Assembly (NCBI GenBank): GCA_009781515.1
Contig: WQXY01000004.1
Span: 28,618 to 92,617, forward strand
Reading direction: 5' to 3'
Length of the DNA stretch: 64,000 nucleotides
DNA from: Oscillospiraceae bacterium
GTDB lineage: Bacteria; Bacillota; Clostridia; Oscillospirales; Oscillospiraceae
The translations under genes were made by a program, and so were the position numbers. This document shows positions 1 to 64,000 of this stretch, piece after piece. Below the pieces are notes generated by a model that was not told the DNA's origin, ran no database searches, and worked only from the letters and a program-made list of their open reading frames with translations. The stretch's first letter is position 1; each line of letters starts with the position of its first letter.

Positions 1-2
1 TC

Positions 3-1394
3 AGTGTACTTGGCTATTCCGAGCAGGTGGCACGGCGAAGACTCCACTCGGGCGGACTTAAGATTATTGCCACAATAAATCCCGAAATGCAGGCTATAGT
101 CGATGAAATATACAACAATCCCGAAAGTCTTCCCGAAGTAAAAGGCTCTGCTCAGCAGCTTCAATCATCTATTGTCATTGCAGACCCGTACAGCGGCGAG
201 ATACTCGCATTATCGGGAGGTGTCGGCAGAAAGACACGTAACCTGCCGCTCAACCGTGCAACGCAATCACGCAGACCACCCGGCTCTGCGATTAAGCCTA
301 TATCTGCCTATGCCCTTGCCCTTGATTTAGGCATTTTAACACCTGAAACAACTTACAACGACGCTGCCAATATCGAACTGTCGGGTACAACATGGATGCC
401 CCGAAACGCAAACCGTCGTTACAGCGGCGTAGTTACTGTCAGAGCTGCACTTCGTGCGTCCATAAATACTGTAGCAGCTATGGTTATTGACCAACTCACT
501 CCGACATCATCTTTCTTGTTTATGAGAGATACCTTGGGCTTTAACCTCGACCCTGCCGATGAAGACTACGCTCCCCTTGCCGCAGGGCAGCTCACTTGGG
601 GTGCAAGCACACGCGAAATGACATCGGCATATACCATGTTCCCGAATGCCGGTGTGCGGGTGGAGCTTCGCAGCTTTTCTATGATTTATGACCATAATGG
701 TGATGTGCTGCTCGATAATACGCAGCCAAAGGATTTTTATGCCATAAGTGAGGTATCGGCATTTTGGATGACGGATATGCTTCGTGACGCAGTTGTTTCC
801 GGTACAGGTGGCTCTGCTAATCTCGGGTCACGTATGCCGACAGCCGGTAAAACAGGTACATCAACCGACAGTAAAGACCGTTGGTTTATCGGCTTTACCC
901 CTTATTACATTGCCGCCGTATGGACAGGATATGATACTCCTGCTCAAATGACGTCAACAGGTAATCCTGCCGCTCAAATATGGAAAATGGTAATGGCGCC
1001 AATCCATGAGAGCCTTGACACAAAATATTTCAGCAGACCCGACAATGTTGACCTCCCGCCTGTTACAAGCCCATGGGAGCTTGAGCAGACAACATATACA
1101 GTCAGAGGCGTTGATATACTCGGTAATTTACTCTTTGAATATACCGAAGAAACTACAATCGGTGCTGAGGTAACAGCAAATGCTCCGTTTATAGAGGGCT
1201 TTAGACTTCTCGGACAGCAACTTGGTGCACTTCAAGTCACTGCCGATGAAAACCGAAATCTTATACTCTTCCTCTACGAGCCGGACATACCCGAGGAAAC
1301 ACCCGAGCCGCCTCCGACGCCCACACCTACACCCACTCCAACGCCTACGCCTACACCACCGCTACCGCCTGATCCGCCACCCCCCGACCCGTAA
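3..1394 (+). CDS. Class A penicillin-binding protein (PBP1A-type), 5' truncated by window edge; P/T-rich C-terminal tail
   Basis: Frame open to the left edge; transpeptidase motifs (SRRPPGSAIKP, SIN, KTGTS); C-terminal PTPTPTPTP tail. Confidence 0.93.
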   Translation, partial: SVLGYSEQVARRRLHSGGLKIIATINPEMQAIVDEIYNNPESLPEVKGSAQQLQSSIVIADPYSGEILALSGGVGRKTRNLPLNRATQSRRPPGSAIKPISAYALALDLGILTPETTYNDAANIELSGTTWMPRNANRRYSGVVTVRAALRASINTVAAMVIDQLTPTSSFLFMRDTLGFNLDPADEDYAPLAAGQLTWGASTREMTSAYTMFPNAGVRVELRSFSMIYDHNGDVLLDNTQPKDFYAISEVSAFWMTDMLRDAVVSGTGGSANLGSRMPTAGKTGTSTDSKDRWFIGFTPYYIAAVWTGYDTPAQMTSTGNPAAQIWKMVMAPIHESLDTKYFSRPDNVDLPPVTSPWELEQTTYTVRGVDILGNLLFEYTEETTIGAEVTANAPFIEGFRLLGQQLGALQVTADENRNLILFLYEPDIPEETPEPPPTPTPTPTPTPTPTPPLPPDPPPPDP

Positions 1395-1404
1395 TATTGT
1401 GTAT

Positions 1405-1438
1405 AAAAAATAGAACCCCAAATGGAGTTCTATTTTTT
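1405..1438. terminator. Bidirectional intrinsic terminator between PBP1A and eno
   Basis: aaaaaatagaac...gttctatttttt hairpin with A/T tracts on both sides, between convergent genes. Confidence 0.85.
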
Positions 1439-1451
1439 ATACTTTGTTTTC

Positions 1452-2800
<1,349 letters not shown>

Positions 2801-4318
2801 TTAAGTTATAAGCGAAATACCGGTCATAACATCAGGCTTTTCTACGCCAAGCATTTTAAGCAGTGTTGGCGATATGTCGGCAAGCCTGCCTGATTTCAAC
2901 CCTACGTCAGCGCCGCATATAATCAGCGGAACAGGGTTAATACTGTGCGCTGTGCAGGGGCTGACACCGTCATCTGCAAGCATTACTTCGGCATTGCCGT
3001 GGTCTGATGTGACAACGAGAGTACCACTGACCTGCTTTGTGGCTTCCTGCACCTTTCCGACACATGCATCAACTGTTTCTACAGCTTTAATTGCCGCGTC
3101 ATAAATGCCTGTGTGCCCTACCATGTCACAGTTTGCAAAGTTGATAATTATAACATCAAATTTAGCCTCGAGTATTTCGGCACATGCGGCCTGCGCAACC
3201 TTAACTGCCGACATTTCGGGAATTAAATCATATGTCGGAAACTCCTTGGGTGACGGAATGAGAATACGCTCTTCATTTTTGAAAGGTTCTTCCACACCGC
3301 CGTTAAAAAAGAATGTCACATGGGCATACTTTTCCGTTTCGGCTATACGAAGCTGACTGAGACCTGCTTTACTGATTACCTCGCCAAATGTCTGTTCCGG
3401 AAAATCGGGAGGGTATGCAATGAGCACATTTTCGATTGTTTCATCGTATTGTGTCATGCAGATATAGGTGAGGTCAAATCTGCCGTTTTTCCTCTCAAAG
3501 CCGGTGAAATCTTCGTCGACAAAGGCTCTTGTGATTTCTCTCGCCCTGTCGGGTCTGAAATTAAAGAATATGACACTGTCGTTTTCTTTAATCAAACCGT
3601 CCTTATCACAAACAACAGGCTTTACAAACTCGTCATATACTTTATTGTCATATGATTTTTGCATTGCGGCTATCGGGTCGCTGATACAATCACCGTCACC
3701 GAATACCATGGCATTATATGCCTGTTCAACTCTGTCCCAGCGGTTGTCACGGTCCATTGCGTAGAAGCGTCCCATAATGGTAGCTATCTTGCCGACGCCG
3801 ATTTTATCGCATTCTTGCACTAATTCCTCTATTGAAGCCTTGCCGCTGTCGGGTGCTACATCGCGCCCGTCCATAAACGCATGGACATATACTTTTGTAA
3901 GCCCTTTTCTCTTGGCAAGCTCCAAAATTCCAAACAGATGCTTGATATGACTGTGCACCCCGCCCGGTGATACAAGACCAAGCAGGTGTAAGGCACTGTC
4001 TTTTTCCTTGCAGTTTTCGACTGCCTTGAGCAGTGCTTCGTTTTCAAAGAATGTGCCGAGTGCTATCTCACGAGTTATCTTCGGCAGGTCTTGATAAACC
4101 ACACGTCCTGCTCCGATGTTTGTATGCCCAACCTCGCTGTTACCCATTTGCCCGTCGGGCAGTCCCACATCTTCACCGGAAGCTGATAACGTCGTATTCG
4201 GACAGCTTCTAAAAAGCTCATCGAGCACAGGTGTTTTTGCATTTGCCACTGCATTACCCGCAGTGGGAGCATCAAGACCGTACCCGTCCATTATTACCAT
4301 TACTAAAGGCTTTTTCAT
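2801..4318 (-). CDS. gpmI: 2,3-bisphosphoglycerate-independent phosphoglycerate mutase
   Basis: MVIMDGYG, GQMGNSEVGHTNIGAGR, TSDHGNAE motifs; 505 aa. Confidence 0.97.
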   Translation of the reverse strand: MKKPLVMVIMDGYGLDAPTAGNAVANAKTPVLDELFRSCPNTTLSASGEDVGLPDGQMGNSEVGHTNIGAGRVVYQDLPKITREIALGTFFENEALLKAVENCKEKDSALHLLGLVSPGGVHSHIKHLFGILELAKRKGLTKVYVHAFMDGRDVAPDSGKASIEELVQECDKIGVGKIATIMGRFYAMDRDNRWDRVEQAYNAMVFGDGDCISDPIAAMQKSYDNKVYDEFVKPVVCDKDGLIKENDSVIFFNFRPDRAREITRAFVDEDFTGFERKNGRFDLTYICMTQYDETIENVLIAYPPDFPEQTFGEVISKAGLSQLRIAETEKYAHVTFFFNGGVEEPFKNEERILIPSPKEFPTYDLIPEMSAVKVAQAACAEILEAKFDVIIINFANCDMVGHTGIYDAAIKAVETVDACVGKVQEATKQVSGTLVVTSDHGNAEVMLADDGVSPCTAHSINPVPLIICGADVGLKSGRLADISPTLLKMLGVEKPDVMTGISLIT

Positions 4319-4334
4319 TTAAGCTCCTAATTTT

Positions 4335-5111
4335 TTATTGATTTGCAGCGTTGATTATAACAGCAAAAGCATCAGGCTTTAGCGAAGCTCCGCCTATTAA
4401 ACCGCCGTCTATATCGGGCTGAGCGAGCAACTCTTTTGCATTTTTATCATTCATCGAACCGCCGTATTGAATAGTGATTGAAGCAGCTGATTTTTCACAG
4501 TAGAGTTTTGCAAGCACATCTCTGATAACCTTACAAACTTCTTGTGCATCTTCGGGAGTTGCTGTTTTGCCTGTTCCGATTGCCCATACCGGTTCATAAG
4601 CAATAATTATTTTACCTAATTCTTCACCGCCCGGAACATTTTTTAGTGCAGTTTCTACTTGTTTTGTTACAAGGGAGTTTGTTATTCCCTGCTCTCTTTG
4701 CTCTAATGTTTCACCTACACAAACAATAGCTGTCATTGGAGTTTTGAGTGCTGCCAAAGTTTTTTCATTGACTGACTCATCGGTTTCTCCGTAATATTGG
4801 CGTCTTTCACTATGGCCGATAATAACATACTGAGTGCCGATATCTGTAAGCTGAGTAGCGGAAACCTCACCTGTATATGCACCGGACTCATGTTGACTCA
4901 TATTTTGAGCACCAACTCCGACACCTGTACCCTTAAATACATCAAGTGCCGATGGTAAGAGCACAAAAGGCGTGCAAATAGCAGCCTCACACCATGCCGA
5001 GTAGCCCGAAATAAGAGGCATAAGTTCATCCTTAAATGCTTTAATTTCCGAAGCAAGCATATTCATTTTCCAGTTTCCTGCAATAACAGTTTTTCTCAGT
5101 TCTCTATTCAT
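4335..5111 (-). CDS. tpiA: Triosephosphate isomerase
   Basis: GNWKMN, IGHSERR, AYEPVWAIGTGK, YGGSM motifs. Confidence 0.97.
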   Translation of the reverse strand: MNRELRKTVIAGNWKMNMLASEIKAFKDELMPLISGYSAWCEAAICTPFVLLPSALDVFKGTGVGVGAQNMSQHESGAYTGEVSATQLTDIGTQYVIIGHSERRQYYGETDESVNEKTLAALKTPMTAIVCVGETLEQREQGITNSLVTKQVETALKNVPGGEELGKIIIAYEPVWAIGTGKTATPEDAQEVCKVIRDVLAKLYCEKSAASITIQYGGSMNDKNAKELLAQPDIDGGLIGGASLKPDAFAVIINAANQ

Positions 5112-5243
5112 AATATACCTTTCTTTCTATTCATTTTAGCCCGTAGCAGGTGGTTTGGATCGGATTTTTCGCGTAACAAGGGCGACAAGACCCGTGTTAG
5201 CGAAAAATTTGAGACAAATTACCTGTTATGGGCGAAGATTATT

Positions 5244-6434
5244 TTATGCATCAAGTAAACAGGCAATTCCCGGTAGGATTTTGCCTTCCATAAATTCGAG
5301 TGATGCCCCACCGCCTGTGGAAATATGCGATATCTTCTCCGCAACACCAAACTTACGGACTGCAGCAGCAGAGTCACCGCCGCCGATGACGGAAACCGCA
5401 TCGCAGTTTGCTACGGCATTTGCAACCGCACGTGTACCCTCTGCAAACTTCGAAAATTCAAACACACCCATAGGACCGTTCCAGACAATGGTTCCCGCTT
5501 TTTCTATTTCGGCAACAAACTCGGCTACAGCACGTGGACCGATATCCATAGCCATCATGCCGTCGGGAATTGCATTGGAGTCGAATGTCTTGGGTTCAAC
5601 ATCGTTTGAAAACTCGGCGCCTGCTATAGAGTCTACCGGAAGCAGCAGTTTTACGCCGCGCTCCTTGGCTTCCTCTTTGCACTTTAGCACGGACTCAAGC
5701 TGCTCGTCTTCACAAAGCGAGTTGCCGATTGTTCCGCCCTCTGCCTTAAAGAATGTATATGCCATTCCACCGCCGATTATTATACTGTCGGCAATTTTGA
5801 GCAGATTTGAAATAACTGCAAGCTTGTCGGAAACCTTGGCGCCGCCGAGAATGGCAACAAGAGGTCTTTTCGGACTTGATATCGCACCGCCGATATAATC
5901 AAGCTCCTCTTTTAACAAAAAGCCTGAAACTGCGGGCAGGTAGTGTGATACACCCTCTGTTGAAGCATGCGCACGGTGCACGCTGCCAAAAGCGTCGGAT
6001 ACAAACACATCTGCCATTGAAGCAAGTTTTTTTGCAAACTCGGGGTCGTTTTTTTCTTCCTCGGCATGAAAACGTGTATTTTCAAGGAGCATAATTTCAC
6101 CGGGCTTTAACTGCGCGGCAAGAGCCGTTGCATCCTCACCGATAACATCCTTTGCCATTTTAACAGGCTTGTTTAAGTGCTTTGACAGACTTTCTGCAAC
6201 CTGCGCAAGTGAAAACTCGGGCTTAAACTCACCCTTTGGTCTGCCGAAATGTGAGCAGGCAATGACCGCTGCATTGTTTTTAAGCAGGTATTCAATCGTT
6301 GGAATAGCTGCAATAATACGCCCCTCGTCTCTGATTTTTCCTGTTTCCTTGTCAATGGGAACATTAAAATCACAACGCAGGAGCACTTTTTTACCGTTTA
6401 CATCAATGTCTTTAACTGATTTTTTATTATACAT
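5244..6434 (-). CDS. pgk: Phosphoglycerate kinase
   Basis: RCDFNVPID, CSHFGRPKG, LGGAKVSDK, WNGPMGVFE, GGGDSAAA motifs. Confidence 0.97.
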   Translation of the reverse strand: MYNKKSVKDIDVNGKKVLLRCDFNVPIDKETGKIRDEGRIIAAIPTIEYLLKNNAAVIACSHFGRPKGEFKPEFSLAQVAESLSKHLNKPVKMAKDVIGEDATALAAQLKPGEIMLLENTRFHAEEEKNDPEFAKKLASMADVFVSDAFGSVHRAHASTEGVSHYLPAVSGFLLKEELDYIGGAISSPKRPLVAILGGAKVSDKLAVISNLLKIADSIIIGGGMAYTFFKAEGGTIGNSLCEDEQLESVLKCKEEAKERGVKLLLPVDSIAGAEFSNDVEPKTFDSNAIPDGMMAMDIGPRAVAEFVAEIEKAGTIVWNGPMGVFEFSKFAEGTRAVANAVANCDAVSVIGGGDSAAAVRKFGVAEKISHISTGGGASLEFMEGKILPGIACLLDA

Positions 6435-6456
6435 ACTAACCCTCCAAAATTTAATA

Positions 6457-6482
6457 TAAAAAAAGCATTTATGCTTTTTTTA
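6457..6482. terminator. Candidate intrinsic terminator between the VanY-type gene and pgk
   Basis: aaaaaaagcatttatgctttttt hairpin with T/A tracts. Confidence 0.5.
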
Positions 6483-6514
6483 TGTCGCCCCCGTGAGGCG
6501 ACTATTGTATCATA

Positions 6515-7519
6515 CTACTTACGGAATGTCACTACGAAACCGTCTATATTATTTCCTGAAAGTGTCCTGTCATTTGTATTTTCAACATACTTTGGAAATT
6601 TTATAGCAGTATCTGTTGTAAAGTAAATAAAATACTCTCTGCCCTCCCACTCGAATGTAAAAGGCTTTTCAAATGTATACTTTCGTATTTCATCTAAATA
6701 TTCACTCAGCAGCCAATTATTTTGAAACATAATGGCTGAATGCGGAAAACCGACATATCTGTAGTGCCACGGCTCGTAAATAGTGCCCCCCTCTTCTACC
6801 CTGTCTTCGGGAAAGCTGAGAACAAACCCGAACCTGTGCGCGTTTATTCCAAACCATTTTGTCGGCTCATGATAATTGGCTTCGCGATAATCAAATGTAT
6901 GATGCACACCGTCTACCATTGCACCAAGGTCCATTGCAAGACCTGTATGGTGCTCACTGTGACCGGGAAGCGCAACACGACGAAGTGCCGCTTCGCGGCC
7001 GATTGAAGCTATAAAATCATCAAGGGTTTTTTGCTGAGCCGCCTTGTCACGATATCCTATATAAATATAGATTGTGTTCTCGCCGACTTCGTCAATATAA
7101 GCCTGCATCATTGCATCTAAGGGCTTGATAACAGATGCGCACAGCTTAGTCACGTAATCACGCCTCATTTGAAACGGTGCTGTTTTTTCTTCATTCACAA
7201 GGACAAGGTTGAGCTCGGACTCATAAAGATCAAAGCTTCGCTCCTTATTCACCAATAGTAAAGAACCCATGTGAATATGAACCGGGTTAGCTTGTTGTAT
7301 AAAAAAGTCATCTTCGGGAGGGTCATTATCGCCGCCTGAAATATCAGGTGTTTCATTTGGGTCCGGTGACGCTGCTGCAGGCGGGGTTTTTTCACCTTTG
7401 TCAGGTTCGTTTTGTGTTGTAAAATGCAAAAACAAAAAGGTGATAATACCCATAAAGCATATAGCAAGGCCTATGGGTATTACCGGTAATTTGTTATTTG
7501 TTCTTCTTTTATTCATCAC
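6515..7519 (-). CDS. D-alanyl-D-alanine carboxypeptidase, VanY-like
   Basis: N-terminal TM; GYRDKAAQQ...PGHSEHHTGLAMDLG and EPWHYRYVG motifs of the M15B family. Confidence 0.9.
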   Translation of the reverse strand: MMNKRRTNNKLPVIPIGLAICFMGIITFLFLHFTTQNEPDKGEKTPPAAASPDPNETPDISGGDNDPPEDDFFIQQANPVHIHMGSLLLVNKERSFDLYESELNLVLVNEEKTAPFQMRRDYVTKLCASVIKPLDAMMQAYIDEVGENTIYIYIGYRDKAAQQKTLDDFIASIGREAALRRVALPGHSEHHTGLAMDLGAMVDGVHHTFDYREANYHEPTKWFGINAHRFGFVLSFPEDRVEEGGTIYEPWHYRYVGFPHSAIMFQNNWLLSEYLDEIRKYTFEKPFTFEWEGREYFIYFTTDTAIKFPKYVENTNDRTLSGNNIDGFVVTFRK

Positions 7520-7540
7520 TTTTCCTAACTTATTTTAATG

Positions 7541-9289
7541 TTAGGGTTCAGGTTCAGCTGTTGGCGGTGCTGTTTCCGGCGGAGCTGTCGGAGTAGGAGT
7601 TGGCGTCGGCGTCGGCTCTGTTGTGGGCGGAGCTGTCGGCGGTGCTGTGGGCGGCGGGGTCGGTGTTTCCGCAAGAGGCGGTCCAATTAGAATTACCCTT
7701 TGCTGCATGTTGTATGTATCTCTGGAAACGCGGTGTCCGATACGGTTGCCGTCGTCGTCGAGTATAGGCTCACCGTCTTTTGTAATCTGCCACTGCCATG
7801 TCTCAATAACACGTCCGACCTGTCCGGGGAGGTCAACAATTCTCTCGCCGGGATTTACGTCGGGGCTGTCTTTTTCAACAATTTGAACAGGCGTTTGACT
7901 GATAGTTCTTGTTTCAAGCTCGTAGAATATATCGTTTACTCTGGTGCCTATGACTTTAACATTTACCGTAACTCCGCCGCTTGTTGTAACATCTAATCTT
8001 ATAGGAAAGTCGGAGCTGTTCTTAAATCTGAAGTCTATAAGGTCGGTTGCGACTGTGGCGTCCTGACCATAAGGAAGATATCCGACAGTCAGGCTGTGAT
8101 TTCTTCTGCTGACAATTTCCAAATCCGTAAGAAGAAGCGCTGCGTAAATTGTTGATGATACCTGACATACACCTCCGCCGATAGTCGGGACAAGTCTTCC
8201 TCCGACTATGCCGTTTGCCTCACGAAATCCTCTTGCCGAAGTACGTCTGCCGACTGTATCATTGTATGAGAATGTTTCACCGGGCTGCAATATCTTACCG
8301 TTAATAAAGCTTGAAGCAAGTGTAATATTGTGAACACGTCCGGGCTGGCTTCCCTGAGATGCCGACCTTTCGGCAAGAACATCACGAAAGAGCATGGCGT
8401 TTACATCTTCCTGTGACAGCTCGGGCTCAATAGTTATTATCGGTATTGATACAGTTGCACCAAATTCTGCCGCTGCTACTTTTGCTTTAGCATCGTCCAA
8501 GTCGAATGTACGCCCGGGCTTACTTTCAGTGCCGCCGCCAAGCTGTGCATCATACATTGACGAGACGGGTTCTATATGTATGCCGTCAAAAATTGACTGC
8601 AGGTCAACTCCGTCTGCATTTGCCTCCGGTATATATCTTGCCGTCAGGTTTGTGTGCTGCTCTATGGCACGGGTCATTGTATGAACCGCCATGTTAAAAA
8701 CATCATTTGCATTGGCAGGATAGAGTCCCGTACCTTTTGTGACTGTAATCTGCGTATCTGTAACATTTTCGCTGTAGTTAAAAAGTGTAGCGTTAAACAT
8801 TGCCGTATATTCGTTTGCAAGCTCACGCAAAATGCTGTCGTCATAGTTTGGAGCGCTAAGCTCATTAAGCTCTGTCTTATCAAATAAAGCTTTTATATAT
8901 GTCACACCGTTTTGGAAAAATGTTCCGTCTCTGCCGAAAGCAAATGCTGCTTCAGCTGCTTGCGTGGCATCAAGAGCCAAGCCAACCTCATCACCTGTGG
9001 CGGAAAAACTTGTTTCGTCGGGGAAAAAGAGAGTCATGGAAATCCCCACGGCTTTACTTTCATAACCACTGTCAATGAGAGACTGCACTGCCTGCTCACG
9101 TGTTTGACCTGACAGATTTATCCCCTCTGCCCACACATTCGGAAAAACGGTATCGAGTGAGTCTGCATGATAGCTGACGCCAATAAATAAACCTGTCAGT
9201 CCGGTTATAATCACTAATAACAAAACAACACATGTTATTATTATTCTTTTTGTCTTTTTTCTTTTTCTGCTCTTTCCTACTAATTTCAC
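7541..9289 (-). CDS. VanW family protein with N-terminal TM, PG-binding-like domain and P/T-rich tail; GTG start at about 9289 suggested
   Basis: ORF extends to 9379 but overlaps hemW; KVKLVGKSRKRKKTKRIIITCVVLLL start; GETFSYNDTVGRRTSARGF...GGGVCQVSSTIYAA motif. Confidence 0.9.
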   Translation of the reverse strand: MKLVGKSRKRKKTKRIIITCVVLLLVIITGLTGLFIGVSYHADSLDTVFPNVWAEGINLSGQTREQAVQSLIDSGYESKAVGISMTLFFPDETSFSATGDEVGLALDATQAAEAAFAFGRDGTFFQNGVTYIKALFDKTELNELSAPNYDDSILRELANEYTAMFNATLFNYSENVTDTQITVTKGTGLYPANANDVFNMAVHTMTRAIEQHTNLTARYIPEANADGVDLQSIFDGIHIEPVSSMYDAQLGGGTESKPGRTFDLDDAKAKVAAAEFGATVSIPIITIEPELSQEDVNAMLFRDVLAERSASQGSQPGRVHNITLASSFINGKILQPGETFSYNDTVGRRTSARGFREANGIVGGRLVPTIGGGVCQVSSTIYAALLLTDLEIVSRRNHSLTVGYLPYGQDATVATDLIDFRFKNSSDFPIRLDVTTSGGVTVNVKVIGTRVNDIFYELETRTISQTPVQIVEKDSPDVNPGERIVDLPGQVGRVIETWQWQITKDGEPILDDDGNRIGHRVSRDTYNMQQRVILIGPPLAETPTPPPTAPPTAPPTTEPTPTPTPTPTAPPETAPPTAEPEP

Positions 9290-9308
9290 TTTGATGCACT
9301 TTCCAATC

Positions 9309-10595
9309 TTATAATAATTCGTTTCGTCCGACGAGTCTTCTGCCTCCGAACAGTCCCGCAGCGACAGGCCGTTTGTCAAACAATGTCATTTGTGTTTCTT
9401 CGCCCGTGGAGTCTTTTTGCCATGGCTTACTGATTTGTGTTCTTTGTTTTGTCTGCGCTTCAAGCAGCTCGCCTATGAGTGTGTTGGAAACCATAAAACC
9501 CTTTGGCGTAAATCTCCAGCGGCCTTCCTTTTGTGCCGCCCAGCCGTGCTCTTCGTACTTATGCATAAGCTCAAGCACAAAGTCCATTTTTAATCTGTAA
9601 ATATTATAATATTCTTCCTCTGATATGCCGTGGGTTGTTCGCAGTCTGAGCATCAGATACTCACCGGCGTTTTCAAAGTCGGACATATTTTCTTCATGCT
9701 CAACAATTCTTCTGCCAAGTCCGATTTGCTCAATATATTCGTTTACATCTTCCGTAAAGCTGTAGCGGCTCTGACCTACATAGGAGTGAGCACCCGGACC
9801 AAATCCGATATAGTCCTCACCGAGCCAGTATTTCATGTTGTGCTTACTTTCAAAGCCGCGTCTTGCAAAATTGGATATTTCGTATTGCTTGTATCCGTAG
9901 CGTGAGAGTATATCAACTGCATAAAGGTACATTCCCTCTTGAACATCATCATCGGGAAGAAACGGCGAGTCCTTAAACATAAACAGCTCGGTGCCTTCTT
10001 CGATTTTCAGACCGTAGCATGAAATATGCTCAGCTTTGAGCCCCGCCACTTTTTGAACTGTCTGCGCCCATGTATCTCTTGTTTGCGAAGGCAGTCCGTA
10101 AATAATATCAGCACTGAGGTTTTTGAAGCCCGCCTGCCTTGCATCTGCAAATGTACTAACTGCGTCTGCAAATGTATGTGTTCTGCCTATGCTCTTTAAC
10201 GTATTATCATCGGCACATTGCACACCAATAGACAGTCTGTTAAATCCGGCACGACGAAGCTTAATGAGGTCCTCTTTTGAAATACTTGCCGGATTAACTT
10301 CGACTGTAATCTCAGAGTCTATAAGTACATGACCGCTTCTTTTGAGCACATTTAATATATCTATGAGTCTCGATGTGCCAAAGTGGCTGGGTGTGCCGCC
10401 GCCAAAATAAACCGTATCAATCAGATAACCGTCAAGCTGTGCGGAGTATTCTTCAATATGCCTGATAATGGCTGTACTGTAAGATGGTATTAATAAATCC
10501 CCGCCGTCGTTTGATGATAATGAATAGAAGTTGCAATACGCACATTTACTTTGGCAAAAAGGAATGTGGACGTATATTCCTACCTTTTTTTCCAT
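9309..10595 (-). CDS. hemW: HemW-type radical SAM protein
   Basis: YVHIPFCQSKCAYCNFYS, GGGTPS, SIGVQ, GFGPGAHSY motifs. Confidence 0.93.
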   Translation of the reverse strand: MEKKVGIYVHIPFCQSKCAYCNFYSLSSNDGGDLLIPSYSTAIIRHIEEYSAQLDGYLIDTVYFGGGTPSHFGTSRLIDILNVLKRSGHVLIDSEITVEVNPASISKEDLIKLRRAGFNRLSIGVQCADDNTLKSIGRTHTFADAVSTFADARQAGFKNLSADIIYGLPSQTRDTWAQTVQKVAGLKAEHISCYGLKIEEGTELFMFKDSPFLPDDDVQEGMYLYAVDILSRYGYKQYEISNFARRGFESKHNMKYWLGEDYIGFGPGAHSYVGQSRYSFTEDVNEYIEQIGLGRRIVEHEENMSDFENAGEYLMLRLRTTHGISEEEYYNIYRLKMDFVLELMHKYEEHGWAAQKEGRWRFTPKGFMVSNTLIGELLEAQTKQRTQISKPWQKDSTGEETQMTLFDKRPVAAGLFGGRRLVGRNELL

Positions 10596-10680
10596 ACTGT
10601 TTATTCCTCAGCTTGTGATTATACCAAATTTTATGTTTTTTATCAATATTAAATATGTATAAAATACTTAATAAAATACT

Positions 10681-10709
10681 TTGATTTTTTGACGATTAAA
10701 GAGTATAAT
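10681..10709 (+). promoter_or_regulatory. Sigma-A-type promoter for gap
   Basis: TTGATT (10681-10686), 17-nt spacer, TATAAT (10704-10709), upstream of gap. Confidence 0.75.
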
Positions 10710-10720
10710 TGTTCCGATAA

Positions 10721-11758
<1,038 letters not shown>

Positions 11759-11782
11759 ACCGCGTACCAACAGGAATATTAT

Positions 11783-13219
11783 ATGAGAAGAACAAAAATC
11801 GTTGCAACACTCGGGCCTGCCACTGACAGTCCCGAGGTGTTGCGGAAACTCCTCAAAGCCGGCTTGGATGTCGCCCGTTTCAACTTTTCGCATGGCTCTC
11901 ACGAGGATCATCTCGCCCGTTTGAACAGACTCAAGGAAGCCTGTGAAGAAACAGGCATAACGGTTGCATATTTGGCCGATACCAAAGGTCCCGAGGTCAG
12001 ACTCGGCACTTTCGACGGCGGCAGTGCAAAATTGGTTGAGGGAAACATATTTACCCTGACAACCGATACTGTTGTCGGCGACAGTGCACGTGTGAGTATT
12101 TCATATGCCAATCTTCCCTCGGAAATTGGTGTGGGCACACGTATCCTGCTCGATGACGGTCTTATCGAGTTGGCAGTAGAGTCAATCACGGGCATGAATA
12201 TTGTAACCCGTGTTGTAAACGGCGGGGTCATCTCTGATAGAAAAAGTCTTAATGTTCCGTCCGCTAATCTTGATATTCCTTACATTTGTGCAAAAGACCG
12301 CTCGGATTTACGCTTTATTGTTGAAAATGGTTATGATATTATTGCAGCTTCATTTGTCCGTTGCTCTGCAGATATTAAACTTATCCGTGATGAGCTCCAC
12401 CGTATCGACAGTAAAAGTAAAATCAAAATAATCGCAAAGATTGAAAATTCCGAGGGTGTACAAAACTTAGAGGATATACTGTCCGTTTGTGACGGAGTAA
12501 TGGTTGCGCGCGGCGACCTCGGCGTTGAGCTTGAGTATGAAGAGCTTCCGATTGTGCAAAAGGACATCATCAGACGCACCCGTCAGCAAGGCAAGCCCGT
12601 AATAACAGCAACTCAAATGTTAGAGTCAATGATAGTCAACCCGCGTCCGACACGTGCGGAAACATCAGATGTTGCCAATGCCATTTATGACGACACCAGT
12701 GCAATAATGCTCTCGGGCGAAACCGCAGTCGGCAAGCATCCTGTCGAAGCTCTGACGGCAATGTCAAAAATTGCAGAGCGTATTGAAAAGGCTATCGACT
12801 ATCATAAACGCTTCAAGCGTGAGGAATATGTTCCGAAAGCCTCTATCACGAATGCAATTTCTCATGCCACCGTCACAACAGCACATGACCTAAACGCATC
12901 GGCAATTTTGACCGTATCGCTTTCGGGCACCACGGCTCAAAATGTATCAAAATACAGACCCTCATGCCCTATCATAGCCTGCACTCCCGACCCTGTCGTC
13001 AGGCGGCAACTTAGGCTCAACTGGGGTATCATACCGCTTTTGACACAAGAAGAAAGTGACACAACCGAACTCTTTAGCCATGCAGTAGAGTCTGCACAAG
13101 AGGCGGGTCATGTCAGCGAGGGCGACCTTGTGGTGCTCACAGCGGGAGTTCCCGTAGGGCACTCAGGTACCACAAATATGTTAAAGGTGCATGTTGTCGG
13201 AGAAAAAATACTAATCTGA
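11783..13219 (+). CDS. pyk: Pyruvate kinase
   Basis: MRRTKIVATLGPA, IAKIENSEGVQN, MVARGDLGVE, TATQMLESM motifs. Confidence 0.97.
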   Translation: MRRTKIVATLGPATDSPEVLRKLLKAGLDVARFNFSHGSHEDHLARLNRLKEACEETGITVAYLADTKGPEVRLGTFDGGSAKLVEGNIFTLTTDTVVGDSARVSISYANLPSEIGVGTRILLDDGLIELAVESITGMNIVTRVVNGGVISDRKSLNVPSANLDIPYICAKDRSDLRFIVENGYDIIAASFVRCSADIKLIRDELHRIDSKSKIKIIAKIENSEGVQNLEDILSVCDGVMVARGDLGVELEYEELPIVQKDIIRRTRQQGKPVITATQMLESMIVNPRPTRAETSDVANAIYDDTSAIMLSGETAVGKHPVEALTAMSKIAERIEKAIDYHKRFKREEYVPKASITNAISHATVTTAHDLNASAILTVSLSGTTAQNVSKYRPSCPIIACTPDPVVRRQLRLNWGIIPLLTQEESDTTELFSHAVESAQEAGHVSEGDLVVLTAGVPVGHSGTTNMLKVHVVGEKILI

Positions 13220-14578
13220 TGTATCTTCTTCGTATAGCGCAAAGGTCACGGTAAAGGTCATGCCGCCGTTTTTCCTTTTTCCGGCTGTGACGCTGCCGCC
13301 TAAATCGCGAACCGTGTCTTTGACTATGGCAAGCCCGAGTCCGCTGCCACCCGCATCACGTGAGCGTGCTTTATCCACACGATAAAACCTGTCAAAAATA
13401 TACGGCAAGTCCTCATCGGGTACGCCCACTCCCCTGTCTCTTACCGACAGGATAACCAAATTACCTTTTTTTTCCAACCTGACAAACACACTGCAGTCAG
13501 GTTGGTTATATTTTATTGCATTTTCAATGAGGTTGAAAATTATGTGATGTACAGAGTCTTTTGTGGCGCGTATTGAAGCGTCCTCATCAAGCTGTGAGCG
13601 AAGTGATACATTATTTGTTGCGGCAAGCGGTTTTAACATTCTGATTGTGTCAAGAACCGCCTCTTTCATATCTATGCCTATAAGCTCGTCATCTATTTGA
13701 CTGTCAAGCCTTGTAAGTGTCATAAGCTTTCCTGTTGTTCGGGATAGCCGCTCGGCTTCCATGCCTATATCGCCGATGAATTCCTGAACAGTTTCAGGCT
13801 CGATATTTTCATTTTGCAAAATGCTGTCACTGAGAAGCCTGATAGTCGCCAGAGGTGTTTTAAGCTCGTGCGAAGCATCGGCAACAAACCTGCGACGCAG
13901 TTCGTCTGTTTCCCGAAGCTTTCCCGTAAGGCTATTAAATTCATCACCAAGCAGCGTGAGTTCATCATTGCCGCTCATGTCGATCGTATAGCTGTATTCG
14001 CCCTCTCTGACCGACTTAACCGCATTCATAATGCTGGTGACATTACGCATTACAGACCATATAATCAGCGTTACAACAACGATTGAAAAAATGGCAACAA
14101 CAATTGAGATGTTTCTGATTGTGTATTGCATTTCAAGCAGAAGCGAGCCTTGGTCAATATCTTTTTCATGAACGCAAACAACTCCGATTGCTTCCCCCTG
14201 ACTCATAATCGGTGTAAATGCCGTACTTGTAAATGCTCCTCCCGAAAACTCCGAAAAAAACACATCATTTTCCATATCGTTTTCTTTAAGCGCTGCTTCT
14301 ATGTAGTGGAAGTGAAAATTTTCCTGTTTTGATATGCCCGACGGGTCATAAATTATATTGCCCTCATTGTCGGTAATAATTATATGTATGCCGCCTGTTA
14401 CTTCAAGCTGTGAAACAACCGCTGCAACTCTCTCCTCATCTTCAATGGACAAATAGTCAAATGCTTCTTTGAGGTGTGCCGCTATGAGCGATGCCTGATT
14501 TTGAATAAAGTGTCTTTTTGTTGAGAAAATAATGTCGCGTGATGCCATCAAAAAGTACGTGTTTATCATAAGCAACAC
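13211..14578 (-). CDS. Two-component sensor histidine kinase (HAMP, HisKA, HATPase); annotated GTG start cuts into TM1
   Basis: DASHELKTPLATI, NLIENAIKYNQP, GSGLGLAIVKD motifs; the reading frame stays open upstream of 14578 but lacks ATG/GTG/TTG. Confidence 0.93.
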   Translation of the reverse strand: MLLMINTYFLMASRDIIFSTKRHFIQNQASLIAAHLKEAFDYLSIEDEERVAAVVSQLEVTGGIHIIITDNEGNIIYDPSGISKQENFHFHYIEAALKENDMENDVFFSEFSGGAFTSTAFTPIMSQGEAIGVVCVHEKDIDQGSLLLEMQYTIRNISIVVAIFSIVVVTLIIWSVMRNVTSIMNAVKSVREGEYSYTIDMSGNDELTLLGDEFNSLTGKLRETDELRRRFVADASHELKTPLATIRLLSDSILQNENIEPETVQEFIGDIGMEAERLSRTTGKLMTLTRLDSQIDDELIGIDMKEAVLDTIRMLKPLAATNNVSLRSQLDEDASIRATKDSVHHIIFNLIENAIKYNQPDCSVFVRLEKKGNLVILSVRDRGVGVPDEDLPYIFDRFYRVDKARSRDAGGSGLGLAIVKDTVRDLGGSVTAGKRKNGGMTFTVTFALYEEDTSD

Positions 14579-14672
14579 AATGGCAACAACTGCAAAACAC
14601 GTCAGGGCAAACTTCGTTCTTATACTGCTGAAAAATCTCAGCTTTCTAACCGATGGTTTAACCTTGCCTACA

Positions 14673-15350
14673 CTATCCCCTGATATAGTATCCGACCCCC
14701 CACTTAGTCATGATGTGCTCCGGCTCTGCCGGGTCTTCTTCAAGCTTTTCACGCAAACGGCGGATATGCACATCAACGGTTCTTATATCACCTTGGTGCT
14801 CGTAACCCCAAACGATGTTGAGCAGCGTTTCCCTGCTGTAAACACGCCCCGGGTTTTTCGCGAGAAGCTCAAACACGTCAAATTCTTTGACCGTGAGTTC
14901 AATCTGCTCATCTTTTTTAAGTGCTATTCGTTTTTCCGTGTCAAGCGTTATGCTTCCTACTGTCAGAACAGCTCCCGTAATATTACTCACAAGTGCGCTT
15001 CGGCGGAGCAAGGCGCGTATTCTCGCTTTCAGTTCCAATATGTTAAAGGGTTTTGTAATATAGTCGTCCGCACCGTATTCAAAGCCGATAATTTTATCGG
15101 TGTCTTCGCTGCGGGCTGTGAGCAAAATAATCGGAACTGTTGAAAACTCGCGAATTCGCATACAGGCACCGAGCCCGTCAAGCTCCGGCATCATAATATC
15201 GAGCAGTATCAGGTCATAGTTGCCGCTGCGGGCAAGCTCCACAGCTTCCAAACCGTCATGACCCGTATCAACATGATAGCCCTCGTTTTCAAGGTTGAAT
15301 TTTATTCCTTTAACAAGTAATTTTTCATCATCTACAACTAATATTTTCAT
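14673..15350 (-). CDS. OmpR/PhoB-type response regulator
   Basis: KILVVDDEKLL receiver, DLILLDIMMPELDG, C-terminal winged helix ending KWGVGYYIRG. Confidence 0.95.
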   Translation of the reverse strand: MKILVVDDEKLLVKGIKFNLENEGYHVDTGHDGLEAVELARSGNYDLILLDIMMPELDGLGACMRIREFSTVPIILLTARSEDTDKIIGFEYGADDYITKPFNILELKARIRALLRRSALVSNITGAVLTVGSITLDTEKRIALKKDEQIELTVKEFDVFELLAKNPGRVYSRETLLNIVWGYEHQGDIRTVDVHIRRLREKLEEDPAEPEHIMTKWGVGYYIRG

Positions 15351-15835
15351 TAATTCCCTACCGTTATCATGTCTTGTATTGCTTCAAAACGACGCTCCCC
15401 GATGCCCGTTACTTTTCTTATATCATCAATTTTTGAAAAGCTGCCGTTTCTTGTTCTGTACTCAATTATTCTCTCAGCGAGTGTATCACCTATTCCGGGC
15501 AGCTCCTTAAGCTGCGTCTTTGACGCTGTGTTTATATTTATTCTGCCGTCACTGATTGGCTCTGATACCTGCGTGTTTTCTGAGCTCTCGGGCTTGCTGC
15601 TCCCTTGGGTCTCCTGCGGGTTTGTATTGTCTGTGCTCATCGGGCTTTGGTTTGTACTCGCTGTACCCGCCGGGTTTTGGTTTGTTTGTACCGCAACGGG
15701 TGGCGGCTGCTCTGCAACAGCGACTGCGGCAATGTTGACTGCACTCCAGCTTCGCCCTGTAAAAAACCCTCCCATAAACAAGATAAAAGCAAGTGTAATT
15801 CCTAAAACAGCAAGTTCCATTCTTCTAAGTCTCAT
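15350..15835 (-). CDS. ComEA-like helix-hairpin-helix protein
   Basis: N-terminal TM, Q/N/P-rich linker, INTASKTQLKELPGIGDTLAERIIEYR HhH motif. Confidence 0.88.
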   Translation of the reverse strand: MRLRRMELAVLGITLAFILFMGGFFTGRSWSAVNIAAVAVAEQPPPVAVQTNQNPAGTASTNQSPMSTDNTNPQETQGSSKPESSENTQVSEPISDGRININTASKTQLKELPGIGDTLAERIIEYRTRNGSFSKIDDIRKVTGIGERRFEAIQDMITVGN

Positions 15836-16059
15836 GATTTTACCCCCTTATTTTAACACAAAGTGTTAAAAGTATGAATTTGGGGTAATCAAGGTTGGAA
15901 TTTTTCTACATTTAGCCTCTTTCCCTTACTATTGTATCATATACAGCGTTATTTTACCATATGAAAAATCAGTATTTTTGTACACCGCCGGGCAAGCATA
16001 GACACTTGCAAATAACTGTGTTATAGTTAAATTATCATAAAAAAGAGAGGGTTCGACAA

Positions 16060-16839
16060 ATGAAAAAGATTACATCTGTAATGTTGATATTAGTGCTTAT
16101 ATTATTTCTGAGTGCATGTGGAATTAGCGGCAGCAACAACAATAGTTACTTTAATAGCGGCAGTGGCAATAACGGAAGTAACAATAATAATCTCGCTGGG
16201 AGCAGCGGCAATAACAACGATAGTAACAACAGCGGTAGCGTAAATGGCGATAACAATGATAACAGGAATGGCAGCATTGGTGACGATAGTAGCGGAAGCT
16301 CAAGCGGCAGTAAAATCACAGCGAAAGTTGGTGAGGCTGTAACACTTGATGATATCGAATGGTTGGTATTATCGGTACAAGACGACAAAGCGTTGATAAT
16401 CAGCTTAGAAGTCTTAGAGGAAAGACCATATCATACACCCGGAGGTTCAATAACGTGGGAACACAGCGATTTGCGAGCTTATCTTAATAACGATTTTTAT
16501 AACAGCCTCTCATCAGATTTTCAAAATCTTATTATTGAAACATTTGTAATTAATGATGATAATCCCCAGTATGCCCAGGATGGCGCCCTCGGCGGTAATG
16601 ACACAATGGATAATATTTTCTTGTTAAGCAACGATGAGGTCAGACTATACTTGCCTGACAGTACTGACAGAATGGCAGTAGACAAAAATGGCGAAGAAAG
16701 CGAGTGGTGGCTTCGCACTCCCGGCGGTAACTCTCAAAGCGGAGCACGTGTGCAAAAAAATGGTGTCATTGGTCTTCTTGGTTACGCCGTTAATTGTGAT
16801 TTAGGAATTCGCCCTGCTTTGTGGATAAACTTGTCGTAA
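16060..16839 (+). CDS. Lipoprotein with N/S/G-rich linker and DUF6273-like domain
   Basis: Lipobox LILFLSAC; WWLRTPGG...GIRPALWINLS C-terminal motif. Confidence 0.8.
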   Translation: MKKITSVMLILVLILFLSACGISGSNNNSYFNSGSGNNGSNNNNLAGSSGNNNDSNNSGSVNGDNNDNRNGSIGDDSSGSSSGSKITAKVGEAVTLDDIEWLVLSVQDDKALIISLEVLEERPYHTPGGSITWEHSDLRAYLNNDFYNSLSSDFQNLIIETFVINDDNPQYAQDGALGGNDTMDNIFLLSNDEVRLYLPDSTDRMAVDKNGEESEWWLRTPGGNSQSGARVQKNGVIGLLGYAVNCDLGIRPALWINLS

Positions 16840-17073
16840 ACTAAATACAAACAAGCGGACGGCACCATACTCGAGATTAAAGCGGTCAATCTCAGTTCGC
16901 CCCCTACTGATTGTATTCGTCTTCAATCCAGCGTGACGGGTTTTCATCAATATATTGCCATATACCCCTATACTCTATTTCATTGCGAATAATATGGTCA
17001 TGAAATGATTTTTGCCACAAAGAAAAGCCTGCATATTTTGTAACAAATGATTTTATATTGCGGATTACATGTT

Positions 17074-17100
17074 GTAGGGGCGACCGCCCTCGGTCGCCCG
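17074..17100 (+). repeat. REP-like hairpin unit, copy 1, inside the RAYT CDS
   Basis: gtaggggcgaccgccctcggtcgcccg; internal GGGCGACCG/CGGTCGCCC stem. Confidence 0.85.
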
Positions 17101-17224
17101 TTAAAATAACAATCATATGAATATGGTTAGGCATAATAGCATATTTATCTATTTTAATAGCATCATTGTTTGCTTTTTGTATTGTTTCATCTAAACATAC
17201 ACCGAGTGATGTTAAATTGATATG

Positions 17225-17251
17225 CGGGCGACCGAGGGCGGTCGCCCCTAC
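17225..17251 (-). repeat. REP-like hairpin unit, copy 2, exact reverse complement of copy 1
   Basis: cgggcgaccgagggcggtcgcccctac; 27/27 complementary to 17074-17100. Confidence 0.85.
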
Positions 17252-17444
17252 GATTTCACCAAATAATTTTTCATTCTTTTTAGTACATACGGTCACAAAG
17301 TAATAACCGACACTTGAATAGTCATGGTCTTTTAGCCTATTACTTTTTCGCACAGGTTGCTCTTGCATTTTTAATTTTTTCCTTTTCCTAAAATACAAAC
17401 AAATGCTATCATTATTTTTATATAATGTAAATCATGCTTTCGAC

Positions 17445-17463
17445 GGGCGGCAGATTGCCGCCC
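17445..17463. repeat. Palindromic repeat GGGCGGCA-GAT-TGCCGCCC upstream of the RAYT
   Basis: 8-bp perfect arms; same core recurs at 62260-62280. Confidence 0.75.
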
Positions 17464-17535
17464 CCGGCGGTCCTACAAATAAACTTGAAGAACTTATAAG
17501 ACTGTGTTATACTCGTAAAACATCGGAGTGATAAT

Positions 17536-18915
17536 ATGGTTAAGAAAACAGCAATAATATTAATTTTTATTATATCGTTACAGTTTTTGGCATTTATTCC
17601 GGCAGCTGCTTCATCTCATTTTGGAAACATAGCAGCATCGTCGGCAATTCTCGCTGAAAAAGGTACCGGTATTGTTTTGTTTGACAAAAATATGCATCAG
17701 CGTCACCCCGCCGACTCTCTTACAAAGGTCATGACATTACTGCTTGCCGCACAGGCTATTGAAAATGACGAAATCAGCGATAATGAGCTCATCGAAATAA
17801 CGGACGCCGCGTGGCATGACATCGACGGCAGCAGCACAACACAAGGCATTTCACCCGGCAGTGTTATGACATTTATTGATTTGATGTATGCAGCATTTGT
17901 CGGAAGTTCCAATGAAGCTTGCAATATGATTGCACTGCGGCTTGCCGGTAATATTAAATCATTTGTTGATATAATGAATAACAATGCAGCTGAGCTCGGC
18001 TTGGCAGATACAAACTTTGTTAATCCTCATGGTCAGCACCACTCAAATCAATACACAACCGCATATGATATGTATGTGCTGTATTCCGAAGCTTCAAAAA
18101 GTGTGCTGTTTAATGAAATTTCAAGTACATACCGTCATGTAACCGAAAGGTCTGAGGAAACCGACTCCCGCAATCTTGTCAGCACTAACTCACTGCTCAA
18201 TCAAAACGGCATTTATTTTTACAGATATTGCAACTCGGGTATAGCCAGTATTACCTATGAGGGCGGTCACTCGCTTGTTGCCGCTGCCGAAGAAGAGGGC
18301 TTATCGCTCATTTCGGTGGTTCTCGGTGCCAAGGCTATAATAAACGATGACGAGTCTGTAAATTTGCAACATTTTACCGAAACACACAGACTGTTTTTAT
18401 GGGGCTATCAAAACTTCGGCTGGCGTGAAATACTAAAGACAACCGACCTTCTTGCCAGAGTCCCTGTTTTACATGGCTCTGGAGCAGACTCCGTTAATGT
18501 CCGTCCCGAAGAGCCGCTCACCCTGCTTCTTGATAATTCAATACCTTCCGAGTCGTTTATCTTTAATATAACAATCTTTTCGGAAGTCAGAAACTCTCCC
18601 CTTGTTGCTCCGATTGAGGCGGGCGACAAGCTCGGTGAGGTCATAATCACATTTAACGGCGTCGAATATGCAAAAATAGCTCTTGTCGCAAACACAAATA
18701 TTGAACTCAACGGAATTGAGTTCATGAGAAGACAGATTTCTGATATTCTTTCAACCCCGCTTGCCCGAAATATCATAATTGTACTTATTATAATTGTTGC
18801 TATCTACGCTGCGCTTGTAATCAGATATAATATTATGAGAATAAACCGCTTACGCAGAATTAGAGACGCCAAAAATGAAATTATCCGTGAGCGTCACGAG
18901 GATTTCAGAGACTAA
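17536..18915 (+). CDS. D-alanyl-D-alanine carboxypeptidase (S11, DacB/DacF-type)
   Basis: Signal peptide; HPADSLTKVMT (SxxK); SSNEACNMIA; C-terminal TM. Confidence 0.9.
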   Translation: MVKKTAIILIFIISLQFLAFIPAAASSHFGNIAASSAILAEKGTGIVLFDKNMHQRHPADSLTKVMTLLLAAQAIENDEISDNELIEITDAAWHDIDGSSTTQGISPGSVMTFIDLMYAAFVGSSNEACNMIALRLAGNIKSFVDIMNNNAAELGLADTNFVNPHGQHHSNQYTTAYDMYVLYSEASKSVLFNEISSTYRHVTERSEETDSRNLVSTNSLLNQNGIYFYRYCNSGIASITYEGGHSLVAAAEEEGLSLISVVLGAKAIINDDESVNLQHFTETHRLFLWGYQNFGWREILKTTDLLARVPVLHGSGADSVNVRPEEPLTLLLDNSIPSESFIFNITIFSEVRNSPLVAPIEAGDKLGEVIITFNGVEYAKIALVANTNIELNGIEFMRRQISDILSTPLARNIIIVLIIIVAIYAALVIRYNIMRINRLRRIRDAKNEIIRERHEDFRD

Positions 18916-20093
18916 AGCACAATCGGCGAGTGCGTCCATTCCCCACCGCCCGTGCGGTTCTCTGCCTTGTCATATGCAAGTGCATAAAAATCAGTCGCAG
19001 CGGCCTCCAAGTTAAATAACCTCACAGCCTGCTTGTTTTGTTTATAAACAGACGCAGGCTTTGTTATTATCGGAAGATTTGTCTTTTTTCTCGCTTTTTT
19101 CAGTATTTCCGTACCCCTTTGGTTCATCGCAAGCAGCCTTATGTATGGCGGCGGGTTTTTTATATCTTCATTTTTTATACCGAGCACAGAATTCATCAGC
19201 ATACGCCTTATTCTTGACATGGCAAATCTTTTTGTTTTTATACTTTGAGTTATCAAGCTCACCGTAGGCAGCGTTTTTGCATATCGCAGGAAACGGCGGT
19301 CAAGCCCGTCTGCTCCGCCGGGTATTTGCGAAAAATCTTCTACTCCTCGCAAGCGCGAGAGTATCCCCTGCTCTGCATTTTTTATTGATACCGGTCCAAA
19401 GCCGCGCAAACTCTCCTCCATGCAGACTGCCACCGCTGCTCCCGGCATCTGCGTTATTGGTATATTCCCTTGCAAAAATGCTTTTCTGAGTGCACTTGCC
19501 GAATAACCTATGTCACTGTCATGCTCCCCGCCTGTACGAAAAACTGTTATCGGCTTCATTTTTGAGTTAAGCTCATCAAGTGCTTTGATGTATTCGATTG
19601 CAAGAGTATTATTAGGCGTTTGGAAAATACTTGCTTTTTCCCCGAGCAGAGCGTCTGCCGCCTGCTGCTGTGCCGCCGCATAGGATATCCCCGTTGACAA
19701 GCCGTCTTTTATGTATATTTGTGCCTCATCACTGCTTATAACCTGCGCCGCTGTTTTTAGGCAATCTATACTCCCCTGTTCACTGCCAAACGAAAGATAG
19801 TCACATACTCCAAGGCTGTCAAGCAGATACACTCCCGCTTTGGCAAAGCCTCCCGCCGAGAGCAGAGCATAAGGGGTCGGCAGTTCTATAACAACATCTG
19901 CTCCACACAAAACTGCCATTTTTGCACGGCTGTGCTTGTTAAACACGGCAAAATCGCCGCGTTGCACAAAGTTGCCGCTCATAACGCAGATTATAAAAGC
20001 ATCACCGCCTACGGCTGCTTTTGTTTTTTCGATATGTCCCGCATGTCCGAGATGAAAAGGGTTATATTCACAAATTATCCCAACAGTTTTCAT
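18912..20093 (-). CDS. tmcAL: tRNA(Met) cytidine acetate ligase (TmcAL/YlbM family)
   Basis: MKTVGIICEYNPFHLGHAGHI and VMSGNFVQRGDFA motifs. Confidence 0.9.
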   Translation of the reverse strand: MKTVGIICEYNPFHLGHAGHIEKTKAAVGGDAFIICVMSGNFVQRGDFAVFNKHSRAKMAVLCGADVVIELPTPYALLSAGGFAKAGVYLLDSLGVCDYLSFGSEQGSIDCLKTAAQVISSDEAQIYIKDGLSTGISYAAAQQQAADALLGEKASIFQTPNNTLAIEYIKALDELNSKMKPITVFRTGGEHDSDIGYSASALRKAFLQGNIPITQMPGAAVAVCMEESLRGFGPVSIKNAEQGILSRLRGVEDFSQIPGGADGLDRRFLRYAKTLPTVSLITQSIKTKRFAMSRIRRMLMNSVLGIKNEDIKNPPPYIRLLAMNQRGTEILKKARKKTNLPIITKPASVYKQNKQAVRLFNLEAAATDFYALAYDKAENRTGGGEWTHSPIVL

Positions 20094-20193
20094 AGTTGCT
20101 ATTACTCCCTCCTTTTATCTCTTGTAAATTCTTCTGTTATATATTACAATGATTTTACAAAAAATAAAAAATGTTTTCAAGGGGTATGTTTTA

Positions 20194-21429
20194 ATGAATG
20201 TATTAGTTATCAATGCAGGCAGTTCTTCCCTCAAATATCAGCTTTTCAATATGCAGACAGAAACGATTTTGGCAAAGGGCAACTGCGACAGGATTGGAAT
20301 TGACGGTCATCTCAAGCATAAGCCTTCAAACGGCAAAAATGCTTTTGACAGTGACATTCCCCTGCCGACTCATGCCGAGGCTATCGCCGCTGTTATTGAA
20401 AAGCTTACTTCTGATGATTACGGCGTTATAAGCAGCCTTTCGGAAATAAATGCAGTCGGTCATCGTGCTGTTCACGGCGGGCGTAAGTTTTTCGGCAGCG
20501 CTCTCATTGATGACGAGGTTATTGATATTCTTGAAGATTGTATAAGGCTTGCTCCTTTGCATATTCCTGCAAACCTTATGGGTATACGTGCTTGTCAAAA
20601 GGCAATGCCAAACGTTCCGCAGGTTGCCGTGTTTGACACCGCTTTTCACCACACTATTCCCGAACATGCATATATTTATCCCATTCCATACAAATACTAT
20701 GAAAATAACGATATACGCCGCTACGGCTTTCACGGAACTTCGCACCGCTTTGTTTCGGCAATCGCAATAGAACATTTGGGTCTTGAAGGTAAAAATTCCA
20801 AAATCATCACATGCCACCTCGGTAACGGTTCATCACTTGCGGCAGTTCTTGACGGCAAGAGCATTGATACTACCATGGGTGTCACTCCGCTTGAAGGTAT
20901 ACCAATGGGTACACGCTGCGGCAGTGTTGACCCGTCACTCATTGATGTAATTTCATCAATTGAGGGCACTTCTATCAAAGAGACAATGGATATACTCAAT
21001 AAAAAATCCGGCGTTCTCGGCATTAACGGCAAGTCTTCCGATTTCAGAGACATTGAGCTTGCGGCAGGGGCCGATGCCGACACAGGATTTGTTGACAGTT
21101 CCGCCACCCCCGATAAACTTGCAAAGCTTTCTCTTGATGTGTTTTGCTATCAGGTAGCTAAGTTTATCGGCTCATATGTTGTTTCTCTCGGCGGGCTTGA
21201 TGTGCTTATATTCACAGCCGGTATCGGCGAGAATTCCCCCTATGTCCGCAGAGAGGTATGCTCTTTGCTCGAGGGCATCGGGGTTTATATTGACGAACAG
21301 AAAAATGCAACCAGAGCGGGCAGTCTTCTTGACGTGACAAAGGACGGTTCAAAAGTAAAAGTCTTGGTCATTCCGACAAATGAAGAACTTGTTATCGCAC
21401 GCGACACAATGGAGCTTATCAGCAAATAA
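20194..21429 (+). CDS. ackA: Acetate kinase
   Basis: MNVLVINAGSSSLKYQL; VFDTAFHHTIP; ITCHLGNGSSLAA; FTAGIGENSPYVR. Confidence 0.97.
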   Translation: MNVLVINAGSSSLKYQLFNMQTETILAKGNCDRIGIDGHLKHKPSNGKNAFDSDIPLPTHAEAIAAVIEKLTSDDYGVISSLSEINAVGHRAVHGGRKFFGSALIDDEVIDILEDCIRLAPLHIPANLMGIRACQKAMPNVPQVAVFDTAFHHTIPEHAYIYPIPYKYYENNDIRRYGFHGTSHRFVSAIAIEHLGLEGKNSKIITCHLGNGSSLAAVLDGKSIDTTMGVTPLEGIPMGTRCGSVDPSLIDVISSIEGTSIKETMDILNKKSGVLGINGKSSDFRDIELAAGADADTGFVDSSATPDKLAKLSLDVFCYQVAKFIGSYVVSLGGLDVLIFTAGIGENSPYVRREVCSLLEGIGVYIDEQKNATRAGSLLDVTKDGSKVKVLVIPTNEELVIARDTMELISK

Positions 21430-21433
21430 AATC

Positions 21434-23812
21434 ATGACACTATTTGAAAAATCACTTAAAATCTTAGAGCTTCCCGAAATATTAGACCTTCTCTCAGCCG
21501 AGGCTGTCAGCGAGGGTGCAAAGGACGCAGCATCAAAGCTGCGTCCATGTATTGATATTAAAGAAGTCCTGACGTTGCAAAACGAAACAACTGCCGCCAA
21601 GGATATGATGGTGCTCAGAAAAAGCCCGCCGTTTTCGGGTGTGCAGGATATATGTGCATGTGTAAAGCGCGCGGATATGGGCGGAGCTCTGAACACACGC
21701 GAGCTTCTTCTAATAGCACAGTTATTAAGGGCGTCCTCTGCGTCGATTTCGTATTTTACGAATGATAAAAAAAGCGAGACCACGGCTATTGATTATCTTT
21801 TCAGCGCACTTCGTTCAAATAAATTTCTTGAAAACAAAATTACGACCTCAATAATATCCGAGGAAGAAATATCAGACCATGCAAGCAGTGAGCTCGGTGA
21901 TATCCGCCGGCATATCCGCATCCAAAACGACAAGGTTCGTCAAGTGCTAAACAAGATTATAACATCGACGACATATTCCAAGGTATTGCAAGAGCCGATT
22001 ATTACAATAAGAAACGACAGGTTCGTAGTGCCCGTAAAGGCTGAGCACAAAGGCAGCTTGGAGGGGCTTGTTCATGATATATCATCGTCAGGAGCAACGC
22101 AGTTTATTGAGCCAATGAGTGTTGTCAATATTAATAACCGGCTTCGCGAGCTTGCGGCGCAGGAAAAACAAGAGATAGAACGTATTTTAATGGAACTGTC
22201 TGCCGATGTCGCAAGCAGCGGCGAGAGTATTATCAGTGACTATAAAATACTCATAAAGCTTGATTTTATTTTTTCAAAGGCTAAGCTCTCATACAAGATG
22301 GACGCGATAGAGCCTGAGATATCCGAAGATATGCAGGTAAATCTGATAAATGCACGGCACCCCCTGCTTCCTGCAAATGAAGCAGTACCTGTTGATATAA
22401 AACTTGGCGGTGAGTTTGACACACTTGTTATTACAGGTCCAAACACGGGAGGAAAGACTGTAACACTTAAAACTTTAGGTTTACTTTGTGCTATGACTGC
22501 GTGCGGGCTGCATATTCCCGCACTTCACGGTAGTTTCGTACCCGTTTTCAGCTCCATTCTCGCCGATATCGGCGATGAGCAGTCTATTGAGCAGTCGCTG
22601 TCAACCTTTTCGTCACATATGACAAATATAATCAGTATTCTCGATATCTGCAAAGGAGACTGTCTTCTCTTATTTGACGAGCTCGGCGCCGGAACAGACC
22701 CTGTCGAGGGGGCGGCTCTTGCTATTTCAATAATAGAATATGCACGGAAAACAAAGGCTCTTTTGGCAGCAACCACACACTATGCCGAGCTTAAAAGCTA
22801 TGCTCTCACATCTAAGGGTGTAATGAATGCTTCTTGTGAATTTGATGTAGAAACACTAAAACCCACATATAAGCTCATTATCGGTATTCCGGGCAAGTCA
22901 AACGCTTTTGCTATCTCGAAGCGTCTCGGTTTGCCGGATAAGATAATTGATGACGCCAAAGCCCGTGTCAGCACAGAAAATATTGCGTTTGAAGATGCAA
23001 TTGTCGGTCTTGAGCAAACAAGGCTTACGCTCGAAAGCGACAGAAATATTGCAAATAAGCTTCTCAAGGAAGCAAACGAAGATAAGCAAAAAGCCGAGGA
23101 GCTTAAGTCCAAACTCAGCCATGAGCGTGACAGGCATGTCAGCGCCGCAAAGCGTGAAGCCGCCGCAATCCTCAAAGACGCACGCAAGACCGCTCAAGTG
23201 GTTATAGACGAAATAAACGAGATAAAACGAAAATCAACCGACAAATCAAGCAGTTATGACTTTAATGATGACAAAGCCGATATCCTGCGCAGGTTAAATG
23301 AGGCTGAAAACTCACTTGATACACCCGAGTTGAAAAAGCCTGCTGCTCCCCCGTCAAGGGCTGTTGTTCCCGGTGACAGGGTACTGTTAAACTCAATCGG
23401 CACTCAGGCTGATGTAATATCTGTCAGCACCGACGGCACGTTATTTCTGCAGGCGGGCATTATGAAGATAACTGCAGATGTCAAAGAGGTCACACTTGTA
23501 GAGAGCAAAGATGAAATAAATAACAAAAAGCAGGTGGCAAAATCCTCGGCAAAGCTTCGCACGGAAACAATAAGACCGGAGCTTGACCTGCGGGGTATGA
23601 ATGTTGAAGAAGCTCTTCCAATTATGGAGCAATTTATTGACAATGCAAAAATGGCAAAACTAATCAATGTAACAATCATTCACGGCAAAGGTACGGGCGT
23701 TCTTCGCAAGGCTGTGCATAAAAGCTTAAAGCAGGACAATCATGGTATTAAGTCATTTCGGCTCGGTGTATTCGGCGAGGGCGAAACCGGCGTTACTATT
23801 GTGGAATTGTAG
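21434..23812 (+). CDS. mutS2: Endonuclease MutS2 / RqcU-type MutS2 with C-terminal Smr domain
   Basis: GPNTGGKTVTLKT Walker A; ELGAGTDPVEGAAL; C-terminal LDLRGMNVEEAL...HGKGTGVLR Smr. Confidence 0.95.
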   Translation: MTLFEKSLKILELPEILDLLSAEAVSEGAKDAASKLRPCIDIKEVLTLQNETTAAKDMMVLRKSPPFSGVQDICACVKRADMGGALNTRELLLIAQLLRASSASISYFTNDKKSETTAIDYLFSALRSNKFLENKITTSIISEEEISDHASSELGDIRRHIRIQNDKVRQVLNKIITSTTYSKVLQEPIITIRNDRFVVPVKAEHKGSLEGLVHDISSSGATQFIEPMSVVNINNRLRELAAQEKQEIERILMELSADVASSGESIISDYKILIKLDFIFSKAKLSYKMDAIEPEISEDMQVNLINARHPLLPANEAVPVDIKLGGEFDTLVITGPNTGGKTVTLKTLGLLCAMTACGLHIPALHGSFVPVFSSILADIGDEQSIEQSLSTFSSHMTNIISILDICKGDCLLLFDELGAGTDPVEGAALAISIIEYARKTKALLAATTHYAELKSYALTSKGVMNASCEFDVETLKPTYKLIIGIPGKSNAFAISKRLGLPDKIIDDAKARVSTENIAFEDAIVGLEQTRLTLESDRNIANKLLKEANEDKQKAEELKSKLSHERDRHVSAAKREAAAILKDARKTAQVVIDEINEIKRKSTDKSSSYDFNDDKADILRRLNEAENSLDTPELKKPAAPPSRAVVPGDRVLLNSIGTQADVISVSTDGTLFLQAGIMKITADVKEVTLVESKDEINNKKQVAKSSAKLRTETIRPELDLRGMNVEEALPIMEQFIDNAKMAKLINVTIIHGKGTGVLRKAVHKSLKQDNHGIKSFRLGVFGEGETGVTIVEL

Positions 23813-23831
23813 ATTTTCCTTGAGAATTCCC

Positions 23832-23860
23832 TTGACTTTCACTTGGCGCAGTGCTAAAAT
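23832..23860 (+). promoter_or_regulatory. Sigma-A-type promoter for rplU-rpmA
   Basis: TTGACT (23832-23837), 17-nt spacer, TAAAAT (23855-23860). Confidence 0.8.
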
Positions 23861-23861
23861 A

Positions 23862-23948
23862 CTCAAGCCGCCTGAAACGGGCTTTTCAAGTGTTCATTTA
23901 TGAACCGCCCCCACCAGCGAGTCTTACAGTAAGTTTGAGGTAAAAACA
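23862..23948 (+). ncRNA. Ribosomal protein L21 leader-like RNA
   Basis: Immediately upstream of rplU; structured segment with gttcatttatgaac hairpin and ACCAGCGAGTCTT, resembling the Firmicute L21 leader; match from memory. Confidence 0.65.
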
Positions 23949-23950
23949 AC

Positions 23951-24307
23951 ATGACACATGCAATTTTTGAAACCGGCGGAAAGCAGTACAGAGTCAAAGA
24001 GGGCGACGAGATTTTCATCGAAAAGCTCGAAGCCGAAGACGGCGAAAAAGTCAAGTTTGACAATGTTCTTGCAGTCTTAAAAGAAGACGACCAAAAGTTT
24101 GGCGTTCCCTACATCAAGGGAGCCACAGTCACAGCAAGCGTAGTCAAAAGCGGCAAAGCCAAGAAAATCATCGTTTACAAAATGCATGCCAAAAAGGGCT
24201 ACCGCAGAAAGCAAGGACACAGACAGCCTTACACGAAAGTAAAAATCGACAAAATTACGCTTAAAGCCACAAAGAGCAAAGATGAGGTGAATAACGATGG
24301 CACATAA
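23951..24307 (+). CDS. rplU: 50S ribosomal protein L21
   Basis: [35 protein letters not shown]. Confidence 0.96.
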
Positions 24308-24560
24308 AAAAGGAGTAGGTTCAACAAAGAACGGTCGCGACAGCAAGTCCAAACGTCTCGGAGCAAAACGCTCTGACGGTCAGCTTGTTTTAGCAGGTAA
24401 CATACTTGTACGCCAACGCGGCACAAAAATACACCCCGGTGTTAATGTAAGCAAAGGCAGCGACGACACACTTTATGCCACAAAAAGCGGCAGAGTCAGA
24501 TATGAGCCTTTCGGTCGTGACCGCAAATGCGTATCTGTATATGAGGAGGCAAATGTCTGA
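24297..24560 (+). CDS. rpmA: 50S ribosomal protein L27, without N-terminal extension
   Basis: [22 protein letters not shown]...[13 protein letters not shown]. Confidence 0.97.
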
Positions 24561-25405
24561 TGCGAGTTAGGATTTCATCTGACAGCACATGCGACCTCCC
24601 CGCCGATATTATCGAAAAGTACAATATCGGCATTGCTCCGCTTTATATTATCAAAGATGAAAAGCAGTATAAGGACAGGCTTGAAATCAATGTCAGTGAT
24701 ATTTTTGAATATGTTGACAGCGGTAAGGGTATGACACGCTCAAACGCAATTAACATTTCGGAATATCAAGAATACTTTGCGCAGTGGACAAAAGGCTATG
24801 ATGCCTTAATTCATATCAATATCAGCGGTATTCTTTCTGCCTGCAACCAAAGTGCTCAAATTGCCGCAGAGGATTTTGACAATGTTTATGTTGTTGACTC
24901 TGCAAATCTTTCTACAGGAAGCGGTCATGTCGTGCTTAATGCCGCCATTATGGCAAGCGACGGTATGTCTGCCGAAAAAATAATCGAAGAACTAAACAAG
25001 ATTATTCCAAAGGTCGAAGCAAGCTTTGTTATCGGCACTTTGAAGTATCTGCATCTCGGCGGCCGCTGCTCCAGTTTGCAAGCTCTCGGCGCCAACCTGT
25101 TAAAGCTCAATCCCTGCATTGGTGTAATCGACGGTAAAATGGAAGTCACAAAAAAATACCGCGGTGCATTTGATAAAATCATAATGCAATATGTTGATGA
25201 CAGGCTTCTCGGACGCAGCGACATTGATTACAAGCGCATTTTTGTAACATACCCTCCCTCCATGTCAAAGGAGCTGATAGATAAAATCGTTGAAAAGATA
25301 AAATCCGTCAGCACTTTTGAAGAAATAATCTGCTGCGACGCAGGGTGTGTTATTTCCAACCACTGCGGTCCGATTTGCGTAGGTATACTATTTTTAAGAA
25401 AATAA
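24560..25405 (+). CDS. DegV family fatty-acid-binding protein
   Basis: RISSDSTCDLP; HINISGILSACNQSA; LHLGGRCSSLQA. Confidence 0.92.
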   Translation: MRVRISSDSTCDLPADIIEKYNIGIAPLYIIKDEKQYKDRLEINVSDIFEYVDSGKGMTRSNAINISEYQEYFAQWTKGYDALIHINISGILSACNQSAQIAAEDFDNVYVVDSANLSTGSGHVVLNAAIMASDGMSAEKIIEELNKIIPKVEASFVIGTLKYLHLGGRCSSLQALGANLLKLNPCIGVIDGKMEVTKKYRGAFDKIIMQYVDDRLLGRSDIDYKRIFVTYPPSMSKELIDKIVEKIKSVSTFEEIICCDAGCVISNHCGPICVGILFLRK

Positions 25406-25420
25406 TATCATATCAAAACA

Positions 25421-25444
25421 AAAACCCCCGTCAGGGGGTTTTTT
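25421..25444. terminator. Bidirectional intrinsic terminator
   Basis: aaaacccccgtcagggggtttttt between convergent degV-like and HPr genes. Confidence 0.9.
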
Positions 25445-25457
25445 GCTGTTTATTTGC

Positions 25458-25721
25458 TTATTCTTCGAAATCAGAGTTTATCAGCTCGCATAATGTATCG
25501 ACTGCTTCAACCTCATCAGGACCGTCAGCTATGATGCTGATTGTAGCACCTTGAGCAACTCCGAGAGAGAGAACCCCGAGCAGGCTCTTTGCATTAACTC
25601 TGCGTTCATCTTTTTCAATCCAAATACTGCTCCTGTACTCGTTGGCTTTTTGAATGAGAAATGTGGCGGGTCTGGCGTGAAGACCAACCTGCTTCATAAT
25701 TGTAGCCTTTTTTTCGTACAT
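25458..25721 (-). CDS. HPr family phosphocarrier protein
   Basis: GLHARPATFL (phospho-His) and KSLLGVLSLGV (Ser46 region). Confidence 0.93.
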   Translation of the reverse strand: MYEKKATIMKQVGLHARPATFLIQKANEYRSSIWIEKDERRVNAKSLLGVLSLGVAQGATISIIADGPDEVEAVDTLCELINSDFEE

Positions 25722-25800
25722 CTATTTAATTCCTCCTGTGAATATATTGCTTGTTATGTATATAATCTATCAAATACTCACCATAACGTCAAGCATTGTT

Positions 25801-26478
25801 TTACAGTCTTTTGTAATAATCCAAGGTTTTGAAGGCTCTGTCGAGATGTGTGAGCAGGTAGTGCTCTGCCGTCACAGACAGTTCCTTTTGTGTTTTTTCA
25901 TCTATTTTGAACGAAAACAGCTTTTTTGCATCACAGCTTATGATGTACCTCGCAACACCAAGTGCAGCGGCGGTCAGCTTTAAGGTTCCCTCTTCACCTG
26001 TTACTTCTCTGAGGTCTTTGAGTTCTTCAAGGACAGGCTCAAAGCCCGAAATTGTCATAAGCCGAAGCTCAAATGCAAGCTTAATCTGCTCAGGGGTTTT
26101 AAGCTTTTCACTGAGTGCATAAAGGGTATTGAGGCACAACGGCAGAAGTTGTGTGTTTAAGCTGTCCTCGTCTGATATAGCCTCTGTCAGCTCTGCAATG
26201 TATGAACCGAGCGAGAGCAGCTTAAGGTCATCTCGAAGACCGAGAAACTGTTCGATTGGTTGAGCTTCGGTCAGTGTCCACCTGTCTTTTCGCTGCGATA
26301 TTGTCATATGTGAAAAAACAAGCAGGCCTGTAGACGCGGCGAGCTTGCTGTTTTTACGGTACGCACCATGTGCCGACACTGTGACCTTGCCCTCATCGGC
26401 AGTCAGCACTGTCAGTATTTTGCTTGAGTCCTTGTATGTCACCTCACGCAGTACAATTCCCGTTGTATTAACAAACAT
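25801..26478 (-). CDS. recO: DNA repair protein RecO
   Basis: GIVLREVTYKDSSKILTVLTADEGKVTVSAHGAYR; position upstream of era. Confidence 0.92.
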   Translation of the reverse strand: MFVNTTGIVLREVTYKDSSKILTVLTADEGKVTVSAHGAYRKNSKLAASTGLLVFSHMTISQRKDRWTLTEAQPIEQFLGLRDDLKLLSLGSYIAELTEAISDEDSLNTQLLPLCLNTLYALSEKLKTPEQIKLAFELRLMTISGFEPVLEELKDLREVTGEEGTLKLTAAALGVARYIISCDAKKLFSFKIDEKTQKELSVTAEHYLLTHLDRAFKTLDYYKRL

Positions 26479-27374
26479 TATTCCACATACCCAAAGTTTC
26501 TTATCATTGTATTACTGTCGCGCCAGTTTTCTTTCACCTTAACCCATGTTTGCAGGAAAACCCTTGCACCCATAAAGCGTTCGATATCTTCTCTTGCAAA
26601 TTTGCCGATTTTTTTGAGCATAGCACCATTTTTCCCGATAATCATACCCTTATGACTTTGCTTGTCACAAAAAATCGTAGCATCTATATCTATGACAGGA
26701 TTGTCTTCATCACCTCGCTCGGAAAACTTGGTTATCTCTACGGCTGTCCCGTGAGGTATTTCCTTGTCGAGACATATAAGAAGCTTTTCGCGGATAATCT
26801 CTGCAATTATGTGCTTTTCGGGCTGATCTGTACTCATACCGTCGGGAAATAGTTGCGGTCCTGCCTTTGCATGTTTGGATATTACTTCAAGAAGCCTGTC
26901 TGTACCCTCGCCTTTTTTTGCGGACATCGGTATTATTGCATCAAAATTATAGCGCTCTGAATATCTTTCAATTATAGGCAGGGTCGCGTCATATCTGACT
27001 GTATCTATTTTGTTGATAACGAGTATTGCCGGCACGCCTGCCGCCTTTATATACTCCAAGAGCAATTCTTCTTGTGTTCCGATGTTGTCCACAGGTTCTA
27101 TCATTAAAACAACTGCGTCCACATCAACGATGCTCTTTTTTACCACTCCCACCATATAGTCGCCAAGGCGTGTTTTTGCCTTATGAAACCCCGGGGTGTC
27201 AAGCAAAACAATCTGGGTATCGCTCTGAGCGAAAACACCAAATATCCTGCTTCGTGTTGTTTGAGGTTTTGGTGATACGATAGCAACATGGTCCCCTGTC
27301 AGTTTATTGGTAAGGGTTGATTTGCCGACATTCGGCCTGCCTGCTATGGTTATCATTGCTGTTTTTGTAATCAT
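26478..27374 (-). CDS. era: GTPase Era
   Basis: GRPNVGKSTLTN, DTPGFHKAK, NKID, C-terminal KH domain. Confidence 0.97.
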   Translation of the reverse strand: MITKTAMITIAGRPNVGKSTLTNKLTGDHVAIVSPKPQTTRSRIFGVFAQSDTQIVLLDTPGFHKAKTRLGDYMVGVVKKSIVDVDAVVLMIEPVDNIGTQEELLLEYIKAAGVPAILVINKIDTVRYDATLPIIERYSERYNFDAIIPMSAKKGEGTDRLLEVISKHAKAGPQLFPDGMSTDQPEKHIIAEIIREKLLICLDKEIPHGTAVEITKFSERGDEDNPVIDIDATIFCDKQSHKGMIIGKNGAMLKKIGKFAREDIERFMGARVFLQTWVKVKENWRDSNTMIRNFGYVE

Positions 27375-27384
27375 TTCATTTTTC

Positions 27385-27897
27385 CTAAGACTTAAAATAT
27401 CCCATGAGTTCTATGAGTGCAACCTCTTTTTCTTCCATAATTTTTTCATTTTCTTCATTATTGTGGTCATAGCCGAGCAGGTGCAGGGCTGAGTGTATAA
27501 TCATTCGTACGCTCTCATGGTCGATACTGTGCTCGTAAAAGCGTGCCTGCCGCCTAATGGTTGCCATGGATATAATTATATCACCAAGCGGTACTGTTTG
27601 TGTGTCCATATCAATATCTATGTCGGTTACTCCTCGCCAGCCTGCCTCCTTAAAGGTTTGCATAGGAAATGACAGTACATCGGTGGCTTTGTTTATCCCT
27701 CTGTATTTGCTGTTGTAGGTCTTTATCCCGTCATCGTCCGTGATTAATATGTTGACAACACAGGGCATGTCAACATACTCCGTCTTTATGGTCATCAGGA
27801 CAGCCTGCTTCATAAGACTTCTTTGTGCTGTCCCCACAGAAGCACCGCCTAAACATTTTGTGGTTATATTATGTTTTAATTTCGCTTCTTCGCTCAA
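27385..27897 (-). CDS. ybeY: Endoribonuclease YbeY
   Basis: LNxxYRGINKATDVLSFP-like segment and HSALHLLGYDH. Confidence 0.95.
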   Translation of the reverse strand: MSEEAKLKHNITTKCLGGASVGTAQRSLMKQAVLMTIKTEYVDMPCVVNILITDDDGIKTYNSKYRGINKATDVLSFPMQTFKEAGWRGVTDIDIDMDTQTVPLGDIIISMATIRRQARFYEHSIDHESVRMIIHSALHLLGYDHNNEENEKIMEEKEVALIELMGYFKS

Positions 27898-28856
27898 GAT
27901 TGTTTCCTCTTATCACGCCTATCATAGGCTTCAATAATCTTTGAAACAAGTGCATGGCGGACAACGTCTGACGCATCGAGTTTACAAATCGCAATATCGG
28001 GAACATTATCAAGTATCCGCATTGCATCACGAAGCCCGCTTGTTTTGTCCGGCGGCAGATCTATTTGAGTAATATCACCCGTTATAACAATCTTTGAACC
28101 GAAACCAAGCCTTGTCAGGAACATTTTCATCTGCTCCCTTGATGTGTTTTGAGCCTCGTCCAATATTATAAAAGAGTCATCAAGAGTTCTGCCGCGCATG
28201 TATGCAAGCGGCGCAACCTCGATATTTCCTTTTTCCAAATATTTGTTATATGTCTCTGCTCCCATAAGCTCAAAGAGAGCGTCGTAGAGCGGACGTAAAT
28301 ACGGGTCAACCTTGCTTTGCATGTCGCCGGGCAAAAATCCGAGGCGTTCCCCTGCTTCAACGGCGGGACGTGTGAGAATAATTCTGTTTATTGATTTTGC
28401 CCGAAATGCCGCAACCGCACATGCAACGGCTAAAAATGTTTTCCCCGTTCCCGCAGGACCGATTGAAAGTGTTACCGTGTTGTTGTTTATTGCTTCGATA
28501 TATTTTTTTTGCCCTAATGTTTTTGCTTTTATGGGCTTACCCTTTGCGGATATACAAACAAGGTCACGGTAAATATCATCAATTTTGCTCTCTTGCCCGT
28601 CACGAATGAGATTTATTATATGGTTGACGTTTTGAGCTTCAATCGGCTCACCCTTTGAGGCAAGCTTCATAAGAGCGTTTATGGTACGCTCGGCATAATG
28701 AATGTTATCCTCTGCTCCCGACAAAATAAGCTCTGAATTTCTGTCGATGATACGCACGTCAAACTCATTTTCAATAAGCAACAAATTTTCATCAAGCGAG
28801 CCGAACACACTTATAATACTCTCAAGTCTGTCTACACTTATTGTTTTTTCGCTCAT
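27894..28856 (-). CDS. PhoH family ATPase
   Basis: IGPAGTGKTFLAV, FIILDEAQNTSREQMKMFLTRLG. Confidence 0.96.
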   Translation of the reverse strand: MSEKTISVDRLESIISVFGSLDENLLLIENEFDVRIIDRNSELILSGAEDNIHYAERTINALMKLASKGEPIEAQNVNHIINLIRDGQESKIDDIYRDLVCISAKGKPIKAKTLGQKKYIEAINNNTVTLSIGPAGTGKTFLAVACAVAAFRAKSINRIILTRPAVEAGERLGFLPGDMQSKVDPYLRPLYDALFELMGAETYNKYLEKGNIEVAPLAYMRGRTLDDSFIILDEAQNTSREQMKMFLTRLGFGSKIVITGDITQIDLPPDKTSGLRDAMRILDNVPDIAICKLDASDVVRHALVSKIIEAYDRRDKRKQS

Positions 28857-30329
28857 TTATTTAATCTCCGTCAGTTCTTTTACTAAATCTTCGTCGGGGG
28901 TGGCTGTTATAGTTTTATAGTCAGTATATATTACCATACCCGGACGGGAATTTGCTTGCTTTTTTACATATTTAACCTGCGTGTAATCTACAGGTACTTT
29001 TCCCGCAGAGCGTGCGGCTGAAAAGTAAGCGGCAACTGCAGCTGCTTCGCGAAGTGTTACATCGTCGGGGGCTTTTCCGTCCAAGCGGATAATTACATGC
29101 GCTCCGTGGATTTTTTGAGCGTGAAGCCAAATGTCTGTTTTTGCGGCTTCCTTAAATGTCAGCTTGTCATTTTGAATATTATTTTTTCCCGCAAGTATTT
29201 GAAATCCTGATGAGGATACAAAACTATTTGGTTTTGACACAGGTTTTTTTATTTTCTTTTTACTTTTTTCCCTGTAATATCCCGTTTCTGACAATTCTGT
29301 GCGAATTTCTTCAAGCTCACTTTCACTTGAAGCCCTCTCAAGCAACTCAATGACGCTCTCAACATACAAAAGCTCCTTTTCCCCCTGTTTAATTTGCTCT
29401 GTAAGGTATTTTTCGGCATTTCGTGCTTTAACATATGCTTTATAGAATTTTGCCGCATTCAACTGCGGTGTTTTTGTTATATCGAGCTTTATCTCACGTT
29501 TTTCGTCTTCCTGCGAATAGAAATCATCGGCAATCAAGACTTCATCGCCTTTTTTCATTCTGTATATGTTTGCAGTTATCAGCTCACCGCATTGACGAAA
29601 ATAATCACGGTCTCCTGTTTCTTTAAGCTCCTCATTTTGTGCCGTCAGCTTTCGTAATAAACGCTTTTGCACTGTCTTCATCTTTTTCAGCAAATCTGCG
29701 CTTTTTTGCCGCATACTATCATCTTTTGCTTTGCGTGTGTAAGTTTCATCAAGTTGTTGTGAAATACTTTCAGACCGGATTGCCTCATCACCTGCGCCTT
29801 CCACGAGTGGCGGATTTGGTGCGGGTGACGGCGGCGGATAATGATATCTCAGCCCCGGCAGCAGCATACGTTTTCCCTGCATATCGCCGCCTATGCGCCG
29901 CAGGCAGTCGATTATAATATTATCACTGTCTGTCAGAATAATATTCGGTAAACGCCCGAACATTTCAATTATAAGCTTTTTGCTTGAAGCATCACCCATT
30001 GCAGTTGATGTTAGGGTGACAAACTCAAGTATCCTCTCAAACGGCGGCTGTGTAATCTCCTTTATCCTTGCCCCCGTCAGATGCTTTCGCAGGAGCATAC
30101 AAAACATCGGCGGTGAAACAGGGTTTTCAAATTTATGCTCCGTTAAATGCACACGTATATCATTTGAACTGACACAAATCAAGAGCCTTTTTATATCGTT
30201 TGACCTCCCCCTGAGGGTGAGTATTACGACACTTTTCCCGGGCTGCTCAATCTTATCTATTTTTTTCTCTTTGAGGTTTTCAAGAAGCTCCTCTTTAATA
30301 AGAGATATTTGCTTAAAATTTAACGGCAT
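28857..30329 (-). CDS. rqcH: RqcH / NFACT family protein, apparently lacking the central HhH region
   Basis: NFACT-N start; LDETYTRKAKDDSMRQK coiled coil; NFACT-R segment DIWLHAQKIHGAHVIIR...VKYVKK; 490 aa. Confidence 0.88.
   Translation of the reverse strand: MPLNFKQISLIKEELLENLKEKKIDKIEQPGKSVVILTLRGRSNDIKRLLICVSSNDIRVHLTEHKFENPVSPPMFCMLLRKHLTGARIKEITQPPFERILEFVTLTSTAMGDASSKKLIIEMFGRLPNIILTDSDNIIIDCLRRIGGDMQGKRMLLPGLRYHYPPPSPAPNPPLVEGAGDEAIRSESISQQLDETYTRKAKDDSMRQKSADLLKKMKTVQKRLLRKLTAQNEELKETGDRDYFRQCGELITANIYRMKKGDEVLIADDFYSQEDEKREIKLDITKTPQLNAAKFYKAYVKARNAEKYLTEQIKQGEKELLYVESVIELLERASSESELEEIRTELSETGYYREKSKKKIKKPVSKPNSFVSSSGFQILAGKNNIQNDKLTFKEAAKTDIWLHAQKIHGAHVIIRLDGKAPDDVTLREAAAVAAYFSAARSAGKVPVDYTQVKYVKKQANSRPGMVIYTDYKTITATPDEDLVKELTEIK
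29788..29828 (-). repeat. REP-like palindromic unit inside rqcH
   Basis: Minus strand TCACCCGCACC...GGCGCAGGTGA with inner CGCCACtcGTGG; translates to SPAPNPPLVEGAGD. Confidence 0.55.
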
Positions 30330-30335
30330 AAGGAA

Positions 30336-30737
30336 TTAATCCTTTCGTATCATTATCTCAAATAGCTCGTTTAGCCGCTTTGTATTACCGGAAAGGTACA
30401 GATAACCAAAAACGGTCTCTACTGCCGTAGCTGTGTGATATTCTTTGTGAGTTGAGCTTTTGGGGGTATGCCCCGTGTTTGAGTTTCGTCCGCGTTTATA
30501 CATTTGCGTTTCTTCATCGGTCAAAACAGACAGCAGAGCTTGCGCCGCTTTTGCCTGAGCCTTTGCAGATACATATTCCACTGTGCGGCTGTGAAGCTTA
30601 TCGGCAGCCCAAATTCCACTCTCGCATAAATAGGTTCTGACCATAAGGTCAAAAACAGCATCACCGATACTCGCCAGTGCAAGTGTCGATATTTCACGCA
30701 GCTCACTTTTCAGCTCGGGCTTTAGGTAATCTTCCAA
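30336..30737 (-). CDS. mrnC: Mini-ribonuclease III
   Basis: TLALASIGDAVFDLMVRTYL; KRGRNSNTGHTPKS; VFGYLYLSG. Confidence 0.93.
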   Translation of the reverse strand: MEDYLKPELKSELREISTLALASIGDAVFDLMVRTYLCESGIWAADKLHSRTVEYVSAKAQAKAAQALLSVLTDEETQMYKRGRNSNTGHTPKSSTHKEYHTATAVETVFGYLYLSGNTKRLNELFEIMIRKD

Positions 30738-30812
30738 GGTGTTTTCCCCACTTAAACGCGGCGAAGACCGCCAACCTGCGTTCCTCGCCGCCTCTTTATG
30801 AATTTATATGAA

Positions 30813-32069
30813 TTATTTTGAGTTAAATATTTTGAATATTGTATCAAACGGGTCTTCTTCCGCAGGAGGCTCAGGCGGTGGCGGTGGCGGAGCTGCAGGC
30901 TCTTGTGCCTGCGCCGGCGCTGCTGTTACTGCTGCCGTTGGTGCTGCTGCTACCGGCTCGGACTTGAGAGCATCGTCAACTCTTTTTGATACATAGGAGT
31001 CTGAGAGAACAGAAGCGGCTCTGATACTGCTGATATCATCGGATATTTTCGGCTGTCCGTCAAAGCGGGTTGCAATAACAACCACTCTGATTTCGTCTTC
31101 CATATTTTCATCAAATGAAGCACCGAAGATAATGTTGGCATCGGGGTGTGCAGCCTCAGCCACAAGGCTTGCTGCTATTTCAACATCATCAAGGTCAATA
31201 TCGAGCGAGCCTGTGATATTTACAAGCACACCGCGCGCTCCGTCGATTGATGTTTCCATAAGCGGGCTTGTAACGGCGGCACGTGCTGCTTCTTCGGCTT
31301 TGCCTTTGCCTGCTGCATGACCGACACCCATGTGTGCAAATCCGGCATCTTTCATAATTGAAGTAACGTCTGCAAAGTCGAGGTTAATAAACCCTGTCTT
31401 TTTAATAAGCTCGGAGATACTCACAACTGCCTGATGAAGTACGCTATCCGCAATTTCAAAAGCATTTGCGAAAGTGAGTTTCTGGTCGGAAACCGACTTT
31501 AGTCTGTCGTTTGGAATTACAAGCAGGGAGTCAACCTTTCCGAGCAGGTTTTTAATACCGTCCTCAGCTTGCTCCATGCGGCGCTTGCCTTCAAAGCTGA
31601 ATGGTTTTGTTACAACACCGACTGTCAGCGCACGGGCTTCGCGGGCTATGTCTGCAACAATCGGGGACGCACCTGTTCCTGTTCCCCCGCCCATTCCTCC
31701 GGCGATGAAGACCATGTCGGCATCTTCGAGTGCCTTAGCTACGCTGTTACGACTTTCTTCGGCTGCTTTTTTGCCAATCTCCGGGCTTGAGCCTGCGCCT
31801 TGACCCATTGTAAGCTTTTCGCCTATCTGCACCTTTGCGGCTGCATTTGAAGCTGAAAGAGCCGGTTTGTCCGTATTGATAGCTATGAATTCCACACCTT
31901 GTGTTCCCGCAGAAACCATTCTGTTCACAACATTGTTACCGGCACCACCGACTCCGGCTACCTTAATAACAACTACATTGTCAGGAGCGCTTTCTATAGA
32001 AACCGCCATGTACTCATCCTCCAGTACTTTATTATTGTCTATTTGCATTTGCTCGTATTGTTTATTCAT
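30813..32069 (-). CDS. ftsZ: Cell division protein FtsZ
   Basis: VAGVGGAGNNVVNRM, GGMGGGTGTGASPIVA; Ala/Pro-rich linker. Confidence 0.98.
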   Translation of the reverse strand: MNKQYEQMQIDNNKVLEDEYMAVSIESAPDNVVVIKVAGVGGAGNNVVNRMVSAGTQGVEFIAINTDKPALSASNAAAKVQIGEKLTMGQGAGSSPEIGKKAAEESRNSVAKALEDADMVFIAGGMGGGTGTGASPIVADIAREARALTVGVVTKPFSFEGKRRMEQAEDGIKNLLGKVDSLLVIPNDRLKSVSDQKLTFANAFEIADSVLHQAVVSISELIKKTGFINLDFADVTSIMKDAGFAHMGVGHAAGKGKAEEAARAAVTSPLMETSIDGARGVLVNITGSLDIDLDDVEIAASLVAEAAHPDANIIFGASFDENMEDEIRVVVIATRFDGQPKISDDISSIRAASVLSDSYVSKRVDDALKSEPVAAAPTAAVTAAPAQAQEPAAPPPPPPEPPAEEDPFDTIFKIFNSK

Positions 32070-32172
32070 ATTTTATACCGCATCTTAAGATGCAATGATA
32101 ACTAAAAAATGCACACATCATCGGATATTTTATCTTTTTTTTGCTTCAAGGTCAATACTTTTCTTAAAAACT

Positions 32173-32949
32173 TTACTCCGGTGAGAATTTGATGTCACCG
32201 GACGGGTCACTCATATTAATAACAACCCGTGTATTTGGATATGTGCTTTGAATTTGTGAAATATTTGCTTTCAGTGTTCCCAGTTTGGTTCTTAAATCAC
32301 TGATACCTCCGAGAACCACTCTGTATAGCTCGCGAAAACCGAAGTTGATGTTGTTAATATTTGAAACGTCTAAGTAATTTACATCATCAATTAAGCCCTC
32401 ACGTTCCATTGAGATAAGAACATTTTGCATTGCTTGAAAATATGACTCCACTCCTGCTTCGGATTTTATTTGCAAGCCGACCATTGCTTCGCTGACTAAT
32501 ACACCGCGTACTTCTACAAGTCCTTTTACATCAAGGTTTGGAACAAGACTTATTGCTATGGGCGACCTTTCAAGCACCCTGCCTGTTGCGTCGATAACGA
32601 CTATATCACCTGCAAAGTATAAATATGCTACTGCCGTGCTTTCAACGACCGTAATGGTTAATGTATCGGGAAATTCACGTGATATTTCCACAGTGCTTAT
32701 ATATGGCAGCTCCTTGCGGATATTTGAAGCGACTGTCTGCTCATTTAAGTATAATAAGTTGTCTCCTCTTGACACGCCCGAGGCTTCTATGATTTGCTCG
32801 GGTGTATACACGGACGCTCCGTTTATAACAAAGAAATTTACGCTCAAAAATGCACTCGTTCCGATTAGCGTCATAACACCAATAAGAGTAATGCCAAGAA
32901 CAATATACATTACCGATGCTCTGCTAAACTGCCTTTTTTTCTTTTTCAT
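32173..32949 (-). CDS. ftsQ: Cell division protein FtsQ/DivIB
   Basis: N-terminal TM, POTRA-like domain (EQIIEASGVSRGDNLLYLNEQ), dcw location. Confidence 0.85.
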   Translation of the reverse strand: MKKKKRQFSRASVMYIVLGITLIGVMTLIGTSAFLSVNFFVINGASVYTPEQIIEASGVSRGDNLLYLNEQTVASNIRKELPYISTVEISREFPDTLTITVVESTAVAYLYFAGDIVVIDATGRVLERSPIAISLVPNLDVKGLVEVRGVLVSEAMVGLQIKSEAGVESYFQAMQNVLISMEREGLIDDVNYLDVSNINNINFGFRELYRVVLGGISDLRTKLGTLKANISQIQSTYPNTRVVINMSDPSGDIKFSPE

Positions 32950-32959
32950 GGCTATGCTC

Positions 32960-34039
32960 CTAAATCAAGCTCAAAATGAGGTCAACTATATCGGATGTTG
33001 CATTTGGTGCCGAGAGTTTTTTCGACGCCTCTGACATAACTTCAAGTTTCTCTTTGTTTGACACAAGCTCGAGTGCCGCATTGTAAAGTTTTTCGCCTGT
33101 GCAATCCTTTTCTTCTATCATTTTTGCGGCGCCGACTTCTTCAAGCTGTTTTGCATTTATTGTCTGTACATTGTCGGGCACATGCGGCGAGGGTATGAGT
33201 ATGCTCGGTTTTCCTAATGTCGTCAGCTCGGCGAGTGTAATAGCTCCTGCCCTGCATATAACAAGGTCTGCTTTTTTCATTTGCTGCGGCATATCGTCTA
33301 TGTAATCACGTATGTCAGCATACGGCGGGGTGGAATTCGGCAGCAAACTTCGGCTGTTTCCCGCTGCATGTGTGTGGTAAAAGCTGTTATCTCTGTGATT
33401 GTTTTTAATAAAATCAATCATAATCTCATTCATTTTTTCTGAACCGAGCGACCCCCAAAAGGAAACAATAAACGGCTTATCGGAGCTTTCCTGCTCTTTT
33501 TCATCTGTAATTCGCTCATAAAATTCCTTCCGAAGCGGTGTACCTGTTTGTATGAGACGGTCGGGAGCCTTATAGTATGTGTCATAACCGGGGTATGTCG
33601 TCATGATTTTGTCAACTATACCGCTAAGTAGCCTTACTGTCATTCCGGGCTTTGCATTTGACTCATGCAAAAACGTAGGAATTTTCATTTTTGCCGCCGC
33701 TTTAAGCACCGGATAACATACATATCCGCCCGTGCCGATTACTGCACTTGGTTTTGCCTCTTTGAGTATCTTTTTAACCTTGCTTTTGACCGATATTACA
33801 CCAAACAGGGATTTTGTATTATATATTACGGCACTTGGCGAAATACTGCGCCTCAGTCCTGTCATTTTTATATTCTTAAGCTCAAAGCCCGCAGCAGGAA
33901 CCAAACGCTTTTCAAGAGGTCTGTCGGCACCAATAAATATTATTTTACTCTCCGGCAGCCTGTTTTGTATTTCTACGGCAATGCTTATACCGGGATTAAC
34001 ATGTCCTGCCGTTCCGCCGCAAACAACTAAAAATGTCAT
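32960..34039 (-). CDS. murG: UDP-GlcNAc:undecaprenyl-PP-MurNAc-pentapeptide transferase MurG
   Basis: CGGTAGHVNPGISIA; GTGGYVCYPVLKAA; ADLVICRAGAITLAEL. Confidence 0.96.
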   Translation of the reverse strand: MTFLVVCGGTAGHVNPGISIAVEIQNRLPESKIIFIGADRPLEKRLVPAAGFELKNIKMTGLRRSISPSAVIYNTKSLFGVISVKSKVKKILKEAKPSAVIGTGGYVCYPVLKAAAKMKIPTFLHESNAKPGMTVRLLSGIVDKIMTTYPGYDTYYKAPDRLIQTGTPLRKEFYERITDEKEQESSDKPFIVSFWGSLGSEKMNEIMIDFIKNNHRDNSFYHTHAAGNSRSLLPNSTPPYADIRDYIDDMPQQMKKADLVICRAGAITLAELTTLGKPSILIPSPHVPDNVQTINAKQLEEVGAAKMIEEKDCTGEKLYNAALELVSNKEKLEVMSEASKKLSAPNATSDIVDLILSLI

Positions 34040-35382
34040 AGCTTGACCTTATCCTTTTCCGGAACCGGCGGTATTTCACGAGATACCGAAAGTATGATGC
34101 CTATTTGTACAAGCTGCAGCCACAATGCAGTTCCGCCGTAACTGAAAAACGGTAGGGATATGCCTGTCGCCGGAAGCATGTTGGTGACAACAGCAATGTT
34201 CAAAAACACTTGCAGGGCAAGCAGACTTGTTATCCCTATAGTAACGAGTGAGCCGAAATTATCATTTGCATTGAGTGCAAGCCAGTAGCCGCGTATTATC
34301 AGAAGCACAAAAAGCATAATGACAAGCATTGCTCCGACAAAACCGAGTTCCTCACAAACTATTGCAAAAATATAATCGTTGTGCTCTTCGGGCAGATACA
34401 GATATTTTTGTCTGCTTTGCCCGAGTCCCTGACCAAGTAAACCGCCCGAACCTATGGCATTGAGCGACTGGCGGATTTGAAATCCGTCACGAAGCGGGTC
34501 ATTATCGGGGTTGAGCCATGCATTTATACGCCTGCCCTCATATCCGAGACCCGAGAAGTCCACATTATTTCTGATTGTCTCTACTGAAACATCACTAAGC
34601 TCAAATTCAGGCATGTTGGAGCGAAGCTGAAAATACACAAGTCCTGCAACCATTGATACTAAAATGGCTACAACCAATATAAACCACCGGATGTTAGTAC
34701 CTCCCGCAAACATCATGACCGCCGCAAGTGCTGTAATGATGATGATTGCAGATAGATGCGGCTCCATTCTGAGCAAAACTATCATTATGCATGTCACAAT
34801 AGCAAAAGGTATTACACCGAACTTAAACGTCTTCATTTTTTCTTTGCCGATTTTACATGCCATTTGCGCAAAGGATAAGATAAGTGCAAGCTTTGCGACC
34901 TCGGACGGTTGAAATGTGAGCAGTCCGTTTTCAGCGGTGCCAAGACCTATCCAACGTCTTGCACCATTTACTTTTATACCGATTATCAGCACCAATACAA
35001 GCAATACTATTGACACAAAAAGCAGTTGCATTGAAAAACGGCTGATTGTTTTTATTCTGATTTGCGATGTAACGAGCATCAGTGCCACACCCGTCAGCGC
35101 GAATGTTCCCTGACGCAGGAAAAGCCTAAGCGGCTCGCTCGATGTATAATAACCGCGGGCAAAACTTGCAGAGAGCACCATAATGACACCAATAAGAAGT
35201 ATGACAAGGGTTATCACAAGCATCGGCTTATCAATACCGGGGGATTTGACCGCAGCTTTTTCATACTCGCTCGATAAGTCACGCTCTCCCCAACCGAGCA
35301 TACTGTTCTCGCCGAGGTTAAACTCCGGCTGCACGAACTTTTCGAGTTCATTCAATTCTTCAAGAACTTTTTTGCTATCCAT
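34036..35382 (-). CDS. ftsW: FtsW/SpoVE SEDS glycosyltransferase
   Basis: Multi-TM; GQGLGQSRQKYLYLPEEHNDYIFA; LPATGISLPFFSYGGT. Confidence 0.95.
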   Translation of the reverse strand: MDSKKVLEELNELEKFVQPEFNLGENSMLGWGERDLSSEYEKAAVKSPGIDKPMLVITLVILLIGVIMVLSASFARGYYTSSEPLRLFLRQGTFALTGVALMLVTSQIRIKTISRFSMQLLFVSIVLLVLVLIIGIKVNGARRWIGLGTAENGLLTFQPSEVAKLALILSFAQMACKIGKEKMKTFKFGVIPFAIVTCIMIVLLRMEPHLSAIIIITALAAVMMFAGGTNIRWFILVVAILVSMVAGLVYFQLRSNMPEFELSDVSVETIRNNVDFSGLGYEGRRINAWLNPDNDPLRDGFQIRQSLNAIGSGGLLGQGLGQSRQKYLYLPEEHNDYIFAIVCEELGFVGAMLVIMLFVLLIIRGYWLALNANDNFGSLVTIGITSLLALQVFLNIAVVTNMLPATGISLPFFSYGGTALWLQLVQIGIILSVSREIPPVPEKDKVKL

Positions 35383-35411
35383 TCAAAAAACCATTTCTTT
35401 ATGTTTTTGTA

Positions 35412-36395
35412 CTACCTGTTATACACGCCAAGATATGATATTGTCGCAAATATTGAAGATACTATTGTAAAAACTATAAACAGTTTGTATTCACTCCAAC
35501 CGCACATTTCAAAATGATGATGTATCGGCGCCATTTTGAATACTCTTTTTCCTTTTGAGAGCTTAAAATATGTCACCTGTATGATGTCCGAAAACGCTTC
35601 GACGATATATACAAAGCCCAAAACTATCAGCAGCATCGGCATGTCCATTGCAAAAGCAAGCGCACAAACCGCACCGCCTAAAAACAGCGACCCTGTATCC
35701 CCCATAAAAACCTTTGCAGGATAAAAGTTAAATATCAAAAATGCTATCAGTCCGCCAAGCAGAGCGGCAGCGAAAAGCCCTACAGTTGTGTGCTCTATGT
35801 GAAGTGCAATCGCAAGTATGCAGGCCGCTACGGGAATTGTAACCCCCGTGACAAGCCCGTCGGCACCGTCTGTTATATTTACGGAATTGACTGTACCGAC
35901 TATAACAAAGGATGCAAAAATGTAATAAATAGGCAACGGGATGTGAACTGAAATGTCGATAAACGGGATGTACAGATTTGTTGTAAGATTTCCTATCATG
36001 TGCATAATCGCTACATAACCGAGCGCTACAAATAATTGAAGCGCAAACTTCTGCTTGGCTTTTAAGCCGAGATTTTGTTTTTTCTTAAGCTTTACATAAT
36101 CGTCAAACAGACCGATTGCAGCAAAGACAAGAGCAAATGCTATGACTGTAATATGCCCGAGTCTTCCCTCGCGTATTTCACCGATGCCGACCGCGAGAAC
36201 CGCAACTGTTATACCTGCGATAAACATTAAACCGCCCATTGTTGGTGTTCCCTGTTTTCCCTTGTGCCAAACAGGTCCGTCCTCTTGTATCATTTGCCCT
36301 GCTTTCATACGGCGAAGCGCGGGAATTAGAACCAATCCCACTAAAACAGTGATTGTAAATGATACGGCAAATGAAATTGAAATTAGTATCAGCAT
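35412..36395 (-). CDS. mraY: Phospho-N-acetylmuramoyl-pentapeptide-transferase
   Basis: GTPTMGGLMF; NITDGADGL; FMGDTGSLFLGG; APIHHHFE. Confidence 0.97.
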   Translation of the reverse strand: MLILISISFAVSFTITVLVGLVLIPALRRMKAGQMIQEDGPVWHKGKQGTPTMGGLMFIAGITVAVLAVGIGEIREGRLGHITVIAFALVFAAIGLFDDYVKLKKKQNLGLKAKQKFALQLFVALGYVAIMHMIGNLTTNLYIPFIDISVHIPLPIYYIFASFVIVGTVNSVNITDGADGLVTGVTIPVAACILAIALHIEHTTVGLFAAALLGGLIAFLIFNFYPAKVFMGDTGSLFLGGAVCALAFAMDMPMLLIVLGFVYIVEAFSDIIQVTYFKLSKGKRVFKMAPIHHHFEMCGWSEYKLFIVFTIVSSIFATISYLGVYNR

Positions 36396-36407
36396 AGTGT
36401 TTATCCT

Positions 36408-37874
36408 TTATTTATCAGCCTGTGACAGATAGTTTTTGACAACTTCCCTGTCATCAAAGCGTATTTTCTCGTCCTTTAATATTTGGTATGTTTCATGTCC
36501 TTTTCCTGCGATTATGAGTACATCTGCGGAATTTAACATATCAACAGCCTTGCATATAGCCGACTTGCGGTCTGCAATTGCCGTATAGTTTGTCCCCTGC
36601 GCGCCGGTATTTTCCATTCCTGCCAAAATATCGTTTATAATGCTTTGAGGGTCTTCTGTTCTCGGATTATCCGATGTTACAAAAACATAGTCCGACAGTG
36701 CTGCGGCAATTTTGCCCATTTGCGCTCTTTTTGTTTTGTCCCTGTCACCGCCGCAGCCAAAGACTGTGATAATCTTTTTCGCCGCATTGGCACGGGTCGC
36801 TTTGATAATGTTTTCAAGTGCGTCGGGGGTGTGAGCATAGTCTATGATAATCGTATAATCACTGTCTGTCGGCAGAACTTCGGCACGTCCTTTAATCCGG
36901 GGGCAAAGAGAAAGTGCAGCTGCTGCGTCCTGCAGCGAAAATCCGAGAAGCTGCGCTGCGGCTGTTGCCGCCAGTGAATTATAGACCGAAAACATCCCCG
37001 GAACATCAAACCTTACACGGTTTATCAGCCCCTCCTTAACCAAGCAATACTCTACCTTGTCGGGATAAAGCTTAATATCTTTTCCTGTTAAATCCGCACT
37101 ATCTCGGTTTATTGCGTAGGTTGTTACAGCGCCCGCCGAGCGTCCTATCATAAGGTCTGCATAATCATCATCAATGTTAATTACTGATTGTTTTGCATTT
37201 GTAAACAGTATTGATTTTGCATTTGCATATTCATTTATTGATGTATGAAAGTCCAAGTGCTCGGGCGATAGATTTGTAAAGACAGCTATGTCGTAATTTA
37301 TGCCATGCACTCTGTCTAAGGTCAGTGCGTGTGACGAAACTTCCATTACCACATACTGACAGCCTGCGTTTACCATTTTTCCGAGCATTTCCTGCAGCTC
37401 GTATGAGTCCGGTGTTGTAAGATTTGCCTCGAGCTTATCATCACCTATGAGGTTTTCAATTGTTCCGATAAGTCCGACCTTTTTTCCCGAGCATTTTTCT
37501 ATAAGAAACTTTAATATGTGGGTTGTACTTGTTTTTCCATTAGTACCCGTAACGCCAATCAGTTTCATCTTCTTTGCGGGATAATCAAACATGGCTGCCG
37601 ATATTTCTGCAAGAGTTTTCCTGCTGTTTTTTGTGATAATATGCGGTATGTCAGTGCTTGGAGCATTTTCACAAATTACACATGATGCCCCTTTTTTTAC
37701 CGCTTCATCCATAAAGTCATGCCCGTCTGTCTTAAATCCTTTAATTGCAACAAAAACGTCACCTTGTCGGACTTCGGCTGAGTTATAGCAAATACCGCCA
37801 ATTTTCTCATCTAACTTTACAGTTTCGGATATTTCTATAATATCAATTTTTTCTACAAGTTTACCAAGGAGCAT
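36408..37874 (-). CDS. murE: UDP-N-acetylmuramoyl-tripeptide synthetase MurE
   Basis: GVTGTNGKTSTTHI; DYAHTPDALE; TSDNPRTEDP; ORF extends to 37910, internal Met preferred. Confidence 0.96.
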   Translation of the reverse strand: MLLGKLVEKIDIIEISETVKLDEKIGGICYNSAEVRQGDVFVAIKGFKTDGHDFMDEAVKKGASCVICENAPSTDIPHIITKNSRKTLAEISAAMFDYPAKKMKLIGVTGTNGKTSTTHILKFLIEKCSGKKVGLIGTIENLIGDDKLEANLTTPDSYELQEMLGKMVNAGCQYVVMEVSSHALTLDRVHGINYDIAVFTNLSPEHLDFHTSINEYANAKSILFTNAKQSVINIDDDYADLMIGRSAGAVTTYAINRDSADLTGKDIKLYPDKVEYCLVKEGLINRVRFDVPGMFSVYNSLAATAAAQLLGFSLQDAAAALSLCPRIKGRAEVLPTDSDYTIIIDYAHTPDALENIIKATRANAAKKIITVFGCGGDRDKTKRAQMGKIAAALSDYVFVTSDNPRTEDPQSIINDILAGMENTGAQGTNYTAIADRKSAICKAVDMLNSADVLIIAGKGHETYQILKDEKIRFDDREVVKNYLSQADK

Positions 37875-37875
37875 A

Positions 37876-40218
37876 CTAACTAATCCTTCGTTCTGATGCG
37901 TCTGCATCAATTAATGTTACCTCTACGACAGAGCCATAGAGCACTTCTCTGCCTATACTGATAGACTGAACCGAAACAAGGGCTTTGCTGTCACTTTTTG
38001 GTGCTCCTGTTGTTCTTATGAAAAGCCCGCAAGCTGCCAATGCTTCTTTTGCACTTTGATAGTTCATTCCGTATAAATTCGGCATAATAACAGGGTGACG
38101 CGGCAACTCCGAGTTTGTATATATTACAATCTGCGTACCTGATGCGACATTTGCGTTCGGTACGGGCAGCTGACCTGTCACAACACCGCTCTCACCGACG
38201 ATTTTATATGCAAAGCCTTGCAGTTCGAGCATTTCTATTGCTTCATCAACACTTCTGCCTGTAATACGCGGCACATGAACATTAATATCCTTGAAGTCTT
38301 CATCTGAATATTCGGGAAGAATACCAAGGCTCATCGGAAGAATATCCGCAAACATTTTGCCCACAACAGGAGCCGCCATGTTTCCGCCGCTGATATAAAT
38401 GCCTGTGTCATGGCTTGGTGTGTCAAGCAAAAGAAGTATCATTATCTGCGGGTCGTCTGCAGGTGCAAAGCCGATAAACGATGCTATATAATCCTTGTTT
38501 GAGGTGTCGCCCTCTTCGCGTTTTGCAAGCTGCTCGACATTTTCCGATGTTCCTGTTTTTCCGCCGATTTTGTAACCTCTGACATGTGCGTTTTTGCCTG
38601 TACCCAAATTGACAACATCTTCAAGAATGGTTCTCATAGCCGCTGAGGTTTCATTACTGAGCACCTGACGAAGCATCGTAGGCTCATTGGCTTCGAGTAT
38701 ATTACCTTCACTGTCGGTTACTTGCTTTACGAGATAAGGCTGCATCATGTAACCGCCATTAATTGTCGCTGCAGCTGCCGTTATCATTTGAATGGGCGTA
38801 ACCTTAAAGGTTTGCCCAAATGATGCCGAGGCGAGCTGCGTTTCATTGCCCCGGTCAAAGAAAATGCTCTCAGGCCACCAAAGGCTTCTGCCCTCGGCTG
38901 CATTGTCAAGACCGGTTTTGTCAAACAGACCAAATGCGTCAATATACTTATAAAATGCCTGCGCTCCAACACTGAGTCCCATTTTTACACATGCAACATT
39001 ACATGAATTATGAATGGCTGAGCTGAGTGTCTGCGAGCCATGTCCCCATCTTCTCCAACAGTTACGCTGCGAAACATCTTCATACAAGCGCACTTCAATC
39101 GACCCGTCACATTCTAAAATTGTGTCGGGGTTTGCTTTATTTTCTTCAAGCACCATTGCAAGGGTAATAATCTTAAAAACCGAACCCGGCTCGTATGAGT
39201 CTGAGAGCGATCTGTTTCTCCACTGCCTGTATTGCGCCGCAAGATAAGCCTCTGCAAATTCCTCTTCGTCTTCTATATCCATTAGTCTGTCAAGCTCTGT
39301 ATCGCTAATTCTCAGAAAATTATTCGGGTCAAAGGTCGGATAGTTTGCCAGTGCCAATATTTCAAATGTGTTAGTGTCTATTGCAATGCACATTGCACTT
39401 TTTACATCATAGTCTATGATAGCCTGCTGCAAGTGCTTTTCTATATAATATTGTATGGATGTATTAAGCGTCAGTGTTATATCATAACCGTGACGTGCAG
39501 GAAAATAGTCACCAAAGCCTGCAAGCATGAGGTCTGCTCCTTTTGCATTAGTGAGCCTTATATCTCTGCCGTTGACCCCTGTAAGCACTGAATTAAAGCG
39601 TCTTTCCAAGCCGTCGAGCCCTGTGTCCTCAGTGCCGACAAACCCCAAAAGATGACTTGCCAAGTGGTCGTTCGGATAATATCTCATAACGGCAGGCTCA
39701 AGATATATTCCTTTTATACTGTGGTCTTTTATGAACTCTCTGACACGCTGCGCTTCGTTGCTGTCTACCTTTGGTTTAATAACTTGATATTGCGAAGATG
39801 TTCTGGCGGCTCTTTCCATGACAAGAAGAAAATCGACACCAAGAATGTATGATAATCCCTCAGCGATAAATCTGACATCCTGTTCTTTTTCGGAAATTTC
39901 ACGCGGGCTTATAAAAACATTTTCAACAGGTCCGCTCATTGCGAGAATTTTTCCGTTTGTATCGTAAATTGTTCCGCGCGAGGCATTTATTGTTGTTTCT
40001 CTAAGCTGACTGCTAAGTGTGCGCGCCTCGTAGTATGCATTATTTGTGATTTGGATATCATAGAGTCTGAAAGCAAGCAGTATAAACGCAGCAACACCGC
40101 ACACTGAGAGCAAAAACAATGTACGGATAAGAAGCGTATGGCTGAGTTTTTCTGTTTTGCGCTTGCCGCTTGTTGGCCTAACCCTTATATCGGGGTTAGC
40201 TCTGACTCCACTTGACAT
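37876..40218 (-). CDS. Class B penicillin-binding protein with PASTA domains (SpoVD/FtsI-like)
   Basis: SDSYEPGSVFKI (SxxK), HNSCN, GKTGTSE; two C-terminal PASTA-like repeats. Confidence 0.95.
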   Translation of the reverse strand: MSSGVRANPDIRVRPTSGKRKTEKLSHTLLIRTLFLLSVCGVAAFILLAFRLYDIQITNNAYYEARTLSSQLRETTINASRGTIYDTNGKILAMSGPVENVFISPREISEKEQDVRFIAEGLSYILGVDFLLVMERAARTSSQYQVIKPKVDSNEAQRVREFIKDHSIKGIYLEPAVMRYYPNDHLASHLLGFVGTEDTGLDGLERRFNSVLTGVNGRDIRLTNAKGADLMLAGFGDYFPARHGYDITLTLNTSIQYYIEKHLQQAIIDYDVKSAMCIAIDTNTFEILALANYPTFDPNNFLRISDTELDRLMDIEDEEEFAEAYLAAQYRQWRNRSLSDSYEPGSVFKIITLAMVLEENKANPDTILECDGSIEVRLYEDVSQRNCWRRWGHGSQTLSSAIHNSCNVACVKMGLSVGAQAFYKYIDAFGLFDKTGLDNAAEGRSLWWPESIFFDRGNETQLASASFGQTFKVTPIQMITAAAATINGGYMMQPYLVKQVTDSEGNILEANEPTMLRQVLSNETSAAMRTILEDVVNLGTGKNAHVRGYKIGGKTGTSENVEQLAKREEGDTSNKDYIASFIGFAPADDPQIMILLLLDTPSHDTGIYISGGNMAAPVVGKMFADILPMSLGILPEYSDEDFKDINVHVPRITGRSVDEAIEMLELQGFAYKIVGESGVVTGQLPVPNANVASGTQIVIYTNSELPRHPVIMPNLYGMNYQSAKEALAACGLFIRTTGAPKSDSKALVSVQSISIGREVLYGSVVEVTLIDADASERRIS

Positions 40219-40235
40219 ATACCGAAATCCTTTCG

Positions 40236-40751
40236 TTATCTTCTAAAATAATCCGTTAGTGATTTTAGAAATTCTGCAAATCCTTGCACGCCACGCTCCT
40301 GTTCGGGCGTTATCACCACCGCGGTGTCACGCGGCAATGTTGTTATTGTCATTATCTGCGCCGCGTCGGGTCTTGACATACCAAGCTCATCTCTTGCTAT
40401 TCTTTCGATTTCTTTTAAGTCTATGCTGCTTTCAAAAGCAAGCTCCAGTGTTCTGTGCTTTTCCGTGAGCGTACGAAGCTGAGTGCTCATTCTGACTGCT
40501 TCTGTTGCCGCCTCGTTATAGCTGACCTGTGCGAGCACTACAAAAACCATAAGAACCGAAATAATGAGTGTTCCGATAATTGCAAATATGGATATACCCG
40601 GCACTTTGATATTAATCAGATTTTCTGCACGCTTTTGCAAAGGCTGTTTCTTTTCGATGACAGGAGCTTTTTTGTCCGCTTTTATTTTTTTTGCGGGCGG
40701 AGCATCCATTTTAATTGTTTTTGCATCAAGCATTGCAGTATTTCCCGACAT
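40236..40751 (-). CDS. FtsL/DivIC-like septum formation protein
   Basis: Single TM followed by coiled coil, ERIARDELGMSRPDAAQI motif, dcw location. Confidence 0.82.
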   Translation of the reverse strand: MSGNTAMLDAKTIKMDAPPAKKIKADKKAPVIEKKQPLQKRAENLINIKVPGISIFAIIGTLIISVLMVFVVLAQVSYNEAATEAVRMSTQLRTLTEKHRTLELAFESSIDLKEIERIARDELGMSRPDAAQIMTITTLPRDTAVVITPEQERGVQGFAEFLKSLTDYFRR

Positions 40752-40765
40752 GGTTTTGCTCCTTT

Positions 40766-41692
40766 CTAAATCCTCTCAGCCACTCTGAGTTTGGCGCTGC
40801 GTGCTCTGGGGTTTTGTTTTATATTCTCGTCACTTTCCGTAACCGGTTTTTTTGTTATTATTTTCAGAACCTGCACCTTATTACATATACAAACCGGTGC
40901 TTTTCTATCACATGTACAGCTTGCCGCGTAATCCTGAAATGCTCTTTTTACTATTCTGTCTTCAAGAGAGTGAAACGATATTACGCATAATCTTCCGCCG
41001 TGATTTAATATGAAAGGCACGGTATCTATCATTTCATTTAAGACTGAGAGCTCGTCACCGACTGCTATTCTTAGTGCTTGAAAACAACGTTTCGAGGGGT
41101 GCTGCTTTTCACGTCTTGCTGCTGCGGGAATTGCAGAGAAAATAACTTCGTTCAATTCAAAAGTGGTGTTTATCGGAGAAGCAGTGCGCTTATTAATAAT
41201 CTGCTTTGCTATTTGCCTTGAGTATTTTTCTTCGCCGTACTTAAAGAATATTTCGGTAAGCTTTTCTTCCTGCCATGTATTTATAATCTCAAAGGCTGTC
41301 AGCGGTCCGCTTTTATCCATTCGCATGTCGAGTTTTGCGTCTGATTGATATGAAAACCCGCGTGCGGCATCATCAAGCTGCGGGGATGAAACTCCAAGGT
41401 CATATATTGCTCCGTCTATTGCGTTTATATTTAAGCCGTCGAGGATTTTTACCGTGTCTTTGAAGTTTCCGTGAATGATTGTTATTTTGTCTTTGTAAGC
41501 TCCGAGTTTTTCCCCGGCTTGCTCTATGGCGTCCAAATCGCAGTCAATCGCTATGAGTCTTCCCGTTTTAAGTCTTTTTAGAATTTCGAGCGAGTGACCT
41601 GCCCTTCCGAGCGTACCGTCTACATATATTCCGTCCGGTTTGATTTGCAGAGCTTCTAAACTCTCGCTTAGTAAAACAGGTGTATGTTTCAT
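40766..41692 (-). CDS. rsmH: 16S rRNA (cytosine(1402)-N(4))-methyltransferase
   Basis: HTPVLLSESLEAL; DGTLGRAGHS; DLGVSSPQLD; ISFHSLEDRIVK. Confidence 0.97.
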   Translation of the reverse strand: MKHTPVLLSESLEALQIKPDGIYVDGTLGRAGHSLEILKRLKTGRLIAIDCDLDAIEQAGEKLGAYKDKITIIHGNFKDTVKILDGLNINAIDGAIYDLGVSSPQLDDAARGFSYQSDAKLDMRMDKSGPLTAFEIINTWQEEKLTEIFFKYGEEKYSRQIAKQIINKRTASPINTTFELNEVIFSAIPAAARREKQHPSKRCFQALRIAVGDELSVLNEMIDTVPFILNHGGRLCVISFHSLEDRIVKRAFQDYAASCTCDRKAPVCICNKVQVLKIITKKPVTESDENIKQNPRARSAKLRVAERI

Positions 41693-42108
41693 CAGAAGTC
41701 AAGCTCGTCCATAACATCGGCAAGATTTTCCTTTGATGTTTCCTGCTCGTTAATCTGTCTGAACATTTCACTGTCCCAAAACTGCACTACCGTACCTAAG
41801 CCGACTACCGCAACGTCTTTTTGCAGCCCAATTCGCTCACGCAGTTTTTGAGGAAGCAAAAAGCGCCCTTGCTTGTCGAGCTCACATCTTGCAGCATTCG
41901 AAAAGAACGGTCTCATTTTCGGCTGCTTGCGTATCGGCATGGCTCTGACTTTTTCAAGGAAGCGTTCCCAACTTTCATTTGAGTATGCTGTGAGACAGTC
42001 TTCATTTGAAATGGTGACATGGAATACTTCACCTAATTCACGCCTCAGTTCGGACGGGATAAATAAACGACCCTTATCATCAATTTTATGGTCATAGCTA
42101 CCGGTCAT
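41692..42108 (-). CDS. mraZ: Transcriptional regulator MraZ
   Basis: DDKGRLFIPSELR and DKQGRFLLPQKLR repeats. Confidence 0.95.
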   Translation of the reverse strand: MTGSYDHKIDDKGRLFIPSELRRELGEVFHVTISNEDCLTAYSNESWERFLEKVRAMPIRKQPKMRPFFSNAARCELDKQGRFLLPQKLRERIGLQKDVAVVGLGTVVQFWDSEMFRQINEQETSKENLADVMDELDF

Positions 42109-42268
42109 TTACTTCCCTCCTTTCGGCATATTTGAGTGGTTTTGTGGGTTTATTCAACACTTCGCTCCATTATTCACCACGCACATACCCCGAATTATAC
42201 CTGCTAATTACTCAAATGTCAAGCATTTTTAACGATTTTATGTATATTTTTTCAATATAATATGCAAT

Positions 42269-42313
42269 ACTAAATACGGTATATTCACTTTTTATGAATA
42301 TACCGTATTTAGT
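42269..42313. promoter_or_regulatory. Perfect 18-bp inverted repeat (9-nt spacer), candidate operator
   Basis: ACTAAATACGGTATATTC-actttttat-GAATATACCGTATTTAGT in the mraZ/merR divergent intergenic region. Confidence 0.75.
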
Positions 42314-42389
42314 GGTAACAAAATTTATGGAAATTTAATTTACTTTATGATAATATTATTTTCAAATACGAAAGATTAAGGACGTGTTT

Positions 42390-43265
42390 ATGAAGAGATT
42401 TTTGACTATAAAGGAATTTTCCCACTTTTCGGGTATAGAACAAACCACCCTGCGCTATTGGGACGAGATAGAACTTTTTTCACCAAATTGGCGTAACCCG
42501 GAAAATAATTACAGATATTACACTCCCGAGCAAATAATTACAGTTAAGTTTATTTCCGTACTGAGCAGCTTAAACTTCCCTCTGAAAACTATCAGCGGCA
42601 TGACGGACATACGAACCCCCGAAAACATTGTCCGCCTCATTGAAGAAAAAGAAAAAGAATTAGATATGGAAATGACAAAGCTGCGCGAATGTTATTCCAT
42701 TGTCCATGCGCGCCTCGAACTTATACGCTACGGAATTAGACTGAGCAACGGATATAAGGCATTAAACGGCGTCAGACTTGATAATTGGACCGACGGCGAC
42801 GAGGGCATAAATGTTGACGAAACTAAAATCTGCGTCTTAAAAAGAGATGAAAAAACTTACATACTCGGAGAGCCTAACGAGTATGCCGAAGACGAAGAAT
42901 GGTACGACCCTTTTATGCGTTTTTGCCATAGCGCGCCGGAGCTTCGCGTCAATCTGCACTACCCTATCGGCGGCTACCATGAATGTCTGCATGATTTTAT
43001 AAATGACCCCGGAAAGCCTCAGCGGTTTTTCTCACTTGACCCGACAGGCAACCGCAAGCGTACCGCAGGCGATTATCTTGTCGGCTTTAAGCGCGGTTAT
43101 TACGGCGATATGGGAGACCTTCCCGAGCGCATGAGAGCCTATCTCCAAGAAAACTCACTTAAAACACACGGACCTGTATATATCTTGTATCTGTATGATG
43201 AAATATGCATGACTGACCGCTCAAACTACCTTGCACAAATCAGTGTAGCCGTTTCACATAAGTAA
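42390..43265 (+). CDS. MerR family transcriptional regulator with GyrI-like C-terminal domain
   Basis: FLTIKEFSHFSGIEQTTLRYWDEIELFSP N-terminal HTH; C-terminal effector-like domain. Confidence 0.85.
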   Translation: MKRFLTIKEFSHFSGIEQTTLRYWDEIELFSPNWRNPENNYRYYTPEQIITVKFISVLSSLNFPLKTISGMTDIRTPENIVRLIEEKEKELDMEMTKLRECYSIVHARLELIRYGIRLSNGYKALNGVRLDNWTDGDEGINVDETKICVLKRDEKTYILGEPNEYAEDEEWYDPFMRFCHSAPELRVNLHYPIGGYHECLHDFINDPGKPQRFFSLDPTGNRKRTAGDYLVGFKRGYYGDMGDLPERMRAYLQENSLKTHGPVYILYLYDEICMTDRSNYLAQISVAVSHK

Positions 43266-43275
43266 TATCCAAACC

Positions 43276-44706
43276 TTAACCGAATACTTTCCATGCCGCT
43301 TTTGCAAGGTCGTTACACACGTCTATTTTACCGCTCGAAAGACGTGTTATTGACGCACCCGTCGTTACAACAACCACCCCTCGGTTCGGGCTTATTTTAT
43401 AGTCATATTGCGAAAACAAACCGAAAGAGCTGCCTGTATGCCAGTAGAAACCCTCACGGGGCAAAAAATCACCCACCGAGTAACGGGTTGCGAGGCCTTG
43501 GTCGTACGAAAAACCTTTAACATTTGTTTTGTGCATCTCGTTGACAAGATTTGACGGTAAAATCCTCACGCCGTCAAGCTCTCCGTTATTTCCTATCATC
43601 GAGAGTATTTTTGCATAATCAAGAGCACTTATAGTAAGGTTTGCATGCGCAAGATGCAGGTCGTGACCGGGCGTGTCTGTTTGCGTGACCGCAAGCTGCG
43701 CAATAATACTTTGCGTCACATTGTGCCTGTCGTCATACATAACCGCTATGTTGTCGGTATTGTTTAAGTTTTTTGGCACAAACGCAGCGTCTATACCAAG
43801 CGGGTCGAAGAGCACCTCTTTTGCAAACGTATCAAGGGATTTTCCCGATACTCTTTCACAAAGAGCACCAAGCACTGCGTAGCCGAAGTTGGAATACTCA
43901 AAGAGTGAACCGGGTTTGTTTCTGCGAAAAGACGAGCCTCTTTCGATTAAATATCTGACCGACTCTGTTGAATTATTGTCACGTGATACCAAAAACGCAC
44001 CGGAGTCAAAAATCGAAGATGTATGCTGCATGAGCATTCGTGTTGTGACGGGAGTGTCGGGAAAATGCGGATTTTTAACTTCATATCCAAAATAATTTGA
44101 TATATCCGTGTCTAAGTCGATAAAGCCGTCATCTACTAATGTCAGTGCACAAATTGCCGTCACAAGCTTTGAGAGCGAAGCTATCCGGAACTTCGTTTGA
44201 CTTGTGACCCTTTGCCTTGCTTCTATGTTTGCATTGCCGTATTCGTAGGTATAGTATTCTTTTTTTGCTCCGTCATACACAACAAGACTTACAGCGGCAC
44301 ATTTATAGTCCTTTGCAATCGCATCTAATGCCGCATTTATTGCAGAGTATTCCGAGCTAATACTTAGCTGTGTAATATCAAGAACCCTTGGTGTCGATAT
44401 GTCACCGTCGGGTCCTGTGTGCGGGTCGCCTGCATTAGGGTCATCGGGGTCTTCGTGACCCGTCGGGTCAGTAGGGTCTTCGGGGTCGGTCGAGCCGGTT
44501 GGGTCATCGGTGCCCGCAACGCCACCTGCAGGTGGCGTGGGATTATCCGGTGCGGGCGACTGATCTCCCGCGGGTGTCGGCTCGGCGGTAGGCAGTTCAA
44601 GCAGACCAAAGTGTTTTGATATCGCTAAAAACCATGCACCTAAGGCTACTAAAATAATAATAGTCAGTACAATAATTATTCCTACTTTTCCGTCTTTGTT
44701 ATTCAT
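43276..44706 (-). CDS. Membrane-anchored serine hydrolase (class C beta-lactamase fold) with D/P/T/G-rich linker
   Basis: RIASLSKLVTA (SxxK), YSNFGY (YxN), WHTGSS. Confidence 0.9.
   Translation of the reverse strand: MNNKDGKVGIIIVLTIIILVALGAWFLAISKHFGLLELPTAEPTPAGDQSPAPDNPTPPAGGVAGTDDPTGSTDPEDPTDPTGHEDPDDPNAGDPHTGPDGDISTPRVLDITQLSISSEYSAINAALDAIAKDYKCAAVSLVVYDGAKKEYYTYEYGNANIEARQRVTSQTKFRIASLSKLVTAICALTLVDDGFIDLDTDISNYFGYEVKNPHFPDTPVTTRMLMQHTSSIFDSGAFLVSRDNNSTESVRYLIERGSSFRRNKPGSLFEYSNFGYAVLGALCERVSGKSLDTFAKEVLFDPLGIDAAFVPKNLNNTDNIAVMYDDRHNVTQSIIAQLAVTQTDTPGHDLHLAHANLTISALDYAKILSMIGNNGELDGVRILPSNLVNEMHKTNVKGFSYDQGLATRYSVGDFLPREGFYWHTGSSFGLFSQYDYKISPNRGVVVVTTGASITRLSSGKIDVCNDLAKAAWKVFG
44519..44538. 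repeat. 20-bp perfect palindrome in the linker-coding region
   Basis: ACGCCACCTGCAGGTGGCGT. Confidence 0.7.
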
Positions 44707-44707
44707 A

Positions 44708-45397
44708 TTAAATAACCCTTTGTGGTGTAAAGTTAATATAGTCGGCAGATATTATCTCATAATTAATTCCGTCATGCACTCCTCGGGTGGCAAGGCGATG
44801 CCCCTCGCTGTGCAAGTGTCCGTAATAGCAGTCTTTAACTCCGAATTCATTAAGTAGAGATATCACATCATCACATATTATGTTACCAAGTCGCGGCGGA
44901 TAATGCAAGAAGCAAAGTATTTTTGATGCGTCTTTTGCCGCTTCAAGCGATGCACGAAGCCGTATCAACTCCCTTGCAGTGATTTTTGCATTTTGCTGAG
45001 CAGTAAGCTTATCGTCACTGAGCCAGCCGCGTGTACCGCATATTGCCACATCATCATAATTAAAAGAGTTGTTGTGCAAAATGTCGATTGATTTTAATTC
45101 GTTTTTTTCAAAAAATTCCTTCATTTTTGAAACCGTTGTCCACCAGTAGTCATGGTTTCCTTTAATCAGAATTTTTTTGCCCGGCAGATTTTCAATATAC
45201 CTAAAATCTTCGAGGCTCTCTTCGAGCGATATCCCCCATGAAATATCACCGCACATAACACAAAGGTCGTCTTCACTAAGAACCTTAAAACCCTGCGTCA
45301 GCTTGTCCATATAGTCCACCCATTTACCGCCGAAGACATCCATAGGCTTGTCGATACCATGCGATAAATGTAAATCCCCGATTGCGTAAAGAGCCAA
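44708..45397 (-). CDS. Metallophosphoesterase
   Basis: AIGDLHLSHG; MCGDISWG; IKGNHDYWW; CFLHYPP; YGHLHSEGH. Confidence 0.93.
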   Translation of the reverse strand: MALYAIGDLHLSHGIDKPMDVFGGKWVDYMDKLTQGFKVLSEDDLCVMCGDISWGISLEESLEDFRYIENLPGKKILIKGNHDYWWTTVSKMKEFFEKNELKSIDILHNNSFNYDDVAICGTRGWLSDDKLTAQQNAKITARELIRLRASLEAAKDASKILCFLHYPPRLGNIICDDVISLLNEFGVKDCYYGHLHSEGHRLATRGVHDGINYEIISADYINFTPQRVI

Positions 45398-45402
45398 ATT
45401 TG

Positions 45403-46896
45403 TCAGCCTCCCAAAAATTCCAAAGCAGCAGATTTCATTTCATCTTGTTTGATGAAGCCCGAAAAACGAGGTTTCGCCGTCTTTAGCCCGAGCAGCCGCG
45501 CCGGTGCACTGACACCCGTATGCTCAGAGAGTACATCAATCAGCTTTGCACCGCTGACATCGGTTTTTACCCCGAGTGCGTCAAGCACACTTTCGCAAAA
45601 CTTAAACGGACTCGCAGTTGATACAATAACCGACAGCGTATCATCGCCCGTATTTTTTCTATAATCCTGCATTACCTTGCAAGCAACTGCCGTGTGTGTA
45701 TCAATCAGATATTTATCATTTTCCCATGTGTCGGCAATAGTTTTTTTTGTGTCTTCCTCGGAGCAGTAGCCCGAGGCGAACATATTTTGCAATCCTCTTA
45801 AAACAGGTGCGGGAACATCATAACGCCCGCTGCCTGCAAGAGACGACATGTATGATGAGACCACAGCTCCGTCTTTGTCCGAGAGCTCATATAAAAGCCT
45901 TTCCAAGTTACTGGAAACGAGTATGTCCATTGACGGTGACATGGTTGTGTAAAACGCTCTGTTTTTATCATATGCTCCTGTTGTAATAAACTGCGTCAAA
46001 ACATCATTTCTGTTTGAAGCACATATAAGCTTATTAATCGGCAGCCCGATTTTAAGCGCATAGTATGCCGCTAATATGTTGCCGAAATTTCCTGTCGGTA
46101 CGCAGAAGTTTATTTTTTCACCAATTTTTATTTTTCCGCTTTTTACAAGGTCGCAGTAGGCGGATACATAATAAGCTATTTGCGGAACAAGCCGACCCCA
46201 GTTTATGGAATTGGCCGAGGATAAAAAGAAGCCCTTATCATCAAGTTTTTTTGCAAGCTCTTTATCCGAAAAAATCTCTTTAACGCCTGTTTGTGTATCA
46301 TCAAAGTTTCCCTCAACAGCCGTCACACCCACATTATCACCACGCTGTGAGGTCATTTGAAGTTTTTGAACCTCTGAAACACCGTCTTTTGGATAAAATA
46401 CCATGATTTTAATTCCCGAAATATCGCAAAAGCCCTCAAGTGCCGCTTTGCCTGTATCACCCGAGGTTGCCACAAGAACGCATACATTTTGATTTTTTGC
46501 ATTTGTCCTTTGAAGCGAACTGACCAAAAGATGCGGCATTACTTGAAGCGCCATATCCTTAAATGCAGATGTCGGCCCGTGCCATAGCTCCAAAAAATGT
46601 GTATTTTTATTTATTTCGTAGAGTGGAGCAATATCAGACGATGTAAAGCCCGTCTCGTTATACGCCGCGCTTGTAAATCCATTTAGCTGAGTTTCTGAAA
46701 ACTCATCGAGAAATAGCCCCATTATGTAAGCGGAACGCTCCGAATATGGTTTTGTCACTAACTCACTCAGCTTTTCGAGACTTACGGACGGAAATGACTC
46801 GGGCACATAAAGACCGCCGTCTTTTGAAAGCCCCCTTGTTATAGCCTCGGAAGCCTTTATTTTGGTATTATCGCCTCTTGTACTTTGATATAACAT
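45403..46896 (-). CDS. thrC: Threonine synthase
   Basis: STRGDNTKIKASEAITRGLSKDGGLYVPE; HGPTSAFKDMALQ; VATSGDTGKAALEG. Confidence 0.96.
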   Translation of the reverse strand: MLYQSTRGDNTKIKASEAITRGLSKDGGLYVPESFPSVSLEKLSELVTKPYSERSAYIMGLFLDEFSETQLNGFTSAAYNETGFTSSDIAPLYEINKNTHFLELWHGPTSAFKDMALQVMPHLLVSSLQRTNAKNQNVCVLVATSGDTGKAALEGFCDISGIKIMVFYPKDGVSEVQKLQMTSQRGDNVGVTAVEGNFDDTQTGVKEIFSDKELAKKLDDKGFFLSSANSINWGRLVPQIAYYVSAYCDLVKSGKIKIGEKINFCVPTGNFGNILAAYYALKIGLPINKLICASNRNDVLTQFITTGAYDKNRAFYTTMSPSMDILVSSNLERLLYELSDKDGAVVSSYMSSLAGSGRYDVPAPVLRGLQNMFASGYCSEEDTKKTIADTWENDKYLIDTHTAVACKVMQDYRKNTGDDTLSVIVSTASPFKFCESVLDALGVKTDVSGAKLIDVLSEHTGVSAPARLLGLKTAKPRFSGFIKQDEMKSAALEFLGG

Positions 46897-47247
46897 TTAA
46901 TTTACTCCGAATGCATTTTCAATATGGTTTATTTTATAAGGCTGTGTATATATTTCCATAACATCAAAGCGCGGCTGCAATTTTGCCGGTCTTTTTGCCA
47001 AGTAGTAATTTGCCGTTGCGATTATCTTTTTTTGCTTTGATTTGGTAACAAATTCGCGGGCATGTGCAAAATCAGCATTTTTCCTTGTTTTAACCTCTAC
47101 AAAAACAAGAAATTCCCTGTTTTTTACAATAATGTCAATCTCGCCGAAACGAGAACGAAAGCCCTTTGAAACAGTAGTATAGCCCTTATCGCTCAAATAC
47201 TCAAGGGCGACTTTTTCACCCCAATTACCCCGCTGTAATGTATCCAT
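46897..47247 (-). CDS. YraN family (UPF0102) nuclease-like protein
   Basis: GNWGEKVALEYL; SRFGEIDIIV; FVEVKTRK. Confidence 0.93.
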   Translation of the reverse strand: MDTLQRGNWGEKVALEYLSDKGYTTVSKGFRSRFGEIDIIVKNREFLVFVEVKTRKNADFAHAREFVTKSKQKKIIATANYYLAKRPAKLQPRFDVMEIYTQPYKINHIENAFGVN

Positions 47248-47250
47248 ATC

Positions 47251-47841
47251 TTAATGAACCTTTTTCAAAAATGTGACCCTGTGTATATCACTTGCCCCAA
47301 ACTCCCGAAGCTTTTCATAATGAAGCTTTGTGCCGTACCCCTTATGCTTTTCAAAGGAGTATTGCGGGTAGTCCTTTGCTAATTCCATTATATATCTGTC
47401 TCTGCTGACTTTAGCTAATATTGACGCCGCTGCAATTGATATTGACTTGCCGTCTCCTCCGATGATGCACTTGTTGGTGTGCTTTATGCCGGAGTTTCGG
47501 TTGCCGTCAATGAGGGAAATGTCGGGTTTTATTTTAAGACCCTCTATTGCTCTATTCATCGCAAGATATGTTGCGTTTAGAATGTTCACTTCGTCAATTT
47601 CGTTGTTATCAGCCGAGGCTATCGAGTATGCAAGAGCGATATTAATAATTTCATCGTAGAGCCTTTGCCTTGTTTCGGCAGAGAGCTTCTTTGAGTCGTC
47701 TATCCCTTTAATCGGGGTATCATTCGGCAGTATGACCGCGGCGGCAAAAACCGCTCCTACAAGAGAGCCCCTTCCCGCTTCATCAACGCCGCATATGATT
47801 TTGTATCCTTGTTTTAATAAATCTCGTTCAATCTCTGTCAT
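47251..47841 (-). CDS. rnhB: Ribonuclease HII
   Basis: CGVDEAGRGSLVGAV; DDSKKLS; GGDGKSISIAAASILAKVSRD. Confidence 0.96.
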   Translation of the reverse strand: MTEIERDLLKQGYKIICGVDEAGRGSLVGAVFAAAVILPNDTPIKGIDDSKKLSAETRQRLYDEIINIALAYSIASADNNEIDEVNILNATYLAMNRAIEGLKIKPDISLIDGNRNSGIKHTNKCIIGGDGKSISIAAASILAKVSRDRYIMELAKDYPQYSFEKHKGYGTKLHYEKLREFGASDIHRVTFLKKVH

Positions 47842-48683
47842 GTCTGCTCAAGTGTAATCCTTCCAAGTTTCCCGCCGCGAAATTCATCAAGCAAAATTAC
47901 AGCCATGCGTTCCGTATCAAGCTCACCGCCCGAAATCTTGAAGCCTCGCTTTTGCGCGGCGCTATGCAGCAGATCATACCCGCTTTTGTCACTTAAGTCA
48001 CTGAGTTTATAACGCTCGGTCAGACTCTGCGGATAAAAGGCACACAGCCTTGCCATAAGCGCAGCGCCAAGCTCCTCTATGTCCATTATTTCATCGCGTA
48101 TCGCCCCTGTAAAAGCGAGATTTTCCGCAACAATTTGGTCTTCAAATTTCGGCCACAAAACTCCGGGTGTGTCAAGGAGCTCAAGTCCGTTGTCGAGGGC
48201 TATCCATTGCTTGCCGCGAGTAACTCCCGGTTTGTCTGATGTTTTGGCTGCTTTTCTTTTTGCCGCTCTGTTAATAAATGACGACTTTCCTACATTCGGA
48301 ATTCCAACCACCATCAGGCGGATTTTTCTGCCTGTTTGCCCTTTTGCTACAAGAGCTGCCATTTTTTCGGCAAGAAGCTCTCGTGCCGCAGTATTTACAC
48401 GCTCTATTCCCCTGCCACTCTTGCAGTCGGTTTCTATGACTGCCGCGCCGTTTTTTTTCAGCTGTGCGACCCATTTTTTATTTTGCACGGGGTCTGCCTG
48501 ATCAACTCTGTTAAAAATAATCAGACGGGGCTTTGAGCCCGTGAATTCATCAAGGTCGGGATTTCGGCTCGAAATAGGTATACGTGCGTCGATAATTTCA
48601 CATACAGCATCAATCAGCTTTATGTTTTCGGCAATCATTCTGCGCGCTTTGGTCATATGTCCGGGATACCACTGAATATTCAT
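47838..48683 (-). CDS. rbgA: Ribosome biogenesis GTPase RbgA/YlqF
   Basis: MNIQWYPGHMTKARR; circularly permuted GTPase; GIPNVGKSSFINR. Confidence 0.96.
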   Translation of the reverse strand: MNIQWYPGHMTKARRMIAENIKLIDAVCEIIDARIPISSRNPDLDEFTGSKPRLIIFNRVDQADPVQNKKWVAQLKKNGAAVIETDCKSGRGIERVNTAARELLAEKMAALVAKGQTGRKIRLMVVGIPNVGKSSFINRAAKRKAAKTSDKPGVTRGKQWIALDNGLELLDTPGVLWPKFEDQIVAENLAFTGAIRDEIMDIEELGAALMARLCAFYPQSLTERYKLSDLSDKSGYDLLHSAAQKRGFKISGGELDTERMAVILLDEFRGGKLGRITLEQT

Positions 48684-49285
48684 CTGACAACCCCAAACCG
48701 GCTCCAGTCGCGCGGCTCCGTGCGACTTTCCCCGGGTATCAAAATAAAGAGCACCTTTCCTAAAATATGCCGGGTGTCGATTTGACCCACATCAGCGCTC
48801 CTGCTGTCGATTGAAGCAGCTCTGTTATCGCCCATAACAAAAACATGTCCCTCTTTGACAATTACAGGTCCTTGAAAACCGTCCCTGTTTGTAGTCATCG
48901 TGTAGGTATACGGCTCGTCAACAAGCTCACCGTCAACAAAAACCTCACTCGTATCAAAGTTAATATCTACGCTTTGACCCTCGGTTGCTATTACACGCTT
49001 AACAAGAGGTATATTATTAAATCTATCTACATTGGTTGACTGAAAGACAACAATATCGCCGTTTTGAGGTTCATAAAACAAACTTCGCATGATAACCCTG
49101 TCGGTGTCCTTGAGCGTACTTTCCATAGATCTGCCGACAACTCCGATTGACCTGCCGATAAAGATAAAAATCAATATGCCGCAAATCAAAGCTGAGAAAA
49201 GGCATTGCACCCAGTCGTACAAATCCATTTGAACCTTGCTTTTTTCCTCTTTATTTTTTACTTTTTTTACTTTTTGTTCTTCCAA
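48680..49285 (-). CDS. lepB: Signal peptidase I
   Basis: GRSMESTL; PLVKRVIATEGQSVDI; VFVMGDNRAASIDSR. Confidence 0.96.
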   Translation of the reverse strand: MEEQKVKKVKNKEEKSKVQMDLYDWVQCLFSALICGILIFIFIGRSIGVVGRSMESTLKDTDRVIMRSLFYEPQNGDIVVFQSTNVDRFNNIPLVKRVIATEGQSVDINFDTSEVFVDGELVDEPYTYTMTTNRDGFQGPVIVKEGHVFVMGDNRAASIDSRSADVGQIDTRHILGKVLFILIPGESRTEPRDWSRFGVVR

Positions 49286-49299
49286 AATAAATCTCCCTC

Positions 49300-51105
49300 T
49301 TAGGTCAGTTTAACTCCCCAAATACGCTGCCCGCGTGTACCTATAACGATAGTATTTTCAAACACTGCGGGTGATGCTTCCACTAATGTACCGATGCTCA
49401 TTTTATCAAGCACTTCCCCTGTGAGGCCGTCAAGCAGATGCATAACACCGTCTGCTGTGTTATAGATTATGTATCCCTTTTCGTCTTCGGTATAAACACA
49501 AACAGGCGAGCTCCACGAATACCGTGTGGTTTGAAACTCCCAGATAATTTCACCCGTGCTTTTGCTTATCGCTGCAAGTATACCCGTTCCCGCACTCGGC
49601 GTTCTTGCAACAGGCACAAATATCATATCCTCAAGGTCATATTTTCCGACGGCGATAGTCCCCTGCACACCGCCTGAAACACCACTCACCGTTCGGCAAT
49701 TATAGTCGACCTGCCAGACAATTTCACCTGTTTCAGCGTCAAGCTTCCATATCGGCACTACAGCCGCGCTGCTTGCAGGGGCACGCCAACCCCCGTGAAA
49801 ACCCGTACTGATGTATATGTAAGCCTTTTGGTTTTCTATCGAGAACACGGGTGAATTGTTTGTATCATCAAGAGAGTCATGTGCCCATACTGTTTCAAGT
49901 GTGTTTAAGTTGAGACACAGCATATGACCGCCGTTATCGGCAAAGTATGCATATCCCTCATATATAACGGCACTGGTTTCAATACCATACCAAAACTTGT
50001 TGCCGACATTTGAACGCTTGCCTCGAAAGCGCCATTTTACTGTTTCGGGGTTTATGCTGATTGTACCTTCATTCGGGTCATAGTCCGTATTCAAGTCGAG
50101 TATGTATATAATACCGTTTTCGCTCGGATATATCAGACGGTCGTTTTCCGCATCTACAAGCGGCGAGGAGTCTGCCGCATTCCAGTTGCGCGGGGCAAAG
50201 CGGTCACTAAAACCAAACTCATGGAGCACCTTACCGTCTATCAAGCTGACTATAAGGATACGTGCCGAACCTCGTGCATTGTTATCCCCTGCTCCGAGAT
50301 ATAAGAGCGGATAACCCCTCGGGTCGAGAGATCCGGCGCCCTTAAACGACCAGCCCAAAAACAGTCTGTCACGGGTATCTTTACCTGTTTCAAGCTCCTG
50401 AAAGTATACATAGCCATCCATTGCGGCATAAACAACTTCAACAAGCCCCTCTTGCTCCTTTGCCCAATTATGCATGTTCATAATGGCTTTTGTTTCATTA
50501 TCCCAACGGACTATAAGCGGCTGACCGGACCAACCATGCCCTGTCCACATTCTGCCCGCATCGCCTGCAAGAGAAGCGGTGGCACGCTGCCAGTTTGCGC
50601 CGAATTTTGCTTTGGTTATGTTTGCATATCCCCAAGCGCCGCTGTCTCGAAAGTTGTTTCCGCGAAACGCCGTTATACCCTCAAGCATGGAATATTCATC
50701 AGCAAGTCCGAAATTAAACGGCTTTTCAAATTCGAATTCGCTTACTATGGCATTTTGCACCATAATATCTTCTGAAATAAGCAGAATGCTCGGGTCAGTA
50801 TTTTCCGTGGCGCGAGGCTCAAACGAAAGCAGTATCGGCGGAGGTGGTTCGGGGGTTGGCTCGGGCGTAGGTTCGGGCGTGGGACTTGGCGTAGGCGTCG
50901 GGGTTGGAGTAGGCTTCGGGGTGGGTATCGGCGTAGGCGAGGGTGTGGGAGGCTCGGGGGTTTTGACTGCAAATATAGAAAAATCAACTACTTCAAACGT
51001 TAATCTACCGTCTGTAATGCCGATTGTAAGCACAGACGGCATTACCAATATAATAACAAGGAATGTAAGAATTCCTGCAATCAATATAGGAAAACGCTTT
51101 TTCAC
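49300..51105 (-). CDS. PQQ-like beta-propeller protein, TM anchor plus P/T-rich stalk
   Basis: N-terminal TM, TPSPTPIPTPKPTPTPTP stalk, repeated propeller blades; paralog of the next gene. Confidence 0.8.
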   Translation of the reverse strand: MKKRFPILIAGILTFLVIILVMPSVLTIGITDGRLTFEVVDFSIFAVKTPEPPTPSPTPIPTPKPTPTPTPTPSPTPEPTPEPTPEPPPPILLSFEPRATENTDPSILLISEDIMVQNAIVSEFEFEKPFNFGLADEYSMLEGITAFRGNNFRDSGAWGYANITKAKFGANWQRATASLAGDAGRMWTGHGWSGQPLIVRWDNETKAIMNMHNWAKEQEGLVEVVYAAMDGYVYFQELETGKDTRDRLFLGWSFKGAGSLDPRGYPLLYLGAGDNNARGSARILIVSLIDGKVLHEFGFSDRFAPRNWNAADSSPLVDAENDRLIYPSENGIIYILDLNTDYDPNEGTISINPETVKWRFRGKRSNVGNKFWYGIETSAVIYEGYAYFADNGGHMLCLNLNTLETVWAHDSLDDTNNSPVFSIENQKAYIYISTGFHGGWRAPASSAAVVPIWKLDAETGEIVWQVDYNCRTVSGVSGGVQGTIAVGKYDLEDMIFVPVARTPSAGTGILAAISKSTGEIIWEFQTTRYSWSSPVCVYTEDEKGYIIYNTADGVMHLLDGLTGEVLDKMSIGTLVEASPAVFENTIVIGTRGQRIWGVKLT

Positions 51106-52826
51106 GATAGCCTTACTCCCCTAATATCCATGCCGCCTTTTGTGCCGACCACTGCTATGTTATTAAACACAGCAGGAGATGCTTCAACGAGAGAACCGAG
51201 ATTAATGCTGCTTAGCAGCTGACCAGTCAGCCCGTCAAGCAAAAACATATCACCTGCAGTATCGGTATGAATTATATAGCCTTTGCCGTCCGCATTATAC
51301 ACACATACGGGCGAACTCCACGAGTAGACACTCGTATGCTCCCAGACTATTTCGCCCGTGCTTTTTCTTATTGCCGCGAGAACTCCCGCACCTTGCGTCG
51401 GAGTCCTTGCAACAGGCACAAAAATCAAGTCACTGAGACTATTGCTGCCTGATGCTATGGTGCCTTGTATACCACCGGATACACCGCTGACTGTATGGCA
51501 GTTATAATTAACCTGCCAAATAATTTCACCTGTTTCGGCATTAAGCTTCCATATGGGTGTTTGCGCCGCTGTATCTGCGGGAGCTCTCCAACCGCCGTGA
51601 AAGCCTGCGCCGAGGTAAATGTATGCTTTTTCGTTTTCAATGGAAAATACGGGTGAGTTGTTTGTATCATCGAGGGAGTCATGCACCCATACGATTTCCA
51701 ATGTATTCAGATTTAAGCATAACATATGACCGCCGTTATCCGAAATGTATGCAAATCCCTCAAATATTGAAACACTCGACTCAATCCCGTACCAGAACAT
51801 ACCGCCCTGCTCATGCCTTTTGCCGTCAAAACGCCATTTTATTATGTCTGACGGCGATACACTGATTGCACCAAACTCGGGATTGTATCTTGTATTTAAG
51901 TCCATTATGTAGAGCAAACCGTTTTCACTCGGATAAATAAGCCTGTCGTTGAGGGTACATATAAGCGGCGAGGAGTCTGCGTACGAATGTGGCTCGGGAA
52001 GCTTTCGCGGAGCAAAGGAGTCATCTTGCCCAAATGTGTAAAGGATTGCTCCGTCAATGAGGCTGATAATAAATATTTTTGCATTGCCGAGCGCACTGTC
52101 ATAGCCTGCACCGACATATAAGAGCGGATAACCGCGCGGGTCAATAGCTCCGCTGCCCTTAAACGTCCAGCCTATAAAGAGCTTATCGCGGGTATCTTTT
52201 CCCGTTTCGAGCTCTTGGAAGTATATGTAACCGTCCATTGCGGCATAGATAACTTCCGTAAGCTCCTCTTGCTCTTTTGCCCAATCAAACATATTTGACA
52301 TTATTGCACGGGTTTCAACAGGCCATTTTGTAATAAGCGGCTGACCTGTCCAACCGTGACCGCGCCAAAGTGCACCGTCGGGAGCTGTAAGAGAACCCGT
52401 AGACCGCTTCCAAATTTCGGTAAGCGTTCCCTCTGTAATGTTTGCGTATCCGAACGAGGCATTTTCGCGGAAATTATTGCCACGAAATGTTGTTATTGCT
52501 TCTATTTTTGAATATTCGTCACCGTGAGCGAAGTTAAATCTCGGAAAAAAATTAAATGTTTCGGTTATCTGACCGTCTGCCATGACAGATGCAGCGGCTA
52601 TCATATTTTCGGGCTGTGTACCCGATACTGCACGCGGGTTTAAGAAAGACGGCTCCGGTGTAGGAACGTAAGCACTCCCGCCGTCCCCCCCGTTTACAAC
52701 GGGAGTTCCCTCCGGCGGTATATCCGGATCATCTGCTTCATTACATGCCGACAAAGCAAGCAACATAATAATGATGATTGAAATCAGCTTGATAAAAAGT
52801 TTGATGTTTTTCCTTGTTTTTTGCAT
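51102..52826 (-). CDS. PQQ-like beta-propeller lipoprotein, paralog of 49300..51105
   Basis: Lipobox LLALSAC; extensive shared sequence (YSKIEAITTFRGNNFRE..., GYAYF/ISDNGGHMLCLNLNTLE). Confidence 0.8.
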   Translation of the reverse strand: MQKTRKNIKLFIKLISIIIIMLLALSACNEADDPDIPPEGTPVVNGGDGGSAYVPTPEPSFLNPRAVSGTQPENMIAAASVMADGQITETFNFFPRFNFAHGDEYSKIEAITTFRGNNFRENASFGYANITEGTLTEIWKRSTGSLTAPDGALWRGHGWTGQPLITKWPVETRAIMSNMFDWAKEQEELTEVIYAAMDGYIYFQELETGKDTRDKLFIGWTFKGSGAIDPRGYPLLYVGAGYDSALGNAKIFIISLIDGAILYTFGQDDSFAPRKLPEPHSYADSSPLICTLNDRLIYPSENGLLYIMDLNTRYNPEFGAISVSPSDIIKWRFDGKRHEQGGMFWYGIESSVSIFEGFAYISDNGGHMLCLNLNTLEIVWVHDSLDDTNNSPVFSIENEKAYIYLGAGFHGGWRAPADTAAQTPIWKLNAETGEIIWQVNYNCHTVSGVSGGIQGTIASGSNSLSDLIFVPVARTPTQGAGVLAAIRKSTGEIVWEHTSVYSWSSPVCVYNADGKGYIIHTDTAGDMFLLDGLTGQLLSSINLGSLVEASPAVFNNIAVVGTKGGMDIRGVRLS

Positions 52827-52843
52827 GAGTCAGCAGCTCCCTC

Positions 52844-53689
52844 TTAGGTAAAGTGAATGTGATTATTTATATGCTCATTGCAAAAGCAGTGATATCCGTT
52901 GCATTTTGAGCAGTAACGAAACTCCATGTCGGGATAGTCCGTGTCGGTTTTGCCGCAAACCGCACATATATGGCGGTACGGCTTATCGGCAAGGTCTTTT
53001 TTCGCACGTTTTGCGGCTTTCTTGAAGTTGATTGTCTGCTTTGACATCGAAAATTTAAGCGGGCGTATGTATGAAAATAAATCGTAGCCGCAGAATATAA
53101 AGAAGTTCAGCAACGCTATGAGCGGCAAAAAGGCTGTCGCAAACTGCCCTGCCAAGACTTCGGATATAATAGAGAATGTAAAAAATGCGGCATTTGCAAG
53201 TGCAAGCCACTTGATTTTTATCGGTATGATAAGAAACAGTCTGACCGTAAAATCGGGAAGCAGTACCGCAAAAGCAAAAAACATAGAAAGGTTAATAAAG
53301 CCTGCCGTTAAATAGACCGGTAAGAATAATATATAATACATGATAAAGCCGTATATTATGTTAAGAAGTATGCCGAAGATGTAATAAATCGTAAATTTTG
53401 CAGTCCCCCATTCACGCTCGAGTGTGCTTCCGATAAAGTAGTAGAAATACAGCATCAGTGCAGTGAAAAACATATTGTTGTTAATAGGTAAGAATATCCA
53501 TGTCAAAAGCCGCCAAACCTGTCCTTGCATAATGAGCGGCGGCGAAAACGCCAAAAACACTCTCAGCTCAAATGTGCCGACAAGAAACACGGCAGCAGAT
53601 AATATAACCACAAATATCATCAGCTTTGGTATTCCAAAACCACGATGTCGCTGACAAAATCTGTCTATGATATGATTTAGCTTTTTCAC
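52844..53689 (-). CDS. Rhomboid-like membrane protein with C-terminal zinc ribbon; catalytic GxSG not evident
   Basis: WRLLTWIFLPINN and REWGTAKFTIYY rhomboid-like segments; multiple TMs; CAVCGKTDTDYPDMEFRYCSKCNGYHCFCNEHINNHIH. Confidence 0.7.
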   Translation of the reverse strand: MKKLNHIIDRFCQRHRGFGIPKLMIFVVILSAAVFLVGTFELRVFLAFSPPLIMQGQVWRLLTWIFLPINNNMFFTALMLYFYYFIGSTLEREWGTAKFTIYYIFGILLNIIYGFIMYYILFLPVYLTAGFINLSMFFAFAVLLPDFTVRLFLIIPIKIKWLALANAAFFTFSIISEVLAGQFATAFLPLIALLNFFIFCGYDLFSYIRPLKFSMSKQTINFKKAAKRAKKDLADKPYRHICAVCGKTDTDYPDMEFRYCSKCNGYHCFCNEHINNHIHFT

Positions 53690-53810
53690 TGTCGCTAAGG
53701 CTCCCTTAGTATATTGTTTGCTTACGGCATAGGAACAGTTCCTGTGCTACTAACTTTATACTATAGCATATATTTGTGTTTATTTCCATATTATCTTCTT
53801 GAAAAAATGC

Positions 53811-53839
53811 TTGCATTTCATATATTCATGTGCTATCAT
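53811..53839 (+). promoter_or_regulatory. Sigma-A-type promoter for rplS
   Basis: TTGCAT, 17-nt spacer, TATCAT. Confidence 0.65.
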
Positions 53840-53882
53840 ACTTTGGCATGTCCAATTTTCGGGATTTTTGGAGGATTATAAA

Positions 53883-54236
53883 ATGGATTTGATTAAATCG
53901 CTAAGCGAGGAATATATGAAGCCCGAGCTGCCGCCCATGAATGTCGGCGACACTGTTAGGGTTACTGTTAGAGTTAAAGAGGGCAACCGCGAACGCAATC
54001 AGGCTTTCGAGGGCACTCTTATTGCCAAAAAACACGGTGGCATTAACGAAACCATTACAGTCAGACGCATTTCTTATAATGTCGGCTGCGAAAAGGTTTT
54101 CCCCGTTCATTCACCCTCAATTGTTTCTATTGAAACAATTCGCCGCGGTAAGGTTCGCAGAGCCAAGCTCTATTATCTTCGCGATAAGATTGGTAAAAAA
54201 GCCAAGGTTAAAGAAAGAATTAACAAAGGCGCATAA
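53883..54236 (+). CDS. rplS: 50S ribosomal protein L19
   Basis: [35 protein letters not shown] start 53799 too early. Confidence 0.97.
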
Positions 54237-54260
54237 GTTACATAATATAACTAAAAACAA

Positions 54261-54300
54261 CAAGGGGACAGAACTTAAGCTCTGTCCCCTTGTCATTTTT
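54261..54300. terminator. Strong intrinsic terminator between rplS and rpsU
   Basis: caaggggacagaacttaagctctgtccccttgtcatttttt, 12-bp stem, T run. Confidence 0.9.
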
Positions 54301-54306
54301 TAGTGT

Positions 54307-54492
54307 TTAACCAAATCGCTTGTTTTTGTTTTTCCGTGCAGCCTCAGACTTCTTGCGACGCTTTACGCTCGGACTCTGATAGTACTCTTTTTTCCTTAAA
54401 TCTGAGAGGACGCCGGACTTAGCACAGTTACGCTTAAATCTTTTAAGTGCACTGTCGAGATTTTCACCGTCTTTTACATGTACTTCTGACAT
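54307..54492 (-). CDS. rpsU: 30S ribosomal protein S21
   Basis: [51 protein letters not shown]. Confidence 0.96.
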
Positions 54493-54591
54493 AGTTTTTC
54501 GCCTCCTCTCCATGCTCATGTTCCAATCGGAACGGGTAAAACATTTTTGAGCAAGAGGATTATATTGCTACAACCCTGCGTTTGTCAACAT

Positions 54592-55509
54592 TTATTTTGG
54601 ATTTTTTCTTACATACCACGGTCTGTTTACCGGTTTTTTGTCTTCGACCTCGACTCCGACATTATTTCGAGCCTCCTCGTCATGGTCGATTATTATCTTT
54701 TCGACACTGCTGATGTCCCACTCACGAAGTGCCTGACTGACTGTTTTGCGTGTTTCTATAACATCTTCGATGGTTTCATCAGGCTCGTCGGGTTCATCTA
54801 TCGTAATCCTTATAGGTGTTACAACCTGCGGCTTCACAGGCTCCGGCGCAGGTTCAACAACAGGTGCCGCGGGCGGCGGTGCAGCAACAGGCTTTTGTGC
54901 AGCGGGTTTTACAAGCGTGCCGGGGGTTCTCGGCTCGTCAAGTTCCTTGATGATTGCTCCCATCATTGCTTCTGTTCTGCGCTTGACATCCGTGCATACA
55001 CAAGCAAACATCATAAGTGTAAGTGCCTTGCGAATTCTGATACGAGAGTCGGGGTTCGGGTCTTTGTAATCTTTTATTACATTATCAACGACAGACTCAA
55101 CACCACCTTTGGAGTTGTCATCACTTTGTCCGCTTTGCTTCATTGCCTCGCAAAGGTAATTATACAGCGTGCTTTCTTTGATAATCGCTTCGCTGCCGTC
55201 TTTTGCCTTGCCGTTGACGTAGCTCATAAGCATTGTGATATGCTCAAGTTTAATACATTCTTTAAGTGCGTTGATAATGAGTATTCTCGCTAAGTGCACT
55301 TCCTCATACTTCTTGCCGACAGGGTTTTCCACCCAGCCTCTTTTTACCCAGTTTTGTATGGTAGAGCCCTCAAGCCCCGTAACCGTACATACCTGCGATA
55401 AGCTCAGTCCGCCTGTTGCTTCAAGGAGCATTTCGATTTTCGCAAAACCTTTTTCATTCTTGTCGGAGCCTGTTTTCCCTTGCAGTGCAGTATCATTTAC
55501 ATCAAGCAT
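54592..55509 (-). CDS. DUF1836 family HTH protein
   Basis: LSLSQVCTVTGLEGSTIQNWVKRGWVENPVGKKYEEVHLARILIINALK. Confidence 0.82.
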   Translation of the reverse strand: MLDVNDTALQGKTGSDKNEKGFAKIEMLLEATGGLSLSQVCTVTGLEGSTIQNWVKRGWVENPVGKKYEEVHLARILIINALKECIKLEHITMLMSYVNGKAKDGSEAIIKESTLYNYLCEAMKQSGQSDDNSKGGVESVVDNVIKDYKDPNPDSRIRIRKALTLMMFACVCTDVKRRTEAMMGAIIKELDEPRTPGTLVKPAAQKPVAAPPPAAPVVEPAPEPVKPQVVTPIRITIDEPDEPDETIEDVIETRKTVSQALREWDISSVEKIIIDHDEEARNNVGVEVEDKKPVNRPWYVRKNPK

Positions 55510-55715
55510 AGTACTCTCCTTTCCTCCCGCTCAGAGAGGTTGTAAGTTATGTAAGGATTTCACGGTTGGGGGTTCTTGCGGTGCCTGTCTTGTGATTTTC
55601 CGTATTATATCATAGGTTCATCGTGAACGTCAAGAGGAAAGTTGTAGACAAAGAATTGGCGTTGTGCTAATATGAAAAACCCACAGTCACTCAGTTTTAC
55701 CGAAAGGAACAGGAT

Positions 55716-57263
55716 ATGCATACTCTCATGGAGCAGCTGAAAAGGGTTTTTGACTTTACTAAGTCAAAACGAACGCTAATCGGCAGATTGGCTTATGCTG
55801 CTTTTGCTGTCGGCTTGATAGTTTTGATATATTTCTTGGTTTCCGGCAGGGTTGATCTTCAAGAAAAAGAAAAGCGTGAACACGAGGAGCAAGTTGCATA
55901 TGTTGACTCTGTGCTAAAAAGCATAGATAGGTATTACAGCGAATTTACATCGGCATCGGGCAACGAGGCTCGCAGAGTTGAGGTATATCACGGATTTCTC
56001 GAATATAAGGCGGCAACCTTTAATAATAAGCGTAATAACGATGAAATATACGAGAGCCTGAACACTACGTTTTATAACATGAATGTAGCGTACTATAACG
56101 AGTATGACGCAATTGTCGACACTATAGAACACAGTGCCGCCATTGATATAAGCGAGCTTGACGACTATATAAATGACTACCTGCAAAAATCATATACAAT
56201 CTATGACACTTTCAACGAAAGCGGAACTTCCGGCATCATTTTCGATAACGAGCAAGAGCCCATTGATAGAGAAAGATATGTTCTTTTCAATGAGCTTTCT
56301 GAAATAAAAGACGTGTTGGCAGATAGCGATTTTTTCAGCGACAGCCTCATAAAAATCAGCAGCCATATTGAAGATTTGGCCGGCATTAAAGAGTTTATAG
56401 AATACGGGGTTATTTTCGGCAGCCAGCCACAAGCCGAGCCCCTGCTCGAGCGTATTGACGGACTGATAAAGACATATTCAGATATGCTGACAGACGAAAA
56501 GCATTTCGCAACTTATTCGGAAATTGAGGCGCTGCTCGACCGCAAAAGAGAATGGTTTCTCGGCAATTACAACGAGCTTCTGCGTGAAATAACAATAAAA
56601 GTATATGACGGCTTAAGCGAGAGAGATACAGTAATTCAAAAAACCGGCGACTTAATGGCTTTAATCAATTTGTTAAATGCGGAACAAATAATAGACACCG
56701 AAAGCCACGATGATTTATACGAGCGTATACGAAACACTATTTTTGAATATACAGACTCTTTTTGGCTTTGGCCAATGGACGACTACTATGCAGTATTTGC
56801 CGGATACGGGTGGCGAATGTTTGGTGGAGAGCACAACTATCATGGAGGAATAGATGTACACGGTTCAAATTCCGAGGGAGTTGATATTAACGGTGCACCC
56901 ATTCGTGCAGCAAAATCGGGAATGGGATATTTTCATCAGGTAAGCAGAACCTCCGGAAGATGTGTTATTATTGACCATGGCGACAACACATTTTCACTAT
57001 ACGCTCATGCATCAAGGCTTGTAGGAGAAAACAGATTTGTCAGACAGGGCGAAATTATAGCTTATGTCGGCTCGACCGGAAGATCGACTGCACCCCACTT
57101 GCATTTTGAGATACGAACAGGCAGAGATAATACAAATATATTAGGCAACTGGCTCAAATACGACCTTGTTCCAAATAATCCGATAGCTCATGAAATTGAC
57201 CACGGGAGAGCAGTTCGCACAGGTCATATATCTTATATCTATGATTTTCCTTATATTCCTTAA
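55716..57263 (+). CDS. M23 family metallopeptidase with N-terminal TM and helical domain
   Basis: HNYHGGIDVHG...VIIDHGDNTFSLYAHAS...GSTGRSTAPHLHFEIRTG. Confidence 0.93.
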   Translation: MHTLMEQLKRVFDFTKSKRTLIGRLAYAAFAVGLIVLIYFLVSGRVDLQEKEKREHEEQVAYVDSVLKSIDRYYSEFTSASGNEARRVEVYHGFLEYKAATFNNKRNNDEIYESLNTTFYNMNVAYYNEYDAIVDTIEHSAAIDISELDDYINDYLQKSYTIYDTFNESGTSGIIFDNEQEPIDRERYVLFNELSEIKDVLADSDFFSDSLIKISSHIEDLAGIKEFIEYGVIFGSQPQAEPLLERIDGLIKTYSDMLTDEKHFATYSEIEALLDRKREWFLGNYNELLREITIKVYDGLSERDTVIQKTGDLMALINLLNAEQIIDTESHDDLYERIRNTIFEYTDSFWLWPMDDYYAVFAGYGWRMFGGEHNYHGGIDVHGSNSEGVDINGAPIRAAKSGMGYFHQVSRTSGRCVIIDHGDNTFSLYAHASRLVGENRFVRQGEIIAYVGSTGRSTAPHLHFEIRTGRDNTNILGNWLKYDLVPNNPIAHEIDHGRAVRTGHISYIYDFPYIP

Positions 57264-57280
57264 TGAGGACAAGGGCAAAA

Positions 57281-57315
57281 AAAAGTATCCCCCGACTTGG
57301 TCGGGGGATACTTTT
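57281..57315. terminator. Bidirectional intrinsic terminator between the M23 gene and rplL
   Basis: aaaagtatcccccgac-ttg-gtcgggggatactttt, perfect 16-bp stem. Confidence 0.9.
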
Positions 57316-57324
57316 CATCGGTTC

Positions 57325-57705
57325 TTACTTGAGTTCGACTTCGGCACCTGCGGCGACTAACTTTTCTTTAAGTTCGTTAGCTTCGTCTTTGCTTACGCCC
57401 TCTTTAATGTTTGTCGGTGCGGACTCAACAAGTGCTTTTGCCTCTGCAAGTCCAAGTCCTGTAATTGTACGGACTTCTTTGATGACCTTAACTTTTTCTG
57501 CACCAAAGCTTGTCATTACGACTGTAAACTCTGTTTGCTCCTCGGCTGAAGCTGCGGGTCCTGCTGCTGCTCCGGCTGCCGGGGCTGCCATTGCTGCTGC
57601 TGATACGCCAAATACTTCTTCGAGTTCTTTTACCATTTCTGATAATTCAATAACTGTTAAACCTTTTATCTCTTCAATCAGAGATTGTACTTTATCTTTC
57701 GCCAT
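57325..57705 (-). CDS. rplL: 50S ribosomal protein L7/L12
   Basis: [40 protein letters not shown]. Confidence 0.97.
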
Positions 57706-57723
57706 TTGATTATACCTCCATTA

Positions 57724-58443
57724 TTATTTTTCTGTTTCTTCTGTTTGGGCTGCAGGTTCTTCGGCTTGTGCCTGTGCTGCAGGTTCTTCTTGTGCTGCTG
57801 TTTCTGCTACGGGCTCGGCAACTGCTTCTGCTTCCGCTGCGGGCTCGGTTGCGGGTTCTTCCGCTTTTGCTTCCTCGACTGCGGACTCTTCTGCCTTCGG
57901 TTCTTCTGCTTTGGTTTCCGCTTTCGGTGCTGCGACATCTACGTCGACCGCTCCGCCCTTTTCGGCTACAGCTTTGAGCACGACAGCAAGGCTTGTAATA
58001 GGAGCAAGCAGTGTTCCGAGGAACTGAGCTTGAAGTATCGGCAGCGGCGGAATACTTGCTATTGCGAGAACTTCGTCTTTCGAGAGTATTTTGCCGTCCA
58101 TAAATCCGGCTTTAATCTCAAAGTAATCGGGCAATTTGTCCGCAAACTCCTTGACAACTCTTGCCGGAGCAATCGGGTCATCCGCACTTGTAGCAAGAGA
58201 TGTTGTTCCGACGAGTACGTTGTCTAATTCTTCAAAGCCTACGTTTTTAATAGCAAACTTCATCAGCGAGTTTTTGATGACACTGTACTGTACGTTTTCT
58301 TCACGAAGCTTAACGCGCATTTGTGTGTCTTCAATAACTGTGATACCTTTATAGTCAACAAAAACACCGGATTTGCTTTTTAGTCTTTCCGTCATTTCTT
58401 CAACTATTTGCTTTTTTTCTTGCAGTACTTTTTCACTTGGCAT
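57724..58443 (-). CDS. rplJ: 50S ribosomal protein L10 with long Ala/Glu-rich C-terminal tail
   Basis: MPSEKVLQEKKQIVEEMTERLKSKSGVFVDYKGI; A/E-rich tail of roughly 70 aa; ORF start at 58521 too early. Confidence 0.95.
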   Translation of the reverse strand: MPSEKVLQEKKQIVEEMTERLKSKSGVFVDYKGITVIEDTQMRVKLREENVQYSVIKNSLMKFAIKNVGFEELDNVLVGTTSLATSADDPIAPARVVKEFADKLPDYFEIKAGFMDGKILSKDEVLAIASIPPLPILQAQFLGTLLAPITSLAVVLKAVAEKGGAVDVDVAAPKAETKAEEPKAEESAVEEAKAEEPATEPAAEAEAVAEPVAETAAQEEPAAQAQAEEPAAQTEETEK

Positions 58444-58479
58444 TTTCTTTTTCACCTCCCATAATGTTAGATTACATCC

Positions 58480-58585
58480 AAAAAAGTCCCTGTACAAAGA
58501 CAGGGACAACAGCCATAACAAAGCTTTAGCTGTCCTCGGCAGGGGTTTACAAGCATTTTTGCTCTACCTGCTGTCTTTGGAACGC
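58480..58585 (-). ncRNA. Ribosomal protein L10 leader RNA with terminator-like hairpin
   Basis: gacagcaggtagagcaaaaatgcttgtaaacccctgccgaggac ... gtccctgtctttgtacagggactttttt upstream of rplJ; typical L10 leader architecture. Confidence 0.88.
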
Positions 58586-58641
58586 TTTGAGAATATATCA
58601 GAGGAAAAGCTGTTTGTCAAGCACGGGATATAATATTTTAC

Positions 58642-58690
58642 GACAAATCACCCGCCCCTGCGGGGCACCCTCTTTACTAAAGAGGGCTTT
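58642..58690 (+). repeat. REP/MITE-like composite hairpin repeat, copy A
   Basis: gacaaatcacccgcccctgcggggcaccctctttactaaagagggc; shares its start with 62287. Confidence 0.65.
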
Positions 58691-58699
58691 GGGGAGTAT

Positions 58700-59449
58700 C
58701 TATCCTATTTTTTCAGAAAAGCCGTCGGAGTCGTGAATGAGTCTTGCCTGACCGTTTCTCATCTGCATCTCTGATGGGTCCGGACCTTCATCAAGTATTA
58801 GAGTGATAGTATGCAAGTTAAGAATTCCGTCATCAGTTAAGGTTCCCGAATATAGATTTGCTCTTGTGAAAGCATCGTCTGTTTCGAGTCTGATCACATC
58901 TTGTACCACAAACACGGTAAAGTTCATTTCCGAACCTACAATAAAACCTCCGACTCCCTCTCCCACGACACCTCCCTCGGGACCCTCAGATGCTGTTTTG
59001 ACACCAATTGTTAATCGCTGATTATCTTGCTCGTAAAATGTTACGAAAGAGTCGGCGAACTTATGTCCGGGGCTGCGCATATCGTCATAATTAGACGCTA
59101 AAAGAACATGCGGTGACGAAAGGAAAGTTCCTGTCATATCTGGCGGTGTGATACCTGCATAAATCGGCATACCAAGGTCAATAATTTTTTCTAACATATC
59201 GCTTGGTATTAAATCTCTTATATCTTGAGTCAGGCTGCTTACAATTTCATCAAAACTATCGTCACCGTTAATGTTTCCATCGTCATTTGTTTGATTGCCT
59301 AAATCAACGCTGTTATCCGGTGTTGTATCGGGAGTTGGCGAAGGCGTTAAATTCGGCGTGACTTCCGGTGCCGGCGCATGGGCGCAGGCTGCGGTCAGCA
59401 TTACTATAAATATGAAAATCAAAATTGCTGTTTTCTTCATAATCATCAC
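58700..59449 (-). CDS. Putative lipoprotein of unknown function
   Basis: Lipobox VMLTAACAH followed by a P/T-rich spacer. Confidence 0.7.
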   Translation of the reverse strand: MMIMKKTAILIFIFIVMLTAACAHAPAPEVTPNLTPSPTPDTTPDNSVDLGNQTNDDGNINGDDSFDEIVSSLTQDIRDLIPSDMLEKIIDLGMPIYAGITPPDMTGTFLSSPHVLLASNYDDMRSPGHKFADSFVTFYEQDNQRLTIGVKTASEGPEGGVVGEGVGGFIVGSEMNFTVFVVQDVIRLETDDAFTRANLYSGTLTDDGILNLHTITLILDEGPDPSEMQMRNGQARLIHDSDGFSEKIG

Positions 59450-59464
59450 TCCATCACTATTCTT

Positions 59465-61066
59465 TTAGTAATTACTATAACTGGTAATCAATCTTTTATC
59501 TGTGCCGTCTGTACTTATCATGTACCAAGTGAGGGTGGAATTCTCGCCACTGGTGTAGTAGAAAAGCCAATCCCCTGTGATATTAAGACGAAGACCATAC
59601 TCATCACTTAACAAAACACTTTCGGTTCCATCTACTCTGATTTTATAGAGAGATGCTGTTTCTATTGTACCAGGAGGTCTATTAAAATACCTATAATATA
59701 TCCATTGTCCGTCTGTAACAAACTCACCTACCCAACCGGTTCCCCAACCATCTGCTGTCTCGGTAGCCTCAACTAATATAACTTCATCTAAGGTATTAAC
59801 GTTCATTCTGCTGATGCCTCCGCCTATTCTGTAATACATCCATTCACCATCTACGATAAGGTTATCAAATTCGTCATTTACGGGAATTTCTTGTTTTCCT
59901 TCCCCGTTTGTTTTTACCCGGAAGATGCTATTTTTGTTAATCATCGAATAAAAAATGTAATCATCAGCAATATTAAAAAACAGATATTCATCTCCTCCGG
60001 TAACTAATGTCTCTCTTTCGCTGCCATCAATGCGGACTCTGTAAATCCCCGCATCACCCGTATACATTGAATGTGCATAATAAATCCAATCGCCGACTAT
60101 GAGCACAGGCCATGCAGGCAGCCCTTCTATCGGTAGCGGCACCATTATAGTTCCGTCGGTTTTGTACATTTCTGACCGTGTGATTATCCAATCACCTATA
60201 ACGTTGAAACTGCGATATACATCAATATCGTTTCCGTAAGGCAGCAATTGATTTTCTGTTCCGTCAGCCCGCATTTTATAAAGTGTATGATTGATGCAGT
60301 AATATATCCAATCACCTTTATAAACCGTGTATGCATCGCCGGAAGAATTGACATTTGCGTTTGAGCTGCCTCTTTCATACGGGTCGGTCGCAGTTAATGC
60401 CGGTATTTGTGACAGATGTTTAAGTTTAAACTCGGAAGAAGGCTGCGGCATATCGTCAAGATACTCATAAGTGCCGTCTGTATGCCAAACTAAGGTATTG
60501 CTGCGGATTTTTACACCATTTACGGTTGCTTCAAACCAATACTCTGCTCCTTTTTCGTCGGAATAATCGAGCATTCTGTATGTATAAACAATAATGGTGT
60601 CGTACGTGTCCGGTATAAACGGATACACCGTCGCCCTCTCGTTGTGGGGGGCTGTTAAATCAACTACGCGGCCTTCACCTAATTGCCTGCGTCTTCCGCT
60701 CTCTTCAGGCACGCCATTTTTGCAAAACACAAAATCAGAAGCTAAGGGTCGCTGATATTCATCGGGATTTGCTCCTGCAAAAATCAGCATACCCGAGTCT
60801 ATCGACCATATTGCGGGTCCGTGCTCACCCATATAAGGGCCGTTCATTTGGGCATATAAAAATTCGATTGATAAATCAGGTTGGTCAATTCCGCCATCGT
60901 TACCTTTTGTTGGAACGTCTGTGATGTCCCCACTATCTGAGGTTGCAGGAGGATTGTTTTGCGGCAGTGTATGATCATTTGCATAACCATCTGTGTTTAG
61001 AAACCCACAAGCGGCGAGCGTAAAGAGCATAAGTATTACAAGAGTGAGCGATAGTAGTTTTTTCAT
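59465..61066 (-). CDS. Lipoprotein with DUF5050-like propeller repeats
   Basis: Lipobox MLFTLAACG; repeated xDWIYYxxxxxLYKMRxDGT units; internal Met start preferred over 61105. Confidence 0.8.
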   Translation of the reverse strand: MKKLLSLTLVILMLFTLAACGFLNTDGYANDHTLPQNNPPATSDSGDITDVPTKGNDGGIDQPDLSIEFLYAQMNGPYMGEHGPAIWSIDSGMLIFAGANPDEYQRPLASDFVFCKNGVPEESGRRRQLGEGRVVDLTAPHNERATVYPFIPDTYDTIIVYTYRMLDYSDEKGAEYWFEATVNGVKIRSNTLVWHTDGTYEYLDDMPQPSSEFKLKHLSQIPALTATDPYERGSSNANVNSSGDAYTVYKGDWIYYCINHTLYKMRADGTENQLLPYGNDIDVYRSFNVIGDWIITRSEMYKTDGTIMVPLPIEGLPAWPVLIVGDWIYYAHSMYTGDAGIYRVRIDGSERETLVTGGDEYLFFNIADDYIFYSMINKNSIFRVKTNGEGKQEIPVNDEFDNLIVDGEWMYYRIGGGISRMNVNTLDEVILVEATETADGWGTGWVGEFVTDGQWIYYRYFNRPPGTIETASLYKIRVDGTESVLLSDEYGLRLNITGDWLFYYTSGENSTLTWYMISTDGTDKRLITSYSNY

Positions 61067-61424
61067 TTTAATCCTTTCATTGTGCCAACTACCTTTTCGG
61101 TTCATTTCTTATCTTAAATTGTAGCATATTCAGTGGTTGTTGGCAAGGCAAAAACAATGCTCTCACTGCAAACAATGTGGAAGGGTTCTGCATTGTTTCA
61201 GCACAATAACCAAAGCAGTTTGGTTAAACTGCTGAAAATAAAAATCATGAATTTTCTTTGTTTGTTTCCTTAAATGTAGAAAATTATGTAGAAAAAGTGG
61301 GTCATAACTTTTAATTTTCTACAAAAGGTATCTCCAAATGTAGATTTTTACACATTTCGCCTTGTTTGCAAGCTCTCACAGGGTATGCTATGGTAATTAA
61401 AAATAGTACTAAGGGGGAATAAAA

Positions 61425-62240
61425 ATGTCAAAAAAGTTGACTGTTAGTAATACAGAAATTACAATTCTATCAATTAATGATAAGGATTTCATATCATTAA
61501 CAGATATGTTGAAAGCAAAAGATGGGGATTTCTTTATTTCAGACTGGTTACGAAATCGTAATACTGTTGAATTTCTCGGCGTATGGGAACAAATCTATAA
61601 TCCCGATTTTAATTATGGCGAATTCGCCATAATTAAAACCAGCGCAGGTTTGCATAACTATAAAATTAGTGTCAAAGAATGGGTAGAAAAAACTAACGCT
61701 ATAGGATTAAAGGCATCTGCCGGGCGTTACGGCGGAACTTTTGCATACAAGGATATTGCTTTCGAGTTTGGAATGTGGATTAGTCCACAATTTAAAATAT
61801 ACCTGATAAAAGAATTTGACCGGCTTAAAGAAGAAGAAACGAACCGGCTCGGTTGGGATATTAAACGTAACTTAGCAAAAATTAATTACCATGTTCATAC
61901 AGGTGCCGTGGCAAAAAATCTTATCCCACCGGAGTTAACTGCAAAGCAACGTAATTTTGTATATGCCGATGAAGCCGATTTGCTCAACATGGCATTATTT
62001 GGGATAACAGCAAAGCAATGGCGTAACAGAAATCCTGAACTAAAAGGAAATATTCGCGACTATGCAAATGTATCTCAATTAGTATGCTTGAGCAATTTAG
62101 AAAGCTTAAATGCCGTTTATATAAATGAAGGCATTTCACAAGAAGAACGCCTCATTAGACTTAACACTGTTGCTATAAGTCAAATGAATACTCTTATCAA
62201 GAGTGAACCTGCAAAGATAATAACGAAACCTGTCTTGTGA
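61425..62240 (+). CDS. KilA-N domain-containing protein
   Basis: FISLTDMLKAKDGDFFISDWLRNRNTVEFLGVWEQIYNPDFN...ASAGRYGGTFAYKDIAFEFGMWISPQFKIYLIKEFDRLK. Confidence 0.9.
   Translation: MSKKLTVSNTEITILSINDKDFISLTDMLKAKDGDFFISDWLRNRNTVEFLGVWEQIYNPDFNYGEFAIIKTSAGLHNYKISVKEWVEKTNAIGLKASAGRYGGTFAYKDIAFEFGMWISPQFKIYLIKEFDRLKEEETNRLGWDIKRNLAKINYHVHTGAVAKNLIPPELTAKQRNFVYADEADLLNMALFGITAKQWRNRNPELKGNIRDYANVSQLVCLSNLESLNAVYINEGISQEERLIRLNTVAISQMNTLIKSEPAKIITKPVL
61607..61638. repeat. 32-bp perfect palindrome inside the KilA-N CDS
   Basis: TTTTAATTATGGCGAA|TTCGCCATAATTAAAA. Confidence 0.9.
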
Positions 62241-62259
62241 TTGCACCTTCGCCATTATA

Positions 62260-62280
62260 GGGGCGGCAGGTTGCCGCCCC
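62260..62280. repeat. Palindromic repeat GGGGCGGCA-GGT-TGCCGCCCC
   Basis: 9-bp perfect arms; same core as 17445-17463. Confidence 0.75.
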
Positions 62281-62286
62281 TGCAAG

Positions 62287-62349
62287 GACAAATCACCCGC
62301 CCCCTACGGGAACCACCCCGGCACTTCGTGCCACCCCTCCAAGGAGGGG
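62287..62349 (+). repeat. REP/MITE-like composite hairpin repeat, copy B
   Basis: gacaaatcacccgcccc... followed by GGCACttcGTGCC and CCCCTCCaaGGAGGGG hairpins. Confidence 0.65.
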
Positions 62350-62379
62350 AATTATTGTGGCGCCTGCGGGGGGAAGTTG

Positions 62380-64000
62380 TTACATCTTCTTCATGAATTG
62401 GGAGGCGGATTTTTGCATGAGGCGTTTTATGCCTTGCTCCTTAAAGTCAATTTCAAGCAGAGCATCGCCGCCTGCTGCGGTCACACTCTTTATTGTTCCC
62501 TCGCCGAATGTATTGTGCTCTACCTTATCCCCCTGCGCAAACATAATCACGGGAGCAGCAGGGCTGAGCGTAATCTTCGGCTTTTTGTATTCGGGTGCGG
62601 CTCTACGCACGGGTGCAAAGTTTTTTTGATATCCCGGGTCGAAAACAAAGCCTTCGTCGAGCACGGAAACATCGTTTACTTCTATGTTTTCGTTTTTAAT
62701 TTCGCTTATAAACCGCGACGGATTTGCAGGCGATGTTTTGCCGAATATCATACGCCGACGAGCGCTGATAAAATGAAGCTTTCGGATTGCCCTTGTCATT
62801 GCGACATAACACAAGCGGCGTTCTTCTTCCATTTCTTCGGGATTTCCCAAGGTGCGAAGCCCGGGGAATATGCCCTCCTCTGCTCCGACGATAAAGACGG
62901 TGTCAAACTCCAAGCCTTTGGCACTGTGCATTGTCATCATTATCACACGGTCGGTGCTGCTGTCATCACGGTCAAGGTCGGTATAAAGGGCGGTTTCGCT
63001 CAAAAAGTCAAACAATGTCCCGTCTACTTCAGTTTCGGTAAATGCAACGATATTGTTTTTTAATTCCTTGACGTTTTCAATGCGGGAGAAATTTTCTTCG
63101 CTCTTTTTTTCCTCAAGCATTTTTATATAACCCGTGCGGCTGACGAGCTCATCATAGAGTTCAGCAAGCCCTGATGTTTCCGCAACCTCCTGCAAGCCGA
63201 GTATCATGTCGGCAAATTTTCTCAGCTTTGGTGCTGCACTTTTCACGTTTTCGTATTTATGTGCCACGCTTATTGCGTCAAATACGGAAATTCCAAGCTC
63301 GGCGGCAATCGCCACGAGCCGTTGAATGGTCGTATCACCCAAACCCCGTGCGGGGTTATTGATGATACGAAGCAGGCGTACATCGTCTTGAGGGTTATGT
63401 ATAACGCATAAATACGCAAGCATGTCTTTAATTTCCGCACGCTCATAAAAGCCTGTGCCGCCGAATATACGGTATGGTATACCGACACGCTTAAAGGCTG
63501 TTTCAAACTGGTTGGATTGGGCGTTCATGCGGTAGAGTATTACATGCTCCTGCCAGCTTCTACCCTCTTTATGGCTTGCGAGTATTTCATCTGCCACAAA
63601 TTCCGCTTCCTTACGCTCGTCGGACACGATGTGAAGTATCGGTTTGTCACCTTGAGCGTTTTGCGTCCAGAGCATCTTCCCTTTTCTGTATTTATTGTTT
63701 TTTATCACATCGTTCGCCGCGTTTAGTATCGCAGCTGTTGAGCGGTAGTTTTGCTCAAGCCTTATGACTTTTGCGTTTTTGTACTGATTTTCAAAGCTTA
63801 ATATATTTTCTATTGTTGCTCCGCGAAACTTATATATGCTTTGGTCATCGTCACCGACAACGCAAATATTGCCATAACCCCCTGCAAGCGCGGCTGTCAG
63901 CCTGTATTGCAGATTGTTTGTATCTTGGTATTCGTCAACCATAACATACTTAAAGCGCTGCTGATATCGCCGCAGTATGTCGGGGTGTTCGTGCAAAAGC
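62380..64000 (-). CDS. pcrA: PcrA/UvrD family helicase, N-terminus beyond window edge
   Basis: VDEYQDTNNLQY; VVGDDDQSIYKFRGA; MTMHSAKGLEFDTVFIVG; YVAMTRA. Confidence 0.93.
   Translation of the reverse strand, partial: LLHEHPDILRRYQQRFKYVMVDEYQDTNNLQYRLTAALAGGYGNICVVGDDDQSIYKFRGATIENILSFENQYKNAKVIRLEQNYRSTAAILNAANDVIKNNKYRKGKMLWTQNAQGDKPILHIVSDERKEAEFVADEILASHKEGRSWQEHVILYRMNAQSNQFETAFKRVGIPYRIFGGTGFYERAEIKDMLAYLCVIHNPQDDVRLLRIINNPARGLGDTTIQRLVAIAAELGISVFDAISVAHKYENVKSAAPKLRKFADMILGLQEVAETSGLAELYDELVSRTGYIKMLEEKKSEENFSRIENVKELKNNIVAFTETEVDGTLFDFLSETALYTDLDRDDSSTDRVIMMTMHSAKGLEFDTVFIVGAEEGIFPGLRTLGNPEEMEEERRLCYVAMTRAIRKLHFISARRRMIFGKTSPANPSRFISEIKNENIEVNDVSVLDEGFVFDPGYQKNFAPVRRAAPEYKKPKITLSPAAPVIMFAQGDKVEHNTFGEGTIKSVTAAGGDALLEIDFKEQGIKRLMQKSASQFMKKM

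Follow-up and report, generated by a model that had tools for sequence, protein, structure and literature searches.

A split, inverted pair of REP hairpins within RAYT coding sequences, mostly of Clostridia, as a candidate substrate carried by the transposase gene

It is an open question how REPs spread and what keeps them matched to their RAYTs (REP-associated tyrosine transposases) (PMC8266576). In the window (the whole stretch of 64,000 nt that was analyzed), positions 17074-17100 (GTAGGGGCGACCGCCCTCGGTCGCCCG) and 17225-17251 form a 27-nt inverted repeat with 100% identity and a gap of 124 nt between the arms. Both arms lie inside the minus-strand open reading frame 16904-17398 and both are translated: the coding strand reads GTA GGG GCG ACC GCC CTC GGT CGC CCG from 17251 to 17225 (VGATALGRP), while 17100 to 17074 is read within TGDRGRSPLQ. 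Each arm consists of a GTAG foot followed by a perfect 9-bp hairpin with a 4-nt loop, which is the canonical REP anatomy. The first in-gene REP (17225..17251, minus strand; loop 1, before the HUH motif) has its GTAG foot and hairpin in the coding direction, and the second (17074..17100, plus strand; loop 2, after HUH) is its exact inverted copy, with GTAG on the template strand. An earlier note on this DNA had described two exact inverted 27-bp units about 124 bp apart in a RAYT reading frame, both translated in frame and each a hairpin in itself, and the sequence comparison bears out this description in full. Its suggestion that these are REP units, and candidate substrates placed inside the RAYT gene, is also supported at the level of sequence.

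A repeat arising by chance is ruled out, since the 4 matches that a degenerate pattern of the unit gives in the window all fall on the two arm sites, compared with 0 in 100 shuffles, and since GTAG-type hairpins of similar form number 26 in the window genome vs 3 for a reversed-pattern control. Two degraded elements lie next to the gene. The first is a degenerate upstream REP-like palindrome of the GGGCGGCAATCTGCCGCCC type (17444..17476, minus strand; CTAC on the plus strand), which differs in type from the in-gene pair and is not scored as an intact REP. The second is the foot of a decayed REP, GTAGGGGGCGAAC (16895..16907, minus strand), whose TAG is the stop codon of the RAYT. Directly downstream, on the opposite strand, a lipoprotein-like reading frame (16060-16839) has a long Ser/Gly/Asn-rich low-complexity stretch after its signal sequence. 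Farther away, a REP-like hairpin of another type (TATAGGGGCGGCAGGTTGCCGCCCCTGC, 62255-62282) is followed by more short palindromes in a stretch that looks intergenic.

As for the gene itself, the RAYT (TnpA-REP) coding sequence spans 16904..17368 on the minus strand from a likely ATG start at 17368 (155 codons including the stop), and the open frame reaches a TTG at 17398. Its match to NCBIfam NF047646 (REP-associated tyrosine transposase; 60.5 bits, E 1.6e-16) is below the 80-bit cut-off and that to PF01797 (Y1_Tnp) is weak (18.5 bits vs a cut-off of 23 bits), such thresholds being properties of the models and not of the family; the gene is placed by its fold, motifs, and REP association. The AF2 model has a mean pLDDT of 88, and its best match among solved structures is 4er8, the complex of a TnpA-REP with a REP hairpin (E 1e-7). 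According to the alignment, the HUH motif MPNHIH (17117..17134, minus strand) sits between the two REPs, and the catalytic tyrosine motif YIDENP (16937..16954, minus strand; motif definition from PMC6006769) provides a Tyr in the Y-x-x-x-NP context, so both catalytic elements are present. A WQ....DH..R segment (16985..17017, minus strand) matches the GTAG-contacting residues of E. coli TnpA-REP, W94, Q95, E/D100, H101, and R104 (PMC6006769), and these contact residues are conserved among related RAYTs. With regard to the motifs of subclass 2.4 (NH[IFV]H, WQ, and YIxNNP), NHIH and WQ are present and YIDENP is off at one position. The family match, the 4er8 fold, and the motifs together uphold the earlier identification of the gene as a RAYT, and no second RAYT was found in the window genome, which is 90% complete. 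In the predicted structure, loop 1 (residues 41-48) forms the end of a beta hairpin and loop 2 (residues 90-96) connects the HUH strand to helix C. Model confidence in both REP-bearing loops is below that of the core (pLDDT about 71 and 76), as would be expected of surface loops that tolerate insertions.

The paired layout is shared by many related RAYTs. In a first set of 80 related loci, nearly all have two variable loops at the same places, with loop 2 coded by the reverse complement of loop 1 (e.g., VGTNCVRP and GRTQFVPT). The best complementary segment between the parts before and after HUH reaches a median score of 25 within a gene, compared with 9 between genes and a maximum of 11 after codon shuffling. 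The set was extended to 147 genes, mostly from Clostridia, by a family-wide search and the phylum of a Synergistales relative. A coding-orientation GTAG hairpin before HUH and an inverted one after it are found in 113/147, which is not an unbiased prevalence, the search profile having been built from members of the same clade. Plasmid searches gave few relatives. Most of the related RAYTs sampled from two other phyla retain a loop 1 that looks ancestral (FGEIVNGEM-like); their REPs are either confined to loop 2, as single units or a '><' pair, or absent, in agreement with what has been published on subclass 2.4. The split pair is probably a derived variant, concentrated in Clostridia with scattered cases in other groups. 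Tandem REP-coded expansions within one loop also occur, namely in L043 (four copies of VGTTAPGRPF), L042/L244 (repeated GDR/ADDRKLK in L042), and L196 (three units in loop 2).

Comparison of these genes indicates which property of the units is conserved. The REP-coded peptides differ from gene to gene, the loop 1 unit is read in two frames (GTA GGG and xGT AGG), and in one gene (L091) both REP orientations are flipped with the pair still inverted. The synonymous positions of the GTAG foot, however, are fixed, which means that the DNA and not the peptide is conserved: loop 1 Val is GTA in 68/71 genes, loop 1 Gly is GGG in 69/71, and loop 2 Pro is CCT in 60/62, compared with 25%, 23%, and 19%, respectively, elsewhere in the same genes, and while the p values for these sites are inflated by species relatedness, the effect is near-complete over dozens of REP types. 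Where the stems of the two arms differ, there are 14 compensated double changes, no uncompensated doubles, and 3 single-sided changes; each hairpin is thus kept even once the arms mismatch. The conserved object is therefore established to be DNA, a GTAG foot with its hairpin, giving one recognizable REP per strand. The earlier note had named conservation of the same residues as RAYT core in homologs as an observation that would count against it. Relatives show other REP types, another frame, another orientation, or no units, and this variation, together with the fixed synonymous sites of the foot, rules out a conserved protein core that is palindromic by chance.

The same sequences could also act in RNA, where the two arms would pair as a 27-bp mRNA stem that restricts translation of the RAYT or serves as a target of RNase III. 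The minimum-energy fold predicted for the coding sequence does have the arms fully paired (−67.1 kcal/mol for the duplex vs about −19 kcal/mol per hairpin), and complementarity is exact in about half of the genes. However, the stem is broken in the genes with two REP types (L096, L060, L089, L061, and L104), all of which keep their local hairpins, and the foot fixed at synonymous sites is unpaired and not needed by a stem. A long mRNA stem as the conserved object is physically plausible but weakened by these results, and autoregulation of this kind seems quite unlikely.

The REP type itself turns over, and it does so in both loops at once. At the clustering used, the related RAYT genes contain 55 REP types. 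Identity of the two units is 95.3% within a gene and about 70% between genes, with 58 genes having exact pairs, and identity between the arms stops at the REP boundaries. Among gene pairs with cores >60% identical, 66 differ in type at both loops and 6 at only one; for sister genes on the core tree the corresponding values are 19 and 1, with 17 pairs unchanged. Concerted change of the two in-gene units is thus established.

Quasi-palindrome correction is known to have hotspots at inverted repeats separated by less than 200 bp. The arms might be homogenized with no selection involved, by template switching or gene conversion from one near inverted repeat to the other, and both the distance between the arms and the end of their identity at the REP boundaries fit this view. 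It does not account, however, for the occupation of both loops in most genes, for the compensated hairpins in arms that differ, or for the missing flanking REPs when the pair is internal (see below). As a full explanation, mutational homogenization appears very improbable, but it may be the homogenizing step inside the explanation preferred here.

REPs flanking the gene (within about 300 bp) are found at 27/116 loci with an internal pair and at 22/30 without one (Fisher p = 6e-7; far-flank control 5/146), with L042 and L184, whose units were missed by the automatic boundaries, assigned to the pair class by hand. The loci without a pair divide into those with a single internal unit (11/17 with flanking REPs) and those with none (11/13). 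Some loci that lack internal units are bracketed by an inverted REP pair outside the gene (L107, with the exact type, and L118), and at L079, L171, L173, and L190, which have a single unit, the missing partner is outside the gene. In total, a REP is present in the gene or close by at 144/146 loci, including one with a weak unit (L092). The trade-off between the internal pair and flanking REPs is thus established.

Beyond the RAYT gene, the earlier note had proposed a genome-wide count of the 27-mer and regarded an absence of further copies as evidence against its reading; further copies were found. The 22-nt core of the unit is exact at two further sites of the window genome (C12 and C47), while the copy at C19 has one mismatch and that at C30 is one base shorter. 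With only about four copies of this REP type outside the RAYT gene, according to pattern searches and sampled stretches, from which all REP counts per genome derive, the window genome matches the RAYT pattern: one RAYT was found, and GTAG REPs of its type are dispersed. No dispersed unit consisting of a pair with spacer (REPIN) was found, the copies examined outside the RAYT in this genome being single REPs. The copy at C19 (L161, G000:C19:10700-11700) is a single unit near 433-458 of the minus-strand frame 3-788, read in the same frame as RAYT loop 1 and giving the same peptide, VGATALGRP. It sits between the two domains of its host gene, an MtaB-like tRNA methylthiotransferase named from a reading of its sequence. 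Within the family, the 27-mer type is present in only 4 of 151 genomes. One of them (G111) has 14 copies and just a RAYT fragment at a contig end, and G130 has three copies of a variant, so the expectation that every genome with a given REP type also encodes the matching RAYT is not borne out cleanly.

In several genomes the type within the gene is also the type that is dispersed. For L095, L048, L102, and L050, no dispersed type in the genome is more common than the one found in the gene. In the complete genome G116, 800 kb of which were sampled, there are 45 GTAG hairpins vs 1 in the reversed control; its RAYT L125 carries the commonest dispersed type, and three other RAYTs have three other types, each also present outside its gene. 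G019 and G079 likewise contain several RAYTs with different types, which means that the type belongs to the RAYT and not to the genome, and which rules out genome-wide homogenization to one REP type. In G019, eight RAYT matches with at least five in-gene types are spread over several contigs of a single 1.7-Mb genome, three of the eight being close copies of one type. As for G018, the commonest dispersed type (core GAGGCTTGCCTC) matches neither in-gene type of its RAYT L096, and no RAYT of its own was found for that dispersed type.

Taken at the level of the window, these results make it fairly probable (roughly 0.6) that both 27-mers are the cognate REP of the window RAYT, with enzyme and candidate substrate locked in one reading frame as its own REPtron. 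In this clade, the inverted pair of REPs usually found on either side of a RAYT gene would lie inside it, its two units placed in separate, tolerant surface loops before and after HUH and read through in frame. TnpA-REP cuts its cognate REP, but not the inverse, as a single strand, and in E. coli GTAG is needed (PMC8266576). With an inverted pair, each strand of the gene presents one such REP. The likely reason for the arrangement would be recognition and processing of these units by the RAYT when the DNA of its gene is single-stranded, and the conserved GTAG-contacting residues are consistent with binding or cutting of the in-gene units. Enzyme and substrate would then be physically linked, the units might serve as donor or template for dispersal, some mechanism would homogenize the arms, and on turnover of the REP type the in-gene and dispersed copies would change together. 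The broader proposal, that in a large RAYT clade the reading frame itself contains the cognate REP, split into an inverted pair, as a cis substrate or donor of dispersed REPs, so that specificity could be read from the gene and enzyme and substrate would switch type as a unit, is put forward more tentatively, as possible rather than probable. Several results count against the preferred explanation, namely the mismatch between in-gene and commonest dispersed type in G018, the low number of dispersed copies in the window genome, and the many related RAYTs outside the clade with REPs only in loop 2 or none. The single in-frame REP in the MtaB-like gene also counts against it, as mere tolerance of in-frame REPs is possible.

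Such tolerance might even suffice: the loops would be passive landing sites that accept in-frame REPs, the RAYT would act preferentially near its own gene, and the units would have no role. Surface position and low model confidence of both loops, the multiple tandem insertions in L043, L042, and L196, and the REP in the MtaB-like gene are all in line with this possibility, and Quentin et al. 2018 (PMC6006769) take loop insertions as peripheral. Neutral independent insertions, however, would not give fixed positions and a near-uniform orientation, and neither the 19:1 ratio of concerted type changes nor the reciprocal loss of flanking REPs would be expected from them. Passive tolerance is a real rival, although an unlikely one: a pattern that is paired, concerted, and reciprocal does not follow from it.

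If the genes of the clade each contain the substrate of their own enzyme, sequence alone would provide about 50 natural pairs of enzyme and substrate for tests in vitro, and enzyme and apparent target would be inherited as one unit. The loops are also an example of protein-coding sequence whose main constraint is a non-coding DNA hairpin, whichever of two frames and two orientations it is read in. In-frame REP insertions in tnpA-REP genes have already been reported for subclass 2.4, generally placed between HuH and Y (Quentin et al. 2018, PMC6006769). For the split pair around HUH, the concerted turnover, and the flanking reciprocity, in contrast, no account was found in the searchable literature (subscription journals and supplements lie outside it); within that literature, REPs inside RAYT genes are known and the split inverted pair, concerted turnover, and in-gene/flanking trade-off are new.

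In comparison with known systems, the window RAYT shares with subclass 2.4 (PMC6006769; group 4 of Bertels) the HUH and Y-x-x-x-NP core, the WQ motif, and in-frame GTAG REPs. Here, however, one unit precedes HUH and its exact inverse follows it, and concerted turnover and the flanking trade-off have not been described for that subclass. Rickettsia RPE and other intragenic REPs (Di Nocera et al. 2013, PMC3733652) are likewise palindromic repeats translated in frame, but they occur in many unrelated genes and are not usually arranged as an inverted pair conserved at set positions of a single family. In a REPIN or BIME, too, the GTAG feet of an inverted REP pair point outward (the pair here measures about 180 bp from end to end), but here the HUH core is encoded in the spacer and the other copies examined in the window genome are single. 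Finally, a REPtron likewise combines a RAYT with cognate, inverted GTAG REPs in cis, but in the genes described here the pair lies inside the coding sequence and intact flanking REPs are mostly absent.
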